From an uncultured Methylobacter sp. (lineage in GTDB: Bacteria; Pseudomonadota; Gammaproteobacteria; Methylococcales; Methylomonadaceae), in assembly GCA_903832775.1 (NCBI GenBank), contig CAILCX010000158.1:1-64000 (forward strand): a stretch of DNA of 64,000 nucleotides, written 5' to 3'. This document shows, piece by piece, positions 1 to 64,000 of the stretch. The notes beneath the pieces are model-generated. The model searched no databases. It was not told where the DNA came from and saw nothing but the letters and a program-made list of their open reading frames with translations. Every line of letters starts with the position of its first letter. The stretch's first letter is position 1. Position numbers and translations under genes: made by a program.

Positions 1-104
1 ATTTATTATTACTATTATGCAGGTTGAATCTTGTTGAAAAGTCATTTTTTTCTATACAAAACAGAAGCATGGATAGGTTCTAAAAATGCTGCTAAGCTTA
101 TCCT

Positions 105-220
105 CATCTTGTGTATAAAATGTTTATAAATATCATCTCGATGTTATTCACAGCTCTATCCACAAGTTATTAATAATTTCTTAACAGTTTTAGTCTATGT
201 TGTAAGCTGTGAATAATGTA
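105..220. other. DnaA-box-like cluster, possible oriC part
   Basis: Within the gene-free first 341 bases are four close matches to the DnaA box TTWTNCACA. TTATACACA reads on the minus strand at 110-118, TTATTCACA on plus at 144-152, CTATCCACA on plus at 156-164 (one mismatch), and TTATTCACA on minus at 208-216. The surroundings are very AT-rich, and a 14-bp AT palindrome sits at 234-247. Clustered boxes beside AT-rich DNA are typical of bacterial origins, but neither dnaA nor mnmG is visible because the window starts here. No other gene is seen in 1-341; it must also hold the moxR promoter. Confidence 0.45.
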
Positions 221-341
221 TAGAATAGAGATCCTTTTTATAAAAAGATGATTTTTAGACTAGTCATTTGTCAGAAAAAACTGCCTGATGCTAATTGTGT
301 GAGGCTTTCGTACTGTAGATTTAAGAGTAAATAACATCATC

Positions 342-1334
342 ATGTCAGAACTAAACAGCAGTGAAACTACCGTTCAACCGGCATTAATGGGGTTGAAAAA
401 TTATATTAATCAGCAGATTATCGGCCAGGATGTGCTTGTTGAGCGTATGCTGATTGGTCTGTTGGCTGATGGCCATATACTGGTTGAAGGCGCACCTGGT
501 TTGGCCAAGACTCGGGCAATCAATGTTTTAAGCAAAGGCATACAAGGTGATTTTCATCGGGTACAGTTCACTCCTGATTTATTACCTGCTGATTTGACTG
601 GTACTGAAATTTATCGTCCTCAGCAAGGAACATTTGAATTTCAAAAAGGTCCTTTATTTCATAATTTGATTTTGGCTGACGAAATCAATCGCTCACCAGC
701 CAAAGTTCAGGCCGCGTTGTTGGAAGCGATGGCTGAACGCCAAATAACCGTTGGACAGGCGACCTATCCCTTGCCAAAATTATTTATGGTGATGGCCACG
801 CAAAATCCAATCGAACAGGAAGGCACTTATCCCCTCCCTGAAGCGCAGTTGGATCGTTTTTTGTTGCATGTAAAAATTGATTATCCAAAAGCGGAACATG
901 AAAAAAGCATTTTGCATTTGGCTAGAGCAGAAGCACGATTTGGTTCTGTAAAAAATACTGAACAATATCAGCCAATCGATCAAAAGACTTTATTTGCCGC
1001 ACGCAACGAAGTGTTGGATTTACACATGGCCGAAAGTCTGGAAAACTATTTGCTACAAATTATTTTGGCAACCCGCAATCCTGGCGCTTATGGTCAGGAC
1101 TTGGCATCCTGGTTGCAGTATGGCGCAAGTCCAAGAGCCAGCATAGCGTTGGATCGCTGCTCAAGGGCAAAAGCCTGGTTGGCGCAACGTGATTTTGTTT
1201 GTCCGGAAGATATTCAGGATATGGCGTTTGACGTGTTAAGGCATCGTTTGATTTTGTCTTATGAAGCGGAAGCGGAAGGCATTACCACCGATCACTTTAT
1301 TAAAGAACTAATTTCCAGAGTTGCCGTACCTTGA
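342..1334 (+). CDS. MoxR-family AAA+ ATPase
   Basis: A 330-residue AAA+ ATPase of the MoxR family, which act as chaperone-like ATPases working with von Willebrand A (VWA) proteins. Walker A is GAPGLAKT at residues 50-57, Walker B ILADE at about 110-114, followed by sensor-like MATQNP. Length and layout are normal for the family. It opens an operon with DUF58, DUF4381, two VWA genes and batD, the usual MoxR/Bat neighbourhood; its stop overlaps the start region of the DUF58 gene. The substrate cannot be read from sequence. Methanol dehydrogenase maturation, the role that named MoxR, is not supported by any neighbour here. Confidence 0.93.
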   Translation: MSELNSSETTVQPALMGLKNYINQQIIGQDVLVERMLIGLLADGHILVEGAPGLAKTRAINVLSKGIQGDFHRVQFTPDLLPADLTGTEIYRPQQGTFEFQKGPLFHNLILADEINRSPAKVQAALLEAMAERQITVGQATYPLPKLFMVMATQNPIEQEGTYPLPEAQLDRFLLHVKIDYPKAEHEKSILHLARAEARFGSVKNTEQYQPIDQKTLFAARNEVLDLHMAESLENYLLQIILATRNPGAYGQDLASWLQYGASPRASIALDRCSRAKAWLAQRDFVCPEDIQDMAFDVLRHRLILSYEAEAEGITTDHFIKELISRVAVP

Positions 1335-1336
1335 TC

Positions 1337-2254
1337 ATGTTTAGAAAACAAGCCGATTCGGTCAATACGACTTCGAGTGAACTGATTTCAGCTTCACTTA
1401 AAACCCTGATTGATTTGGCAAGGCCTGCTTCAGGTTTAAATCTGAAACATTCAGCTATCCGTTCCGGACAAAGCGGTGGTTATGTGTCCCGTTTCAAAGG
1501 ACGGGGCATGGAGTTTGAAGAAGCCAGAATGTATCAGCCAGGCGATGACATACGCAGTATAGATTGGCGGGTTACTGCTCGAACCGGTAATACTCATACC
1601 AAAGTATTTCGAGAAGAACGGGAAAGACCAGTATTTATTTCTGTTGATAATCGTCCTGCGATGCACTTTGCGACGCGAGGTGTTTTTAAATCAGTTTTGG
1701 CAGCAAAACTTGCCGGTTTATTGGCATGGGCTGCACAGCATCATGGCGACAGGATTGGCGGGCAGATATTTACAGGTAATGATTGCCTTGAATTAAAACC
1801 TAAAAATGGCAAGCATGCGGTATTGCAGTTTTTAAATGCCCTTGTTTGCGAAGGTGTGTTAATAACCAAAAGCCCGGTTACAATGACTTTGGAAAAAGTA
1901 CTGGCAAGACTGATGCAGCATGCTCGTCCTGGAAGTCTGGTTTATATTATCAGTGATTTTCGTGGTATTAATGAACAGGTTGAAATCTATCTGGCAAAAT
2001 TAGCCAAGCATTGTGAAGTAGTTTTGATTTTTGTTTATGACCCACTGGAAAGTCAATTACCCGAAAAAGGCCGTTATCGTTTTACCGATGAAAAAAAAGA
2101 TGTGGTTATTGATACCGATGATCAACAACGCTTATTCAATTATCAACAACATTTCAACCAGCGACTGCAGCAATTGGAGCAATTAGCCAAAAAATTAGGT
2201 TTGGCGTTTATTCGATGCAGCACTACAGATGACCCAGTACAGCGGTTAAGATAA
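1337..2254 (+). CDS. DUF58 domain protein of the Bat operon
   Basis: About 305 residues of DUF58, a family almost always encoded after moxR. The conserved core GMEFEEARMYQPGDDIRSID followed by WRVTARTG is present near residues 55-85, and the C-terminal half has a VWA-like fold with VYIISDFRG. The ATG at 1337 is preferred; an in-frame TTG at 1331 overlaps the moxR stop and would add two residues. No signal peptide is seen. It is thought to assist VWA/MoxR complexes at the membrane, but its biochemical role is unknown. Confidence 0.9.
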   Translation: MFRKQADSVNTTSSELISASLKTLIDLARPASGLNLKHSAIRSGQSGGYVSRFKGRGMEFEEARMYQPGDDIRSIDWRVTARTGNTHTKVFREERERPVFISVDNRPAMHFATRGVFKSVLAAKLAGLLAWAAQHHGDRIGGQIFTGNDCLELKPKNGKHAVLQFLNALVCEGVLITKSPVTMTLEKVLARLMQHARPGSLVYIISDFRGINEQVEIYLAKLAKHCEVVLIFVYDPLESQLPEKGRYRFTDEKKDVVIDTDDQQRLFNYQQHFNQRLQQLEQLAKKLGLAFIRCSTTDDPVQRLR

Positions 2255-2317
2255 TTAAGCACCGATAGATAAAATCATTAAAGTGACGCTCTAACGACTT
2301 CAACTCAAAACAAAAAA

Positions 2318-2794
2318 ATGCAACCGACAGAACTTCTACTTAAAGATATACACGAACCAGTAGCCATAGGATGGTGGCCTCCAGCCATAGGCTGGTGGCT
2401 TTTGGCGATAACAGTTCCAATACTGATTATTTTTTTCGTTTGGGTTTATAAAAGATTAATGCGTAGGACAGCAATTAAAACGGCCACAAAAATATTATCA
2501 GAACTTAAACAGGATAAGACACGAAATAATCTGGAAATGGTAGCTGAACTTTCCATGCTGCTTAGACGTGTAGCGATCAGCGTATCACCAAGAGTCAAGT
2601 CAGCCGGATTGACGGGAACACAATGGTTGTCATTTCTTGACAGCACAGTAAAAGATTCACCGTTTAGTAGCGGCATTGGTCAGCTTTTGATTGAAGCGCC
2701 TTATCGAAAAATGCCTGTTACTGAACCGGAACGGTCTCAATTAATCAGCCTCTGCGAAAATTGGCTTAAAGCCCAAGTACAAAAAAAATCATGA
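2318..2794 (+). CDS. DUF4381 domain membrane protein
   Basis: 158 residues with one strong transmembrane helix at about 25-46 after a tryptophan-rich N-terminal stretch (IGWWPPAIGWWLL). The cytoplasmic C-terminal part contains AGLTGTQWLSFLD, typical of DUF4381 proteins found between DUF58 and the first VWA gene of Bat operons. It starts 63 bp after the DUF58 stop and overlaps the next gene by 4 bp (ATGA), so translation is probably coupled. Function unknown; a membrane anchor for the MoxR/VWA complex is an inference from context. Confidence 0.85.
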   Translation: MQPTELLLKDIHEPVAIGWWPPAIGWWLLAITVPILIIFFVWVYKRLMRRTAIKTATKILSELKQDKTRNNLEMVAELSMLLRRVAISVSPRVKSAGLTGTQWLSFLDSTVKDSPFSSGIGQLLIEAPYRKMPVTEPERSQLISLCENWLKAQVQKKS

Positions 2795-3771
2795 TTAACT
2801 TTGATTGGCCCTGGTTTTTGGCCGCGCTACCCTTACCTTTATTAATTCGCTGGCTGGTGTCAGCCAATTTGCCTGCTGAACAGGCTGCTTTAAAAGTTCC
2901 ATTTTTGGAAGATTTTTCTGAAGGTGAAACCACGGCTGTTTCTAAAACGGAGCAATGGCCCTTATTGCTGGCAGCACTTGCCTGGTTATTATTGGTGCTT
3001 GCTTGTACCCGTCCGCAATGGCTGGGTGAGCCTATTGAACAGGCGGTCAGTGGACGCGATTTAATGCTGGCGGTAGATTTATCCGGCAGCATGGAAGAAC
3101 AGGATTTTATGCTTAACAAACGACCGGTTGATCGCTTGACGGCTGCCAAAGGCGTAGCCAGTGATTTTATTAATCGACGTGTCGGTGACAGAGTCGGTTT
3201 GATTCTGTTTGGCACGCAGGCTTACCTACAAACGCCGTTAACTTTTGACCGAAAAACGGTGATGACCTTATTAAACGAATCGGTCATCGGTTTGGCCGGT
3301 GATAACACTGCAATAGGTGACGCCATTGGTTTGGCGGTGAAACGTCTTAAAGATGAACAGGCCAACAGCCGGGTTTTGGTGTTAATGACCGATGGTGCCA
3401 ATACCGCTGGTGAAGTTACTCCCTTGAAAGCCGCAGAATTGGCAGCTGCCCAGCATTTGAAAATTTATACCATCGGCATCGGTGCCGATGAAATGATCGT
3501 GCGCAGTTTTTTTGGTAACCGTAAAGTTAATCCTTCAGTGGATCTGGATGAAAAAACCTTGATAAAAATTGCCGAAAGTACCGGCGGCCAATATTACCGG
3601 GCCAGAAATACCGATGAGTTGAATAATATATATATGAGACTCGACGAGCTTGAACCGGTTGAAAAAGATAAACAATATTTCAGGCCTCGTAGTGAATTAT
3701 ATTTTTGGCCGTTAGGGTTGTCTTTAATGATCGCAGCGTTTATTGCGTTGTCCAAGGTGCGCTTATCATGA
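2791..3771 (+). CDS. batA: VWA-domain membrane protein, BatA-like
   Basis: 326 residues. Two N-terminal membrane helices (about 8-24 and 57-73) precede a von Willebrand A domain whose metal-ion site motif DLSGS lies at 96-100, with LMTDGANTAG later in the domain. A final hydrophobic helix lies near the C-terminus. This is the BatA architecture of Bacteroides aerotolerance-type operons. It overlaps both neighbours by 4 bp (ATGA), so it is translationally coupled to the DUF4381 gene and to the next VWA gene. The name is given by architecture and position; aerotolerance function in this organism is not shown. Confidence 0.85.
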   Translation: MINFDWPWFLAALPLPLLIRWLVSANLPAEQAALKVPFLEDFSEGETTAVSKTEQWPLLLAALAWLLLVLACTRPQWLGEPIEQAVSGRDLMLAVDLSGSMEEQDFMLNKRPVDRLTAAKGVASDFINRRVGDRVGLILFGTQAYLQTPLTFDRKTVMTLLNESVIGLAGDNTAIGDAIGLAVKRLKDEQANSRVLVLMTDGANTAGEVTPLKAAELAAAQHLKIYTIGIGADEMIVRSFFGNRKVNPSVDLDEKTLIKIAESTGGQYYRARNTDELNNIYMRLDELEPVEKDKQYFRPRSELYFWPLGLSLMIAAFIALSKVRLS

Positions 3772-5582
3772 ACCTGACTGACTTTCATTTTATCAGGCCA
3801 TACTGGTTACTGGCTGTTTTTCCTTATGGGTTAATTTTGGTTCTAATGCTTAAAAACAAGCTCAGTCAAGGTAATTGGTCAGCGGTTTGTGATGCTGAAT
3901 TGCTACCGTATTTGTTGCAGGAAAAAGCGGTCAACCAAAGTCGTTGGCCTATAACGGCCGGTGCAATCACGGCGTTGTTGGTGATTTTTTCGCTCGCTGG
4001 ACCTACCTGGGAACGGTTGCCTTCACCGGTTTTTAGAAATGATTCGGCACTGGTTATTGCTTTGGACTTATCCAATTCCATGAATGCCACCGATATAAAA
4101 CCCAGTCGTTTGATTATGGCCCGTTACAAAATTGCCGACATTTTAAAGCAAAGAAAAGATGGTCAAACGGCCTTGCTGGTTTATGCCGGTGATGCTTTTA
4201 TCGTAACGCCGTTAACCGATGACACTGAAACGATAGACAGTCAATTGTCGGCTTTAAATACCGATATTGTTCCTAGCCAAGGAAGCAACACAACATTGGC
4301 TTTGGAAAAAGCGCTTGAACTGTTTAAACAGGCCGGCTTGCAAAAAGGCCAGATTTTATTGGTAACCGATGGTGTTGAGCTTGATAAAGCCTTGGCAACG
4401 GTAAAAGTACTGGATACTTATCAGCTTTCTATTTTAGGTGTTGGAACTGACGACGGTGCGCCGATAGCGTTGCCAGATGGTGGTTTTGTGAAAGATCAGC
4501 AAGGCAATATTGTGGTGCCAAAATTAAATTCCAGCGAGCTTAAAACCTTGGCGCAAGTTGGAAATGGTATTTATCAAACCATCACTACCAATGACGCAGA
4601 TATTAAAAAATTGTTGGTTACTGTAGATAAATCGGAGCAGGCGCAAGGCAAGGAAAACGAAAATGTCTTATTGGATCAATGGGCTGAAATGGGCCCTTGG
4701 TTATTATTGTTGGCTTTACCGTTAGCGGCTTTGACCTTTAGAAAAGGCTTATTATGTTTTGCCTTATTGCTGATCTTACCCTTGCCAAAAAACAGTTATG
4801 CCTTGGGCTGGCAGGACTTATGGCAAAGCAAAGATCAGCAGGCTCAACAAGCCTATAAGAATAAAGACTTTGCGAAGGCGGCTGAACAATTTAAAAATCC
4901 AGAGTGGAAGGCGGTCGCCCAGTACAAAGCCGGGGATTATGAAAAGGCGCTGGAAAATCTGAAAAATAGCAATGCAGCCAGCAGCGCTTACAATCAGGGT
5001 AATACCCTGGCAAAAGCGGGACAGTTGGAAGAAGCTATAAAATCTTATGAAAAAGCCTTGAAGCTTAATCCTGACGATAGCGATGCCAAATTTAATAAAG
5101 ACCTTGTAGAAAAAGAACTCGAAAAACAGCAACAAGAGCAAAAGCAGGATCAGAAAAAAGACGACAAACAACAGTCCAAAGACGATTCAAAAAAAAACCA
5201 GGACGGGGATAAAAAAGACGGCGAGGATTCAGAAAAATCTAACGAACAACAAAAGTCTGAAGAAAAGCCCGAACAAAAATCGGAACAAAAACAATCAGAC
5301 CAGCAACAGTCTGAAGAAAAAAAGCAGCAGGATAAAGCGGAGCAACAAAAACAGGACGAATCAAAATCCGAGCAAGCCGAGCAGAACAAAAAAACGGATA
5401 AAGATGAGCCGGCCAATAAGCAGGCACCTGCTGAGATTCAACCTTCGGATGAACAAAAGCAGGCCAATGAACAATGGCTAAAAAGAATTCCCGATGATCC
5501 GGCCGGCTTACTCAAACGTAAATTCAAATATCAGTACGGCCAGCGTGGTCGGCAGGAAAGAGGAAATACAGGGGCTTGGTAG
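3768..5582 (+). CDS. batB: VWA plus TPR protein, BatB/BatC-like fusion
   Basis: 604 residues from the ATG at 3768, which overlaps the batA stop as ATGA; an upstream in-frame start at 3705 lies inside batA and is rejected. Order of parts: two N-terminal membrane helices, a VWA domain with DLSNS at 100-104, a further membrane helix at about 320-340, then TPR repeats (about 365-445; core EEAIKSYEKALKLNPDD), then some 130 residues of Lys/Gln/Glu/Asp/Ser low-complexity sequence. In some bacteria BatB and the TPR protein BatC are separate; here they are one chain. The charged tail is probably disordered. Confidence 0.85.
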   Translation: MNLTDFHFIRPYWLLAVFPYGLILVLMLKNKLSQGNWSAVCDAELLPYLLQEKAVNQSRWPITAGAITALLVIFSLAGPTWERLPSPVFRNDSALVIALDLSNSMNATDIKPSRLIMARYKIADILKQRKDGQTALLVYAGDAFIVTPLTDDTETIDSQLSALNTDIVPSQGSNTTLALEKALELFKQAGLQKGQILLVTDGVELDKALATVKVLDTYQLSILGVGTDDGAPIALPDGGFVKDQQGNIVVPKLNSSELKTLAQVGNGIYQTITTNDADIKKLLVTVDKSEQAQGKENENVLLDQWAEMGPWLLLLALPLAALTFRKGLLCFALLLILPLPKNSYALGWQDLWQSKDQQAQQAYKNKDFAKAAEQFKNPEWKAVAQYKAGDYEKALENLKNSNAASSAYNQGNTLAKAGQLEEAIKSYEKALKLNPDDSDAKFNKDLVEKELEKQQQEQKQDQKKDDKQQSKDDSKKNQDGDKKDGEDSEKSNEQQKSEEKPEQKSEQKQSDQQQSEEKKQQDKAEQQKQDESKSEQAEQNKKTDKDEPANKQAPAEIQPSDEQKQANEQWLKRIPDDPAGLLKRKFKYQYGQRGRQERGNTGAW

Positions 5583-5589
5583 GCAATAC

Positions 5590-6486
5590 ATGAACCACAA
5601 GCAAATTGCAATTTTCGGTGAATCTCTGTTTGATTACTTTCCAAACGGATTCCAAGTTTTGGGTGGGGCGCCTTTTAACGTAGCCTGGCATCTTCAGGCT
5701 TTTGCCCAGCGCACCTGTTTCATTAGTCGGATTGGTTCAGATACAACAGGAGATGAAATCAGACAGGCCATGCTGAGTTGGGGTATGGCTGTTGACCAAT
5801 TGCAAGTTGACCTTGTTTATCCTACCGGAACAGTGCAGGTGATGATTAATGACGGCGAACCTGATTATGTAATCTTGGCTGATCAGGCTTATGATTTTAT
5901 TGACGCGCAGCAACTTGATACCGAACGGCACTATAGCGTTATTTATCACGGAACCTTGGCATTGCGTAACTCTGTGTCGGAACGTGCTTTCCTTCGTTTA
6001 ACTTCAGGGCATCAAGGCAAAATTTTCATTGATGTTAATTTGAGACCGCCCTGGTGGCATAGTGAGTCGGTTAAGCAATGGCTTGCCAAGGCAGACTGGG
6101 TTAAGCTTAATCAGGATGAATTAATGCAATTAATGCCCCAAAAAAATACCCTGCAAGCCACGATGTGGCAGTTTTTAGCTCAATATGAACTGGAGGTTTT
6201 GGTGCTTACTTGTGGTAGCCAAGGTGCGTTGGCCCTAAACAACTTGAATGAGTTTATTGAAGTTTTGCCGAACAAGGCTTTGCAATTGGTCGATACCGTA
6301 GGTGCAGGCGATGCTTTTTCAGCTGTTTTACTATTGGGCATGCAACAAGGTTGGTCATTGCAATTGATTATGGAGCGAGCCCAAGCGTTCGCATCCGCTT
6401 TAGTAACTCAAACGGGTGCCACTGTTCAGGATTTGACTTTTTATCGACCGTTTATATCAGACTGGAATCTTGATTACTCTAAATGA
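5590..6486 (+). CDS. PfkB-family carbohydrate kinase (fructokinase-like)
   Basis: 298 residues from the ATG at 5590; a longer in-frame start at 5494 lies inside batB. It phosphorylates a sugar or nucleoside with ATP. The N-terminal sugar-binding signature GGAPFNVAWHL and the C-terminal DTVGAGDAFSA (235-245, catalytic Asp241) are both intact. Resemblance is closest to fructokinase-type members, but substrate cannot be fixed from sequence. It begins 7 bp after batB and overlaps batD by 4 bp (ATGA), so it is embedded in the Bat operon, where a sugar kinase is not normally expected. Confidence 0.88.
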   Translation: MNHKQIAIFGESLFDYFPNGFQVLGGAPFNVAWHLQAFAQRTCFISRIGSDTTGDEIRQAMLSWGMAVDQLQVDLVYPTGTVQVMINDGEPDYVILADQAYDFIDAQQLDTERHYSVIYHGTLALRNSVSERAFLRLTSGHQGKIFIDVNLRPPWWHSESVKQWLAKADWVKLNQDELMQLMPQKNTLQATMWQFLAQYELEVLVLTCGSQGALALNNLNEFIEVLPNKALQLVDTVGAGDAFSAVLLLGMQQGWSLQLIMERAQAFASALVTQTGATVQDLTFYRPFISDWNLDYSK

Positions 6487-8183
6487 ACATGAATGTTATG
6501 AAGAAATTATTATTGTTATTACTTTTGAGTGTCGTTAGTCCAGTATTTGCGGCACAAATTGGCGTTTCTTTTGATCGTAGTCCGGTCAGTCTGGAAGAGT
6601 CTTTCCAGATCATTTTTACGGCAGATGACACTCCGGATAATGATCCTGATTTTGCGTCGCTGGAACAGGACTTTGAGATACTCGGTCAAAGTCAGAGTAG
6701 TAATTCTTCCTGGGTGAACGGGCAGTCGAGCAAGACGATTCAGTGGACTCTTAACGTGATGGCGAAACATCCCGGCAGTCTGGTTGTGCCAGAAGTAAAA
6801 TTTGGTAAAGATGCAAGTTCGCCTGCCAGTATTTTGGTAACACAGACGACAGCCAATTCGGCCAATAAAGCAGTTGATACTGACGATGATTTATTTCTGG
6901 AAGTTGAGGCAACTCCCGAAAATCCCTATGTACAATCGCAGGTCCTTTACACTATTCGTTTGTATAGAAGAGTCGAGATCGCTCAAGCCGCTTTAAATGA
7001 GCCGGAACTGGGTGATGCGGTGATTGAAAAGTTAGGTGATGACAGTAATTATAATACCCAGATCAATGGTGTAAATTATCTGGTTACACAGCGCAAGTAT
7101 GCGATTTTTCCTCAAAAAAGTGGTTCTGTGACTATTAAACCAGTGTTATTAACTGCGGAGGTAGCGGTTAATAGTCGTCCGAATTTTAACGGATTTTTTA
7201 ATCAAAGAGCGACCAAAACCAAAAAGATAACTTCCAAATCAGTGACGCTGGAAGTAAAACCGGCACCGGCAACTTTTAACGGAAAACATTGGCTTTCTGC
7301 TGAACAATTGGTACTCAAAGAAGAATGGTCGAGCGATAACCAGCAAATGAAAGTCGGTGAACCTATGACTCGAACCCTCTCGTTAGTTGCTAAAGGTACT
7401 ACAGTCGGCCAGTTACCCGAATTAAATACAGAAAAAATTGAGGAGCAGTTAAAAACTTATCCGGATCAACCGGTATTGCGGGAACAAAAAAATCCGGAAG
7501 GCGTGAATGCATTCAGGGAAGAAAAAATAGCTATTATTCCCTCAAAAGCAGGCAGCTATAAATTATCTGCAATCGAAATTCCCTGGTTTAACACCCAGAC
7601 GCAAAAAATGGAAATAGCTAGAGTTCCTGAAGCAACAATTATTGCAAAAGATGCTGCAGGAGTAGAGATAACTGTTCCTGCAACAAGTTCACCTGTTTCT
7701 TTGGAGCCAGAATTAAAAGTGGTAGAAACACAGCTGGTACCGCAACAACAAACCAATATTTGGTTATGGGCTACGCTATTTTTAGCCTTGGGGTGGCTGA
7801 TTACAGTGCTTTATTTTTTGAAAATAAGGTCCTCTAAAAAACTGACACCGGAAAAAAATGAGTCAGAGGTTCGTTTGAAGGATTGCGTAAAAATACTAAA
7901 ACAAGCTTGCGCAGATAATGACCCTATAGCGGTAAAAGATGCTTTGTTAGCTTGGGGACAACTGAAATTTGTTGGTATGAGTTTGCAAAATGTTGGAGCC
8001 ATTGCAGAGTTGAGTGATGCGCGGTTGCGGGATGAAATTCGGTCTTTGAATCAGGCTTTATATTCAGATGCTAGTGTGGAATGGCAAGGGAAAAAACTGT
8101 TTCAGGCGTTTATTGAAAACAAAGCAAGGGATATAAAAACTGTTCAGGTTGATGATAAGCTTGAGCCGCTTAATCGATTGTGA
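6483..8183 (+). CDS. batD: BatD family protein
   Basis: 566 residues starting with a signal peptide (hydrophobic run after MKK, cleavage near PVFA-AQ), a long periplasmic part of beta-rich immunoglobulin-like repeats containing YVQSQVLYTIRLYRR, a membrane helix at about 418-441 and a cytoplasmic tail of about 120 residues. This is the BatD layout. The start at 6483 overlaps the sugar-kinase stop (ATGA); in-frame ATGs at 6489 and 6498 are alternatives. It ends the operon and faces nudE on the other strand. BatD is believed to work with the VWA proteins in envelope stress tolerance; the mechanism is unknown. Confidence 0.88.
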   Translation: MNMNVMKKLLLLLLLSVVSPVFAAQIGVSFDRSPVSLEESFQIIFTADDTPDNDPDFASLEQDFEILGQSQSSNSSWVNGQSSKTIQWTLNVMAKHPGSLVVPEVKFGKDASSPASILVTQTTANSANKAVDTDDDLFLEVEATPENPYVQSQVLYTIRLYRRVEIAQAALNEPELGDAVIEKLGDDSNYNTQINGVNYLVTQRKYAIFPQKSGSVTIKPVLLTAEVAVNSRPNFNGFFNQRATKTKKITSKSVTLEVKPAPATFNGKHWLSAEQLVLKEEWSSDNQQMKVGEPMTRTLSLVAKGTTVGQLPELNTEKIEEQLKTYPDQPVLREQKNPEGVNAFREEKIAIIPSKAGSYKLSAIEIPWFNTQTQKMEIARVPEATIIAKDAAGVEITVPATSSPVSLEPELKVVETQLVPQQQTNIWLWATLFLALGWLITVLYFLKIRSSKKLTPEKNESEVRLKDCVKILKQACADNDPIAVKDALLAWGQLKFVGMSLQNVGAIAELSDARLRDEIRSLNQALYSDASVEWQGKKLFQAFIENKARDIKTVQVDDKLEPLNRL

Positions 8184-8234
8184 TGTAAGGTTTTTTAGAC
8201 TTTATATTTCTTACGAATACTGATTTGAACCGAT

Positions 8235-8795
8235 TTATGAGGCAGTATTTAGGGCCTTAAAATATTCAACTGTCATAAATAGAGCTGCAATGGATCGAGC
8301 CTCGGTACATTCTCGCGTGGCCAATAATTCATTGATATGGCCTAATTTCCAGGGTACTACTTCCAGCTCTTCGGGTTCATCGCCTTCCAGTTTTTCAGGA
8401 TATAAATCCTGGGCGATCACAATTTCGGTCATATGTTCCAGATAGGATGGGGCAATTGAAAATGAACTTAGATGATGGAGGTTACGAGCGCCAAAACCGA
8501 CTTCTTCCTTAAGTTCGCGGTTTGCGGCTTCAAGAAAGGATTCACCTGCATCGGTTTTACCTTTGGGTAAACCTAGTTCATAACGATGCACACCGGCGGA
8601 ATATTCCCGTATCAATAAAACCGTTTCAGTATCCAGCATAGGCACAATCAGAACGGCTCCACCTTTACCACTTCGAGCCAGGCGTTCGTAGTTTCGCAGT
8701 TCACCATTGCTAAATTCAATATCCAGCGATTCAATGCGGAATAATCGACTTTTCGCTATTGTTGTTTTATTGAGGATAGTCGGTTTTTTATTCAT
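8235..8795 (-). CDS. nudE: ADP compounds hydrolase NudE (Nudix)
   Basis: 186-residue Nudix hydrolase. The Nudix box GX5EX7REUXEEXG is complete: GKTDAGE, seven residues, then RELKEEVG. The family cleaves ADP-ribose, NADH and diadenosine polyphosphates. NudE identity rests on length, the N-terminal part (SRLFRIESLDIEFSNGE) and divergent placement beside a yrfG-like gene, as in E. coli where nudE and yrfG are close. The promoters of both genes must lie in the 44 bp between their starts. Confidence 0.85.
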   Translation of the reverse strand: MNKKPTILNKTTIAKSRLFRIESLDIEFSNGELRNYERLARSGKGGAVLIVPMLDTETVLLIREYSAGVHRYELGLPKGKTDAGESFLEAANRELKEEVGFGARNLHHLSSFSIAPSYLEHMTEIVIAQDLYPEKLEGDEPEELEVVPWKLGHINELLATRECTEARSIAALFMTVEYFKALNTAS

Positions 8796-8839
8796 TTTTT
8801 GGTATTGTATTGAAAAATTTTACGCAAATATAACTCACT

Positions 8840-9499
8840 ATGATCGTTGATTGGAAAAAAATTGATACTGTTTTATTGGATATGGATGGGACATTACTGG
8901 ATTTGAATTTTGATAATCATTTCTGGCAGGAGTTTGTACCGCTTAACTTTGCAAAAAAACAGGGGTTGTCGATAGAGCTTGCAAAGCAGCAGTTACAGCC
9001 CCGATTTAAAAGTATGGAAGGTAAGTTGGAATGGTATTGTCTTGATTATTGGAGTGACGTTTTAGAACTGGATATTGCCGGCTTAAAAGCGGAAATTTCC
9101 GAGTTGATTGCGGTTTTGCCACATGTGACAGAGTTTCTGGAAAAGATTCATCAATCGTCAAAAAAAGTTTATTTAGTGACTAATGCACACAGGGATAGCT
9201 TGAATCTCAAGATGGAAAAGACCTGTTTACAGGTATTTTTTGATGAAATTATTAGTTCACATGATCTGGGGTTTGCCAAAGAACATCCCGATTTTTGGCG
9301 CTTGCTGCATCAAAAACAAAAGTTCGAAAAACAAACTACACTGATGGTTGATGATAGCCTGATAGTACTTAATGCGGCCAAGCAATTTGGCATAGGCAAT
9401 TTGGTTTCAGTGAGCCGACCGGACTCCCAACAGCCTAAAAAAGTAATAACAGATTATCCTGCCATAGAAGATTTTCGCGAGTTGCTGATTGGGCTGTAG
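8840..9499 (+). CDS. yrfG: HAD hydrolase, YrfG-like GMP/IMP nucleotidase
   Basis: 219-residue HAD-superfamily phosphatase. Motif I is DMDGTLLDLNFDNHFW, with the nucleophile Asp in LLDMDG near residue 14. Motif II is LVTNAHRDS, and the motif IV region is LMVDDSLIVLNAAKQFG. The NFDNHFW stretch after motif I is characteristic of YrfG. E. coli YrfG dephosphorylates GMP and IMP. Its stop abuts the stop of the convergent helicase gene, so no terminator space exists between them. Confidence 0.83.
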   Translation: MIVDWKKIDTVLLDMDGTLLDLNFDNHFWQEFVPLNFAKKQGLSIELAKQQLQPRFKSMEGKLEWYCLDYWSDVLELDIAGLKAEISELIAVLPHVTEFLEKIHQSSKKVYLVTNAHRDSLNLKMEKTCLQVFFDEIISSHDLGFAKEHPDFWRLLHQKQKFEKQTTLMVDDSLIVLNAAKQFGIGNLVSVSRPDSQQPKKVITDYPAIEDFRELLIGL

Positions 9500-10807
9500 C
9501 TAAGTTTTTTTATGTTGATACGGACGCTTACCCTGATATTCGGGTTTTGCTTTTTGAGGTCTTTTTGCCGGAATAATAATTTCAGCTAAAAGATCTTCCG
9601 TAATAGAAAGTACCGGGATTTTCTGGTCGATGTATTCCTCGATATCTGGCATCGAATAGGCATATTGTTCACAGATAAAACTGATCGCTATACCACTGGT
9701 GCCAAAACGCGCAGTACGGCCAATTCTGTGGACATAATCTTCCGCATCTTGTGGCAAATCGTAATTAAACACATGGGAAACATCGGCAATATGCAAACCT
9801 CTGGCCGCAACATCGGTTGCAATTAACAAAGTGATTTTGTTTTCCTGAAAATCAGCCAGCAAACGCTGGCGTTTGTCTTGCGGAACATCACCGCTGAGCG
9901 CGGCAGTCTTGTAACCATTAGCGTTTAGCGTGTCATCGAGCTGTTCTGCACAGCGTTTGGTATTGACAAAAATGATGCTGCGTTGCGGTTTGTGTTGATT
10001 CAATATGCCAACCAATAAAGGAATTTTTTGCTCGTTAGATGGACAAAATGCACTTTGCTGGATGGCTTTAGAGGTGACTTCCTCGGTTTCGATGCGAATC
10101 AGAACCGGATTATTCATATGTTCATAAGCCAGTTCGGTTACTTTGTAAGACAAAGTCGCGGAAAAAAGCATGTTCAAACGTTGATCCGGCGGCGGCATGC
10201 GCCGCAATAAAAACCGAATGTCTTTGATAAAGCCTAGATCAAACATCCGGTCAGCTTCATCCATCACCGTGACTTTAACATTATCCAGGCTGAAGGTATT
10301 TTGCCGGTAAAAGTCTATGATACGACCTGGCGTACCGATAATAATGTCAACATTGGACTTAAGACTGTCCAGTTGTTTTTGGTAATCGGTGCCGCCGTAG
10401 ATAAGCGCTAATTTCAGATTCAGATGCTTACCCAGTTGCAAGGCATCCTTGTGAATTTGAATGGCTAATTCACGGGTAGGCGCAAGAATAATGGCTCTCG
10501 GATTTATGTTGTGCTTGAGATGGACAGAGGTTTTGGTCTGATGCTCGTCTGAATCATCAATATCAAGATCGTCGTCGATTTCATTATCATTTATTAGATA
10601 CTGAAAAGTGGCCAATAAAAAAGCTGCAGTTTTTCCTGTGCCGGTTTGAGCCTGTCCCGCAACATCGACTCCGCGTAAGGATAAGGGTAAGGCTTTATGC
10701 TGGATGGGAGTGCAATGATTGAAACCAGCGTCTTTTAATCCACGAAGGATGGGATCGGACAATTCAAGATTACAAAAGCGTGTTTGAGTTAAATGGGTAT
10801 TTTTCAT
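9500..10807 (-). CDS. rhlB: DEAD-box RNA helicase RhlB
   Basis: 435 residues. It begins MKNTHLTQTRF then GFNHCTPIQ (Q motif), with Walker A AQTGTGKT, DEAD in VMDEADRMFD, SAT in LFSATLSYK and the final HRIGRTAR motif. It unwinds RNA in an ATP-dependent way; in E. coli RhlB is part of the RNA degradosome. RhlB is preferred over RhlE because of the N-terminus and because it lies divergent to trxA-rho exactly as in E. coli. A short acidic insert (DDDLDIDDSDEH, about residue 77-92) sits between the Q-motif region and motif Ia. Confidence 0.9.
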   Translation of the reverse strand: MKNTHLTQTRFCNLELSDPILRGLKDAGFNHCTPIQHKALPLSLRGVDVAGQAQTGTGKTAAFLLATFQYLINDNEIDDDLDIDDSDEHQTKTSVHLKHNINPRAIILAPTRELAIQIHKDALQLGKHLNLKLALIYGGTDYQKQLDSLKSNVDIIIGTPGRIIDFYRQNTFSLDNVKVTVMDEADRMFDLGFIKDIRFLLRRMPPPDQRLNMLFSATLSYKVTELAYEHMNNPVLIRIETEEVTSKAIQQSAFCPSNEQKIPLLVGILNQHKPQRSIIFVNTKRCAEQLDDTLNANGYKTAALSGDVPQDKRQRLLADFQENKITLLIATDVAARGLHIADVSHVFNYDLPQDAEDYVHRIGRTARFGTSGIAISFICEQYAYSMPDIEEYIDQKIPVLSITEDLLAEIIIPAKRPQKAKPEYQGKRPYQHKKT

Positions 10808-10827
10808 AGGCTATAGGATAACTTAAA

Positions 10828-10850
10828 AATCAATTCAGCTGAAATTGATT
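10828..10850. promoter_or_regulatory. Imperfect palindrome between rhlB and trxA
   Basis: A 23-bp near-palindrome centred on CAGCTG, with AATCAATT on the left and AAATTGATT on the right, lies in the 98-bp gap between the divergent rhlB and trxA starts. Its right edge overlaps the -35 hexamer of the proposed trxA promoter. Position suggests an operator or a shared site, but no known binding consensus is recognised. Confidence 0.35.
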
Positions 10851-10877
10851 GACTACTTGTCACTTCCCTCCTATAGT
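10849..10877 (+). promoter_or_regulatory. Sigma70-type promoter for trxA
   Basis: TTGACT at 10849-10854, a 17-bp spacer and TATAGT at 10872-10877 fit a sigma70 promoter well. The start of transcription would fall about 20 bp before the GTG start codon of trxA, leaving just enough leader for the GGAGA ribosome-binding site at 10894-10898. Confidence 0.65.
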
Positions 10878-10905
10878 TTTAATTTTAACATTTGGAGAAA
10901 TTAAA

Positions 10906-11232
10906 GTGAGTGATTCAGTCCTTCATGTAAATGATAGTGAGTTTAATGAAATCGTTATTAAAGCTGCGGGTCCCGTATTAGTAGATTATTGGGCTGAATG
11001 GTGCGGTCCTTGTAAAATGATTGGCCCAATTCTGGATGATATAGCTAAAGAATATGCAGACAAGCTGACCATTGTAAAATTAAATATAGATGAAAACCCC
11101 GAAACTCCACAGCATTATGGAGTTCGCGGCATTCCAACGTTGATGCTGTTTAAGAACGGCGAAGTGGAAGCTACCAAAGTAGGGGCACTGTCAAAATCTC
11201 AACTTGCTGCATTCGTTGATAGCAACATCTAA
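10906..11232 (+). CDS. trxA: Thioredoxin 1
   Basis: 108 residues from a GTG start at 10906, chosen because GGAGA lies 7 bases upstream and the protein then begins [10 protein letters not shown] like E. coli TrxA. The redox motif WCGPC is at 32-36 and the conserved cis-proline loop reads [11 protein letters not shown]. It reduces protein disulfides in the cytoplasm using thioredoxin reductase. The longer reading frame from 10849 starts upstream of the predicted -10 box and is rejected. It lies between rhlB (divergent) and rho (same strand, 186 bp downstream), as in E. coli. Confidence 0.95.
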
Positions 11233-11418
11233 CATATCACTTTACTCAGGCCTGTCACAAAAGGTTGGACGGGGCTGAGTACTTGAGTTACACTATTTCA
11301 GCGCGATAATCATGCGCACCCCAATCATATCGTCCGATAAACTATCGCCCCTGAATTATACCTGTCCTAGTCGTTGCGGTTTATATCCGTAAGTACTTTT
11401 CCTTGAGTTGTCTTTTAT

Positions 11419-12675
11419 ATGAATCTAACTGAGTTAAAACTAAAACAAATAAGTGAAGTTATTGAAATCGCCGAGTCCCTTGGACTTGAAAATGTAGCCA
11501 GATCACGAAAGCAGGACTTGATTTTTGCGATTTTAAAAAAACAAGCCAAGGCTGGTGATGATATATCAGGCGACGGGGTTCTGGAAATTTTACAGGATGG
11601 TTTTGGTTTTTTACGTACACCGGGCTGTTCTTATTTAGCGGGCCCTGATGATATATATGTTTCACCCAGTCAGATCAGACGATTTTCTTTAAAGACTGGC
11701 GACACCATTAGTGGAAAGATTAGGCCGCCGAAAGATAACGAACGTTATTTTGCCATGCTCAAGGTTGACCAGATCAATTTTGAACCACCGGAAAATACCA
11801 AAAACAAAATCACCTTTTCAAATCTGACACCGCTTTTCGCCAAACAGCGATTTGTCCTTGAGCAGGGTAATGGCACCAGCGAAGATTTGACCGGTCGGAT
11901 GATTGATTTGGTTGCTCCTATCGGTAAAGGACAGCGTGGCTTGATTGTCTCGCCGCCTAAAGCCGGTAAAACCATGATTCTGCAAAGCTTGGCGCAGGCA
12001 ATTGCAGAACAAAATCCTGAATGTTATCTGATCGTATTGTTAATCGACGAACGCCCCGAAGAAGTAACCGAAATGGAGCGTTGTGTTCGTGGAGAAGTTA
12101 TCTCCAGTACCTTTGATGAACCGGCTACCCGTCATGTGCAAGTTGCAGAAATGGTTATCGAAAAAGCCCGTCGTTTGGTGGAACATAAACACGATGTAGT
12201 CATATTGTTAGACTCAATTACACGACTGGCAAGAGCGTATAACACCGTGGTACCTTCGTCTGGAAAGATTCTTACTGGTGGTGTCGATGCCAATGCACTG
12301 GAAAAACCAAAGCGCTTTTTTGGTGCTGCACGAAACATTGAAGAAGGTGGTAGTTTGACCATTATTGCAACTGCGCTGGTTGATACCGGCTCAAGAATGG
12401 ATGAGGTGATTTACGAGGAGTTCAAGGGTACCGGTAACATGGAGTTACATCTGGACCGTAAAATTGCCGAGAAAAGAATTTATCCTGCCATTAACATTAA
12501 TCGTTCCGGCACACGTCGCGAAGAATATCTGGTTGATCCGGACACGCTGCAAAAAACCTGGATTTTACGCAAGATTTTGCAGCCCATGGATGAAACTGCA
12601 GCTTCAGAGTTTTTGATTGGTAAACTTAAAGACTTTAAAACCAATTCGGAATTTTTTGAATCCATGAAGCGCTAA
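11419..12675 (+). CDS. rho: Transcription termination factor Rho
   Basis: 418 residues, the usual length. It begins [13 protein letters not shown], with the RNA-binding domain core [15 protein letters not shown], Walker A PPKAGKT near residues 178-184, [10 protein letters not shown], and the Q/R-loop regions near [12 protein letters not shown]. This hexameric RNA helicase ends transcripts lacking intrinsic terminators. The 186-bp leader after trxA contains no gene; rho leaders are autoregulated in some bacteria, but no specific site is recognised here. Very high confidence. Confidence 0.98.
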
Positions 12676-12714
12676 TCTGGCAAAACGTCCAGAGCCTATT
12701 TTGCGCTTAGTCTT

Positions 12715-12755
12715 TCCGTTGCATAATATAATTAAATAAAATGCAACGGATTTAA
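12715..12755. terminator. Bidirectional hairpin between rho and yggX
   Basis: TCCGTTGCAT at 12715-12724 pairs perfectly with ATGCAACGGA at 12741-12750 around a 16-base AT-only loop. A short T-rich run follows on each strand. It sits between the convergent rho and yggX genes, where a two-way terminator is expected. The long loop and weak U-tract make it an imperfect intrinsic terminator. Confidence 0.55.
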
Positions 12756-12765
12756 TTCCTAACAA

Positions 12766-13038
12766 TCAGTTTTTGGGAGGTACATAGCCTTCAGGCATTT
12801 CGTTATTGCCTTCAAATAGAAACTTGGTTCTTTCTTCAGCTAAAAATTCTCGTGCCTTCGGGTCAAAACTCGCTAATTTCCCTTCGTTAATTAACATGGT
12901 TTGCTTTGTCAGCCATTCTTTCCAGGCTTGCTTGGAAACTTTTTCGAAGATTTCTTGTCCTTTCGGACCTGGAAAAGGCGGAGTATCCAAACCTTCAGTT
13001 TCTATTCCCAATTTTATGCATTTAATAAGTCTAGTCAT
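12766..13038 (-). CDS. yggX: YggX, Fe(II)-trafficking / oxidative damage protection protein
   Basis: 90 residues. Conserved parts are MTRLIKCIKLG with the single Cys at position 7, PPFPGPKGQEIF, KQAWKEWLTKQTMLINE and the C-terminal FLFEG. YggX protects iron-sulfur clusters from oxidative damage in enteric bacteria. It lies just downstream of mutY on the same strand, an arrangement also found in E. coli, which fits since MutY carries an iron-sulfur cluster. Confidence 0.94.
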   Translation of the reverse strand: MTRLIKCIKLGIETEGLDTPPFPGPKGQEIFEKVSKQAWKEWLTKQTMLINEGKLASFDPKAREFLAEERTKFLFEGNNEMPEGYVPPKN

Positions 13039-13101
13039 TTTAATCTCATCTATGATTTTTTAAGCCAAAGCGGCGAATTTTCCTTGGTGTTTTTTCGTAG
13101 C

Positions 13102-14145
13102 TCAACTGACTTTTTCAGGTTGAAGTAGCTGTTTGATCGGTGCGGCTAAGCCAAGCGTATTAACCTGATCAGCTTTATACCAGACAGTTAGATTAGCTTC
13201 CATCACAAAATTGCTGGGGGAATTGGTTTGAATCAGCAGTGGTGTGTAATCCAAGTGGTAGTGGGAAAATGTGTGGCGTCGGGTTTCTAATGCCCGTTGA
13301 TCGGTAATAGCAATATTCTTAGTCTGGCACCATTCATAGGCAGCCTCTTCAGTATCAAACTCTGGTAAACTCCAAAGGCCTCCCCATATGCCAACTGGCG
13401 GGCGTTTTTCCAGCAAAATCCGATTGTCGATATCCGTGAGCAATAAAAAAACAAGCTGTTTGACGGGTAAGGTCTTTGGAGGTTTGGAGGTTGGAAATGA
13501 CGTCATATTCCCTGCAATTCTGGCTAAACAGTCCTCATGAAGTGGACAAGCTCCACAATTGGGCTTGCTGCGGGTACAAAGCGTTGCACCCAAATCCATA
13601 ATAGCTTGGGTATAATCGGCAACTCGGGCTTGAGGCGTTAGTCTGGTGCTGATTATCCAGAGTTCTTTGTTGACTGCGCTGTTACCTGGCCAACCGGCAA
13701 TCGCTTTGAATCGGGTTAATACTCTTTTTACATTCCCATCCAGTATCGGATGGCTTTTATTAAAAGCGATACTCAGGATGGCGCCCGCGGTTGATTGGCC
13801 AATGCCGGGTAATTCTAAGAGTTCATTAAGCGTATCGGGGAAACGATCTTGTTCGGTGATTGTTTTTGCTGTCTTGTGCAAATTTCTTGCCCTTGCATAA
13901 TAGCCGAGACCTGACCAAAGATGCAATACATCATCAACAGGCGCATTTGCTAGGCTGATAATATCCGGGAATTTTTCAATAAAATTATTGAAATAAGGAA
14001 TAACGGTAGCGACTTGAGTTTGCTGTAGCATGGTCTCGGAAAGCCAGACGCGGTAAGGTGACAGGTCTTTTTGCCAAGGTAGGTCTTTACGGCCATATTG
14101 ATCAAACCAGGCAAGGATATTTTGTTGGAATTTTGATGGATTCAT
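13102..14145 (-). CDS. mutY: A/G-specific adenine glycosylase MutY
   Basis: 347 residues. It removes adenine mispaired with 8-oxoguanine. The catalytic-Glu region SETMLQQTQV, helix-hairpin-helix LPGIGQSTAG and catalytic-Asp region ILDGNVKRVL are present. The 4Fe-4S ligands follow as C-X6-C-X2-C-X5-C starting at CTRSKPNC. A C-terminal Nudix-like domain (from about 225) recognises oxoG. It is the first gene of a mutY-yggX pair with a 63-bp gap. Confidence 0.96.
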   Translation of the reverse strand: MNPSKFQQNILAWFDQYGRKDLPWQKDLSPYRVWLSETMLQQTQVATVIPYFNNFIEKFPDIISLANAPVDDVLHLWSGLGYYARARNLHKTAKTITEQDRFPDTLNELLELPGIGQSTAGAILSIAFNKSHPILDGNVKRVLTRFKAIAGWPGNSAVNKELWIISTRLTPQARVADYTQAIMDLGATLCTRSKPNCGACPLHEDCLARIAGNMTSFPTSKPPKTLPVKQLVFLLLTDIDNRILLEKRPPVGIWGGLWSLPEFDTEEAAYEWCQTKNIAITDQRALETRRHTFSHYHLDYTPLLIQTNSPSNFVMEANLTVWYKADQVNTLGLAAPIKQLLQPEKVS

Positions 14146-14334
14146 AGCGGGGAATAAAGTTTAATAAGTAATCTTGGTTAATTCTTTTAAAGCGTCGAAG
14201 AATAAAAGCAGAAGCCATAGGACTGAAATCTGATTCAGTAAATAATGTTATAAAGGCAACTGATTATGGCTAATAGTTAATTAAATGAGATATGATTATT
14301 GTCCAAGGCTAACAAGCAACTAAAATCATTTTCA

Positions 14335-14954
14335 ATGAAATCAATTTACAAAGCCATCATTTTCATTGGATTCAATAGTTTATTAATAAATACTACGCTG
14401 GCAGAGACTAAAAGCCATACGCCGGAAGGTGAGCAAAGTCAGATTCGCGCCGCGGTAAATCATGTATTAAAAGCAAATCATTACCAAGTTGAAAGGCATA
14501 AATCCAGTTATTTTGCCGCATTAATCAAGGGTCAAGAGCCCAAGGCAATAGTCGTCACTTGTTCAGTTCAAGGATTCATTCGCACGCAATAGATCCACAT
14601 CCAGACGGAGATTTGTTTATGGTACGTGATATTGGCAATCAAATTTTTACTGCCAAAGGATCAATTGAGTATGGAGTAAGGCATCTTCATAGGCCTTTGT
14701 TACTCATTTAGGGTCATTCGATGTGCGGAGCAGTTAAATCGGCAATGACAGATTTTTCAAATATGGAGCCCGCAATTAAAGATAATCTGAGCACAATACA
14801 TGTTAAAGAGGCTGTTGAGGTGAATGTTAATGAGCAGGTTAATCTTGCCATGAAGTTATTTGAACCTGAATTAGCTAATGGTAAGTTGCTTATTGTTGGA
14901 GCTGTTTATGATTTTCGAAACAACTATAAAATGGCTTTGGACGATTGGTCTTGA
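14335..14954 (+). pseudogene. Broken periplasmic beta-carbonic anhydrase
   Basis: Beta-carbonic anhydrases interconvert CO2 and bicarbonate with a zinc held by Cys, Asp, His and Cys. The first part, from the ATG at 14335, has a signal-peptide-like N-terminus and runs to the first zinc motif. There the expected CSDSR reads out of frame because one base is missing near 14566, giving a stop at 14590-14592. In the shifted frame the family sequence resumes (DLFMVRDIGNQ), then meets an in-frame TAG at 14709-14711 exactly before GHSMCGAV, the second zinc motif. It continues to a natural stop at 14954. Two independent lesions make it very likely dead. Confidence 0.82.
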
Positions 14955-15228
14955 CTAATGTTAATGGCTAGAAGGATGTGCAAATAATCAGTAAAACACT
15001 GACATTTTCAAAATGGGCCGTTACAAAGTAATTCAAGAAATTATTTGGCCTTTAAAGATTTTGGGATGTATTATTTTTGTTGATTTGACAAAGCGATTGA
15101 ATTAACTTTAGTTATTTGTTGTCTTCTTGTAATGGCGTCTGGCTAGGCTGAATTAATAGGATGGCTTTATTTTCTAAGCCATTTTAAAATTTGTTTTTCA
15201 TAATTAAGTATTAAAGTGAGGTGTCTAA

Positions 15229-15528
15229 ATGTTACATTTGGCTAGATTTGCTGCCATTGCAGTGCTTGTATGGTTTTATCTGTCAGCAAAGGAAAAAGGA
15301 GAATCCCCCATAAACTGGGCTATCACAGGATTGATTGGTTATTGGATTGCCTGGTGGGCGGTAAAATTGACAGTAGTATCAGGATTGACTTCAATGGTTG
15401 CAAAAAGTCCAACTGGTACTTTTTTATTAATACAAATTCCGGCTTTATGTGCAATCGGTGCAGCAATTTTAATCAGAAAAAAATTGATAGCTGATGCTGA
15501 TAAAAAATCCAAGGATGGATTTAATTAA
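15229..15528 (+). CDS. Small membrane protein, unknown
   Basis: 99 residues with about three hydrophobic helices (about 3-19, 30-53 and 65-84) and a short charged C-terminal tail. A good ribosome-binding site (GAGGTG) precedes the ATG. No family is recognised. It stands alone between the carbonic anhydrase remnant and the rhamnose genes; the 274 bp before it hold no gene. Real expression is supported only by the ribosome site and clean hydrophobic pattern. Confidence 0.6.
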   Translation: MLHLARFAAIAVLVWFYLSAKEKGESPINWAITGLIGYWIAWWAVKLTVVSGLTSMVAKSPTGTFLLIQIPALCAIGAAILIRKKLIADADKKSKDGFN

Positions 15529-15631
15529 GCAAACCAACCTGCTCCATAGTCCCCCATAAAATAGAAAACTTAAATGAAATTGCACTTGATAAGTGTTATT
15601 GCAAATAATATCAAAACAACAGGCAGATAAA

Positions 15632-16699
15632 ATGATTCTAGTAACGGGTGGTGCCGGGTTTATCGGTGCAAATTTTGTATTGGACTGGTTGGCGCACGTT
15701 GATGAAGCGGTGATTAACGTCGATGTTCTCACTTACGCTGGCAATCGCGAGAATCTTGCGTCATTGACTGGAGATGACCGTCATATATTTATAAAGGGTG
15801 ATATCGCTGATTCCACATTAATAAGCGGTTTGTTGGCTCAATATCGGCCCCGTGCCATTATTAATTTTGCCGCTGAAAGCCATGTAGACAGATCAATTCA
15901 CGGTCCGGAAGACTTTATTCAAACCAATATCGTAGGTACTTTCCGTCTATTGGAAGCAGTGCGGGCTTATTGGAACAATCTGCAAACTGAACCCCGGCAA
16001 CAATTTCGTTTCCTGCATGTTTCAACCGATGAAGTTTATGGCTCACTTTCTAAAGATGAGCCCGCTTTTACAGAAACTAATCGTTACGAACCCAACAGTC
16101 CATATTCGGCGAGCAAAGCCGCCAGCGACCATTTGGTGCGTGCTTACCATCATACTTATTGCTTACCGGTACTTACTACTAACTGCTCGAATAACTACGG
16201 TCCGTATCATTTTCCGGAAAAACTTATTCCACTGATGATCGTTAATGCCCTTGCAGATAAGTCTTTACCGGTTTATGGCGATGGCCAGCAAATTCGGGAT
16301 TGGTTGTATGTTAAAGATCATTGCAGCGCGATTCGTCGGGTTCTGGAAGCGGGTAGATTAGGCGAGGTTTATAACGTCGGCGGATGGAACGAAAAGCCAA
16401 ATCTAGATATCGTTCATACCGTTTGCGCCTTGCTAGACGAATTGCGCCCAAGACCGGACAATAAAAGTTATCGGGAACAAATTAGCTATGTTACCGATCG
16501 TCCCGGTCATGATCGGCGTTATGCTATTGATGCCAGCAAAATCGAACGTGAACTTGGCTGGAAGCCAGCTGAAACTTTTGACACAGGGATTCGTAAAACC
16601 GTCCAGTGGTATCTTGAAAATCAGGAATGGGTTGCCAATGTCCAGTCCGGTAGCTACCGGGAATGGGTGGAAAAAAATTACTCAGGACGTGTTGCGTGA
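15632..16699 (+). CDS. rfbB: dTDP-glucose 4,6-dehydratase
   Basis: 355 residues from the ATG at 15632, where the protein starts directly at the nucleotide-binding fold [12 protein letters not shown]; an in-frame start at 15593 would add 13 residues before the Rossmann strand and is rejected. Catalytic STDEVYG and [10 protein letters not shown] (Tyr-XXX-Lys) are intact. It converts dTDP-glucose to dTDP-4-keto-6-deoxyglucose, the second step to dTDP-rhamnose. First gene of rfbBDAC; rfbD follows after 22 bp. Confidence 0.95.
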
Positions 16700-16721
16700 T
16701 AAGTGCAAAGGATAGCTTAAT

Positions 16722-17618
16722 ATGATTATTCTGCTGTTCGGCAAAGGTGGTCAGGTTGGTTGGGAGTTACAACGCAGTCTTGCCCCTCTGGGTAAGCTGG
16801 TAGCACTGGGAACTGATAGCCAGGATTTATGCGGTGACTTTACTGATTTGGATGGAATTGCCGAAACTGTTCGCAGTGTTCAACCGGATATTATTGTCAA
16901 TGCAGCGGCCTATACAGCGGTTGATAAAGCTGAAAGTGAATCTGATCTTTGCCGTAAAATCAATGCAATGGCTCCTGCAATTTTGGCGCGGGAGGCCAAG
17001 AGTTGTGGTTCCTGGCTCATTCATTATTCTACCGATTATGTGTTTGACGGTAGTGGTGAGAGGCCTTGGAGCGAAGCCGATCCTACCACACCGCTAAGTG
17101 TCTATGGTAAAACTAAGCTGGAAGGTGAAGAGGCCATTCGCGAAACCAGCTGCCAGCATCTTATATTCCGTACTAGTTGGGTTTATGCCGCACGCGGCGG
17201 AAATTTTGCGAAAACCATGTTGAGACTGGCTACTGAAAGAGACAGTTTGAGTGTGATAAACGACCAGTTTGGAGCGCCAACCGGTGCAGAATTGTTGGCG
17301 GATGCGTCTGCCCACGCGATTCGAACTGCTTTGCAACGCCCTGAGGTTAGTGGTTTGTATCATCTTGTTGCCGGGGGGCAGGCAAGTTGGCACGAATATG
17401 CCGGTTTCGTTATTGAGTTTGCTCGTCAGGCCGATATTAATATTAAGATTGCGGCTGAAGCAATTCATCCTGTGCCTACCAGTGCCTTTCCCACACCAGC
17501 GAAGCGTCCCGGTAACTCTCGACTTAACACTGGAAAATTTCAAAATACATTTGACCTTTATTTACCCCATTGGCAGAGCGGGGTTACTCGCATGCTTACT
17601 GAAATTCTGGAGAAGTAA
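16722..17618 (+). CDS. rfbD: dTDP-4-dehydrorhamnose reductase
   Basis: 298 residues, SDR fold: [17 protein letters not shown] at the start, [22 protein letters not shown], and the catalytic Tyr/Lys in [11 protein letters not shown]. It performs the last step, reducing dTDP-4-keto-L-rhamnose to dTDP-L-rhamnose with NAD(P)H. It lies between rfbB and rfbA; only 2 bp separate it from rfbA, indicating one transcript. Confidence 0.95.
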
Positions 17619-17620
17619 AC

Positions 17621-18508
<888 letters not shown>

Positions 18509-18576
18509 TGAAATGTCTTGTAGAGGCAATTAATTCGCCTTTAAAATGGATTGGCAAACTAACTTACCATACTTAA

Positions 18577-19122
18577 ATGAACATTATCTCAACTAAAATT
18601 TCTGATTTATTAATCATTGAACCCAAGGTATTTGGGGATGAGAGAGGCTTTTTTTTTGAGAGCTTTAATCAGCGTCGATTCAATGAGCTCATTGGGCGCG
18701 ACGTCAATTTTGTGCAGGATAATCACAGTCGTTCTGTGAAAAACGTATTGCGTGGACTGCATTATCAAATCAGCCAACCTCAGGGCAAATTAGTGAGGGT
18801 CGTGCAAGGCAGTGTTTATGATGTAGCTCTTGATATACGTAAAAATTCCCCCACTTTTGGGCAGCATCTTGCGCTTGAATTGTCTGCTGAAAATAAACTA
18901 ATGTTATGGATACCTGAAGGTTTTGCGCATGGTTTTATGGTGTTGTCTGACACTGCTGAGTTTCTCTATAAAACGACCGACTATTGGGCGCCCGAATTCG
19001 AGCGCAGTATTGCCTGGAATGATCCCCAGATCAATATTCAATGGCCGGTTCAGGGCGAACCTACTTTGTCTGCAAAAGATCAGCTTGGCAAATCATTGAT
19101 CGAGGCGGAACATTTTATTTAA
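18577..19122 (+). CDS. rfbC: dTDP-4-dehydrorhamnose 3,5-epimerase
   Basis: 181 residues, RmlC cupin. Conserved FFESFNQRRF, QDNHSRSVKNVLRGLHYQ with the catalytic His of LRGLHYQ, and IPEGFAHGF are present. It epimerises C3 and C5 of dTDP-4-keto-6-deoxyglucose. It is the last gene of the rhamnose operon, 68 bp after rfbA, and converges on tsaD with 13 bp between stops. A second, more divergent member of this family lies at 59376-59936. Confidence 0.95.
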   Translation: MNIISTKISDLLIIEPKVFGDERGFFFESFNQRRFNELIGRDVNFVQDNHSRSVKNVLRGLHYQISQPQGKLVRVVQGSVYDVALDIRKNSPTFGQHLALELSAENKLMLWIPEGFAHGFMVLSDTAEFLYKTTDYWAPEFERSIAWNDPQINIQWPVQGEPTLSAKDQLGKSLIEAEHFI

Positions 19123-19135
19123 GCGGTTATGACTA

Positions 19136-20140
19136 TCACGATAACTCACTAATTGGCCAGCGAGGGCGGGCATAAATTTCCAATCCTTGTTGCTGGCCTG
19201 CCATTAAGCGCTGGCAACCTGCATAGGCAATCATTGCGCCGTTATCGGTGCAGAATTCAAGTCTTGGAAAATAAAGCTGTGCATTTTCCTTGTCAACCAT
19301 TTGGGCGAGACTTGCGCGAATTTGTTTGTTAGCGCTTACTCCACCGGCGACAACCAACCTTTTTAAACCGGTTTGTTGTAAAGCCCTTTTGCATTTAATG
19401 CTAAGCGTATCTGCAACAGCCTCTTGAAATGAAGCCGCTATGTCGGCTTTGTTTTGCTCTGTTTTTTCGGAAGCATTGAAGATATTCATGGTGAATGTTT
19501 TTAATCCGCTAAAACTAAAGTCTAAGCCGGGACGGTCCGTCATCGGTCGAGGAAATTTAATCTTAGCTATGCCTTGCTCAGCCAGTGCAGACAGTTTTGG
19601 TCCACCTGGATAACCTAATCCCAGCAATTTTGCCGTTTTATCGAAGGCCTCGCCAGCAGCGTCATCAAGGGATTCACCTAATAACTGATAATGACCGATA
19701 CCTTCAACCTGGACCAGTAGCGTGTGACCGCCGGAAATTAACAAGGCAATAAAAGGAAATTGTGGTGGATTTTCTTCAAGCATCGGGGCAAGCAAGTGCC
19801 CTTCCATATGATGAACTGCAAGTGCTGGAACTTGCCATGACCAAGCCAAGCTTCTCGCCGTTGCTGCGCCAACCAGTAATGCCCCCATTAATCCGGGGCC
19901 TGCAGTGTAGGCAATGCCGTTAATTGCGCTACTCGTCAACTGACTTTCGGCTAAACATTGCTTTATCAAAGGTACTAATTTACGAATGTGATCGCGAGAG
20001 GCGAGTTCAGGAACAACCCCTCCATAATCACTATGCATGTCAACTTGGCTATATAATTTATGGCTAGATAAGCCATGTTCTGAGTGATAAATTGCGACTC
20101 CAGTTTCGTCACAAGATGTTTCTATGCCTAAAACGTACAT
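19136..20140 (-). CDS. tsaD: tRNA N6-threonylcarbamoyladenosine transferase TsaD
   Basis: 334 residues. It transfers the threonylcarbamoyl group to A37 of ANN-decoding tRNAs together with TsaB and TsaE. It starts [16 protein letters not shown], has the metal-binding HMEGHLLAP, the nucleotide-binding ISGGHTLLV, and [12 protein letters not shown]. Length is normal. It is divergent to rpsU with 105 bp between starts, the same arrangement as in E. coli (tsaD/rpsU). Confidence 0.97.
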
Positions 20141-20147
20141 TGATTTT

Positions 20148-20175
20148 TTGAAATTTATAAAAGTAAAGGTATAAT
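20148..20175 (+). promoter_or_regulatory. Sigma70-type promoter for rpsU-yqeY-dnaG
   Basis: TTGAAA at 20148-20153, a 16-bp spacer and a perfect TATAAT at 20170-20175 lie in the tsaD/rpsU gap, about 70 bp before the rpsU start. Position and spacing fit the promoter of the macromolecular synthesis operon. Confidence 0.6.
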
Positions 20176-20245
20176 TAAGGGTTCTGTTTGTTCAGTGGAT
20201 TAAAAAATCCTAACTTTTAAATATTAACATATTCGGGTCATTATA

Positions 20246-20479
20246 ATGCCGTCAGTAAAAATCAAAGAAAACGAACCATTTGATATCGCAATTCGCCGTT
20301 TTAAACGCGCATGTGAAAAAGCCGGTGTATTGGCAGAAGTACGTCGTCGCGAGTTTTATGAAAAACCAACTGCAGAGCGCAAACGTAAAGGTGCTGCTGC
20401 TGTTAAACGTCACTTGAAAAAATTGGCGCGTGAGCGTTATGCGTTGAAAAACCTGCGTCGCGGACGTCCTGCACTATAA
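20246..20479 (+). CDS. rpsU: 30S ribosomal protein S21
   Basis: 77 residues, highly basic. [19 protein letters not shown] and [19 protein letters not shown] are hallmark bS21 sequences. It helps the small subunit pair with the mRNA Shine-Dalgarno region. The C-terminus is a few residues longer than in E. coli. First gene of rpsU-yqeY-dnaG, the classic macromolecular synthesis operon leading to rpoD. Confidence 0.98.
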
Positions 20480-20496
20480 AATTTAAGGCTAATACG

Positions 20497-20946
20497 ATGG
20501 ATTTGTTAACGGATCGTATCAAGGAAGATATGAAGGCCTCCATGAAAGGAGGTAATAAAGCCAGGCTAGGAGTGATACGGTTGATTTTGGCTGCCATTAA
20601 GCAGGTTGAGGTTGATGAGCGCATTGTTCTGGATAATGAGCGGGTAATTGTGGTTCTTGATAAGATGCTTAAGCAGCGCCGAGAATCAATTCGGCAATTT
20701 GCAGATGCAGGCCGTCATGATCTGGTAGCGATTGAGGAAGCTGAAATTCCTGTAATTCAAGATTTTATGCCGCAGGCTCTGACCGAAGAACAAATTACTT
20801 CAATGGTTAAGGATGCGGTCACCGAGTCTGGTGCAGAGTCTGTCAAAGACATGGGCAAGGTTATGGCTTTGCTCAAAACTCAAATGCAGGGACGTGCTGA
20901 CATGTCCGATGTCAGTCTTAAAATCAAGGCTGCGTTAGCTGGTTAA
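20497..20946 (+). CDS. yqeY: GatB/YqeY domain protein
   Basis: 149 residues of the YqeY family, related to the tail of the GatB amidotransferase subunit. It has SMKGGNKARLGVIRLILAAI near the start, EEAEIPVIQDFMPQALTEEQ in the middle and DMGKVMALLK at the end. Role uncertain; a link to tRNA-dependent amidation is suggested only by homology. It sits 17 bp after rpsU and 27 bp before dnaG, a common placement in gammaproteobacteria. Confidence 0.93.
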   Translation: MDLLTDRIKEDMKASMKGGNKARLGVIRLILAAIKQVEVDERIVLDNERVIVVLDKMLKQRRESIRQFADAGRHDLVAIEEAEIPVIQDFMPQALTEEQITSMVKDAVTESGAESVKDMGKVMALLKTQMQGRADMSDVSLKIKAALAG

Positions 20947-20973
20947 TCTTTATAACTTTTATCGGTGCAAATA

Positions 20974-22725
20974 ATGTCCGGTAGAATCCCTCGTGAGTTT
21001 ATTGATGAGCTTTTGGTGCGGGTTGATATTGTCGATTTAATCGATTCGCACGTACCTCTAAAAAAAACGGGTAACAATTTTGTCGCCCGCTGCCCGTTCC
21101 ACGCAGAAAAAACCCCTAGCTTCTCTGTCAACAGAAAAAAGCAGTTTTTCCATTGTTTTGGTTGCGGTGCTAGTGGTAATGCAATTAGCTTTTTGATGGA
21201 TTTCAGTCATCTAGACTTCATTGAGGCGGTTGAGGATTTAGCTGGCTTTGTCGGTGTCGACATTCCCAGGATTTCGAGTGAATATAAGCCTGAACAAAAG
21301 AATGAAGATTTAAATAGCCTGTATTTACTGATGGAGCAAGTAACCGGGTTCTATGTGAGCCAGTTACGAACTAGCGATGCCGGGAAGTTAGCGGTTGAAT
21401 ATCTAAAAAATCGTGGTGTAAGTAGCGCTTGCGCAGATGATTTCATGATTGGCTATGCTCCTGATGAATGGCGAGTCCTGGCGACTCGTTTTAACCCAAA
21501 AGCGTTACTTGATGCCGGGCTTTTGATCAGTAAAGATGGCGGGCAACCGTATGATCGTTTTCGTGGTCGTATCATGTTTCCAATCAGGGATAAGCGCTCT
21601 AGAATTGTCGGCTTTGGTGGGCGAGTACTTGACGATTCTTTACCTAAATATTTAAATTCCCCTGAAACACCTTTATTTCACAAAGGCAAAGAAGTTTACG
21701 GTCTCTTCGAGCTTCTTGAAAAAAACTCCAAGCCCTCAAGAATATTAATTGTTGAGGGTTATATGGACGTGATCGCCCTGGCTCAATTTGGTATTCATTA
21801 TGCGGTAGCTGCATTGGGAACGGCAGCGTCTCAAGCGCATCTTGATTTGTTGTTCAGGTTTTCCTCAGAGCTTGTATTTTGTTTCGATGGGGATAAGGCT
21901 GGCCGTGAGGCGGCCTGGAGAGCAATGGAGCCGGCTTTTTCGAGCCTTAAAGATGGTAGGCAAATACGTGTCATGCTATTGCCGCAAAATCATGATCCTG
22001 ATTCATTGGTTCGTGAGGAAGGAATTGATGGCTTTATCGGGCGCGTACAATCTTCTGAGACATTATCAGAGTTTTTTTTCGCTCATTGTTCCAGTGCTCT
22101 TAATCTTTCTGAGATGGAAGGTCGGGCACAATTAATTATCAAAGCTAAGCCCTATCTGGAAAAATTACCGGAGAGCGTTTTTAAAGAGATGATGTTTTCG
22201 AGACTAAAAGAGCTATCTGGCTGGGATTATCTGGATGTTTTGGAGAATACAGCTACACTTGCCACTAAACAAACCTCCAAGCAAAAATACGCTGATAACA
22301 AAAACAGAGCCCCAAATACAGGTAGATTATCGTCAGCACGGATGGCAATTGCGCTGTTGGTCCAGAATCCTTGGCTTGGCGAGATGCTTGATCAGCAGGA
22401 GATAGTTTGGGATGAGTTGGACTTTCCGGGTGTATCGCTGTTTAAGAATGTTCAGAATATGATTGCAGATAAAAATCCGGCAACTACGGCTAGTTTAGTA
22501 GAGTGTTATAGAGATTCTAGCGAAGAAAAATCAATAAAAGCGCTGGCTTTGCTGGACTCATTGATTCCAGATGATGGGGTAGAGGCGGAGTTTTTCGATG
22601 CGATCAGTAGGTTGGTAATTCAATCCAGGGAAAGGAGTCTGTCCATGCTACTTAATAAAGAAAAGAATGAAGGATTAACTTCACAAGAAAAACAGCTGTT
22701 ACTAAAAATTCTAACAGTCAAATAA
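20974..22725 (+). CDS. dnaG: DNA primase DnaG
   Basis: 583 residues from the ATG at 20974 (protein begins MSGRIPREFIDELL, matching known DnaG starts); an in-frame GTG at 20965 would add three residues. It makes RNA primers for replication. The N-terminal zinc ribbon reads CPFH then CFGC, and the TOPRIM motif is IVEGYMDVIAL with DGDKAG downstream. The C-terminal helicase-binding domain is shorter and less conserved, as usual. It precedes rpoD by 78 bp. Confidence 0.97.
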   Translation: MSGRIPREFIDELLVRVDIVDLIDSHVPLKKTGNNFVARCPFHAEKTPSFSVNRKKQFFHCFGCGASGNAISFLMDFSHLDFIEAVEDLAGFVGVDIPRISSEYKPEQKNEDLNSLYLLMEQVTGFYVSQLRTSDAGKLAVEYLKNRGVSSACADDFMIGYAPDEWRVLATRFNPKALLDAGLLISKDGGQPYDRFRGRIMFPIRDKRSRIVGFGGRVLDDSLPKYLNSPETPLFHKGKEVYGLFELLEKNSKPSRILIVEGYMDVIALAQFGIHYAVAALGTAASQAHLDLLFRFSSELVFCFDGDKAGREAAWRAMEPAFSSLKDGRQIRVMLLPQNHDPDSLVREEGIDGFIGRVQSSETLSEFFFAHCSSALNLSEMEGRAQLIIKAKPYLEKLPESVFKEMMFSRLKELSGWDYLDVLENTATLATKQTSKQKYADNKNRAPNTGRLSSARMAIALLVQNPWLGEMLDQQEIVWDELDFPGVSLFKNVQNMIADKNPATTASLVECYRDSSEEKSIKALALLDSLIPDDGVEAEFFDAISRLVIQSRERSLSMLLNKEKNEGLTSQEKQLLLKILTVK

Positions 22726-22752
22726 TTAGATGCAATGCAACAGATTTTTTTG

Positions 22753-22786
22753 TATAATCGTCGGTTCGGCGAAGTCAGGTCGAACC
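22753..22786 (+). promoter_or_regulatory. Probable rpoD promoter -10 and leader hairpin
   Basis: A perfect TATAAT at 22753-22758 follows a T-run in the 78-bp dnaG-rpoD gap; no good -35 hexamer is seen, so an activated or stress promoter is possible. Directly after it, GGTTCG at 22763-22768 pairs with CGAACC at 22781-22786, so the leader could form a 6-bp stem just before the ribosome-binding site of rpoD. Confidence 0.45.
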
Positions 22787-22803
22787 AAGTCTTACGTGGG
22801 TAG

Positions 22804-24615
22804 ATGATGAATCAAGAACAACAGCAGTCACAACTTAAACAACTAATAGCCAAAGGCAAAGTTCAGGGATATCTGACTTATGCAGAGGTTAATGACCACT
22901 TGCCCAGTGATATAGTTGATCCTGAGCAAATTGAAGATATTATTGGCATGATCAATGATATGGGAATTCAGGTCTATGAAGTTGCCCCGGATGAAGATTC
23001 ACTTATTACTGATTCAGCGGCTGTTACTACGGACGATGAAGATGCGGAAGAAGTCGCTGCATTAGCTTCTGTTGACAGTGAGTTTGGGAGAACTACGGAT
23101 CCTGTGCGCATGTATATGCGAGAAATGGGTTCGGTAGAATTGTTGACGCGTGCAGATGAATTAAAGATTGCAAAACGCATCGAAGAAGGTCAGCAGCAGC
23201 TCGTGAAGGCCATTGCTCGTTCCTGTATCGTTGTGGAAGATTTTATACAATCATTTGATAACATTTCAAGTGAAGAAGGCGGCATTCGTTTGACGGATTT
23301 AGTTAGCGGCTTTGTAGATTTAAGTGAACCTGAAGACTTTATTGCAGCACTGCCTGTCAATACTGACATTGAAGAAAGTCCAGCCGAAGAAGAACCTAAA
23401 GGATTAAATTATGAAGAGGTCAAGGAACGCGTTGAGGAACTTAGAAAGCAGTTAAAAATTGCTGCAACAGCCATCAAGAAGCATGGTTATTCCAGTGATA
23501 AAATAGAAAAAGAATTTGAAGTTTTGGCTGATTTGTTCATGGAATTTAAATGGACTCCTCAGTATCTGAAAAAACTGACGGCAATTATTCCAAATGGACT
23601 TGCAGCAGTACGTGAACAAGAAAAGGCGATTTTGGATATTTTCGTTAATCATGCAAAGATGCCACGAAAAGAATTTATTACTTCATTTCCAGATCATGAA
23701 ACCAGTTCAGAATGGCTTGATCAATTTTTGGGTGCAGGAAGTAAATATGCAGTCGCACTGAAAGAGCGTGAAAAGGAAATCAAAAAAGCTCAAAAACTAT
23801 TGCTGGAAATAGAGTCACAGTATGGTCTGACCATTAGCGGCCTAAAAGACATCAACAGACGTATGTCGATTGGTGAAGCCAAAGCCAGACGTGCGAAAAA
23901 GGAAATGATTGAGGCTAATTTAAGGCTGGTTATTTCCATAGCTAAAAAATACACTAATCGCGGCTTACAATTTCTTGATTTAATTCAGGAAGGTAATATC
24001 GGTTTAATGAAAGCGGTTGATAAATTCGAATATCGCCGTGGCTACAAATTTTCTACTTATGCCACATGGTGGATCAGACAGGCTATTACCCGTTCAATTG
24101 CGGATCAGGCCAGAACAATTCGTATCCCTGTGCATATGATTGAAACAATCAATAAATTGAATCGTATTTCCAGGCAAATACTTCAAGAGTTGGGTCGTGA
24201 GGCTACGCCAGAAGAATTGGCGGAGCGTATGGAAATGCCTGAAGACAAGGTTCGCAAAGTATTAAAGATTGCGAAAGAACCTATCTCAATGGAAACACCT
24301 ATCGGTGACGATGAAGATTCTCATTTGGGTGATTTCATAGAAGATGCTAAAGTATTGTCTCCGGTTGAAGCCGCAACCATTGCTGGTTTACGTGAATCAA
24401 CACAAAATGTGTTGGCTGGTTTAACCGCAAGAGAAGCAAAAGTTCTGCGTATGCGTTTTGGTATTAACATGAATACCGACCATACACTGGAAGAAGTGGG
24501 CAAACAGTTTGATGTGACGCGTGAAAGAATACGTCAAATCGAAGCCAAAGCATTGCGAAAACTTAGACACCCGTCAAGATCAGAGCAATTAAGATGCTTT
24601 CTTGATGGCGAGTAA
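22804..24615 (+). CDS. rpoD: RNA polymerase sigma factor RpoD (sigma70)
   Basis: 603 residues. Region 1.1 contains [14 protein letters not shown], region 1.2 [16 protein letters not shown], region 2 [20 protein letters not shown] with [17 protein letters not shown], and region 4 [18 protein letters not shown]. It also has the large non-conserved insert between 1.2 and 2.1 typical of proteobacterial RpoD. Two ATGs, 22804 and 22807, are adjacent; either may be used. Primary sigma factor for housekeeping transcription. Confidence 0.98.
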
Positions 24616-24625
24616 ATGATTTATA

Positions 24626-24702
24626 GGGCCCTTAGCTCAGTTGGTTAGAGCGTCCGACTCATAATCGGCAGGTCGTAGGTTCAAGTCCTACAGGGCTCAC
24701 CA
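24626..24702 (+). tRNA. tRNA with CAU anticodon, probably tRNA-Ile2
   Basis: A 77-nt cloverleaf: acceptor stem GGGCCCT pairing with AGGGCTC (one G-U), D-arm with AGCTCAGTTGGTTAGAGC, anticodon loop CTCATAA, T-loop GTTCAAGTC, discriminator A and encoded CCA. The CAT anticodon allows elongator Met or the lysidine-modified minor Ile. Similarity to E. coli ileX (CTTAGCTCAG, GACTCATAATCG, GGTTCAAGTCC) and the place next to rpoD, as with ileX, favour Ile2. The initiator is excluded because position 1 pairs normally with 72. Confidence 0.9.
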
Positions 24703-24703
24703 T

Positions 24704-24737
24704 ACAAAAGAAGGCTGCATTTGCAGCCTTTTGTACA
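24704..24737 (+). terminator. Intrinsic terminator after the tRNA
   Basis: AAGGCTGCA at 24711-24719 and TGCAGCCTT at 24722-24730 form a 9-bp perfect stem with a 2-base loop, extended by flanking ACAAAAG / TTTTGT. A short T-rich tail follows. It would end the rpoD/tRNA transcript just before metK. Confidence 0.75.
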
Positions 24738-24768
24738 TCTGCATTTTACATTTCAACAAGGTGATATT

Positions 24769-25929
24769 GTGAGCAATAATTATACATTCACATCAGAGTC
24801 AGTTTCAGAAGGGCATCCTGACAAGGTAGCCGATCAGATTTCCGATGCCGTACTTGATGCTTTATTAGCACAGGATCCGCGTTCACGCGTTGCTTGTGAA
24901 ACACTGGTAAAAACCGGCATGGTCATTTTGGCTGGTGAAGTAACCACCAATGCCTGGGTAGACCTTGAAGCTTTGGTTCGAAAAGTTGTTTGTGACATCG
25001 GTTATGACCATGGTGACATCGGTTTCGACGGTCAAAGTTGCGCGGTATTAAATGCCATTGGCAAGCAATCGGCTGATATTGCGATGGGCGTTGATGAAGC
25101 TAATGACCATGAGCAAGGCGCGGGTGATCAAGGTTTAATGTTTGGCTATGCTAGTAATGAAACAGAAGTTTTGATGCCGGCCCCCATAACCTATTCGCAT
25201 CTACTGGTTAAGCGTCAGGCTGAAATTCGTAAAAATAAAACTTTACCCTGGCTACGCCCAGATGCAAAAAGCCAAATTACCTTTCGCTACGAAAACAACA
25301 AACCCGTAGCAATAGATGCCGTTGTTCTGTCTACTCAGCATTCGCCTGAAATTGCCACTAAGGCATTGCATGAAGCAATTATGGATGAAATTATTTTACC
25401 GGTTCTACCTAAAGAATGGCTACATAAAGATACTAAATATTTCATCAACCCAACCGGTCAATTCATTATTGGCGGCCCTGTTGGCGATTGCGGCTTAACC
25501 GGTCGTAAAATTATCGTTGATAGTTACGGCGGTATGGCAAGACATGGCGGCGGTGCTTTTTCGGGGAAAGATCCTTCGAAAGTTGACCGTTCTGCAGCCT
25601 ATATGGCGCGTTATGTTGCAAAAAACATTGTTGCAGCAGAACTTGCTGAGCGTTGTGAAATTCAGGTTTCTTATGCAATTGGTGTTGCAGAGCCTACTTC
25701 TATTAGCATTGAAACTTTCGGCACTGGCAAAATCAGTGAAGACAGATTAGTTGAAATTGTAAGGGACATTTTTGATTTAAGACCCAAAGGTTTGATTGCC
25801 ATGCTGGATTTATTAAAACCTATCTACCAACCAACCGCTGCATATGGTCATTTTGGCCGTACAGAAGATTCCTTTAGCTGGGAAAAAACCGATAAAGTTG
25901 ACGCACTAAAAGATGCGGCCGGCCTTTAA
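24769..25929 (+). CDS. metK: S-adenosylmethionine synthase
   Basis: 386 residues from a GTG at 24769, chosen because AAGGTGAT precedes it and the protein then begins with the usual [14 protein letters not shown]. The longer frame from 24721 runs through the terminator hairpin and is rejected. Signature [12 protein letters not shown] and the P-loop-like [19 protein letters not shown] are intact. It makes SAM from methionine and ATP. It heads the activated-methyl-cycle group metK-ahcY-metF; ahcY starts 27 bp downstream. No SAM riboswitch fits in the 66-bp leader. Confidence 0.96.
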
Positions 25930-25955
25930 TTAACAACTAAATAACAGGAATACTA

Positions 25956-27248
25956 ATGAGCCAAGCAGATTATAAAGTCGCCGATATTGCTTTAGCAGCA
26001 TGGGGACGTAAGGAAATAAATATCGCCGAAACTGAAATGCCGGGCTTAATGGCTTTGCGTGAAGAGTTCGGAGCCGCACAACCTTTAAAAGGTGCGCGTA
26101 TCGCCGGCTGTTTGCACATGACTATTCAAACAGCGGTATTAATTGAAACATTGACTGCTTTAGGTGCAACGGTACGTTGGTCATCTTGCAATATTTTTTC
26201 TACACAAGACCATGCTGCAGCAGCAATGGCGGCAGCTGGTATTCCAGTATTTGCCTGGAAAGGCGAAACAGAAGAAGAAGCCGAATGGTGTATCGCTCAA
26301 ACTATTGATGGTTTTGATGGCTGGCGCCCAAATATGATTCTGGATGATGGCGGTGACTTAACCGTTATGATGCATGAAAAATACCCTGAATTAATGGCCG
26401 ATATTAAAGGCTTGTCAGAAGAAACCACTACCGGCGTATTGCGGTTGTATGAAATGGTTGCCAAAGGAACGTTAAAAGTCCCTGCTTTTAATGTTAACGA
26501 TTCTGTAACTAAATCTAAATTTGATAACCTTTACGGTTGTCGTGAATCATTGGTTGACGGCATCAAACGCGCGACTGACGTGATGATCGCTGGAAAAGTA
26601 GCCGTTGTCTGCGGTTATGGCGATGTCGGCAAAGGATGCGCTCAATCTTTGCGCGGCTTGGGAGCAATTGTTTTAATTACTGAAATTGATCCGATTTGTG
26701 CCTTGCAAGCGTCTATGGAAGGCTTTCGCGTCGTCACTATGGAAGAAGCGGCACCGCTGGCTAATATTTTTGTTACTGCAACCGGTAATTTCAATATCAT
26801 CACTCATGAGCACATGATTGCCATGAGAGACCAGGCGATTGTATGTAATATCGGTCATTTCGATGCTGAAATTGATATTGCCTCTTTGCGTCAATATACT
26901 TGGGAAAATATCAAACCTCAAGTTGATCATGTTATCTTCCCTGATGGAAAACGCCTGATCATTCTTGCCGAAGGTCGTTTGGTTAACTTGGGTTGTGGTA
27001 CTGGTCATCCAAGTTTTGTGATGTCTAATTCATTCTGCAACCAGGTTTTGGCACAAATGGAACTTTGGGCAAACGCAGCGCAATATGAAAATAAAGTTTA
27101 TATTCTGCCTAAAAAGTTAGACGAAAAAGTCGCAAGATCTCATCTTAAACAACTGGGTGTGAATTTGACCGTGTTAACTGAAGCCCAAGCCAAGTACATC
27201 AATGTTCCGGTTGAAGGCCCATTCAAAGCCGATCATTATAGATATTGA
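25956..27248 (+). CDS. ahcY: Adenosylhomocysteinase
   Basis: 430 residues. It splits S-adenosylhomocysteine into adenosine and homocysteine, using bound NAD+. The NAD-binding motif is [16 protein letters not shown], preceded by [20 protein letters not shown], and the C-terminus ends KADHYRY as in the family. Only 26 bp separate it from metK, too little for an SAH riboswitch, so both probably share one transcript. Confidence 0.97.
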
Positions 27249-27254
27249 TTAATC

Positions 27255-27352
27255 ATCGTTCTCACGATCAACATGGACAGCATCCCGTGACGCTTCTGCG
27301 CCACGGGATTCATATCCAACAGTTTTAGCTTTACAGAATCCCTGGGAACGAT
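27255..27352. repeat. Palindromic repeat element between ahcY and metF
   Basis: About 98 bp bounded by ATCGTTCTC at 27255-27263 and GGGAACGAT at 27344-27352, inverted copies with one mismatch. Inside, ATCCCGTG at 27282-27289 pairs with CACGGGAT at 27302-27309. The outer ends match those of the element at 61984-62128 (TCGTTCCC / GGGAACGA), so both look like members of one dispersed, non-coding family. Its right end covers the ATG at 27351, which argues against that codon as the metF start. Confidence 0.6.
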
Positions 27353-27383
27353 GCATTTTAAATTCCCTGAAGCGAGACCAAAA

Positions 27384-28229
27384 ATGCAATCTCAAAAAAA
27401 TCATTCACAATTGTTTAGTTTCGAATTCTATCCACCCAAGACCGATGAAGGCGCTGCAAGTTTACAGCTAGTGCATAATAAACTAGCGCAACTCAATCCT
27501 GACTTTTTTTCAGTTACTTTTGGCGCAGGTGGTTCAACACGGGATAAAACCTTTACTACGGTCGTCGATATTCAGGCCAAAGGCATAAAAGCCGCCCCAC
27601 ATTTATCTTGCGTTGCCTCAACCAAAACAAACATTAGTGCCATTCTTAAAGACTATAAGGAGCATGGCATCACAAAAATAGTCGCCTTGAGAGGTGATTT
27701 GCCTTCCGGGATGATGTCAGCAGGTGAGTTTCGTTATGCCAATGAATTGGTCGAATTTATTCGCCAGGAAACCGGCGATAACTTTCAGATTCATGTTGCC
27801 GCTTATCCTGAAGTTCATCCACAAGCGTCAAGTGCAGTGGACGATTTTAAAAACTTTAAGCGCAAAGTCGAAGCCGGGGCTAATGCGGTTATTACCCAGT
27901 ATTTTTACAATGCCGAAGCGTATTTTCATTTTGTCGATACCTGCGAAAAAAATGGCATAACCATTCCTATTGTGCCTGGCATTATGCCAATTACTCAGTA
28001 CTCACAATTATTTCGTTTTTCAGAAATGTGCGGTGCCGATATTCCACGCTGGTTGCGAAAACGTTTGGAAAGCTTTGGCGACGACCGGGATTCTATACAA
28101 GCATTTGGCCTTGAGGTAGTCAGCAGTCTATGTCAACGCTTATTGGATGGCGGTGCTCCGGGCTTGCATTTTTATACAATGAATCAATCTGCCCCTACGA
28201 TGGCGATATTGGATAACCTAAAACGATAA
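27384..28229 (+). CDS. metF: Methylenetetrahydrofolate reductase
   Basis: 281 residues from the ATG at 27384, supported by GAGA about 8 bases upstream and by start of homology at FSFEFYPPKT; the alternative ATG at 27351 lies in a repeat element. It reduces 5,10-methylene-THF to 5-methyl-THF, feeding methionine synthesis. Conserved AALRGDLP-type segment reads VALRGDLPSG, with AAYPEVHPQA and the FAD-site ITQYFY. Together with metK and ahcY it forms a methyl-cycle neighbourhood. Confidence 0.95.
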   Translation: MQSQKNHSQLFSFEFYPPKTDEGAASLQLVHNKLAQLNPDFFSVTFGAGGSTRDKTFTTVVDIQAKGIKAAPHLSCVASTKTNISAILKDYKEHGITKIVALRGDLPSGMMSAGEFRYANELVEFIRQETGDNFQIHVAAYPEVHPQASSAVDDFKNFKRKVEAGANAVITQYFYNAEAYFHFVDTCEKNGITIPIVPGIMPITQYSQLFRFSEMCGADIPRWLRKRLESFGDDRDSIQAFGLEVVSSLCQRLLDGGAPGLHFYTMNQSAPTMAILDNLKR

Positions 28230-28280
28230 GCAAATATTAACTTCAGAACTGTTAGATTAACCTTCATTGAGGTAATAGCT

Positions 28281-28895
28281 ATGACCATAAATTTAAAACA
28301 GGAAGCCGAGTGGATAAGCGAAGAAGCTTATTTACACAGCGAACACCTTAGCGAAATAAAACGCGAGTATATTGATGGTGCTGTTTACGCAATGGCCGGA
28401 GCCAGTAAAAATCACCAACGTATTACAGCGAATGTTTCCGGTGAATTTAGAACGCAGTTAAAAAACACGCCCTGCGAACCCTTTTCATCGGATATTAAAG
28501 TCAAAGTGGGAACAAAGTTTTTTTATCCCGATGTTATGGTGGTGTGTAAGGATGATACTGATAATGTCTATTACACCGAAACCCCCGTTATTCTTGTTGA
28601 AGTCTTGTCAAAATCGACACGTCGTCGAGATGAAACTACAAAAAAAATGGCTTATCAAACGCTATCTACCTTAAAAGAGTATGTATTGATCGAGCAGGAT
28701 TTTGTTGACGTCGAAGTTTGTCGGCGCAGTGAAGGCTGGATTTCTCAACATTATTTTATGGGTGATTCCGTAACTTTTGAATCCGTGGGAATAACCTTAT
28801 CTGTAGCTGAAATTTATGAGCGCGTTGAAAACGATGATGTAAGCTCTTTTCTTGATTTACTTAATCAGCCGGCTGACCAGACTTTAGCTTTTTAG
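28281..28895 (+). CDS. Uma2-family PD-(D/E)XK nuclease-like protein
   Basis: 204 residues of Uma2 (DUF820), a PD-(D/E)XK restriction-endonuclease-like family abundant in cyanobacteria and some gammaproteobacteria. Catalytic-type residues lie in YPDVMVV and ILVEVLSKSTRRRDE, with QTLSTLKEYVLIEQD after them. The ribosome site GAGGTAA is strong. Function is unknown in the family; it is often found as scattered single genes. It precedes bioA by 6 bp, perhaps co-transcribed by chance of insertion. Confidence 0.88.
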   Translation: MTINLKQEAEWISEEAYLHSEHLSEIKREYIDGAVYAMAGASKNHQRITANVSGEFRTQLKNTPCEPFSSDIKVKVGTKFFYPDVMVVCKDDTDNVYYTETPVILVEVLSKSTRRRDETTKKMAYQTLSTLKEYVLIEQDFVDVEVCRRSEGWISQHYFMGDSVTFESVGITLSVAEIYERVENDDVSSFLDLLNQPADQTLAF

Positions 28896-28901
28896 CAAGC
28901 A

Positions 28902-30251
28902 GTGTCAAACCAGTCCTTTTCTGATCGTGATCTTTCCGTTTTGTGGCATCCTTGCACGCAAATGAAAGATCACGAATCCTTCCCACTAATTCCGATCAAA
29001 AAAGGGCAAGGTATTTGGCTCGAAGATTTTGATGGGAATCGCTATCTGGATGCGATCAGTTCCTGGTGGGTAAATTTATTCGGTCATGCTAATCCAATTA
29101 TTAATGAGGCCTTAAAAGACCAGCTCGATAATCTGGAGCATGTTATTTTCGCCGGCTTTACGCATGAGTCGGGCATCAAACTGGCGGAAAAACTAGTTGA
29201 AATAACGCCTCCAGGACTGAGCCGCTGTTTTTATGCCGATAATGGTTCTTCTGCGGTGGAAGTCGCGCTTAAAATGAGTTTTCATTATTGGCGCAACCAA
29301 GGTCAGGTTCAAAAAACCAGATTCATCACTCTGGAAAACAGTTATCACGGCGAAACGCTAGGTGCATTGGCCGTTGGTAACGTTCCTCTCTATAAAGAAA
29401 CCTACGCTCCATTATTAATGGATGTCATAACAGTGCCCGGCCCGGATTGTTATTATCGTGAAGCGGGCGAATCCTGGGCGGATTACTCAATTCGTCGATT
29501 TGCTTTAATGGAAAGGACGCTACAAAATCAATGCCATACTGTTTCCGCCGTTATTATTGAGCCATTAGTGCAATGTGCCGGTAATATGCGCATGTACGAT
29601 CCAGTGTACTTAAAATTATTGCGGGAAGCCTGCGATAAATATAACGTGCATTTAATTGCCGATGAAATAGCCGTCGGTTTCGGACGCACAGGAACATTAT
29701 TTGCCTGTGAACAGGCGACAATCAGTCCTGATTTTATGTGTTTATCCAAAGGTTTAACGGGCGGCTATTTGCCTTTGTCGGCGGTGTTAACAACGACCCA
29801 GGTCTATCAGGCATTTTATGATGACTATCAGAACATGACGGCTTTTCTACACTCCCATAGTTATACCGGTAATGCGCTGGCCTGTCGTGCTGCTCTGGCG
29901 ACCATAGATATTTTTCAGCAGCAAAATATTATTCAGAAAAATAAACGGTTGGCCTCTGTCATGACTGAAATGGCTAAGCGATTTAATGAGCATTTACACG
30001 TATCAGAAGTCAGGCAAACGGGCATGATCTTGGCTATTGAAATGGTCAAAGATAAGAACACTCGTGAACCTTACCTCTGGCAGGAGCGTCGCGGACTTAA
30101 AGTCTATCAATATGCATTGTCTAAAGGTGTACTATTACGCCCTTTAGGCAACGTTATTTATTTTATGCCGCCTTATATTGTCACAGAAGATGAGCTAATG
30201 CTAATTGCCGAGATTGCTTGGCAGGGCATAGAACATGCGGTTAGGGATTAA
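28902..30251 (+). CDS. bioA: Adenosylmethionine-8-amino-7-oxononanoate transaminase
   Basis: 449 residues from a GTG at 28902. It uses SAM as amino donor to make 7,8-diaminopelargonic acid in biotin synthesis, with PLP. LWHPCTQMKDHESFP near the start and AISSWWVNLFGHANP are diagnostic of BioA, and the PLP lysine is in LSKGLTGGYLPLS. The rest of the biotin pathway is not in the window. It is followed 2 bp later by rsmE. The ribosome-binding site is weak. Confidence 0.94.
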   Translation: MSNQSFSDRDLSVLWHPCTQMKDHESFPLIPIKKGQGIWLEDFDGNRYLDAISSWWVNLFGHANPIINEALKDQLDNLEHVIFAGFTHESGIKLAEKLVEITPPGLSRCFYADNGSSAVEVALKMSFHYWRNQGQVQKTRFITLENSYHGETLGALAVGNVPLYKETYAPLLMDVITVPGPDCYYREAGESWADYSIRRFALMERTLQNQCHTVSAVIIEPLVQCAGNMRMYDPVYLKLLREACDKYNVHLIADEIAVGFGRTGTLFACEQATISPDFMCLSKGLTGGYLPLSAVLTTTQVYQAFYDDYQNMTAFLHSHSYTGNALACRAALATIDIFQQQNIIQKNKRLASVMTEMAKRFNEHLHVSEVRQTGMILAIEMVKDKNTREPYLWQERRGLKVYQYALSKGVLLRPLGNVIYFMPPYIVTEDELMLIAEIAWQGIEHAVRD

Positions 30252-30253
30252 TT

Positions 30254-30997
30254 ATGCGCATTTCCAGATTATATACACCCGTTTTATTGGCAACAGGAAG
30301 AAATATCGAGTTAGATGAAGACAACGGACATTATGTCAGGACAGTTTTACGGCTAAAACAAAATGCGCAAATTATTTTATTTAACGGTCAAGGCGGCGAA
30401 TATGTATGCACGGTTATCGAGGTCTGTAGAAAATCTGTTTTAGTAGCCGTCGAGCAATGGATCAACCGCACAGTAGAATCCCCGTTGCGGGTAACTTTAG
30501 GTTTAGGGATTTCACGTGGCGACCGAATGGATTTGGTGGTACAAAAGGCTGTTGAACTGGGCGTTACCCACATCACGCCTTTATTGACCGAGCGTTGCGT
30601 GGTGCAATTTAAGGGGGAGAAAAAACCGCAACGCCTGGTGCACTGGCAAAAAATAGTGCAACATGCCGCTGAGCAAAGCGGCAGAACTTGTGTACCCGAA
30701 TTATTGGAAATTGAAACATTTCATAACTGGTTGACTAAGCAAGAAGGTCTAAAAGTGTTTCTTGATCCTTATGCCAATACAACCTTGACCGAGTTAAAAC
30801 CTGAGTCCATGAAGGTTACCTTATTGACCGGACCTGAGGGTGGATTTTCCGATCAGGAACGAGACCTTGCGAGAGCCTCTGGCTTTGAGCCTGTTCGATT
30901 AGGCGCTCGTATTTTAAGAACAGAAACAGCATCTTTGGCAGCTTTAGCTGCAGTGCAATTATTATGGGGTGATTTTGGTAATGGCGGAACCTTGTGA
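30254..30997 (+). CDS. rsmE: 16S rRNA m3U1498 methyltransferase RsmE
   Basis: 247 residues, SPOUT-fold methyltransferase acting on U1498 of 16S rRNA. It begins MRISRLYTPVLL, with the N-terminal PUA-like part, DLVVQKAVELGVTHITPL, and the SAM-site LLTGPEGGFSDQE and RLGARILRTETA. It lies 2 bp after bioA and overlaps the next gene by 4 bp (GTGA). Confidence 0.95.
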   Translation: MRISRLYTPVLLATGRNIELDEDNGHYVRTVLRLKQNAQIILFNGQGGEYVCTVIEVCRKSVLVAVEQWINRTVESPLRVTLGLGISRGDRMDLVVQKAVELGVTHITPLLTERCVVQFKGEKKPQRLVHWQKIVQHAAEQSGRTCVPELLEIETFHNWLTKQEGLKVFLDPYANTTLTELKPESMKVTLLTGPEGGFSDQERDLARASGFEPVRLGARILRTETASLAALAAVQLLWGDFGNGGTL

Positions 30998-31893
30998 TAA
31001 GAAACCTCTTTTATAGCCTAGTCCCTTTTTTTGTATTGCTAGCCGCATCCACTTTAGCCTGTTTCTTGGGTTATTTTATTTTTCAGGGCTTAGACGGCCA
31101 GTACCCTTTAGCAAAGATAATTACTAAATCAACACAGGTTTTATTAGTTTTGAGTATTTTTCCGGCAATGGCCTATCTGAAAATAAGTCATCCAGAGTTA
31201 GGCTTCGCCACAAAAAAAATCTTTTTAAAGCAGATAATATTAGGCTTTGGCATTGGCTTTATGACCTTGATGCCGGTGTTTATAGTCCAGTATGCGCTGG
31301 GTATTAATATCATTGACGTAACCCAGCAATGGAATCTCGAGGTAATTGCAACAAAAATGCTGATTTCGCTATGCCTAGCGTTGTTGATTTCATTGGTTGA
31401 AGAGCCTATTTTTCGAGGCATTCTATTTGTGGGCTTAAAAAAGCAGCTACCGACTATCGCAGTAATTTTACTTAGCTCTATTTATTATGCGGCATTGCAT
31501 TTTTTGAACAGTAAGGCTGAAGTGCCTATCCAGCAATTAAATATATTAAGTGGATTTTCTTTATTGGGAGAAGCTTTTTCTAACTTAATAAAGCCGCAAA
31601 TTTTATCAGCGTTTGCGGCTTTAATGATGGTTGGAGTTTTTCTTGGTACTCTTAGGTCACAAGTTAAAGAAAGTCTTGGATTATGTATTGGCTGCCATAC
31701 CTGTTGGGTATGGCAAATCAAGATGAGTAAAAGTTTATTCAATACAGATTTCAGCTCAGATTATATTTATCTGGTCAGTAGTTATGATGGTGTTGTGGGA
31801 CCCTTGGTTGCTGGCTGGCTAGGACTCGCACTTATTGGTTACTATTGTTATAAGCAGATTTCAAACAGAAAGTCAGTCATCTTAAATGAATAA
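30994..31893 (+). CDS. CPBP-family intramembrane metalloprotease
   Basis: 299 residues with about seven to eight membrane helices. The family motifs are present: EEXXXR as EEPIFRG near residue 136, FXXXH-like YYAALHF, and a later His in IGCHTCWVW. The GTG start overlaps the rsmE stop, so it is translationally coupled. CPBP proteases process or bind prenylated or membrane substrates; the target here is unknown. Confidence 0.85.
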   Translation: MIRNLFYSLVPFFVLLAASTLACFLGYFIFQGLDGQYPLAKIITKSTQVLLVLSIFPAMAYLKISHPELGFATKKIFLKQIILGFGIGFMTLMPVFIVQYALGINIIDVTQQWNLEVIATKMLISLCLALLISLVEEPIFRGILFVGLKKQLPTIAVILLSSIYYAALHFLNSKAEVPIQQLNILSGFSLLGEAFSNLIKPQILSAFAALMMVGVFLGTLRSQVKESLGLCIGCHTCWVWQIKMSKSLFNTDFSSDYIYLVSSYDGVVGPLVAGWLGLALIGYYCYKQISNRKSVILNE

Positions 31894-32006
31894 GTTTCAT
31901 AGAGTTGAAGTGTAATGTCTGTGGAGAAATGTTATAAACCCAAGCGCTGCAGAGATCTTACTAAACTGTATTAGAAAACCTATTAAATCACTGAAGCGCA
32001 TTCCAA

Positions 32007-35000
32007 ATGTCCCTCCCCACAAATTTATCATCATTCCCACGCAGCCTTTGGCTGGTTTTGTGTGCGTTTGTACTATTTACCATTGTTTTTGCCATTTACG
32101 TTTATTCTGAGAAACTAATCGATCGCACTAATGAAGCGCGGTTTCAATCGCATTTGTTGATTGATGAATTACGATATTCATCTGATGACCTTACTCGTAT
32201 GGTGCAGGACTACGTTGACACAGGAAATCCTTTATATAAGCAACATTTTCAGGAAATTCTTGATATTCGCAACGGCAAGAAGCCTCGCTTAGCCAATTAT
32301 GTTGATATTTATTGGGACCCAGTGATTGGCGAAGAGCATAAGCCTCTATCTGAGAATGGCCAAACAATTGCTCTTATGGATTTGATGCGGAAAGTCGGTT
32401 TTAGTGAGCAGGAATTTGCAAAGTTGGAACAGGCTAAGGCCAATTCAGATATTCTCACCATTACAGAATATGCGGCTATTGACCTGATTGATTCTCCTGA
32501 TAAATCCAACGTAGCAAATCACTCAAAGGCAAACCAAATGCTGCGCGATGCCGCCTATAAAAAAGCAAAGGTTTCCATAATGATTCCTATCAGTGAGTGC
32601 TACGAAATGATGGATCAACGTACCTTGATCGCTGTCCATAAGGCTGAAAATACAGCGATTATTTTACGTATAGTGTTCCTGTTGTCTGGATTGTTATTAA
32701 TATCGTTACTTTGGAGAGCCTACCGGATTTTACATACAACACTCGGATCTTCTGTTGTTGAGTTACACGAACGGATTACCTGTCTGGGTCGTGGAGATTT
32801 TATTTCCTCAATTCCTGTTAGATCTGGCATGGAAAACAGTGTACTGGGTTGGCTGTCAGAAACACAAAGCAACCTTGCAAGGAGTGATGCGAAGCGAAGA
32901 GAGGCTGAAGAAAAAAGTCAGCGGATGACCCAGCTTCATTATGCGTTGAGTCAATGTAACCAGGCCATCGTGCACTGTAATAATCAAGGCGAGCTGTTTC
33001 CACAAATTTGTCGTGATGCGGTGATTTTTGGTGGTATGAAAATGGCATGGATAGGTTTACATGATCAACACAGCAAGCAAATCAAGTCGGTTTCGTCTTA
33101 TGGCGGGGGCATAGAATATCTTGAAGGACTTTATATTTCCAGCAATGAACATGAAATCGCTGGGCGAGGCCCAACCGGGACAGCTATTCGTGAAGACCAT
33201 CCTATTTGGTGTCAGGATTTTCAGCGTGAACCAGTCACTGCTCCCTGGCATGATCGGGGAAAGAAATTCGGTTGGGCTGCTTCAGCGGCGTTGCCTTTAC
33301 ATAAGGACGGAGAGGTAATAGGGGTTTTTACCATCTATTCTTCTGAGGTCAATGCTTTTGATCAGGCTGAACGTGATTTGTTGCAGGAAATGGTCATGGA
33401 TATTGATTATGCACTTAACAATTTTGAGCGAGAAAAGCAACGTAGGCAGGCTGAGCATTTACTCGCAGAATCCCATAAGTTGCTCAAGACCATCATTGAC
33501 ATGGCACCAATGCGGATTTTTTGGAAAGATACAAACTTGTCATATTTGGGATGTAATCCGCCTTTTGCAAATGATGCTGGAGTCCCGGATACACAGTCTG
33601 TCATTGGTAAAAATGACTTTCAGTTGGCCTGGAAAGATCAGGCAACCTTGTATCGGGCAGATGACCAGCAGGTTATGGAGTCAGGCCATCCTAAACTGTA
33701 CTTCGAAGAACAACAAACTACTCCTGAGGGCAAAATCCTTTGGCTACGTACTTCTAAAGTACCCTTACTCAATCAGGCTAATGAAACAATCGGTTTATTA
33801 GGGCTTTATGAAGATATAACCGAGCATAAACTCGCTGAAGAACGTATTCATTACTTGGCTAATTTTGATCCACTTACCGGTTTGCCCAATCGCGCTCAGC
33901 TGAACGATCACCTTAAATATGCGCTTAGTCTGGCTAAGCGCAGTAACGGCCATTTGGCGTTAATGTTCCTTGATCTTGATCATTTTAAGGACATTAACGA
34001 TACTTTAGGTCATAGTATTGGCGATATTGTTCTAATCGAATTGGCCAAACGATTGCGACTGGCACTACGAGACGAAGATACTGTCACTCGTCTGGGCGGA
34101 GATGAATTTATTCTGTTGTTGCCTGGAGTTAATACGCTTGGAGCCGTTAATGTGGCAGAGAAATTACTGGATGAGATTGCCAGAAGTTATGTGATTGAAA
34201 ATTATGATCTGACGCTGACCGCATCAATCGGGATTGCGCTTTATCCCGAAGATGGAGAAGATCTGGAATCCCTCTCCAAAAGTGCCGATACAGCAATGTA
34301 TCGTGCCAAACAAGAAGGTCGTCAATGCTATCGTTTTTTTACCGCTGAAATGCAAGCGCAGTCAGAGCGTAACTTACAGCTAGTGAATGCGTTGCGTCAT
34401 GCCTTGGAACTCAAACAATTATACATACATTATCAGCCGCAAGTTTCCATGAAGAATGGACGTATCACCGGAGCGGAAGCCTTATTGCGCTGGGATCACC
34501 CTGAATTTGGATTGGTTTATCCAGCAGAATTTATTCCCATCGCGGAAACTAGCGGATTGATCCTTCCGATTGGCGAATGGGTTTTAAGGTGTGCTGTGCG
34601 GCAGGCAAAAGCTTGGATTGATGGAGGTTTCGCGCCATTATTAATGGCTGTAAATCTTTCGGCTGTCCAATTTCGTCATCCTGATTTGCCGGAGTTAATT
34701 TCGCGGGTTCTTTTTGAAGAAGGTTTGCAGCCTGAATATCTGGAGTTGGAATTAACCGAAGGTGAAGCGATGCAAAATCCCCAAGCAGCAATTGCCGCAA
34801 TGAATAAGCTACATGAAAGCGGCATTCGTATGTCGATAGATGATTTTGGTACTGGCTATTCTTCGTTGAGTTATCTGAAAAAATTCAAAGTTTACAAGCT
34901 CAAGATAGATCAGTCTTTTGTGCGAGATATTGATACTAATCCTGAAGACAAGGCAATCATTAGCGCTATCATCAATATGGCAAAGAGTCTTGGTTTACAA

Positions 35001-35171
35001 ACAATTGCGGAGGGAGTGGAAAATCTTCCACAACAAATTTTTCTAGGTGAACAAGGCTGTGACGAGACGCAGGGCTATCTTTACAGCAAGCCGTTACCGA
35101 TTGAACAATTTGACGAGTTATTGAGAGAAAACCGGGAATTTGATGGTTTTTTAGCTGATAGAACAGGGTAA
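32007..35171 (+). CDS. GAF-PAS-GGDEF-EAL signalling protein
   Basis: 1054 residues. N-terminal membrane helix (about 13-32), a periplasmic region of some 190 residues, a second helix (about 221-240), then a linker, GAF (about 310-470), PAS (about 490-600), GGDEF and EAL. GGDEF is intact at 697-701 with an RXXD inhibitory site at 688-691, suggesting feedback-inhibited diguanylate cyclase. EALLRW starts at 824 and DDFGTGYSS is present, so the phosphodiesterase domain may also be active. It controls cyclic-di-GMP; the net direction cannot be read from sequence. It stands as a single gene. Confidence 0.93.
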   Translation: MSLPTNLSSFPRSLWLVLCAFVLFTIVFAIYVYSEKLIDRTNEARFQSHLLIDELRYSSDDLTRMVQDYVDTGNPLYKQHFQEILDIRNGKKPRLANYVDIYWDPVIGEEHKPLSENGQTIALMDLMRKVGFSEQEFAKLEQAKANSDILTITEYAAIDLIDSPDKSNVANHSKANQMLRDAAYKKAKVSIMIPISECYEMMDQRTLIAVHKAENTAIILRIVFLLSGLLLISLLWRAYRILHTTLGSSVVELHERITCLGRGDFISSIPVRSGMENSVLGWLSETQSNLARSDAKRREAEEKSQRMTQLHYALSQCNQAIVHCNNQGELFPQICRDAVIFGGMKMAWIGLHDQHSKQIKSVSSYGGGIEYLEGLYISSNEHEIAGRGPTGTAIREDHPIWCQDFQREPVTAPWHDRGKKFGWAASAALPLHKDGEVIGVFTIYSSEVNAFDQAERDLLQEMVMDIDYALNNFEREKQRRQAEHLLAESHKLLKTIIDMAPMRIFWKDTNLSYLGCNPPFANDAGVPDTQSVIGKNDFQLAWKDQATLYRADDQQVMESGHPKLYFEEQQTTPEGKILWLRTSKVPLLNQANETIGLLGLYEDITEHKLAEERIHYLANFDPLTGLPNRAQLNDHLKYALSLAKRSNGHLALMFLDLDHFKDINDTLGHSIGDIVLIELAKRLRLALRDEDTVTRLGGDEFILLLPGVNTLGAVNVAEKLLDEIARSYVIENYDLTLTASIGIALYPEDGEDLESLSKSADTAMYRAKQEGRQCYRFFTAEMQAQSERNLQLVNALRHALELKQLYIHYQPQVSMKNGRITGAEALLRWDHPEFGLVYPAEFIPIAETSGLILPIGEWVLRCAVRQAKAWIDGGFAPLLMAVNLSAVQFRHPDLPELISRVLFEEGLQPEYLELELTEGEAMQNPQAAIAAMNKLHESGIRMSIDDFGTGYSSLSYLKKFKVYKLKIDQSFVRDIDTNPEDKAIISAIINMAKSLGLQTIAEGVENLPQQIFLGEQGCDETQGYLYSKPLPIEQFDELLRENREFDGFLADRTG

Positions 35172-35202
35172 TGACAACACTGTGAACTTTAGAATGTTGT
35201 CA
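35172..35202. terminator. Hairpin after the GGDEF/EAL gene
   Basis: TGACAACA at 35172-35179 pairs with TGTTGTCA at 35195-35202 around a 15-base loop, directly after the stop codon. A T-rich but interrupted tail follows. It lies between two convergent genes and may terminate either; support is weak. Confidence 0.35.
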
Positions 35203-35223
35203 GATTAATATTGTTACAAACCA

Positions 35224-35673
35224 TCAACGTTCACTACGATTGATATTGTATTGATGTTCAATACCCTCGGTTAAATTATAACCATCGTTATTAAATAGAT
35301 CGTCTTTAAAAAACAGACGCATATCTATGATCCAGGCTATTTTCCTTAACTTATTGTTTTCTATGATTATGGTTGAAAGGTTATGATTGTCATCAATAAT
35401 CTGAGTAACAACTGTTTTTGGATTGGTGGGATCTTCTTTTAGGGCACCCGACACAATTCTTTGAGCTGATTCCATTGTCAGTACAGGAAATGCAGTAGGT
35501 AGTTCAGCGTTCTTATCATTTTTAAGTGACTGCGCGTTAAAATAACCAATATCATAGACAAGCTTAAATGAAAGACCAATTATAAATATACCTGCGTAAG
35601 CCGCGAGTCCAATTTTTAACCGTCTTCTAATGCGAGGATTTGATAGTTTTTTTATAATGGTGCGAATATTCAT
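35224..35673 (-). CDS. Membrane-anchored protein, unknown
   Basis: 149 residues. A basic N-terminus is followed by one membrane helix at about 22-42 and a soluble, probably periplasmic part of about 105 residues containing TVVTQIIDDNHNLSTIIIEN. No family is recognised. It is 69 bp downstream of tatC on the same strand but the gap and unrelated content do not prove co-transcription. Confidence 0.65.
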   Translation of the reverse strand: MNIRTIIKKLSNPRIRRRLKIGLAAYAGIFIIGLSFKLVYDIGYFNAQSLKNDKNAELPTAFPVLTMESAQRIVSGALKEDPTNPKTVVTQIIDDNHNLSTIIIENNKLRKIAWIIDMRLFFKDDLFNNDGYNLTEGIEHQYNINRSER

Positions 35674-35742
35674 GGCAATAGTATCGGATTACACACCGCA
35701 ATCACCTTGAGCCAAAATAAACACACTTGGAGTGATTTTGGC

Positions 35743-36546
35743 TTAATCCTGTTCATACCCTTCAATCTTATCCAATTTAATGTTCATTTCGTCTGATGGA
35801 TAATCTCCATCCGGTTTGGGCGCAAAAAATCTTGAACATAACAAGCCTAGCTCAAACAACATCCACATGGGAACGGCCAATAATGTTTGCGAGATTGCAT
35901 CCGGCGGGGTCAATACCGCACCGACTATAAAGGCTCCGACAATAACATAAGGGCGTTTTTCAGCAAGTCCAGCCGGGGTTATTAATCCTGTCAAAACCAA
36001 AACGATGGTAAAAATCGGTACCTCAAAACAAACACCAAAAGCAAAAAACAGGCCCAAAACAAAATCAAGATACTTGGCAATATCGGTCATTACCGCTACG
36101 CCTTCAGGTGCGGCTGCGGTCAGAAAACCAAACACCAAAGGCAGAACCACGAAGTAGGCAAACGCTACGCCCATATAGAAAAGCAGAGTGCTGGCAATAA
36201 GCAGTGGTAATATCATACGCCGTTCCCGTTTATACAAGCCTGGGGCTACAAAGGCCCAGAATTGATAAAGGATGACCGGTACACTGATAAAAATGGCGAC
36301 GACTAAGGCAAGTTTGAAGGGTGTAAAAAAAGGCGATGCCACATCAATAGCTATCATGGTGCTGTTTTTTGGCAAATGCTGCATCAGCGGACCGGCTAAT
36401 TGGGTGTATATTTGATTGGCATAGGAAGCAAGTCCTAAAAACATAAGTAATATACATAAAACAACTTTTAAGAGTCTATCACGCAGTTCGATCAAGTGAC
36501 TGATGAATGGCTGCTCTCCTGTTGCTTCAGTGTTATTTTGGCTCAT
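35743..36546 (-). CDS. tatC: Sec-independent translocase TatC
   Basis: 267 residues from the ATG at 36546, after which the family start ([15 protein letters not shown]) follows; the longer frame from 36651 lies inside tatB. Six membrane helices are expected and visible; [12 protein letters not shown] and [19 protein letters not shown] are TatC hallmarks. With TatA and TatB it exports folded proteins carrying twin-arginine signals. The start overlaps the tatB end by 14 bp. Confidence 0.96.
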
Positions 36547-36874
36547 GTTGTTCTGAATCATCTGCCGTTGCTGAGATTGACGTGGATTTAAGCGTTTCCG
36601 AAGCTTCATCAACAATATGACGAACCTCGGCAATTGCATTTTTTCCTTCATTCAAGAAGCTTTCTTGAAGAATTGCCTGTTCTTGAAATATTTGTCTCAA
36701 TTCTTCGGCCTGCAGTTCAAGTTTGATTTCTTCCTTAACGGAAGCAACCATTGTGCGGGTTTTACCCAGCCAGAAACCTGCAAGCCTTGCAACTTTGGGC
36801 AATCTTTCAGGTCCGATTACCAATAAACTTACCAGAGCTATCAAGCACAATTCGGAAAAGCCAACATCAAACAT
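36533..36874 (-). CDS. tatB: Sec-independent translocase TatB
   Basis: 113 residues: short N-terminal membrane helix ([20 protein letters not shown]), then an amphipathic helix ([16 protein letters not shown]) and a long charged tail. The GPERLP hinge identifies TatB rather than TatA. It forms the substrate-receptor complex with TatC. Five bp downstream of tatA. Confidence 0.95.
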
Positions 36875-36879
36875 AAAAA

Positions 36880-37092
36880 TCAGTCTTTATCGGTTTTTTT
36901 GAAAGTGACTTCACCTTCGATGGTTTCACCTTTATCATCTGAGGGTTTGTTTTCTTCGCCGTCTTTGATGGCTGAACGAAAGCCTTTGATGGCTCCGCCC
37001 AAATCAGTTCCGATATTACGAAGGCGTTTGGTGCCGAAAACAACGATGACAATGGCTAATACAACTAATAAATGAGTTACGCTGAGGCCCAT
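36880..37092 (-). CDS. tatA: Sec-independent translocase TatA
   Basis: 70 residues from the ATG at 37092, which has GGAG six bases upstream; the longer frame from 37221 overlaps hisE and is rejected. Membrane helix [20 protein letters not shown], the [20 protein letters not shown] hinge and amphipathic helix are diagnostic. It forms the variable-size export pore. It follows hisE by 55 bp in a his-tat gene string. Confidence 0.95.
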
Positions 37093-37147
37093 TCTAAACT
37101 CCAATAGAGACGTTAATGTTGTTAAAAACCTTGAAAAATCAAGGTCG

Positions 37148-37465
37148 CTATTTGTTGCGTTGCTCCTTTTCTTCCAGGCCGGACAAGCCAAAACGACGAT
37201 GCAGTTCCTGCAAAACATCATCTGGCCCCAGTCCCTGATGGGCTAACAACACCATACAATGAAACCACAAATCGGCAGTTTCATAAATAATTTGCTTTTT
37301 ATCACCATCTTTAGCGGCGATAACAGTTTCTGTAGCTTCCTCGCCTATTTTTTTCAGTATGCTGTCGAGCCCTTTAGCATAAAGACTCGCCACATAAGAT
37401 TTGTCGGCTGCTTCCAGTTTGCGTTGCTCAAGAATTTCTGCCAGTTGCTGTAATACGTCACTCAT
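37148..37465 (-). CDS. hisE: Phosphoribosyl-ATP diphosphatase
   Basis: 105 residues. It performs step 2 of histidine synthesis. Conserved [20 protein letters not shown] and [14 protein letters not shown] carry the acidic metal-binding residues. It is a separate protein here, whereas E. coli has a HisIE fusion. The start overlaps the hisI stop by 4 bp. Confidence 0.95.
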
Positions 37466-37857
37466 GATTTTTTATAAATAGCTTCAGGGTCTTTTAATAC
37501 AGGTTCGACAGTTTGCCATTGACCGTCAACCAAACTTCGATAAAAGCAGCTTTCACGTCCGGTATGACAGGCAATATCACCTTCCTGTTCTATTTTTAAC
37601 AGAATAACGTCTTCATCGCAATCCATGCGCAAATCAAGAATCTTCTGTCTATGACCGGATTCCTCGCCTTTACGCCATAAGCGTTTGCGTGATCTTGACC
37701 AGTAAACGGCATAACCCTCTGCAACGGTTAAAGCCAGGGCTTCACGGTTCATCCAGGCGAACATCAGTACTTTGCCCTTTTTAGCCTGTTGCGCGATAAC
37801 CGGTACCAGGCCGTCTTCGGTCCAGCGTATCTGTTCCAGCCAGGAAATGTCGGTCAT
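37462..37857 (-). CDS. hisI: Phosphoribosyl-AMP cyclohydrolase
   Basis: 131 residues, step 3 of histidine synthesis. [36 protein letters not shown] and [15 protein letters not shown] with the following [10 protein letters not shown] hold the zinc and magnesium ligands. It overlaps both hisF (4 bp) and hisE (4 bp), indicating coupled translation. Confidence 0.95.
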
Positions 37858-38627
37858 AACCGTACCTCTATACCACGAGAGGCCATGTGCTGTTTGGCTT
37901 GATTAATGGTGAATTCGGCAAAATGGAAAATACTGGCTGCCAACACCGCATCGGCTTTGCCCTGAATAACGCCATCGGCCAGATGATCCAGACAGCCTAC
38001 GCCACCGGAAGCAATGACTGGAACGGTCACTGCTTCGCTAATCGCGCGGGTTAAAGGTAAATCAAAACCTTCACGGGTACCGTCTCTGTCCATGCTGGTT
38101 AACAAAATTTCACCGGCACCGAAGTCGACCATTTTCTTGGCCCAGGCAATTGCATCAATACCTGTAGTTTTACGACCACCGTGGGTAAAAATTTCCCAGC
38201 GATCATACTCTCCATTCTGACTGACTTTTTTTGCGTCGATGGCGACGACAATACATTGTGAGCCAAAGCGTTCGGCCGCTTCACGAACAAAATCCGGGTT
38301 AAAAACCGCCGCACTGTTAATGCCGACTTTATCAGCGCCGGCATTCAGCATGCGGCGAATATCGTCCAAAGTTCGGATGCCACCGCCTACAGTCAGCGGA
38401 ATAAAAACTTCACTGGCGACCTGCTCAACAACATGCACAATCGTATCGCGATTGTCATGCGTTGCGGTAATGTCCAAAAAGGTAATTTCATCTGCGCCTT
38501 CACGGTCATAACGTCTGGCGATTTCAACGGGATCACCCGCATCACGAATATCGACAAATTTTACGCCTTTAACGACGCGCCCATTATCGACATCCAGGCA
38601 GGGAATAATACGTTTGGCTAAACTCAT
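37854..38627 (-). CDS. hisF: Imidazole glycerol phosphate synthase, cyclase subunit
   Basis: 257 residues, TIM barrel. It starts [20 protein letters not shown] (catalytic Asp in CLDVD), with [15 protein letters not shown] and [20 protein letters not shown] (second catalytic Asp). It makes imidazole glycerol phosphate and AICAR, using ammonia from HisH. Two bp after hisA. Confidence 0.97.
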
Positions 38628-38629
38628 GG

Positions 38630-39364
38630 TTATTGAAAAGATTCCGCTAATTTTTCGGCTTCTTCAAAATCCAGTGTGCCTTCGTAAATCGCACGACCGG
38701 TGATGGCACCCATAATCCCTTCATGAGCAACAGCTCCCAAGGCTCTGATGTCGTCCATATTGGTGATACCGCCGGAAGCAATGACGGGAATTCGAATGGC
38801 GCGAGCCAGTTTGGCGGTAGCTTCAACATTAACACCACCCATCATCCCGTCTCGGGAAATATCGGTATAGATGATAGCTTCAACCCCGTCTTCCTCAAAA
38901 TGTTGAGCCAGATCAATGACGTCATGTTTGGATAGTTTGGACCAGCCATCGATTGCGACTTTGCCGTCTTTTGCGTCCAGACCCACGATGATACGACGTG
39001 GATATTCTCTTGCCATATCTCTGACGAAATGGGGTTCATTAACCGCTTTGGTTCCGATAATAACGTATTCCACGCCCGCATCCAGGTAAGCCTGAATGGT
39101 TTCTTCGTCACGAATACCGCCGCCAATTTGCACGGGAACATCTGGATAAGCTGCAACGATGGCATGAATAACGTCGGCATTTCTGGGTTGTCCGGCAAAG
39201 GCGCCATCGAGGTCAACCAAATGAATTCTTCTTGCGCCAGCTGCAACCCATTTGCCGGCAATAGCAACAGGGTCATCAGAAAAAACCGTATTATCGTCCA
39301 TGCGTCCCTGACGCAAACGAACACAGCGACCCTCTTTTAAATCGATTGCAGGTATTAATAACAT
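38630..39364 (-). CDS. hisA: Phosphoribosylformimino-5-aminoimidazole carboxamide ribotide isomerase
   Basis: 244 residues, TIM barrel related to HisF. It begins [20 protein letters not shown] with the catalytic Asp in PAIDLK, then [14 protein letters not shown] and [14 protein letters not shown] with the second catalytic Asp. Fourth-step isomerase of histidine synthesis. Gap of 41 bp from hisH. Confidence 0.97.
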
Positions 39365-39405
39365 AACACTAAAATCCTCAGCAACTTGTAATCAGTCAAT
39401 AGTAA

Positions 39406-40050
39406 TTAAACTTCTCCGTCCCAATGTAAAAAGTTGTTAAGCAGTTGTAAGCCAACTGCCTGACTTTTTTCGGGATGAAATTGTACGGCAAAAACATTAT
39501 CTTGTGCCAAAGCACAGGCAAATGCTTCTGGGTATTGGGTGGTTGCCGCGATAAGTGCGGACGTGTCAGGTTGCGCATAATAACTGTGCACAAAATAAAA
39601 GCGGCTATCTTGCTGAATGTTGTCCCATAGCGGATGCTTTTGCGTCTGGTGAACCTGGTTCCAGCCCATGTGAGGGATCTTAAGTGTTTCGCCCTCTTGG
39701 TTTTTTAATGAGTCGGAAAAATGCTTGACGTGTCCTGGAAAAATGTCCAGACATTTTATTCCACCATTTTCTTCACTGTCAGTTAACAAAGCCTGCATTC
39801 CCAGGCAAATGCCTAATAAAGGCTTGTTTAGCGCAACTTGCCGGATGACCCTGGATAAACCTGATTCTGTCAGCGCCTGCATACAATCCCTAATAGCACC
39901 AACGCCAGGGAATACAACACGATCAGCCTGCAGAATGGAAGCGGCGTCGGAAACACAAATAACATCGACTTCCGGCGCTGCATGTTGCAGCGCTTTTACG
40001 ATGGAATGCAGATTACCCATTCCATAATCAATTACGGCGACAGAAGACAT
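39406..40050 (-). CDS. hisH: Imidazole glycerol phosphate synthase, glutaminase subunit
   Basis: 214 residues, class I glutamine amidotransferase. It begins VAVIDYGMGNLHSIVKAL; the nucleophile Cys lies in LLGICLGMQAL and the catalytic His/Glu in AVQFHPEKSQ. It supplies ammonia to HisF. 26 bp after hisB. Confidence 0.97.
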   Translation of the reverse strand: MSSVAVIDYGMGNLHSIVKALQHAAPEVDVICVSDAASILQADRVVFPGVGAIRDCMQALTESGLSRVIRQVALNKPLLGICLGMQALLTDSEENGGIKCLDIFPGHVKHFSDSLKNQEGETLKIPHMGWNQVHQTQKHPLWDNIQQDSRFYFVHSYYAQPDTSALIAATTQYPEAFACALAQDNVFAVQFHPEKSQAVGLQLLNNFLHWDGEV

Positions 40051-40076
40051 AAGGACAATAAATTAAATGTACAAGA

Positions 40077-40670
40077 TTAAAGACTGCCTTTGGTGGATGG
40101 CATTATGCCTGCCATGCGTGGGTCAGCGGTAATAGCCATACGAATGGCTCGACCCATGGCTTTAAAAATGGTTTCGGCAACGTGATGGGCATTCGCACCC
40201 TTGAGATTGTCGATATGCAAGGTTACGCCAGCATGATTGACAAAACCCTGAAAAAACTCGCGGAACAAATCGACGTCGAAACTGCCGATCATGGCTTTGG
40301 GATATTTGACGTCATAGAACAAACCGGGACGTCCCGAAAAATCGATGACCACACGCGACAAGGCTTCGTCTAAAGGCACGTAGGCATGGCCGTAACGATA
40401 AATGCCTTTTTTGTCGGTCATAGCTTGAGCAAACGCCTGTCCCAGAGTAATGCCAATATCTTCAACAGTATGGTGGGCGTCTATGGCTAAATCACCGTGG
40501 GCAACAACATCAATGTCAATCAAACCGTGTCTGGCAATTTGATCAAGCATGTGATCAAGAAAAGGAACACCAGTCAAAAATGAGGATTTACCCGAGCCAT
40601 CCAGGTTGATTTTGATTTTAATTTGAGTTTCAAGCGTATTTCGCTCTACTTCCGCAGTACGTTGATCCAT
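40077..40670 (-). CDS. hisB: Imidazoleglycerol-phosphate dehydratase
   Basis: 197 residues from the ATG at 40670; the frame starting at 40745 would add 25 poorly conserved residues. Metal-binding motifs [16 protein letters not shown] and [12 protein letters not shown] are intact. The protein is monofunctional, lacking the histidinol-phosphatase half found in E. coli HisB. It is the first gene of hisBHAFIE-tatABC; no histidine-rich attenuator peptide is seen upstream. Confidence 0.96.
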
Positions 40671-40991
40671 GTTTGAATTATTAATATTTTTAGACTGATT
40701 GCATTTTACTATGACGGGCCAGATTTTGCAGTGTTTGTTATTCAATGTCGAGGCTAAATGAAAAATAGCCAGTATAGACGTTCGTGCACCTTACGACGTC
40801 GGATTGATTTTATACGGCGATGTAGTATTAATATTACGTAAAGTTCAGTTTTGGCTGTCTTTATTATAGATATATTCTGAGGTACTATTAAATCAAGAGA
40901 ATTTATATTATTGGCAGTGTCTTACTATCGGTGCGCTATTTTTATAATGTTATAATCGAAGCCTATAGATAAAATAATAAAGAGAGCAAAC
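40671..40991. other. Intergenic region, no gene seen
   Basis: 321 bp between the hisB start and a small gene on the other strand. It is AT-rich and must contain the his operon promoter. Two TATAAT-like hexamers occur at 40943-40948 and 40951-40956 toward the plus-strand gene, without a convincing -35. No ORF, RNA or repeat is recognised. Confidence 0.5.
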
Positions 40992-41300
40992 TTGGCCGAT
41001 TCAATTCCACGCGATGTGTTTTTGTTACTGGAAACGGCGCTTAACCAGGATAGAGAAAAGGCAGAAGTTTTCGCCAAGGCAATTGAAGGTTCAATTCAAG
41101 ACATTGAACCTCAGGCTGAAAAGCATATTAGCCGCAAAAAAGGCACAATAAAAGCACAGCTTTGCAACGAGTTACGCACAGAATTGGCGACTAAAGAATT
41201 TGTGTGAGCTGAGATTAACGGGGGCGCACTGAAATTAGCGATGTTCGAGCTGAAATTAACGTGCTTCGTGTTTAGCTTAAACAAAATACTTTGTAGTTAA
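40992..41300 (+). pseudogene. Truncated coiled-coil protein, DUF1640-like
   Basis: A TTG-started frame of 71 codons (AGAGAG upstream) encodes a charged helix: REKAEVFAKAIEGSI then ELRTELATKEFV, resembling proteins of the DUF1640 coiled-coil type, which continue with more heptads and a C-terminal membrane helix. Here a TGA at 41205-41207 follows ATKEFV, and the same frame then reads on for 30 codons of helix-like sequence with an about 21-bp imperfect repeat (GAGCTGAAATTAAC-type), the length of one heptad, to TAA at 41298. No membrane helix is left. It may be a decaying gene or a genuine short protein ending at 41207. The next 221 bp to 41521 hold no gene. Confidence 0.45.
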
Positions 41301-41521
41301 AGATATTAGTTGGAATTGCAGTAATTGGATTGACCTTATTTAACTCTGTCTTTGTCAAATTAGTTGAACTGATCATGAAATAATCTAAAAATCGCCTTGG
41401 TGCTTTAGGTGAAACTGATGATTAAGCTTCTGAATCCTTGTTACTCGTTGATACCCAGATAAGTCTTGGCTTTTTATTTTCGTATTACGATTAACAGCAA
41501 TAATCTCTTAAGGAGTTAATC

Positions 41522-43180
41522 ATGAATGAGCCGTCACCTAATGATGTGCTGACCTTCAAGCTAAATGACGACGGTAAGTTGCTGGCGATATTCGAGGCCT
41601 GTGAAAACAAGCCTGCTTTGGATATGGAAGCAATTAAAGAAGCATTGTTGAAACAAGGTGTTGCAAACTTGTTTATATTTGAGAATGCGCTTACACACCT
41701 GTTAAAACAGTACAACAATCCTAATCAGGGCTTTGTTCTGGAGATTGGCGAACGCCGGAACGGCGAATGCATAATCAAGGTTGATCCCGTCAAAATGTCT
41801 GCGAGTCTAACATTAGTTCCTCCTTATGGTGGTAATCCGCTTACTTTGGAACAAATTCAGCTGGCTATAAAGGGAAAAGGGATTATACGCGGCATTTTGA
41901 ACAATGAAATCCTGGCGGCCTTAAAGGAAGGGCGAGCATCCGAACGTATCATTGCCAAAGGATTGGAGTCCGTGAAAGGCACGGATGCAAGGTTTCAAAG
42001 TCTGATACCTCAAATTAGGGAACGAAAACCGCAGGTAGACCAGCACGGTGTAGCCGACTTTCGTGACCTTGGGGATCTTATTGTTGTAAAGCAGGGTGAT
42101 CCGTTAATGTGCCGCACCCCACCCACTGCCGGTAAAAAAGGCTGGGACATAACCGGACTGATCCTTTCTCCGCAACCCGGCCAGGATATCCAATACGCTT
42201 CCGGGTTAACAGGAGTCGAACTTGACCTAGAATCAGAAGGTGATGCGGATAATATCAGTCTCTTGCTGGCTGCAATCACCGGACAGCCCAAGCTTGTGTC
42301 AAATGGTGTTATCGTAGAACCTACTATCAACTTACCACTGGTCGACCTCTCGACTGGAAACGTAAATTTTGACGGCACTATCAATATTAAAGGCGACGTA
42401 AAAGACGGGATGAAGGTTTACGCCACAGGGGATGTCTTTATAGGTGGAACCGTTGAAGCGGCAGAGATCGTAGCTGATGGGAACATCGTTATTAAAGGCG
42501 GCGTCATTGGTCACAGCGAATTAAGTGGAGATACTAACGTAGCGCCTACTTTTAACGCAAGAGTTATTAGCAAAGGCTCAATCAGTGCGCGCTTTGCGGA
42601 AAATGTCTGCATGGAAGCCAACATGGATATCCTTATCACAGAGTTTTCCATGCATAACTATTTGACCTCGCTGAATCGAATAGTTGTCGGCAAACCTGGA
42701 GCAAAAAAAGGTCGGATTATTGGCGGTCTTACTTGTGCATCGAACCTTGTAAGAACAGCAACATTAGGCACAAAATCCGGCCTAATAACCAAGGTCAGGG
42801 TCGGGTTCAACCCTTTTCTCCAGGTGCAGTTTGATAAACTTACGCTAGAGATTGAAGCAGTTGAAAAGGAGTTGGAGAACATTAAAAAGATCATTGCTTT
42901 TATTGGGCTTCATCCGGAAAAAGACAAAGATGGCTTGTTAAATAAACTATTACACACACGAGAGCAATTTGAAGTTGATTGTCCACGGCTGCATGCCGAA
43001 CACTTGAAAGTGCAGTCGCAGATGACCTTACCCGAAAAAGTTCAGATTATCGTTGAAGAGGCTGTTCATGCCGGAACTGAAATTCAGCTTGGAAATGCCA
43101 TTTGTAAAAACAATCAGGAGCGAGGTAAGGGCGTGTTTCAAATCATTGATGGAGCAATCAGCTTTGGAAGCGTTTTTTAA
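41522..43180 (+). CDS. FapA-family (DUF342) protein
   Basis: 552 residues of DUF342/FapA, a polymer-forming beta-helix family of unclear function in gammaproteobacteria. The N-terminal domain has VKGTDARFQSLIPQ; the central part has MCRTPPTAGKKGWDITG and the right-handed beta-helix repeats GTINIKGDVKDGMKVYATGD; the C-terminal part is coiled coil (EIEAVEKELENIKKI). A strong ribosome site AAGGAG precedes the ATG. Single gene. Confidence 0.9.
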   Translation: MNEPSPNDVLTFKLNDDGKLLAIFEACENKPALDMEAIKEALLKQGVANLFIFENALTHLLKQYNNPNQGFVLEIGERRNGECIIKVDPVKMSASLTLVPPYGGNPLTLEQIQLAIKGKGIIRGILNNEILAALKEGRASERIIAKGLESVKGTDARFQSLIPQIRERKPQVDQHGVADFRDLGDLIVVKQGDPLMCRTPPTAGKKGWDITGLILSPQPGQDIQYASGLTGVELDLESEGDADNISLLLAAITGQPKLVSNGVIVEPTINLPLVDLSTGNVNFDGTINIKGDVKDGMKVYATGDVFIGGTVEAAEIVADGNIVIKGGVIGHSELSGDTNVAPTFNARVISKGSISARFAENVCMEANMDILITEFSMHNYLTSLNRIVVGKPGAKKGRIIGGLTCASNLVRTATLGTKSGLITKVRVGFNPFLQVQFDKLTLEIEAVEKELENIKKIIAFIGLHPEKDKDGLLNKLLHTREQFEVDCPRLHAEHLKVQSQMTLPEKVQIIVEEAVHAGTEIQLGNAICKNNQERGKGVFQIIDGAISFGSVF

Positions 43181-43305
43181 TGTGAAAAATTTCAGTTTTT
43201 GGTAACCAGAGCAACGGCTGATCTGCGATGTGGTAAAATCGTATGCATTGTTTAAATTCATTGTATGCCAAACAATAAAACTGTAAAAATTGAGAGGAAA
43301 AAATT

Positions 43306-43521
43306 ATGAAATTTAGTCCCTGTATTGATGAATGTACTTATGATGGAACTCATTGCCAAGGTTGTGGCCGATCGCATGAGGAAATCGCCGAAACAAAAAA
43401 GCTAGTTATGGCAGTCGTTAATTTTGCCCAAATACAAGAATATGAAAATATTGAGGAATTTTCAAATGCGATCGGGCAGAGCGTATTAAAAAAATTAAAG
43501 AAATCCTCAGCAGGAAAATAG
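43306..43521 (+). CDS. Small Cys-rich protein, DUF1289-like
   Basis: 71 residues beginning MKFSPCIDECTYDGTHCQGC followed by GRSHEEIAETKKL. The four cysteines near the start (C-X3-C-X6-C-X2-C) resemble DUF1289 proteins, which are small putative metal-binding proteins. GAGAGG precedes the ATG. Function unknown. The SemiSWEET gene begins 21 bp downstream. Confidence 0.75.
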   Translation: MKFSPCIDECTYDGTHCQGCGRSHEEIAETKKLVMAVVNFAQIQEYENIEEFSNAIGQSVLKKLKKSSAGK

Positions 43522-43542
43522 TCGCTTTATACCCCCCTTTTT

Positions 43543-43827
43543 ATGATAAACACTCCTGAAATTATTGGCTATTTAGCGGCGACACTCACTACGTCTTCTT
43601 TTTTGCCCCAAGCAATTTTAACCATAAAAACCAGGGATACAGAATCCCTTTCTCTGGGCATGTACAGCAGCTTTACTTTGGGGGTGCTGTGCTGGCTTAT
43701 TTATGGCCTTTATCTGAATGACAAGGCCATTATATTTTCAAACGCAATAACCTTGTTGCTGTCCGCTTCTATACTTTACTTTAAGATACGCAATATATTC
43801 CACAAGAGAAAACACAATCGGGCTTAA
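43543..43827 (+). CDS. SemiSWEET-type small sugar transporter
   Basis: 94 residues, three membrane helices, one triple-helix unit of the SWEET/PQ-loop family. The PQ motif appears in TTSSFLPQAILTIKTRDTES with the conserved Thr-Arg-Ser loop, and WLIYGLYLND follows. SemiSWEETs dimerise to carry sugars down their gradient. The substrate is unknown. The stop overlaps the stop of the convergent VOC gene by 4 bp. Confidence 0.9.
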   Translation: MINTPEIIGYLAATLTTSSFLPQAILTIKTRDTESLSLGMYSSFTLGVLCWLIYGLYLNDKAIIFSNAITLLLSASILYFKIRNIFHKRKHNRA

Positions 43828-44198
43828 GGCTGTTGAAGAATTTCCAGAGCATTGCCGTCCGGATCGCGACAAAATAACGCTTTTCGGCCGGAGATGCTTA
43901 AGGTGTAAACCGTTCCCGTCCTATCCAGAGTATCCTTAATCGGTGTCAAATCTTCAACACTCAAGGCAATGTGTCGATCACGACCACCATGCACAGGGCG
44001 ACCTGTTGTTGGATCTGGATTTTCCAACTCCAATAAATGAATTTGTTGGGCGCCCAATTGTAACCAGGCACCTGGAAAACCCAAATCGGGTCTTTCGGTT
44101 TGTTGCAAGCCAATAACATCACAATAAAATTTAAGTGATTCGACGGTGTTGGAAACAATGAGGCTGGAATGACTCAGGGTAAAATTTATTTTTGTCAT
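43824..44198 (-). CDS. VOC-family (glyoxalase-fold) protein
   Basis: 124 residues from the ATG at 44198, matching the family start (FTLSHSSLIVSNTVESLKFY); the frame from 44243 adds an unlikely leader. Two beta-alpha-beta-beta-beta units are visible, with metal-site candidates in LSHSSLIV, HLLELENP, DRHIALSVED and the C-terminal FCRDPDGNALEI. Could be a glyoxalase, dioxygenase or resistance protein; substrate not determinable. Confidence 0.82.
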   Translation of the reverse strand: MTKINFTLSHSSLIVSNTVESLKFYCDVIGLQQTERPDLGFPGAWLQLGAQQIHLLELENPDPTTGRPVHGGRDRHIALSVEDLTPIKDTLDRTGTVYTLSISGRKALFCRDPDGNALEILQQP

Positions 44199-44301
44199 TA
44201 TGATAATGGGCTGGAAGGACGTGTAGAAAATAATTCGCAACAAGGCCGGAACTAACTTAGTTCCTGGTCAATTACAAAAAGCCAGAGTTAGCCCGATTAA
44301 A

Positions 44302-44766
44302 TCAAAGCGATTTTATTTTGTTCAATACTGCCTGGGCATGTCCGTCTGGCGTAACACCGTATTCCACATCAACTAAAATACCTACTTTGTTAATAATGAA
44401 GGTAGAGCGGAAAATGGCCATACTTTTAACGCCATTTTTTTCGCGTTCCCGCCAGACACCATAACTTTCGCAGAGTTCGCCATCCACATCGGCCAGTAAA
44501 TCCAGGCGCAGATCAAATTTGGTTATAAAGTCTGTATGGCTGGCACAACTGTCTTTGCTGACCCCGATAATTACTGTATCTGCAGTTGCAAATTCCTCGG
44601 CAAGCTGGGTAAATTCGTTCGCCTCGATGGTGCAACCTGGCGTGTCATCTTTGGGATAGAAATACAAAACAACATTCTTTTTGCCGAAAAAGTCAGACAA
44701 ACTGACAGTTTCATCGTTTTGGTTTTTTGAACTGAACAGCGGAGCCGGTTGGCTTTTTTCTAACAT
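44302..44766 (-). CDS. bcp: Thioredoxin-dependent peroxiredoxin Bcp
   Basis: 154 residues. The peroxidatic Cys45 lies in the motif YPKDDTPGCTIEANEF, preceded by VVLYF. It reduces hydroperoxides using thioredoxin. The resolving Cys five residues later, found in E. coli Bcp, is absent (Asn49 region), so this is a one-Cys-like or distant-Cys form; Cys at about 83 and 98 are alternatives. Single gene. Confidence 0.9.
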   Translation of the reverse strand: MLEKSQPAPLFSSKNQNDETVSLSDFFGKKNVVLYFYPKDDTPGCTIEANEFTQLAEEFATADTVIIGVSKDSCASHTDFITKFDLRLDLLADVDGELCESYGVWREREKNGVKSMAIFRSTFIINKVGILVDVEYGVTPDGHAQAVLNKIKSL

Positions 44767-44848
44767 GGAAAACTCCTTAAGAATTTTTGGATAGATAAAA
44801 CGGGAGTCAGCAGTTTAAGGCTATCGCGGTATCGCTGCAAGTCAACTA

Positions 44849-44895
44849 TAAAATCCCCGCAGGCCTATGGCCTTTTAAGCAATCTTAGCGGGGAT
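44849..44895 (-). terminator. Intrinsic terminator of rdgC with nested hairpin
   Basis: Read on the minus strand just after the rdgC stop, ATCCCCGC (44888-44895) pairs with GCGGGGAT (44853-44860) and is followed by TTTTA. Within the loop a second stem AGGCC/GGCCT (44861-44865 and 44869-44873) forms. The outer stem plus T-run is a good rho-independent terminator. Confidence 0.75.
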
Positions 44896-44907
44896 GAGCA
44901 TTACAGA

Positions 44908-45816
44908 TCAGGCTTTATTTTCGCCGCCGAACACTTCCAGCAAGCGGGGAAGAAAATTGGCCAATTCCAGCGACATAATTGAAAAATCAACATCAAACTG
45001 TTCTGCTTCAGATTCGGTATCAATGTCAGAAACCTGATCCTGAATTAAATCAAGAAACTTCAGGCGCTTGATGGAAAGGTTTTCATCGACAATAAACGAC
45101 AGACGGTCAGCCCAATTCAGAGCCAGTTTGATGACTTCTTTGCCGGTATCCAGATGGTTTTTAATTTCTGGCAGACTCAGGTCATGGCGTTTACAACGGA
45201 TAATGCCACCTTCTTCTTCCGGAGCGCGTAATTCACATTCATCTTCAATCGTAATATCGTCTGGCGCTTGATGATTAATTAACCACTCGGTCATGATTTT
45301 AACGGGTTTTTCGATGGTGTTCAGGGGCACGGCTGGTAATGAACCCAGGCATTTACGCAAATTGCTCAGTAAGTCTTCGGCTTTTTTTGCAGAAGCGGCA
45401 TCGACAATTAACCAGCCGCCTTTGGGGTCGATATAGGCGTAAGTTTTATTTGAAAAAGTAAACGCCCGGGGTAATAACTCAAAGATAAGCTCATCCTTGA
45501 TAGCGGTGCGTTCTTTTTTTGCCAATTTGCGGCCTTGCTGTTCTTCGGTTTCAAGAATTTTTTCCTGCAACATTTCATTAACAACAGACGCAGGCAGAAC
45601 TCTTTCTTCCTTCTTTCCGCACAGCATCAAAAAGCCATTCGCACTATGGACCAGTTGTTCCGAGGATTTGCCCAGCGGTGAAGTCCAGCCAAAAGTTGAC
45701 TCTTCATGACTGCCGCAGGGTCGAAAAGCCATTTGTTCAAGTTTAAGTTCCAGATCTTCTGGAGCCATTGTAAATTCTTCTGTTAGACGAAAAATGCTAA
45801 GATTTTTAAACCACAT
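44908..45816 (-). CDS. rdgC: Recombination-associated protein RdgC
   Basis: 302 residues. It begins MWFKNLSIFRL, with AFRPCGSHEESTFGWTSPLG, NEMLQEKILETEEQQGRKL and the Tyr-rich YAYIDPKGGWLIVDAASAKK, all conserved in RdgC, a ring-shaped DNA-binding dimer that limits RecA activity. Length is normal. Single gene with its own terminator. Confidence 0.95.
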   Translation of the reverse strand: MWFKNLSIFRLTEEFTMAPEDLELKLEQMAFRPCGSHEESTFGWTSPLGKSSEQLVHSANGFLMLCGKKEERVLPASVVNEMLQEKILETEEQQGRKLAKKERTAIKDELIFELLPRAFTFSNKTYAYIDPKGGWLIVDAASAKKAEDLLSNLRKCLGSLPAVPLNTIEKPVKIMTEWLINHQAPDDITIEDECELRAPEEEGGIIRCKRHDLSLPEIKNHLDTGKEVIKLALNWADRLSFIVDENLSIKRLKFLDLIQDQVSDIDTESEAEQFDVDFSIMSLELANFLPRLLEVFGGENKA

Positions 45817-45912
45817 GCGTAACGGATACCTTGTAAATTAAATTGTTGGAGCATTATCGCAAATTTAGCGCCATAAAAATAAAGTAAATTTTCAGGCGTG
45901 AATAAACTCGAT

Positions 45913-46704
45913 TCAAACCCACAGCAATTTGGTCGCCATCACAAACAGCAACAGCGAAAAATAACGTTTTAATTTTTCAGCAGGCAGTTTGTGAGCCAGC
46001 TTTGCGCCTAGCATCGCTGTGTAGGTACTGGTCAGAACAATGCCGAAAAAAGACGGCAAATAAATATAACCCAAACTCCAGGCGGGCAACTGCAAAGCAT
46101 CCTTGCCCAAGAGCGCATAGCCAATTGAACCAGCAAACGCTATGGGTAAACCGCAGGCGCTGGCCACCGCAACGGCATTTCGAATCGGTGTTTGAAAATG
46201 CACTAAAAAGGGCACAATCAGTGTGCCTCCACCAATACCCAGCAGCGACGAAAACAGTCCGATAATAGTGGAAGCGCCAAAATCCAAGGCTTTCGATGAC
46301 GGTTCACGCCCCGGTTTGGGCTTAAACTGAATAGCCATTTGCACGCCCACAATGAGCAGGTAAACAATAAAAACATAGCGCAAAATGTTACCCGTTATCT
46401 GTTCGGCAACTACAGCTCCAATTCCCGCGCCGATTAAAATACCTGGCGCCAGGTTTTTTACTTTAGGCCATAAAACTGAGTTTAATCGATGGTGGGCCAA
46501 TACCGAAGAGATTGAGGTTAGAATGATGGTTGCTAACGAGGTTGCGACTGACATGATCATAACCAGATCTGCCGGAAATCCTTGGGCTGCAAAGACCACC
46601 GCTAAAATCGGCACAATAATCAGGCCACCGCCGACGCCGAACAGTCCGGCAATTAAGCCGGAAACTGTGCCCAATAAGATACTGACTAGAAAAATTGTTA
46701 TCAC
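45913..46704 (-). CDS. TauE/SafE-family membrane permease
   Basis: 263 residues, about eight helices in two repeats, each with the glycine-rich signature: GLIAGLFGVGGGLIIVPIL near the start and GLFSSLLGIGGGTLIVPFL in the second half. The family exports sulfite, sulfoacetate or other anions. The substrate is not fixed by sequence. It is divergent from cca with about 120 bp between starts. Confidence 0.92.
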   Translation of the reverse strand: MITIFLVSILLGTVSGLIAGLFGVGGGLIIVPILAVVFAAQGFPADLVMIMSVATSLATIILTSISSVLAHHRLNSVLWPKVKNLAPGILIGAGIGAVVAEQITGNILRYVFIVYLLIVGVQMAIQFKPKPGREPSSKALDFGASTIIGLFSSLLGIGGGTLIVPFLVHFQTPIRNAVAVASACGLPIAFAGSIGYALLGKDALQLPAWSLGYIYLPSFFGIVLTSTYTAMLGAKLAHKLPAEKLKRYFSLLLFVMATKLLWV

Positions 46705-46826
46705 GTTATTCCTGATTTAGTGTGTGACATTAAAAATAGGGTTTACAGCAACTAACACCACCATTATGCCTCTATAAATACCGCTGTGCTATGCTAGCGC
46801 CATTATTAAATGACTTGAGTAATGCT

Positions 46827-48059
46827 GTGGAAATATACCTTGTTGGCGGCGCGGTGCGCGATAGATTACTGGGACTTCCCGTCAAGGAACAGGATTGGGT
46901 GGTCATCGGTGAAACGTCTGAATCCATGTTGGATAAGGGCTTTCGCTCGGTCGGCAAGGATTTTCCGGTATTTTTACACCCAAAAACACACGAAGAATAT
47001 GCCCTGGCCAGAACCGAAAGAAAAACAGCTCCCGGATATAAAGGTTTTAAGGTATATGCCGCGCCAGATGTTACGCTAGAGCAGGATTTAATTCGTCGTG
47101 ATTTGACGATTAATGCAATGGCATTGTCGCCGCAAGGACAGTTAATTGATCCTTACGGTGGACAACACGATCTTGAACAACGCATTTTTCGACATGTTTC
47201 GCCGGCTTTTGCCGAAGATCCGGTTCGTATTTTGCGTCTCGCCCGTTTTGCTGCACGCTACGCCCATCTGGGTTTTACGTTGGCTGAAGAAACCTTGATG
47301 CTTATGCAAGCGATGGTGGCGGCAGGAGAAGTCGATCATCTGGTTCCCGAGCGTGTGTGGGCAGAACTGTTTAAAGCGCTAAATGAAAAATCACCCAGCG
47401 CTTTTTTTCATATATTAAAAGACTGTTCCGCACTCAATATTATCTTCCCGGAAATACAGGCTTTATTTGGTGTACCGCAGCCGGAAAAATATCATCCCGA
47501 AATTGATACCGGTGTTCATGTGATGATGTGTTTGGAGCAAGCCGCTTTGTTATCAGTTAATCCCGAAGTCAGATTTGCGGTCCTTGTTCATGATTTGGGC
47601 AAAGGAGTAACGCCCAAAGTCGAATGGCCGCATCATTATGGACATGAAACCCTAGGGTTACCGGTATTGGAAAAGCTGTGCAACCGTTTGCGAGTGCCCA
47701 ATACGTTTAAATCGCTGGCGCTGCAAGTCATGCAATACCATACTCATTGTCATCAGGTTTTTGACTTACGCGCTTCAACCTTAACCGATATGCTGACTGC
47801 CTTGGGAGCGCACAAACCCAGCAATAAATTGCCCGATTTTTTACTGGCCTGCGAGGCGGATTCCAAAGGCAGAACCGGTTTGGAAAACACGCTTTATCCT
47901 CAAGCTGAATTGCTAAGGGGTGCAGCCAGCGCCTTGTCATCGATTGACACTTCTTCGGTTATGGACGGGGCGTTGCAAGGTCCACAAATAGGTGAGGCAA
48001 TCCGTCGATTAAGAATTAAGGCAGTTGCCGAGTTTGTGGCGTTGTATGGGAAGCATTAA
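46827..48059 (+). CDS. cca: CCA tRNA nucleotidyltransferase (multifunctional)
   Basis: 410 residues from a GTG at 46827 (preceded by GAG; protein then begins with the conserved EIYLVGGAVRDRLLGLPVKE); a frame from ATG 46791 would add 12 residues. It adds or repairs the 3' CCA of tRNAs. Catalytic DXD-type residues, LARTERKTAPGY and RRDLTINAMA are present, and the C-terminal HD domain (VHDLGKG, PHHYGHE) carries the phosphohydrolase site seen in E. coli Cca. Relevant since the tRNA here encodes its own CCA. Confidence 0.94.
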   Translation: MEIYLVGGAVRDRLLGLPVKEQDWVVIGETSESMLDKGFRSVGKDFPVFLHPKTHEEYALARTERKTAPGYKGFKVYAAPDVTLEQDLIRRDLTINAMALSPQGQLIDPYGGQHDLEQRIFRHVSPAFAEDPVRILRLARFAARYAHLGFTLAEETLMLMQAMVAAGEVDHLVPERVWAELFKALNEKSPSAFFHILKDCSALNIIFPEIQALFGVPQPEKYHPEIDTGVHVMMCLEQAALLSVNPEVRFAVLVHDLGKGVTPKVEWPHHYGHETLGLPVLEKLCNRLRVPNTFKSLALQVMQYHTHCHQVFDLRASTLTDMLTALGAHKPSNKLPDFLLACEADSKGRTGLENTLYPQAELLRGAASALSSIDTSSVMDGALQGPQIGEAIRRLRIKAVAEFVALYGKH

Positions 48060-48066
48060 CAAGATT

Positions 48067-51000
48067 TTACTCAACTGGCTTTAGCCATTGCTGTAAGGTC
48101 AAGATCAGTTTTTCAGGATTGATCGGTTTGGCTATAAAATCATTCATACCGAGTGCCAGGCATTTGTCCTGTTCTTCTTCGGTAACACCAGCGGTCAGGG
48201 CGATAACCGGAAGAGTGGCAAAACGCGCCTGACGTCGGATCAGTTGCGTTGCTTCAAAGCCGTCCATTTCAGGCATGTGAATATCCATCAACACCGCATC
48301 AAATTCGCCTGCCTCCAATTGCTCCAGTGCCTGAAGGCCATTATTGGCCATGCTGACAATAATGCCGGAAAGCTTTAGGAATTTTCCTATGATCAGTTGG
48401 TTGATCATAATATCTTCAACGACCAAAATTCGCTTGCCGACCAGCAAGTTGCCTGAATCGTCGGAAGCCACTGTGGGTGATTCCAAGTTGGACTCCGCTT
48501 TTGGTTTACTGGTCACAGGCGACAAACCAAGTACCAGCTCAAAGCTGAACGAGCTACCTTTGCCTGGTATACTTTCTACCAAAAAGTGACTGTTCATCAG
48601 CTTCAAAAGATTATCGCTAATCGCCAGCCCAAGACCTGTCCCGCCAAAACGGCGACTAATTGAGCCGTCAACCTGACTGAAAGGCAGGAACAGTTTTTCA
48701 ATATCCTTATCTGACATGCCGATACCGGTATCGGTAACGCTAAACAATAAGCTGGCTTGTGATTCAGATCTGTCCAAAAGCGTAATGTTGAGCGTAACCT
48801 TGCCATTGCTTGAAAATTTAATAGCGTTTCCCAACAAATTGATTAAAACCTGTTTGAGTCTGAGTGGATCACCGGTCAGGTCGCATGGCACATTCGGCGC
48901 AATATCTATTTTTAAATCAATACGCTTTTCTTCTGCAGTCGCAAGAAACAGATTGTTCAGATTGCTGGTTAAACTATTAAGATCAAAGTTATTGTTGGTA
49001 ATGCTTAAGTGTCCCGATTCCATTTTGGAAAGATCGAGAATGTCGTTAAGTATATTCAGCAGATCATTGGAGGCGCTGTTGATTTTTTCCAGATAATCTC
49101 TGGTTTCATCAGGAACTTCATTATTAAGCGCGAGATGCGAAAGCCCCATGATCGCATTCATAGGCGTTCGGATTTCGTGAGACATATTGGCTAAAAATTC
49201 GGATTTGGCACGGGCAAGTGCTTCTGCCGCCAGTTTGGCCTGGCGTAGATCTGTAATGTCCATGCAGGAGCCAATGTATCCTGTAAAAAAGCCATCCGCA
49301 TCAAAGCGGGGCACGCCATGGTCGTCAATCCAGCGGTAGTTACCATCGTTATGTTTCAGGCGATATTCCACCTGGAAGGGTTCACGTCGGTCAAAATGAC
49401 GGATATAAATATCCAGATAACGCTCCAAATCATCGGGATGGATGCCCTTTGCCCAGCCGTTGTCGAGCTCCTGCTCCAGTGTTCGGCCGGTAAAATTCAT
49501 CCAGGTCTGATTAAACCAAAAGCAGAGTTTATCGGTGCCAGCTAGCCAGATCAAAACCGGGGCTGCATCGGCAACTACCCGGAAACGCAATTCTGATTCT
49601 TTTAACTGTAATTCGGCCTGTTTACGACGATCGATGTCTTCAACTACCGCGACAAAATAAAATGGAACATCCTCTTTATCGCGAATTAGTTTGACCGATA
49701 AATTGCCCCAAACCAGTTGACCGTTTTTGTGCACATATTTTTTTTCTTTATTGAAGCTGGAAGTTTTACCGGCGAGGAGTTGAGATATTAGTGTGGTATC
49801 TGATTGATGATAATCAGGATCGGTCAATTCCGTGAAGGTCATTGATAAAAGTTCATTGCGACTGTAGCCGACGATATCACAAAAGCCCTGATTTACGTTT
49901 AAAAAATAGCCGTCCAGCGAAACATTGACAATGCCGACCGGCGCGCCCTCGAAGGTAACGCGAAAACGTTCCTCACTCTGGGCAAGTTCTGTTGTGCGAT
50001 CTTCCACTAATTGGCGGAGCAGGCTTCCACGCCCCGAAAACATCAGGGCAAACGAGCTAACCATACTGGTCAATATCAAGCCAGCCAATAAAATCAGCCA
50101 GGCGTTATTTGAATGATGATAGTCAAAAAAGACTTGCGTCGGTGTAATTTGAAGCCGCCATTGGCGGCCGCCAACAGGGATGATGAAGTTATGTATCAAT
50201 GAAAAATTTCTGCTAAATAGTCCTTTTTCTTTTTGCACGGATATTTTTGGTCCGTCTGGTTCACTGGTATAAATGAGTTGATCTGCACTGGCCGCGCTCT
50301 CATCAATAAGCTGGTAAGACAGCCTATCCCGATTAAGATTGTTGAGTGTCGCGGTGATAATGTCCTCCCCCCTAAAAACAGCAACCAGGTAGCCTAAAAT
50401 AGAGTTCTGGCGTTCTTCCAGTGTTTTATGGGGGAGATCTTTTCGATATACGGGCATAAATGCCAAGGCGCCAAATTGGTTTTTGCGCTCTTGAACCAAA
50501 GTTATCCTTGCTGTTGCGGCGATGTCTCCGGTATTACGGGCTCGATCAATGGCTTCATGGCGCAATTCATCAGAATAGACATCGAAACCTAAAGCGGATT
50601 CATTGCCATCAAACGGTTCAATGAAACGCACTGAAACATATTCAGGTCTATCCCCGGCACGTAAAAGCTGTTTGGCGGCATTACGCTCGGTTATTTGAAA
50701 ACTGGGATAACCCTCATTTTTGACACTGAGTTCATAGGCATTTCGATCTGGGGATAAAATACGCGGATTCCAGCTAAGCGCTTGAATACCATGAAAATCA
50801 TCCAGAGATTCAGTTACAAAAATGCGAAAAGAGTTTCGGTTAACCGTTGAGGAAGCGGAGTAGAAACTGCCTAAAGATCGTAACACATTGATATGCGATG
50901 AAATGGATTTTTCCAAAGCGCTATTTAACTCATGCGCCTGTTGATCGAATTCCAGTGTTAGACGCTCCTTGTCATTTTGCGACTCATAAAAAACCGCGCT

Positions 51001-51675
51001 GGTTGTTAGTCCAAACATGGCAATAATGGGCAGCGTGATCACCAGTCGTCTATGCTTCCACAACTCGCAGGGAGGTTGCATCCAGGCAAATACCAAGGGA
51101 AGAAAGATGAAGATTCCCAAGACATCGCCCATCCACCAGGTTGCCCAGTTAACCGGAAAATTTGCCGCTGTGATTTGTCCCGTGATCAGTAGCGTTGAGA
51201 CTGAGAGTGTTGAATTAAACAGGGTGCTTAAGACGCCGCCAAACAGTAAAAATAAAAACACATCCTTTTCGCGGGTAAGCGAACTGGGAAAATCGGCAAA
51301 ACGGCGAACCAGATAAGCTCCAGCTCCAGCCTGTAAAGTCGCACCCAAACTGATGACCAGGGTAATGATAATGGCATTGAGAGTGTGTGAAAAAAAACTG
51401 GCAACGATTGACGTGGTCAGGTTTACGAAAAACGATCCCAGGAATATACCCGGCCAGACCCGGTAGCCGTAGATAAGGATGCTCGCCAGCGCAATGCCGG
51501 ATGGCGGCCAGATGGCGGTGGCGTAGCCGGGTGGAATGGCCAGAAAAGTCCCCAGTTTGCCGGTTACAAAGTAGGCTAGGGCCAGACCTGTAATTTGTAG
51601 CAGCCACAGCAACTTGCCAGGCGCAGGATTTGCGGTCGAAGATTCAGCGCTGGTTTTGTAATTAGGTTCCGACAT
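48067..51675 (-). CDS. MASE1-CHASE-PAS hybrid sensor histidine kinase
   Basis: 1202 residues. Order: MASE1 membrane sensor of about eight helices (about 25-235), CHASE extracellular ligand domain (about 255-450), a membrane helix (about 505-530), two PAS domains (about 550-665 and 675-795), HisKA with SHEIRTPMNAIMGL, ATPase with GNAIKFSSNGKV, VTDTGIGMS and RRFGGTGLGLAI, then a receiver domain with phospho-acceptor Asp near 1131 (AVLMDIHMPEMDG). Likely a phosphorelay sensor; the partner is not in the window. It abuts cca with 7 bp between stops. Confidence 0.93.
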   Translation of the reverse strand: MSEPNYKTSAESSTANPAPGKLLWLLQITGLALAYFVTGKLGTFLAIPPGYATAIWPPSGIALASILIYGYRVWPGIFLGSFFVNLTTSIVASFFSHTLNAIIITLVISLGATLQAGAGAYLVRRFADFPSSLTREKDVFLFLLFGGVLSTLFNSTLSVSTLLITGQITAANFPVNWATWWMGDVLGIFIFLPLVFAWMQPPCELWKHRRLVITLPIIAMFGLTTSAVFYESQNDKERLTLEFDQQAHELNSALEKSISSHINVLRSLGSFYSASSTVNRNSFRIFVTESLDDFHGIQALSWNPRILSPDRNAYELSVKNEGYPSFQITERNAAKQLLRAGDRPEYVSVRFIEPFDGNESALGFDVYSDELRHEAIDRARNTGDIAATARITLVQERKNQFGALAFMPVYRKDLPHKTLEERQNSILGYLVAVFRGEDIITATLNNLNRDRLSYQLIDESAASADQLIYTSEPDGPKISVQKEKGLFSRNFSLIHNFIIPVGGRQWRLQITPTQVFFDYHHSNNAWLILLAGLILTSMVSSFALMFSGRGSLLRQLVEDRTTELAQSEERFRVTFEGAPVGIVNVSLDGYFLNVNQGFCDIVGYSRNELLSMTFTELTDPDYHQSDTTLISQLLAGKTSSFNKEKKYVHKNGQLVWGNLSVKLIRDKEDVPFYFVAVVEDIDRRKQAELQLKESELRFRVVADAAPVLIWLAGTDKLCFWFNQTWMNFTGRTLEQELDNGWAKGIHPDDLERYLDIYIRHFDRREPFQVEYRLKHNDGNYRWIDDHGVPRFDADGFFTGYIGSCMDITDLRQAKLAAEALARAKSEFLANMSHEIRTPMNAIMGLSHLALNNEVPDETRDYLEKINSASNDLLNILNDILDLSKMESGHLSITNNNFDLNSLTSNLNNLFLATAEEKRIDLKIDIAPNVPCDLTGDPLRLKQVLINLLGNAIKFSSNGKVTLNITLLDRSESQASLLFSVTDTGIGMSDKDIEKLFLPFSQVDGSISRRFGGTGLGLAISDNLLKLMNSHFLVESIPGKGSSFSFELVLGLSPVTSKPKAESNLESPTVASDDSGNLLVGKRILVVEDIMINQLIIGKFLKLSGIIVSMANNGLQALEQLEAGEFDAVLMDIHMPEMDGFEATQLIRRQARFATLPVIALTAGVTEEEQDKCLALGMNDFIAKPINPEKLILTLQQWLKPVE

Positions 51676-51800
51676 AACTATTTAGCTGTCTTTTGTGGTT
51701 ACAAAAAATATGTAACAACGCTGAGCAAATGGTGTTGAATAAAGTAATAAAGATCATTATAGTTAAATTCCTTTTTTTGCTCTTTGATTTAATCATAACT

Positions 51801-52283
51801 ATGCCTACTTTCGACATCATCTCTGAATTTGACAAGCATGAAATTAAAAATGCCGTTGATCAAGCCAATAAAGAAGTGACCACCCGCTTTGATTTTAAAG
51901 GCACTGATTCCAGCTTTGAATTAACCGACGACAAATTGATAATGACTTCGGAATCTACGTTCCAGTTGCAACAAATGTTTAGCGTAGTTTGTACAAAACT
52001 AAGTCGGCGCGGAGTAGACATCGCCTGTATGGAAGTTGGTGATCCTAAACCGGGTGGCAAATGCGTGCGTCAGGAAATTATAATGAAACAGGGTTTGGAT
52101 TCGACGCTGGCCAAAAAAATCGTTAAATTGATTAAAGACAAAAAGCTGAAAGTGCAGGCGGCCATTCAAGGTGATCAAGTTCGAGTGACCGGAAAAAGCA
52201 GGGATGATTTGCAAGACGTAATCAAAATGTTGCGGGCCGAAGATTTGGACATGCCCTTGCAGTTTGAAAATTTCAGGGATTAA
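51801..52283 (+). CDS. yajQ: YajQ-family nucleotide-binding protein
   Basis: 160 residues from the ATG at 51801, where the family start MPTFDIISEFDKHEIKNAVD begins; the frame from 51693 adds 36 unrelated residues. RFDFKGTDSSFELT, GGKCVRQEIIMKQG and VRVTGKSRDDLQDVI are conserved. YajQ proteins bind c-di-GMP in some species. It is the last ordinary gene before the accessory region. Confidence 0.94.
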   Translation: MPTFDIISEFDKHEIKNAVDQANKEVTTRFDFKGTDSSFELTDDKLIMTSESTFQLQQMFSVVCTKLSRRGVDIACMEVGDPKPGGKCVRQEIIMKQGLDSTLAKKIVKLIKDKKLKVQAAIQGDQVRVTGKSRDDLQDVIKMLRAEDLDMPLQFENFRD

Positions 52284-52390
52284 ATCAAAGCTGTATTGAC
52301 TCTTTTTTGCCCTCTTTTTTTGATGGGTAGCTGATTTATAAAACTGACAACAAGTATTTATTGCTGTTATAAATTAAGGTTCGACTTTTT

Positions 52391-52690
52391 CAGCCAGTTT
52401 AAATGAGTGACATAGCCATAATTTAACCAAATCCTGGGGAGCGCGCAAGCTGGCTATTGGACGATGGTGATCATCCACATGAAGCCCATTACCTAAAGTT
52501 GGATTGTTCCAAAGCCAAAGCCCGGTTGAACTGGGTGCCAAAATGGCGATTGGAAGAGGCTCTCGATAAAAGTATAGCGTGGCAAAAACAGTATCAGCAA
52601 GGAGCAGACATGAATGCCGTAACTTTAAAAAAAATTGCAGATTATCAAACTTTTCATGCAAGCAGTGAAAGCAATTTACAAAAAGGGTAA
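52391..52690 (+). pseudogene. rfbG 3' remnant (CDP-glucose 4,6-dehydratase)
   Basis: From 52457 an open frame encodes [20 protein letters not shown] then RLNWVPKWRLEEALDKSIAW, which aligns with the C-terminal part of the intact RfbG at 58159-59241 ([20 protein letters not shown]). Upstream to about 52391, shorter matches (LTKSWG, ASWLLDD) appear in shifted frames with stops, so the gene is frameshifted and its first three quarters are gone. The frame ends at 52690. It shows that a second CDP-sugar locus once lay here; a hexulose dehydrase remnant (rfbH) follows 0.9 kb later. Confidence 0.82.
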
Positions 52691-52723
52691 TATTCAATTA
52701 TTAACACCTCTGGTTAATTTTTA

Positions 52724-52897
52724 ATGACGCAGAACAGATTGGATAAAGATGACCAAACAAATGAGGTAGCTCAATCGTTTTTTGCTGCAAAATCCACGGC
52801 TGAACAGGATTTCCAATCCATTGGATTGACCAGTTTTTTTGATGCCGATGACGATAACAATGTTGACTGGGAGGACCTATTTGATGCTGACACTTAA
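52724..52897 (+). CDS. Small acidic ORF, unknown
   Basis: 57 residues from an ATG at 52724, very acidic, ending FFDADDDNNVDWEDLFDADT. No family is recognised and no clear ribosome-binding site is visible. It lies between the rfbG remnant and an antitoxin gene, so it could be a small accessory protein, an antitoxin-like partner or chance. Included at low confidence because of its strongly biased, protein-like composition. Confidence 0.3.
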   Translation: MTQNRLDKDDQTNEVAQSFFAAKSTAEQDFQSIGLTSFFDADDDNNVDWEDLFDADT

Positions 52898-52974
52898 ATA
52901 CATAACTCTTTTGTATCAGACCTTAGTTCATTGGTGTATTGATACCCAGATAATTCAAAAATTAGGAGTTTAAA

Positions 52975-53199
52975 ATGCACGCAATTACACGTATAGAAAC
53001 GGTTGACGAAAGTGGATGCATACACGTTCAACTTAAAAAGTTGGCAGGCGTTAAAGTACGGCTGATTATCGAAGATATTGATAACAGTCCAAATCAGACG
53101 CCAGCTGAAAGTTTGGCATTGGCCAAAATGCAGGAACAGACAGGATTTGCCAAGCATGTTCTAGGATCAACTGCCGAGGACGTGTGGAATGACCTGTGA
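52975..53199 (+). CDS. Antitoxin of a PemK/MazF-type pair
   Basis: 74 residues directly upstream of a PemK-like toxin, overlapping it by 11 bp. The N-terminal part (IHVQLKKLAGVKVRLIIED) is beta-rich and the C-terminal part (SLALAKMQEQTGFAKHVLG) helical, as in small antitoxins, but no named family is certain. AGGAG (AATTAGGAGTTTAAAATG) is a good ribosome site. Role is inferred from gene order. Confidence 0.7.
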   Translation: MHAITRIETVDESGCIHVQLKKLAGVKVRLIIEDIDNSPNQTPAESLALAKMQEQTGFAKHVLGSTAEDVWNDL

Positions 53200-53779
53200 A
53201 ATAAAAGCGGGCAGCATTTATAAAATACCGTTTCCATTTACCGACCTTTCTGAAGCAAAAGCCCGTCCAGCGTTAGCATTGACGGATAGCGATACGCAAG
53301 GCGATGCACGATTTCTTTTCATAACAACTACACCGCCCGATGCCTTCGAGCAAGCCATAGCACTTGAGATAGACGATTTTTCTAGTGAGCCGTTACCTCT
53401 GGAAAGCCACCTTCGACTAGATAAATCCATTCTTCTTCATGAGTCCTTGGTGATTAAGCAATGGGCGCGGCTCACTGATGCGGCAATGGCTAGAATATAT
53501 CGTGCCATTATCTCGGATGAAGTGATCGGATACGATAGATTTGGCAATACCCGGCAAAGTTTCTTACCCAGTCAAAGTGTCATTCCTCCCTCTGGTAAGG
53601 TTATCGGTGTAGAAGAACGCCAATTAATGGTCGAAGCCTCTCTAGACGGTTGGCTAACCACTGGCCGTTTCAACGCCGAATTCGAAAAAAAGCTAGCCGC
53701 CTTCATCGGCATTAAGCACTTAATTATCGTCAACTCCGGATCTTCAGCCAATTTGGTTGCATTTAGCACACTGACCTGA
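53189..53779 (+). CDS. PemK/MazF-type toxin fused to an RfbH N-terminal piece
   Basis: 196 codons. Residues 1 to about 117 are a PemK/MazF-family endoribonuclease toxin: GSIYKIPFPFTDLSEAKARP at the start, LFITTTPP, ESLVIKQWARL and a final helix RIYRAIISDEVIGY. Normal family proteins end about there. Here the frame runs on into SVIPPSGKVIGVEERQLMVE and DGWLTTGRFN, the N-terminal region of RfbH (a PLP-dependent CDP-hexulose dehydrase), stopping at TGA 53777. The toxin domain looks whole; the tail is a gene remnant read in frame. Whether the hybrid is made or active is unknown. Confidence 0.82.
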   Translation: MTCEIKAGSIYKIPFPFTDLSEAKARPALALTDSDTQGDARFLFITTTPPDAFEQAIALEIDDFSSEPLPLESHLRLDKSILLHESLVIKQWARLTDAAMARIYRAIISDEVIGYDRFGNTRQSFLPSQSVIPPSGKVIGVEERQLMVEASLDGWLTTGRFNAEFEKKLAAFIGIKHLIIVNSGSSANLVAFSTLT

Positions 53780-53898
53780 CCAATACCGATAATGACATGA
53801 ACAACACTTTCTGGATAGGTGTGCAACCTGCATTAACAAATGAGATGTTGGAGTTTGCGGTTTGTAAGATCGAAACATTTCTCGGTGTGAATGTTTAA
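53575..53898 (+). pseudogene. rfbH remnant with internal deletion
   Basis: 53575-53776 encodes the RfbH N-terminus (IPPSGKVIG to NSGSSANLVAFSTLT) in the toxin frame. At once, in another frame, 53779-53898 encodes the RfbH C-terminus (NTDNDMNNTFWIGVQPALTN) with a natural TAA at 53896. The two ends meet at CTGACCTGACC, a direct 5-bp duplication (TGACC), so most of the roughly 430-residue gene was deleted, probably by short-homology recombination. Intact RfbH makes the 3,6-dideoxy precursor from CDP-4-keto-6-deoxyglucose. Confidence 0.82.
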
Positions 53899-53900
53899 AA

Positions 53901-54188
53901 ATGAGATTAACTGCTTATGAAGTTAATGCGATCAAGGAATCAGCTCAAGAGGCTTTTGGGCCAGCAGTTGAAGTTTTTCTATTCGGCAGCCGAGTAGACG
54001 ACGAAAAAAAAGGCGGCGATATAGACTTGTATATCAAAGCAAAAACTGGAAATGACATTGACCATAAAATTAAATTTTTGGTTAAACTTGAACAAAAAAT
54101 AGGTGAACAAAAAATAGATGTTATTTTGGCGGTAGATAAAAATAGACCCATAGAGCAGCAGGCGATAAAAACAGGAGTATTGCTATGA
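53901..54188 (+). CDS. MNT-type nucleotidyltransferase antitoxin (pair 1)
   Basis: 95 residues, minimal nucleotidyltransferase. The GSX9DXD motif reads GSRVDDEKKGGDIDL, with the third Asp in KIDVILA. In MntA/HepT systems this protein adds AMP to the HEPT toxin and silences it. It begins 3 bp after the rfbH remnant and overlaps the HEPT gene by 4 bp (ATGA). A near copy, by motif, lies at 62195. Confidence 0.87.
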   Translation: MRLTAYEVNAIKESAQEAFGPAVEVFLFGSRVDDEKKGGDIDLYIKAKTGNDIDHKIKFLVKLEQKIGEQKIDVILAVDKNRPIEQQAIKTGVLL

Positions 54189-54658
54189 TAGATTCGAGAA
54201 TAGAAAAAATCATTACCGAGTGTGATAAGCACTTAAAACGAATCAATAGTGCATGCTTGAAAATGTCCTTGTTTATGCCGCTTGACGCAACAAAATATCA
54301 ACAACTAAGCGAGGATCAAATCGAACATATTGATCAATTTTTATTTCGGTTCGCAAAGTTGCAAGATGCAATGGGTGAAAAGCTATTTATATTGCTACTT
54401 GAATTTTTAAAGGAAGAAAACCCTAAAAACAAACCATTTATTGACATCTTAAACAGACTCGAACAGCTTAGCTTATTAGAAGATAAAAATGATTGGCTCG
54501 AGCTAAGAAAAATCAGAAACAACATCTCCCATCAATATGAAGATGAGCCGCAACAAGCTGCGGAGGCACTTAATTCCATTTATGTATCCAAAATAATACT
54601 GGAGAAAATATATACATCGCTTAAGGCAAGCTATAGAGAGCGTAACGCAATTTTATGA
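54185..54658 (+). CDS. HEPT-type toxin (pair 1)
   Basis: 157 residues, helical. The HEPT RX4HXY motif is intact as RNNISHQY near residue 115. HEPT toxins are RNases blocked by AMP addition from their MNT partner. The start overlaps the MNT stop (ATGA). It resembles, by layout, the protein at 62491-62985. Confidence 0.85.
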   Translation: MIDSRIEKIITECDKHLKRINSACLKMSLFMPLDATKYQQLSEDQIEHIDQFLFRFAKLQDAMGEKLFILLLEFLKEENPKNKPFIDILNRLEQLSLLEDKNDWLELRKIRNNISHQYEDEPQQAAEALNSIYVSKIILEKIYTSLKASYRERNAIL

Positions 54659-54705
54659 GAAGCTTCTCGAGAGATTAGTCGCCAGTTAATTAGTGCCTTA
54701 AAGCT

Positions 54706-54843
54706 ATGAAAAATGAGCTTATTAAAAAACTTGTTGCGTTCGCTAATTCCAAAGGCGGTTTGATATTGGCCCAAACGTTCGATAGACTTGCACTTAACCT
54801 GAAAAAAGCCGTCGGCTTTCGCAATATTGCTTTAGATAATTAA
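54706..54843 (+). pseudogene. HepT (DUF86) remnant with ruined active motif
   Basis: An ATG-started 45-codon frame contains QTFDRLALNLKKAVGFRNIA then LDN and a TAA, with DTINFE following the stop in the same frame. DUF86/HepT proteins read about GFRNIAVHDYQ-INW at this place, so the catalytic RX4HXY has lost its His (Asp here) and its Tyr codon is now the TAA stop. Only the last part of the gene is left; the first 18 codons are unlike HepT. No MNT partner lies directly beside it. Confidence 0.65.
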
Positions 54844-54921
54844 GACACAATCAATTTTGAGACAAACAAAGGGATCAGGCCTTTTTAGCTTATATCCCTT
54901 GAGCACATTAGGCTTAATCAA

Positions 54922-55854
54922 ATGAAATTTCTCGATATAAAAACAGACTTTGCTTTTAAAAAAGTCTTTGGCAGTGACGAGTCAAAAGATCTGCTGATCA
55001 GTTTTTTAAATTCAGTCATCGATTTTGACAACCATCAAACCATAACCGATTTAATTATTGTTGATCCTTACAGCATTCCTTTATTGAAAGGCATGAAAGA
55101 CACCTATGTCGATGTAAAGGCAGAACTGAGTGATAACACGCGCGTCATCATAGAAATGCAAGTCCTTAATCATGAAGGCCTGGAAAAAAGAATTCTCTAC
55201 AATGCCGCCAAAAACTACTCAATACAGCTAAAAAAAGGCGATGCTTACCACTTGCTTAACCCAGTCATTGCTTTAACCATCACTGACTTTACCTTGTTTA
55301 AAAACAGTGATGAACTCATTAATCGCTTTAAATTACTGGAAAAAAAGCACTTCATTGAATACAGCGACGACATCGAACTGATTTTTATCGAACTGCCAAA
55401 ATTCAATAAAACCGAACCGGAACTGACCAGCATTCAGGATAAATGGCTGTATTTTATTAAAAACGCCGGCAGCCTGGATTACATCCCCAAAAACCTAAAT
55501 CAGGAACTGGAAAAAGCCTTTAATATCGCTAACGAAGCCAATCTTAGCGAAGAAGAACTGGAACTCCAGCATAAAAAAAGAGATTGGATTTATATTCAAA
55601 AAAGCTCGATCGAATTAGCTACAAAGACTGGGTTACAACAAGGATTAGAGCAAGGACTAGAACAAGGGTTGGAGCAAGGGCGAGAACAAGGATTAGAGCA
55701 AGGGCTGGAACAAGGGTTGGAGCAAGGCGAATGGCAGGCAAAAATAAAAATCATAGAAAATGCCACCCGAATAGGCTTGCCCATGCAAACTATTATGGAG
55801 CTAACAGGACTCGATGAAGAAAAAATCCTGTCATTGCTGCCAAAAATTAGTTAA
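54922..55854 (+). CDS. Rpn-family PD-(D/E)XK nuclease / putative transposase
   Basis: 310 residues. It starts MKFLDIKTDFAFKKVFGSDE with LKGMKDTYVDVKAELSDN and VIIEMQVLN, the catalytic PD-(D/E)XK core of Rpn (recombination-promoting nuclease) proteins. These promote RecA-independent recombination and are commonly annotated as transposase-like. Residues about 237-268 are eight Gly-Leu-Glu-Gln units from a 12-bp tandem repeat, followed by a conserved end (RIGLPMQTIMELTGLDEEKI). ATG at 54922; single gene. Confidence 0.88.
   Translation: MKFLDIKTDFAFKKVFGSDESKDLLISFLNSVIDFDNHQTITDLIIVDPYSIPLLKGMKDTYVDVKAELSDNTRVIIEMQVLNHEGLEKRILYNAAKNYSIQLKKGDAYHLLNPVIALTITDFTLFKNSDELINRFKLLEKKHFIEYSDDIELIFIELPKFNKTEPELTSIQDKWLYFIKNAGSLDYIPKNLNQELEKAFNIANEANLSEEELELQHKKRDWIYIQKSSIELATKTGLQQGLEQGLEQGLEQGREQGLEQGLEQGLEQGEWQAKIKIIENATRIGLPMQTIMELTGLDEEKILSLLPKIS
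55630..55725 (+). repeat. 12-bp tandem repeat in the Rpn gene
   Basis: Eight units of 12 bp (consensus GGNYTNGARCAA, in frame) encode repeated Gly-Leu-Glu-Gln, with one Gly-Leu-Gln-Gln and one Gly-Arg-Glu-Gln. Such in-frame repeats are prone to copy-number change by slipped replication, which would change the length of the helix linking nuclease and C-terminal region without breaking the frame. Confidence 0.9.
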
Positions 55855-55923
55855 GGAACCAATCATAAAAAATCGATAGCCCTGATTAACGCCATTTACG
55901 CAAATCAATCAAGACCCCATTGA
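55848..55923. repeat. Dispersed direct repeat, copy 1
   Basis: About 76 bp starting TAGTTAAGGAACCAA at the Rpn stop and ending CCCCATTGA; a diverged copy lies in the same direction at 57150-57229. Shared blocks include AGCCCTG, TTAACGCCATTT and GCAAATCAATC. The two copies bracket the Phd/PIN pair and the GT11 fragments. Read in reverse, the end (TCAATGGGGTC...GATTGATTTGC in copy 2) resembles sequence I associate with ends of transposon-like genes; that link is unverified. Confidence 0.7.
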
Positions 55924-55926
55924 TTG

Positions 55927-55977
55927 TGCTGGGTTTAACGGCTACGGACTGCACCAGGGCTTTGAGCTTGACTTCTT
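55927..55977 (+). pseudogene. GT11 fucosyltransferase fragment
   Basis: Sixteen codons read AGFNGYGLHQGFELDF, nearly the same as TGFNGYGLHQGFEL in the GT11 pseudogene at 56777 (matching about 56886-56925). The nucleotide stretch GGCTACGGACTGCACCAGGG is shared exactly. It follows repeat copy 1 directly. It shows that a piece of this gene was duplicated or that recombination split an older copy. Confidence 0.7.
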
Positions 55978-56028
55978 AATCATAAAAAGGTCAAAATAAA
56001 GCACGTTTTATGAAAAAAGAGGTCTTAA

Positions 56029-56292
56029 ATGAAGGTGTCTATGCATGAATTCAAGTCACATTTATCCAGCTATGTTAGCCAAGCGCAATCCGGACAGTTG
56101 ATTGAACTGACTTCACATCGTAAGGTTGTGGCGCGCCTTGTTGGTGTGCCGTCGACTGATAATGTGGGTGTGTCATGTCTGTTAGCGGCAGGTACCGCAA
56201 CTTGGCAAGGCGGCAAGCCAGTCGGCGCTGCACTCAAGTTGCAAGAACATGGCAAGCCGGTTTCTGAGCTAGTACTGGAAGATCGCGGATGA
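56029..56292 (+). CDS. Phd/YefM-type antitoxin
   Basis: 87 residues. KVSMHEFKSHLSSYVSQAQS, then a beta strand with the usual KVVARLVGV, are typical of Phd/YefM (VapB-type) antitoxins with an N-terminal DNA-binding fold. The C-terminal part would bind the toxin. It overlaps the PIN gene by 4 bp (ATGA). Codon usage is more GC-rich than the surrounding region, a sign of recent arrival. Confidence 0.85.
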   Translation: MKVSMHEFKSHLSSYVSQAQSGQLIELTSHRKVVARLVGVPSTDNVGVSCLLAAGTATWQGGKPVGAALKLQEHGKPVSELVLEDRG

Positions 56293-56711
56293 TTTTGTTT
56301 TGCGATACTTCTGCGCTAGTTAAACTCTACATTATTGAGGTGGGAAGCGAGGAGTTAAAAGCGCGGGTGTTGGAAGCCGAGGCTGTCGCAGTATGCCGAA
56401 TTGCGTGGGCAGAGGCTTTTGCTGCATTGTCCAGGCGCGCGCGGGAAGTGCCGGTAGATGCTTTAATTATTGAACAGGCCAAGGCAGCACTGGCGGCAGA
56501 TTGGCCGCACTTCGTGGTTTTGGACATTGACCAGGCATTGGTTGAGCGGGCGGGTGAATATGCCGATACTTTTGCGTTACGCGGCTATGACAGCGTCCAG
56601 CTAGCAGCAGCTTTTGAGACGGGGCGCATTTCGCAGTGTCAGATATTTTTTGCTTGCTTTGATACACGCTTAAATAAAGCAGCCAAGTTATTGGGCATGT
56701 TTTGTTTATAG
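56289..56711 (+). CDS. vapC: VapC-type PIN-domain toxin
   Basis: 140 residues, PIN ribonuclease. The acidic catalytic set is intact: Asp6 in FCDTSALVKLY, Glu in WAEAFAAL near 42, Asp in RGYDSVQLAAA near 98 and a fourth acidic in ACFDTRLNKAA. VapC toxins cut RNA, often initiator tRNA or rRNA. Coupled to the Phd-type antitoxin. The pair is bracketed by GT11 fragments and the two direct repeats. Confidence 0.86.
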   Translation: MILFCDTSALVKLYIIEVGSEELKARVLEAEAVAVCRIAWAEAFAALSRRAREVPVDALIIEQAKAALAADWPHFVVLDIDQALVERAGEYADTFALRGYDSVQLAAAFETGRISQCQIFFACFDTRLNKAAKLLGMFCL

Positions 56712-56776
56712 TTTTTAGCAATCAATTATAAAATTCCGATGGCATTTACTTTCATTACTAAGAGATCTGTATCAGC

Positions 56777-57149
56777 ATGGTAATAAGCAATATTATCGGC
56801 GGCTTAGGCAACCAGATGTTCCAATACGCAGCCGGCCGAGCTCTATCTTTGGAGCGTAGTGAGTCATTACATTTAGATGTTACCGGGTTTAATGGCTACG
56901 GACTGCACCAGGGATTTGAACTTTCTCGGGTTTTTATGTGCCCGTCAGAAATTGCTTAAAAAGCGGAAATACGCGATATTCTAGGTTGGCAGAATTTACC
57001 GGGTATTAAAAGAGTTTTAGCACGGCCTTCTATGGAAGTATTCCGACGCAATGGCTTTGTCGTTGAACCACACTAGCATTTTTGGCCTGAAATCAAGAAT
57101 GCTCCAAAAGCATGTTATTTGTCTGGCTACTGGCAATCCGAACAGAAAG
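56777..57149 (+). pseudogene. GT11 alpha-1,2-fucosyltransferase, decayed and truncated
   Basis: Begins IIGGLGNQMFQYAAGRALSL, the donor-binding start of glycosyltransferase family 11. The frame is stopped by TAA at 56957-56959 and TAG at 57074-57076, yet family-like sequence continues in the same frame (LGWQNLPGIKRVL; FWPEIKNAPKACYLSGYWQS) until it runs into repeat copy 2. Only about 124 of the usual roughly 290 residues remain. GT11 enzymes add fucose to surface sugars. Confidence 0.85.
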
Positions 57150-57229
57150 TAGTTAAGGAACCAAACATATAAAATTGAAAGCCCTGGTTAACGCCATTTG
57201 TGCAAATCAATCGAGTCTGACCCCATTGA
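57150..57229. repeat. Dispersed direct repeat, copy 2
   Basis: About 80 bp matching copy 1 at 55848-55923 in the same orientation, from TAGTTAAGGAACCAA to CCCCATTGA, with a 4-bp longer block before the end (AGTCTGACCCC). It cuts off the GT11 pseudogene. The 165 bp after it, up to rfbF, hold no gene and probably contain the rfbF promoter. Confidence 0.7.
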
Positions 57230-57394
57230 CTCATTCAGAGCCTTAAATCATTAATGCCAACACCAACAAAGATGATAAACTCCACATCTTTTTTGATCTG
57301 CATTAGGCTAAATTGTCGCGTTAAACAAACGACAAATTGAGCTTTCCCCTGTTATTTTATTTGAATATCCATTGATACTCGGAGCTACTAAAAG

Positions 57395-58165
57395 ATGAAA
57401 GCCATTATCCTTGCCGGCGGCTTAGGCACACGCATCAGCGAAGAGACCTCCACCCGGCCAAAGCCTATGGTTGAAATTGGTGGCAAGCCCATACTCTGGC
57501 ATATCATGAAAACCTATTCCGCCCATGGCATACATGAGTTTATTATTTGCTGTGGCTACAAAGGCTATGTCATTAAAGAATATTTTGCCAATTACTTTTT
57601 ACACATGTCTGATGTGACATTTGACATGCAAAGCAATCAAATGGAAGTACATCAACGTAACGCCGAGCCTTGGCGTGTCACGCTGATAGATACCGGTGAA
57701 GAAACGCTGACCGGGGGTCGCTTAAAGCGGGTAGAAAGTCATGTACTGAATGAAGAGGCCTTCTGCTTCACCTATGGCGATGGCGTCTCAGATATTGATA
57801 TATCAGCGCAAATTTCTTTTCATAAACAACATGGAAAACTTGCTACAGTGACTGCAGTACAACCGCCTGGACGCTATGGAGCTCTCGATATGAATGGAAA
57901 ATCCGTTCGCGGCTTTATTGAAAAACCGCAAGGAGATGGTGGATGGATTAACGGTGGATTCTTCGTGTTATCGCCAAAATGTATAGATTTGATAACTGAT
58001 GATAATTCTTCATGGGAAGGTGCACCATTAACATGTCTGGCTGCTCAAGGCGAATTAATGGCTTATGAGCATAGCGGCTTCTGGCAACCTATGGATACCC
58101 TTCGCGACAAAAATCATCTTGAAGAACTTTGGGCCAACGGAAAAGCGCCGTGGAAAATATGGTAA
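57395..58165 (+). CDS. rfbF: Glucose-1-phosphate cytidylyltransferase
   Basis: 256 residues. It makes CDP-glucose from CTP and glucose-1-phosphate. Nucleotide-binding [18 protein letters not shown] lies near residue 8-25, with IIAGGL-type start [20 protein letters not shown] and [16 protein letters not shown] precedes the ATG by about 9 bases. First gene of the intact CDP-sugar cassette; it overlaps rfbG by 7 bp. Confidence 0.95.
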
Positions 58166-59241
58166 CCCCTTCATTTTGGTCTGGTAAAGTTGTATTGCTA
58201 ACCGGCCATACAGGCTTTAAAGGCAGTTGGCTCGCTTTGTGGTTGCAGTCGATGGGAGCAAAAGTCATCGGCTATGCATTAGCTCCCCCCACAAACCCAA
58301 GCTTATTTGTTGCCGCAAATGTTACAGAAGGTATGGTAAGTATCGAATCAGATATACGCGACTTTGCATTACTTTTGGACGTATTTAAAAAATACGAACC
58401 TGAGATCGTCATACACATGGCTGCTCAACCTTTGGTACGTTACTCTTACGCTAATCCTATCGAAACCTATTCCACCAACGTAATGGGAACTGTGCATTTA
58501 CTGGAAGCAGCAAGGCTGACGAAGAGTGTGAAAGCCATCGTTAATGTGACCAGCGACAAATGCTATGAAAACCGCGAATGGGCCTGGGGTTATCGGGAAA
58601 TTGAACCGATGGGGGGCTACGATCCTTATAGTAACAGCAAAGGCTGCGCTGAACTGGTGGCATCCGCTTATCGAAGCTCTTACTTCAATCCCGGCAACTT
58701 TAGCGATCATGGCGTGGCATTAGCCTCTGCCAGAGCGGGTAATGTAATAGGCGGTGGCGACTGGGCGGAAGACAGACTGATTCCTGATATTATGCGTGCC
58801 ATCATACAAGGAAAACCGGTAAATATTCGCAACCCCCATGCAATTCGACCTTGGCAGCATGTGTTAGAGCCTTTATCAGGATATTTAATATTGGCTCAAA
58901 AGTTATTCGAGTATGGCTCGGTTTACGGAGAAGGCTGGAATTTTGGACCTAATGATGAAGACGCCAAACCGGTATCTTGGATAGTTAACCAGTTAACTTC
59001 GACTTGGGGGAATGACGCTAGCTGGATTCAGGATGATGGCAATCACCCACATGAAGCGCATTATTTAAAACTAGATTGTTCAAAAGCCAAAATGCGCTTG
59101 AATTGGCAACCGCGCTGGCATCTTGAAGAAACCCTGACAGCAATTGTTGACTGGCATCGCGCCCACCAAGCAGGTAAAAATATGCACAATTTTTCGTTAG
59201 ATCAAATACAGCAATTTATTCTCGTCAAGGACGGAGAGTGA
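58159..59241 (+). CDS. rfbG: CDP-glucose 4,6-dehydratase
   Basis: 360 residues from the ATG at 58159, which overlaps the rfbF stop; the frame from 58129 lies inside rfbF. SDR fold: [37 protein letters not shown] and [12 protein letters not shown] (catalytic Tyr/Lys). The product is CDP-4-keto-6-deoxyglucose. A 3' fragment of a paralogue lies at 52391-52690. The 134 bp up to the epimerase hold only a 28-codon unclassified frame. Confidence 0.95.
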
Positions 59242-59375
59242 TTTGGATATTCCGGTTGCTACTAAGCAAGAGGTGACTTTGAATGCCGACTTTTCAAAGC
59301 TTGCCATAGTAGATACTTTTGAGATTTGAAAAATGACCGTAAACCTCGGCAACAAGAAAAACGAAGGACTTGCTT

Positions 59376-59936
59376 ATGCCTCGTTTTGACTTTATCAAGA
59401 CGCCCTTGGCTGGACTGACCTTGGTGCAGCGCAAAGCTATTGAAGATAGCCGTGGCTTTTTGTCGCGTTTTTATTGCGCCGAAGAATTTCGCGTAGCCGA
59501 CTTTAACAAACCCATTACCCAGATCAACCATACCCTAACCAGAAATAAAGGGGCAGTTCGAGGTTTGCATTTTCAAAATCCCCCGCATGCCGAAATCAAA
59601 CTGGTCAGTTGCTTGCAGGGCGAGGTATTTGATGTGGCTGTTGATCTGCGCCAAGACTCCCCCACTTTTTTGCAATGGCATGGTGTGGTATTATCTGCAC
59701 AGAATCGGCAAAGCCTGCTCATCCCGGAAGGATTTGCGCATGGTTTTCAGGCGCTAACTGAAGATTGCGAGTTAATTTATTTGCATACTGCAGCTTATCA
59801 CCCCGAAGCAGAAGGTGCGTTAAATGTTGCTGATCCAAGATTAAACATAGCTTGGCCACTTGCTATCACCGAGATTTCCGAAAGAGATCGTAACCACCAA
59901 TTGATTGAACAGGACTTTCAGGGAATGATCTTATGA
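59376..59936 (+). CDS. Sugar 3,5-epimerase, RmlC family
   Basis: 186 residues from the ATG at 59376, with AAGGA eight bases upstream; an in-frame TTG at 59370 is rejected. RmlC cupin motifs: EDSRGFLSRFYCAEEF, AVRGLHFQNPPHAEIKLVSC with the catalytic His, and LIPEGFAHGF. It differs clearly from RfbC at 18577 and belongs with the CDP-sugar genes, so it probably epimerises the 4-keto sugar made by RfbG at C3, C5 or both. It overlaps the methyltransferase gene by 4 bp. Confidence 0.88.
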   Translation: MPRFDFIKTPLAGLTLVQRKAIEDSRGFLSRFYCAEEFRVADFNKPITQINHTLTRNKGAVRGLHFQNPPHAEIKLVSCLQGEVFDVAVDLRQDSPTFLQWHGVVLSAQNRQSLLIPEGFAHGFQALTEDCELIYLHTAAYHPEAEGALNVADPRLNIAWPLAITEISERDRNHQLIEQDFQGMIL

Positions 59937-61156
59937 AGTGTCGCCATTGTCAGGCTGAGCTAACCATACCGTTGGTGGATTTGGGCTCAGCGCCTCCATC
60001 CAATGCGTATCTAACCCGACAAACACTGCATGCTCCAGAGAAATACTTTCCTTTACGAGTATTGGTTTGTACGCAATGCTGGTTAGTTCAGACCGAGGAT
60101 TACGCTCAGGCCGACGAACTGTTTAGCTCCGATTACGCCTATTTTTCTAGCACTTCAACTGGCTGGTTGGCTCATGCGGCAAAGTATGCAAAAAAAATGA
60201 CCCAGCAGTTGCAGCTAACTCAAGACAGCCTGGTTATTGAGATTGCCTCCAATGATGGTTATCTTCTCAAAAATTTTGTGGCCGCCGGTATTCCTTGTTT
60301 AGGTATCGAACCGACTGACAGTACTGCCTCGGCTTCTGAAAAACTCGGCATTCCAGTTATCCGCGAGTTTTTTGGCGAACAACTTGGCAAACGGCTAGCT
60401 GCCACGGGCAAACAGGCCAATCTTATCGCCGGCAACAATGTTTTTGCCCATGTGCCAGATATTAACGACTTTACCCTGGGACTAAAAGCGGCACTAAAAC
60501 CTGACGGAACTATCACGCTTGAATTCCCTCATTTGAAGCGGTTGCTTGAGCACACTCAGTTCGACACCATCTATCACGAACATTTTTCTTATTTGTCGCT
60601 TTATACAGTCGAGCGCATTTTCAAGTCGGCTGGCTTACGCGTTTGGGATGTCGAAGAATTACCTACTCATGGTGGTAGTTTACGAATTTATAGCTGTCAT
60701 GATCAAGACCCTCGTCAGAATTCCCCTAGAGTTAAGGCATTACTGACAGAAGAAGAAATAAATGGCCTGCAAACAATTGCTACCTACCAATATTTTCAGG
60801 ACAAAGCAGATAGAATCAAAGATGACCTTTTAATTTTTCTGATTGAACAAAAAAGAGCGGGCAATAAAGTAGCGGCCTACGGCGCAGCGGCAAAAGGAAA
60901 CACACTGCTAAATTATGCTGGAGTTAAGCCTGACTTGTTACCGTTTGTTTGCGATGCCGCTGAAGCCAAACAGGGTAAGTTTATGCCAGGTAGCCATATA
61001 CCAATTCTGGCACCGACGGCATTGATTGAGCAGCGCCCTGATTTTTTGGTGATCCTGCCCTGGAATATTGCCGCCGAAGTTAAGCAACAAAATGCACATT
61101 TGGCAGAATTGGGTACACAATTTGTCACAGCAGTACCAAGGTTGGAAGTGATATGA
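59933..61156 (+). CDS. NDP-hexose C-methyltransferase, TylC3-like
   Basis: 407 residues. The N-terminal zinc domain has Cys3, Cys6, Cys46 and Cys49 (CRHC and CTQC); the middle is a SAM-dependent methyltransferase (IEIASNDGYLLKNF, YHEHFSYLS); the C-terminal domain contains AYGAAAKGNTLLNYAG. This layout matches C-3 methyltransferases of branched-chain sugars. It overlaps the epimerase upstream (ATGA) and the MNT gene downstream (ATGA). It suggests the cassette product carries a methyl branch. Confidence 0.88.
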   Translation: MKCRHCQAELTIPLVDLGSAPPSNAYLTRQTLHAPEKYFPLRVLVCTQCWLVQTEDYAQADELFSSDYAYFSSTSTGWLAHAAKYAKKMTQQLQLTQDSLVIEIASNDGYLLKNFVAAGIPCLGIEPTDSTASASEKLGIPVIREFFGEQLGKRLAATGKQANLIAGNNVFAHVPDINDFTLGLKAALKPDGTITLEFPHLKRLLEHTQFDTIYHEHFSYLSLYTVERIFKSAGLRVWDVEELPTHGGSLRIYSCHDQDPRQNSPRVKALLTEEEINGLQTIATYQYFQDKADRIKDDLLIFLIEQKRAGNKVAAYGAAAKGNTLLNYAGVKPDLLPFVCDAAEAKQGKFMPGSHIPILAPTALIEQRPDFLVILPWNIAAEVKQQNAHLAELGTQFVTAVPRLEVI

Positions 61157-61560
61157 TCAAAAAACAGGCTAAACATAACTTGAAAATGTTAAGGCAATGC
61201 CTATTAAAAATGCCACAGCTTGAGCTGGCTATATTAATAGGCAGTCAAGTTAATGGTAAAACGCATGCCAAAAGCGATTGGGATATTGCAATTCGTTGGC
61301 ATCGTCAGCCTGAAGTCAGCATAATTACAACATTGTCACAAACAGAAACTTTACGGCGAAACTTAGCGCAGTTACTTAAAGTAACAGAAGACAAAGTAGA
61401 CTTGATTGACTTGACTAATGCACGACTCACCATGCGTGCCGTAGTCGCCGAAGAAGGTATTGTACTTAAAGGCGAAGAGTCACTGGCTTGGCATTATTTT
61501 TTACAGCGTACTTGGCGTGAGCTGGAAGAACATTACTGGAATCAGTGTTATGCGGCTTGA
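61153..61560 (+). CDS. MNT-type nucleotidyltransferase antitoxin (pair 2)
   Basis: 135 residues. GSX10DXD reads GSQVNGKTHAKSDWDIAI, the MntA form of the minimal nucleotidyltransferase fold, with VDLIDL as the third acidic strand. Its ATG overlaps the stop of the methyltransferase gene, so it may be translated from the sugar operon. It overlaps the HEPT gene by 11 bp. Only distantly like the MNT proteins at 53901 and 62195. Confidence 0.87.
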   Translation: MIKKQAKHNLKMLRQCLLKMPQLELAILIGSQVNGKTHAKSDWDIAIRWHRQPEVSIITTLSQTETLRRNLAQLLKVTEDKVDLIDLTNARLTMRAVVAEEGIVLKGEESLAWHYFLQRTWRELEEHYWNQCYAA

Positions 61561-61969
61561 TTTATACCATGCAGAATGTTGCCGTATAGCAGATGAGCAA
61601 AGTGAGTTGCTACAAGAAGCCAGACAAAAAATAATCGCCAAGCAATTACTTACCAAGCTTGAACAAAATGGCGCATTGCACGGATTGCAAATATTGATTG
61701 AGAATGCCATCGGTAAAGCTAAAAATTTATTAAAAGCATCAGGTGGATCAGTACCTGTTTCGGCTTACGACAGCTTTGCCAGTCTACATATTCAAAAAAA
61801 AATAACCGATGTGCAACTTCAACAATGGAACGCAGCAATTGGCCTGCGCAACCGTATTGTCCATGAATATATGAACGTTGATATGCCAGTGGTATTTGCG
61901 TTGGTAGAACAACAAGGCTATCAGTTTATCGTAGACTTTCTACGTCAACCGATCTCAACACAACAATGA
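61550..61969 (+). CDS. HEPT-type toxin (pair 2)
   Basis: 139 residues from the ATG at 61550, inside the last codons of the MNT gene; a longer frame from 61460 is rejected because it would lie mostly within MNT. The RX4HXY motif is intact as RNRIVHEYMN. The chain is helical, with AYDSFASLHIQKKI in the middle as in DUF86/HepT. Likely an RNase silenced by its MNT partner. Confidence 0.87.
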   Translation: MRLDLYHAECCRIADEQSELLQEARQKIIAKQLLTKLEQNGALHGLQILIENAIGKAKNLLKASGGSVPVSAYDSFASLHIQKKITDVQLQQWNAAIGLRNRIVHEYMNVDMPVVFALVEQQGYQFIVDFLRQPISTQQ

Positions 61970-61983
61970 GGATATACATCCGG

Positions 61984-62128
61984 CTCGTTCCCAAACTTCA
62001 GCTTGGGAATGTAGTCTTGGAAGCTCTAGCTTCCAGTCACATGCAAACATTGATGTCTACGTAGGTTCTTGGGCACACGAAGCTAGAGCTTCGGGCATCG
62101 CATTACCAAGCTGGAGCTTGGGAACGAG
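61984..62128. repeat. 145-bp palindromic element with inverted ends
   Basis: Perfect 11-bp inverted ends, CTCGTTCCCAA at 61984-61994 and TTGGGAACGAG at 62118-62128, enclose hairpins built on the core AAGCTNNAGCTT: 62018-62035, 62078-62093 and 62106-62121, plus TTCCCAA/TTGGGAA at 61988-62009. No ORF is inside. The ends match the element at 27255-27352. It looks like a non-autonomous, REP- or MITE-like element, and it sits directly against the remnant of an MNT gene. Confidence 0.75.
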
Positions 62129-62129
62129 C

Positions 62130-62198
62130 AAAATCAAATTCCTCGAACAGAAAATTGATGTTGTTTTTGCTGAAGATGAAAACAGAGGTGACTCATGA
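62130..62198 (+). pseudogene. MNT gene 3' remnant
   Basis: Twenty-two codons, KIKFLEQKIDVVFAEDENRG then DS and TGA at 62196-62198, resemble the end of the MNT protein at 53901 (KIGEQKIDVILAVDKNR). The start of the gene is missing where the palindromic element ends at 62128. The stop overlaps the ATG of the next MNT gene (ATGA), as toxin and antitoxin starts usually do, so the downstream gene may reuse the remnant's coupling site. Confidence 0.65.
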
Positions 62199-62494
62199 GA
62201 TTAACAACAGAACAAATTGCAGTAATCAAACAGAAAACAGCCTTGATATTTGGTGAAGATGCGCGAGTTTTTTTGTTCGGCAGTCGCGTTGATGACACAA
62301 AAAAAGGCGGCGATATTGATCTGTTTATTGATTTACCCAATCAAATAGAGCGCCCCACTGCAAAGATACTGTATTTGAACGGTTTATTACAGCAAGTATT
62401 GGGGGTGCAAAAAATTGATATTATTTTTTACACACCGTCTTATGATTGGCAGCCTATTCATACCGCAGCAAAAGAGACAGGTATTCTTTTATGA
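62195..62494 (+). CDS. MNT-type nucleotidyltransferase antitoxin (pair 3)
   Basis: 99 residues. GSX9DXD reads GSRVDDTKKGGDIDLFI, third acidic strand KIDIIFY. The N-terminal MRLTTEQIAVIKQ and the motif are close to pair 1 (MRLTAYEVNAIKES, GSRVDDEKKGGDIDL), so pairs 1 and 3 are probably related by duplication. Overlaps its HEPT gene by 4 bp. Ribosome site GAGGTGA. Confidence 0.87.
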   Translation: MRLTTEQIAVIKQKTALIFGEDARVFLFGSRVDDTKKGGDIDLFIDLPNQIERPTAKILYLNGLLQQVLGVQKIDIIFYTPSYDWQPIHTAAKETGILL

Positions 62495-62985
62495 ACAATG
62501 ACAAATTGCGATTTTTGCAAATTACGCAGTTAGTCGAAAAAGAAACACACCATTTACAGCAAATAATACAGCGGTTTTTTGAATCTCAAGACCTTATTAC
62601 CTTAGAATGGTTACAGAGCAAATTGGAACAAGCTGAAGGTATTGATCAACTTGAGTCGTTTTCGGCAAAGTTTTCACGCTTACAGGATACATTAGGCGAT
62701 AAACTGTTGCCGTTGTTTTTGAGGTTATCTGCTGAACCTATAGGCACGGCTATAGAAAACTTATACCGCGCAGAAAAACTTGGTTTAATCATAGATACAG
62801 CGCAGTGGCTGGGTGCAAGGCAACTACGAAACTTTTTAATCCATGAATATATAGAAGATTTAACTGTTTTATTAGAATCGTTAGAACAAGCCAGAGAAAT
62901 GAGCATTATCCTGATAAATACTGCAAACGCGATAAAGGCTTATGCTAAAAAAATTGGTATTGATAAAGTCGACGATAATAAATGA
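62491..62985 (+). CDS. HEPT-type toxin (pair 3)
   Basis: 164 residues from the ATG at 62491 (ATGA overlap with MNT); the frame from 62446 is rejected. RX4HXY is intact as RNFLIHEYIED near residue 110. SFSAKFSRLQDTLGDKLLPL matches the like-placed FRFAKLQDAMGEKLFILL of the HEPT protein at 54185, supporting a shared origin of pairs 1 and 3. Confidence 0.86.
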   Translation: MNNDKLRFLQITQLVEKETHHLQQIIQRFFESQDLITLEWLQSKLEQAEGIDQLESFSAKFSRLQDTLGDKLLPLFLRLSAEPIGTAIENLYRAEKLGLIIDTAQWLGARQLRNFLIHEYIEDLTVLLESLEQAREMSIILINTANAIKAYAKKIGIDKVDDNK

Positions 62986-63046
62986 GTCTTAATCGAAATA
63001 TCCATCTGCGTAGGCTACATGTTTTTCGTAACCCAATATTTTTCCA

Positions 63047-63199
63047 CATGGTTTGATCTTGTATGTTCGGCAGGTTAATGTCAGTTCTGACTTGGGAACT
63101 ATTGTATGGCCGAATGGTGCCGATGTGTGTCCGGACGTTTTGTATTCCTTTGCCTCTGGGCAACCCATTGTTATTAATGAGGAACATGTTTTTAACTAA
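63047..63199 (+). pseudogene. DUF2442 C-terminal remnant
   Basis: A frame without a start reads YVRQVNVSSDLGTIVWPNGA then DVCPDVLYSFASG and ends at TAA 63197-63199. The DLGTIVWPNGAD-PDVLY block is the hallmark end of DUF2442, small proteins often paired with toxin-like genes. The usual N-terminal half (about 40 residues) is missing or scrambled upstream. The rest of 62986-63254 holds nothing else recognised. Confidence 0.65.
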
Positions 63200-63254
63200 A
63201 ATTGCTACAATAACAGTTCTTCCACTGAAAATACGCATCTCGAAATCATATTGA

Positions 63255-64000
63255 ATGAAACCCCGTATCCATTACACCAAGCCGTCCATAACAGAACTAG
63301 AAGTTCGTTACGCCACCGATGCCGCCGCTAATGGCTGGGGAGAACACTGTTACGACTACATCAATCGCTTTGAAGAGGCTTTTAAAGTCCATCTGGGCGT
63401 CAAGTTCGCCATTGCGACATCAAGTTGCACTGGCGCATTGCACATCGGCATGGCGGCATTGGGTATTGGCCCTGACGATGAAGTCATCATGGCAGATACC
63501 AACTGGATTGCCTCTGCCGCCCCCATCACCTACCTTGGTGCAACACCGGTCTTTGTCGATATTCTCCCTGATTCTTGGTGTCTTGATCCAGAGTTAGTCG
63601 AACAGGCCATTACCCCTCGTACCAAGGCAATTGTCGCTGTTCATTTGTACGGTAATCTTTGTGATATGGATAAACTACTCGCCATTGGTGAAAAGTATGG
63701 GATCCCAGTCATAGAGGACGCCGCTGAAGCGATTGGCTCTATCTATCACGGCAAACGTGCAGGCTCGATGGGTAAGTTCGGCGCTTTTTCATTTCATGGC
63801 ACTAAAACACTCACAACCGGTGAGGGTGGGATTTTCGTCACCAATGATCCAGAGCTCTATGAGCATGTACTTACGCTAAGCAATCATGGACGAGCACGCG
63901 GACAGACCAAGCAGTTTTGGCCGGATATGATTGGGTTTAAGTATAAAATGTCAAATATACAGGCTGCGATTGGTTGCGCGCAGATGGAACGGATTGAAGA
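63255..64000 (+). CDS. DegT/DnrJ/EryC1/StrS aminotransferase, partial
   Basis: 248 codons from the ATG at 63255, open to the window edge, so the C-terminal part is missing. PLP-dependent sugar aminotransferase: SSCTGALHIGMAALGIGPDD, VHLYGNLCDM, VIEDAAEAIGS and the Schiff-base Lys184 in FHGTKTLTTGEGG. It most resembles perosamine-synthase-type enzymes that place an amino group at C4 of a 4-keto-6-deoxy sugar. It is a different branch from the RfbH remnant. Probably the continuation of the sugar locus, separated from it by the MNT/HEPT genes. Confidence 0.9.
   Translation, partial: MKPRIHYTKPSITELEVRYATDAAANGWGEHCYDYINRFEEAFKVHLGVKFAIATSSCTGALHIGMAALGIGPDDEVIMADTNWIASAAPITYLGATPVFVDILPDSWCLDPELVEQAITPRTKAIVAVHLYGNLCDMDKLLAIGEKYGIPVIEDAAEAIGSIYHGKRAGSMGKFGAFSFHGTKTLTTGEGGIFVTNDPELYEHVLTLSNHGRARGQTKQFWPDMIGFKYKMSNIQAAIGCAQMERIE

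Follow-up and report, generated by a model that had tools for sequence, protein, structure and literature searches.

Bacterial replication origins often adjoin dnaA, and it is not settled how origin and gene come apart, as they have in E. coli. The oriC of E. coli contains many GATC sites; datA and DARS, which lie elsewhere than oriC, pair DnaA boxes with an IHF site; and the parts of the bipartite origins of H. pylori and B. subtilis lie much closer together than 9–24 kb. In PMC8287927, a putative basal unwinding system was searched for as a DnaA box up to 16 bp from at least three NAN trinucleotides, with spacers peaking near 10–13 bp and a trio consensus of 3'-GAT-5' in a motif called degenerate; the authors also comment there on rearrangement separating an origin from dnaA. 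Our literature search, which covered few subscription papers and did not extend to the DoriC tables, found no description of a moxR-side origin, nor any of origin modules in methanotrophs of the Gammaproteobacteria.

Here we describe a candidate origin upstream of moxR in an uncultured Methylobacter sp., at the left edge of the 64,000-nucleotide stretch that we analyzed (the window). Base 1 of the window is base 1 of its contig, C158 (74,323 bases; genome of 3.86 Mb in 215 contigs), so the candidate is cut short. We consider it probable that this edge is oriC, or most of it, truncated by the contig end; our best reading places it in a lineage whose working origin may have switched between twin modules. 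Judged by its sequence, the site is very probably an oriC or a former oriC, and it is likely to be the working origin of this genome.

Positions 1–341 are intergenic, overlapped by no ORF of at least 60 aa, and 71% A+T (Table 1). The initial annotation, which had suspected an origin here, was right about the three exact TTWTNCACA boxes, the near match and the AT-rich, gene-free setting. Its judgment that such density is unlikely by chance was also borne out: of 2000 simulated 64-kb windows, 2 contained three exact boxes inside 107 bp, and of 20,000 simulated 341-bp sequences with this region's dinucleotide composition, 1 contained at least three. The left edge therefore holds what is looked for in an oriC, an intergenic box cluster beyond chance. 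Exact boxes are not enriched over the window as a whole (10 vs 9.6 expected), the next one beyond the cluster lying at 18,735. An Rfam search of positions 1–3000 returned no match.

Table 1. Features at the left edge of the window and in its right flank.
Feature	Position	Strand	Remarks
DnaA-trio-like repeat TAATAGTAATAAT	5–17	-	Sole exact copy in this genome; conserved in the alignment
DnaA box TTTTCAACA, imperfect	32–40	-	R1-like position, 14 bp from trio; composite match
Weak DnaA box TTATCCTCA	98–106	+	One mismatch; M. luteus has TTATCCACA in this column
Exact DnaA box TTATACACA	110–118	-	TTWTNCACA; near matches in this column in relatives
Near DnaA box TTATAAACA	121–129	-	Aligned relatives: TTATCCACA in 4/5, TTATGCACA in 1/5
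Exact DnaA box TTATTCACA	144–152	+	TTWTNCACA; in the alignment
Near DnaA box CTATCCACA	156–164	+	Core ATNCACA retained in 6/6 aligned sequences
Exact DnaA box TTATTCACA	208–216	-	TTWTNCACA; adjoins moxR promoter-like motif; not conserved in five aligned relatives
TGTATARAATA, probable moxR promoter -10 region	217–227	+	10 invariant columns in six sequences
moxR, AAA+ ATPase gene, right flank	342–1334	+	ORF; Pfam AAA_3, 3.8e-63
Genes after moxR (DUF58, VWA, others)	1331–8183	+	ORFs; co-directional, pointing away from the site

Aligned with five relatives (six sequences), the window edge shows conservation of the trio region, of the R1-like box and of two box pairs, one leftward and one rightward; some boxes vary between perfect and imperfect from species to species. 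Against the origin reading, perfect boxes are fewer at the site described here than at the complete origins of relatives, and in a close relative (G019) no box is seen ahead of moxR over the 311 bp available before its contig ends. The extent first assigned to the site (105–220) thus covered real boxes but omitted the box–14 bp–trio element at 5–40 and took in the unconserved box at 208–216. The latter abuts the conserved TGTATARAATA, which by its sequence is probably the -10 region of the moxR promoter, as might be expected if DnaA controlled moxR transcription through these boxes. We hold that explanation to be very improbable, since conservation fails at precisely the abutting box and the same module is found at dnaA–dnaN in other species.

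The element at 5–40 is distinguished by its composite form. By itself, the 13-base repeat shows no enrichment in this genome (28 places with at most one mismatch vs 24 for a reversed control), whereas the composite TTWTNNACA-N14-TARTARTAA occurs once, here, and its reversed control not at all. A scan of 46 genomes turned up 37 composites, spread over 27 of them, and 2 matches to the reversed pattern. Loci were assigned to thirty of the 37: 8 are upstream of moxR, 15 adjoin dnaA or dnaN and 7 are near none of 13 reference genes; five of the remaining seven were put at dnaA–dnaN by other analyses (G005, G006, G016:C102:88556, G026, G031:C99), and two (G016:C102:94060, G038:C157) were counted at neither locus. 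At least 28 of the 37 places thus sit upstream of moxR or at dnaA–dnaN. At the moxR sites of relatives the box is TTATCAACA, TTATCCACA or TTATACACA with the 14-bp spacing kept (13 bp in M. luteus), and one relative (G015) pairs the box TTATCACCA with a weaker repeat. A chance cluster of box-like words in A+T-rich DNA would agree with the ordinary box count of the whole window; set against the simulations, the conserved columns and the 37 vs 2 composites, it is scarcely credible.

The right flank is moxR, as the initial annotation stated, and its closest matches in a homologue scan carry the labels Methylobacter or Methylococcaceae. The family search among the genes behind moxR covered DUF58 and the first VWA gene. 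By synteny, the opposite flank is a DUF4124 gene: such a gene flanks the moxR-side site in three relatives (G002, G003, G004), and its counterpart here begins 187 bp inside contig C84, the placement expected if C84 adjoins the left edge of C158. The start of C84 is A+T-rich as judged by eye, and the ends of C84 and C158 have no 12-mer in common, the join having no overlap behind it. Likewise, the last 300 bases at the ends of C158, C45 and C67 have no common 14-mer. The assembly is broken at both candidate origin sites (window position 1; C45:9862; C67:47508; C84:1). Among the moxR homologues, one at 67% identity comes from a MAG titled Klebsiella pneumoniae (L060), probably a mislabelled bin, and another genome (G010, L029) has a moxR 82% and a dnaN 55% identical to those of the window organism and may be a mixed bin.

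The second candidate site in this genome lies between dnaA and dnaN. Contig C45, which carries dnaA, ends 110 bp past the gene, and the end of C67 cuts the first codons of dnaN, so most of the dnaA–dnaN spacer is absent from the assembly. A clear oriC beside dnaA, which was to speak against the moxR site, could accordingly be looked for only in part: the spacer is mostly unassembled, but the 110 bp present carry two exact boxes (C45:9765 and 9833). Two other positions were rejected. Beside mnmG, the adjoining C76 spacer has no exact box and only scattered one-mismatch boxes, and both exact boxes in this part of C76 fall inside ORFs that resemble ATP synthase genes; between rpmH and dnaA there is no exact or one-mismatch box. 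Elsewhere on C45 (L088:1–4400), mnmE has as neighbors a gene that Pfam identifies as a DNA methylase and an ORF that looks helicase-like by eye; together they resemble a restriction-modification system. Palindromes of paired DnaA boxes, their words facing each other 5 bp apart, also occur away from the origin: at least seven on M. luteus scaffold G001:C1 (268674, 753499, 753851, 3423677, 3568653, 3831640, 3902588) and at least four in this genome (C1:6047, 6 bp apart; C14:17349; C82:541; C93:42993), in each case among the first 100 places of two lists of 159 and 128.

We then compared both loci across relatives, scoring a locus as present when it held at least two exact boxes; in genomes for which no dnaA had been located, the count ran over the 1200 bp ahead of dnaN. 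Among 25 genomes assessable at both loci, 5 had boxes at moxR alone, 15 at dnaN alone, 5 at neither locus and none at both (Fisher p = 0.005, relatedness of the genomes ignored). The 25 come from 30 genomes with a dnaN locus, the window organism, G014, G032, G038 and G041 being excluded for a dnaN side of at most 100 bp; genomes whose dnaN locus was not fetched lie outside the count, among them G011 (3 boxes at moxR, 1 at dnaA–dnaN). The five "neither" genomes include G023 and G026, both cut by contig ends, and G026 has 8 boxes beside dnaA on another contig. Tandem modules beside dnaA occur in G005 (L098, L172), G006 (L099) and G026 (L198), with up to 12 exact boxes. In Methylobacter psychrophilus a third box–trio module was seen (G005:C63:58772; L172:3772), on the far side of a region that carries a phage-type integrase beside mnmE.

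The predominance of dnaN-only genomes, the two exact boxes immediately after dnaA and the skew of this genome, described below, are what one would expect if the working origin were at dnaA–dnaN and the moxR module were a decaying duplicate. In five relatives with a moxR cluster (G001, G002, G003, G004, G015), however, the dnaA–dnaN spacer is only 184–194 bp long with 0–1 exact boxes, and the skew of three relatives favors moxR; we therefore think a working origin at dnaA–dnaN unlikely.

To locate the origin by GC skew, we fitted a change point to third-position skew allowing for gene strand and compared the excess -2lnL at moxR and at dnaN. Values were 1.8 vs 17.5 in G003, 1.2 vs 5.0 in M. luteus and 0.0 vs 5.5 in G011, where the signal was weak (gain of 5.6, range about the whole contig). 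In M. luteus, four narrower ranges gave 1.2–2.7 vs 5.5–9.1 and the widest 0.5 vs 3.4; its 95% range was 2485–2495 kb (ORFs of at least 120 aa, 2400–2560 kb), 2483.5–2506 kb over 2320–2640 kb and 2485–2507.5 kb with ORFs of at least 100 aa, so that its skew favors moxR while leaving room for dnaN. G004 leaned slightly to dnaN (4.05 at moxR vs 2.88) with no usable skew signal. Of the four relatives, three thus have a strand-controlled skew that prefers moxR to dnaN, one of them strongly. With the contigs of this genome placed end to end, the best change point was 77.5 kb (range 74.5–88.0), inside C45 and between the two sites; moxR (64.0 kb) was 4.66 worse and outside the range, dnaN (83.0 kb) 4.64 worse and inside it. 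The two sites fit the skew equally badly, and because the range excludes moxR, the reading of the window edge as the working origin is weakened and its dnaN rival strengthened. The skew check suggested by the initial annotation therefore came out in favor of moxR in three relatives, but not in this genome, whose best point matches neither site, nor in G004.

Raw cumulative minima fell near moxR in M. luteus (2486.5 kb) and G011 (79.5 kb) and at moxR in the joined contigs of this genome (64.5 kb). That of G003 (38.0 kb) lay between the sites, nearer dnaN (44.9) than moxR (21.1), and that of G004 was the end of the stretch. Among genomes without a moxR cluster, the strand-controlled fit gave no signal in G006 and G040, and in G005 it favored the third module (C63:58,772) over dnaN (0.0 vs 7.0), the raw minimum being at dnaN. 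Over the first 35 kb of C158, genes of both strands show the plus strand to be G-rich (24 plus-strand, only 4 minus-strand genes), so forks enter C158 from the left, which is compatible with either candidate site. A short reversal of skew was seen at 36000–40000 of the window, within a mostly G-rich strand. Third-position skew of mnmE alone was dropped as an origin-side test: an initial clean reversal became noisy over 30 genomes, in a set where several ORFs were mispicked and the classes were not separated.

Several genomes retain traces of both modules. A dnaA–dnaN remnant (composite plus one exact box) was present in the moxR-cluster genomes G001, G003, G004, G015 and G011, and no composite remnant was found there in G002 and G014. 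Where both composites lie on one contig, they are 9.3 kb (G011), 13.4 kb (M. luteus, G001, with 13-bp spacers), 15.1 kb (G004) and 23.7 kb (G003) apart. Paired composites at such distances would also suit a DnaA-titrating or regulating site of the datA or DARS type, or one half of a bipartite origin looping to dnaA–dnaN. A titration site would need no trio at a fixed spacing, and the parts of known bipartite origins are, as stated above, much closer together; we regard either arrangement as distinctly improbable. The distribution of the two modules over these genomes is consistent with an ancient pair from which either member has since been lost. Tentatively, and with somewhat less than even confidence, we propose that Methylobacter and its kin inherited two origin modules, at moxR and at dnaA–dnaN, 9–24 kb apart, and that switching may proceed by decay of one. 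In a three-protein tree both classes were scattered over more than one place, with weak support at key nodes (0.24, 0.27, 0.66), and we therefore claim no number of switches. If the proposal holds, the genomes with both composites (G001, G003, G004, G011) would be natural intermediates in an origin leaving dnaA. Full, remnant or twin modules at two nearby loci in cultured and uncultured methanotrophs would make origin–dnaA separation testable by comparison and experiment, and the site would supply a practical origin position for these genomes.

The origin reading draws support from the inverted box array, the conserved box–14 bp–trio composite and the skew in three of four relatives. From the motifs, their spacing, conservation and position, and the skew of C158, DnaA binding, unwinding and firing can be predicted as follows. 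DnaA would load on two outward-facing groups, 110–129 leftward and 144–164 rightward, and on the R1-like box, from which it would spread onto the trio-like repeat, by analogy with E. coli and B. subtilis. The A+T-rich DNA to the left of the repeat would then open; the unwinding element presumably extends past the contig end, and the opening would lie in the gap between C158 and C84, if C84 is correctly placed by synteny. One fork would move right through moxR along C158.

The closest likeness is to oriC of E. coli, in which a DnaA box, R1 (TGTGGATAA), lies 14 bp from TTATTA, the spacing of the window composite (same-strand form TTATCCACA, 14 bp, TAATAA; mnmG–mioC context). In both cases the origin is not beside dnaA. 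The E. coli origin differs in its neighbors, mnmG and mioC there against moxR and, by synteny, DUF4124 here; in its many GATC sites, of which the 341 bp here hold one; and in that dnaA–dnaN is 9–24 kb from the moxR site in four relatives. With the basal unwinding system of B. subtilis and many other bacteria, the window element has in common a DnaA box, a spacer and at least three NAN trinucleotides, its 14-bp spacing falling within the 16 bp searched in PMC8287927. Read 3'–5' the repeat is AAT-AAT-GAT-AAT by inspection, and it differs from B. subtilis trios in having a single exact GAT among AAT units, a comparison by unit sequence. The dnaA–dnaN origins of Methylococcales, some tandemly duplicated (G005, G006, G026), stand at the other locus and have the same composite and inverted box groups as the moxR site.
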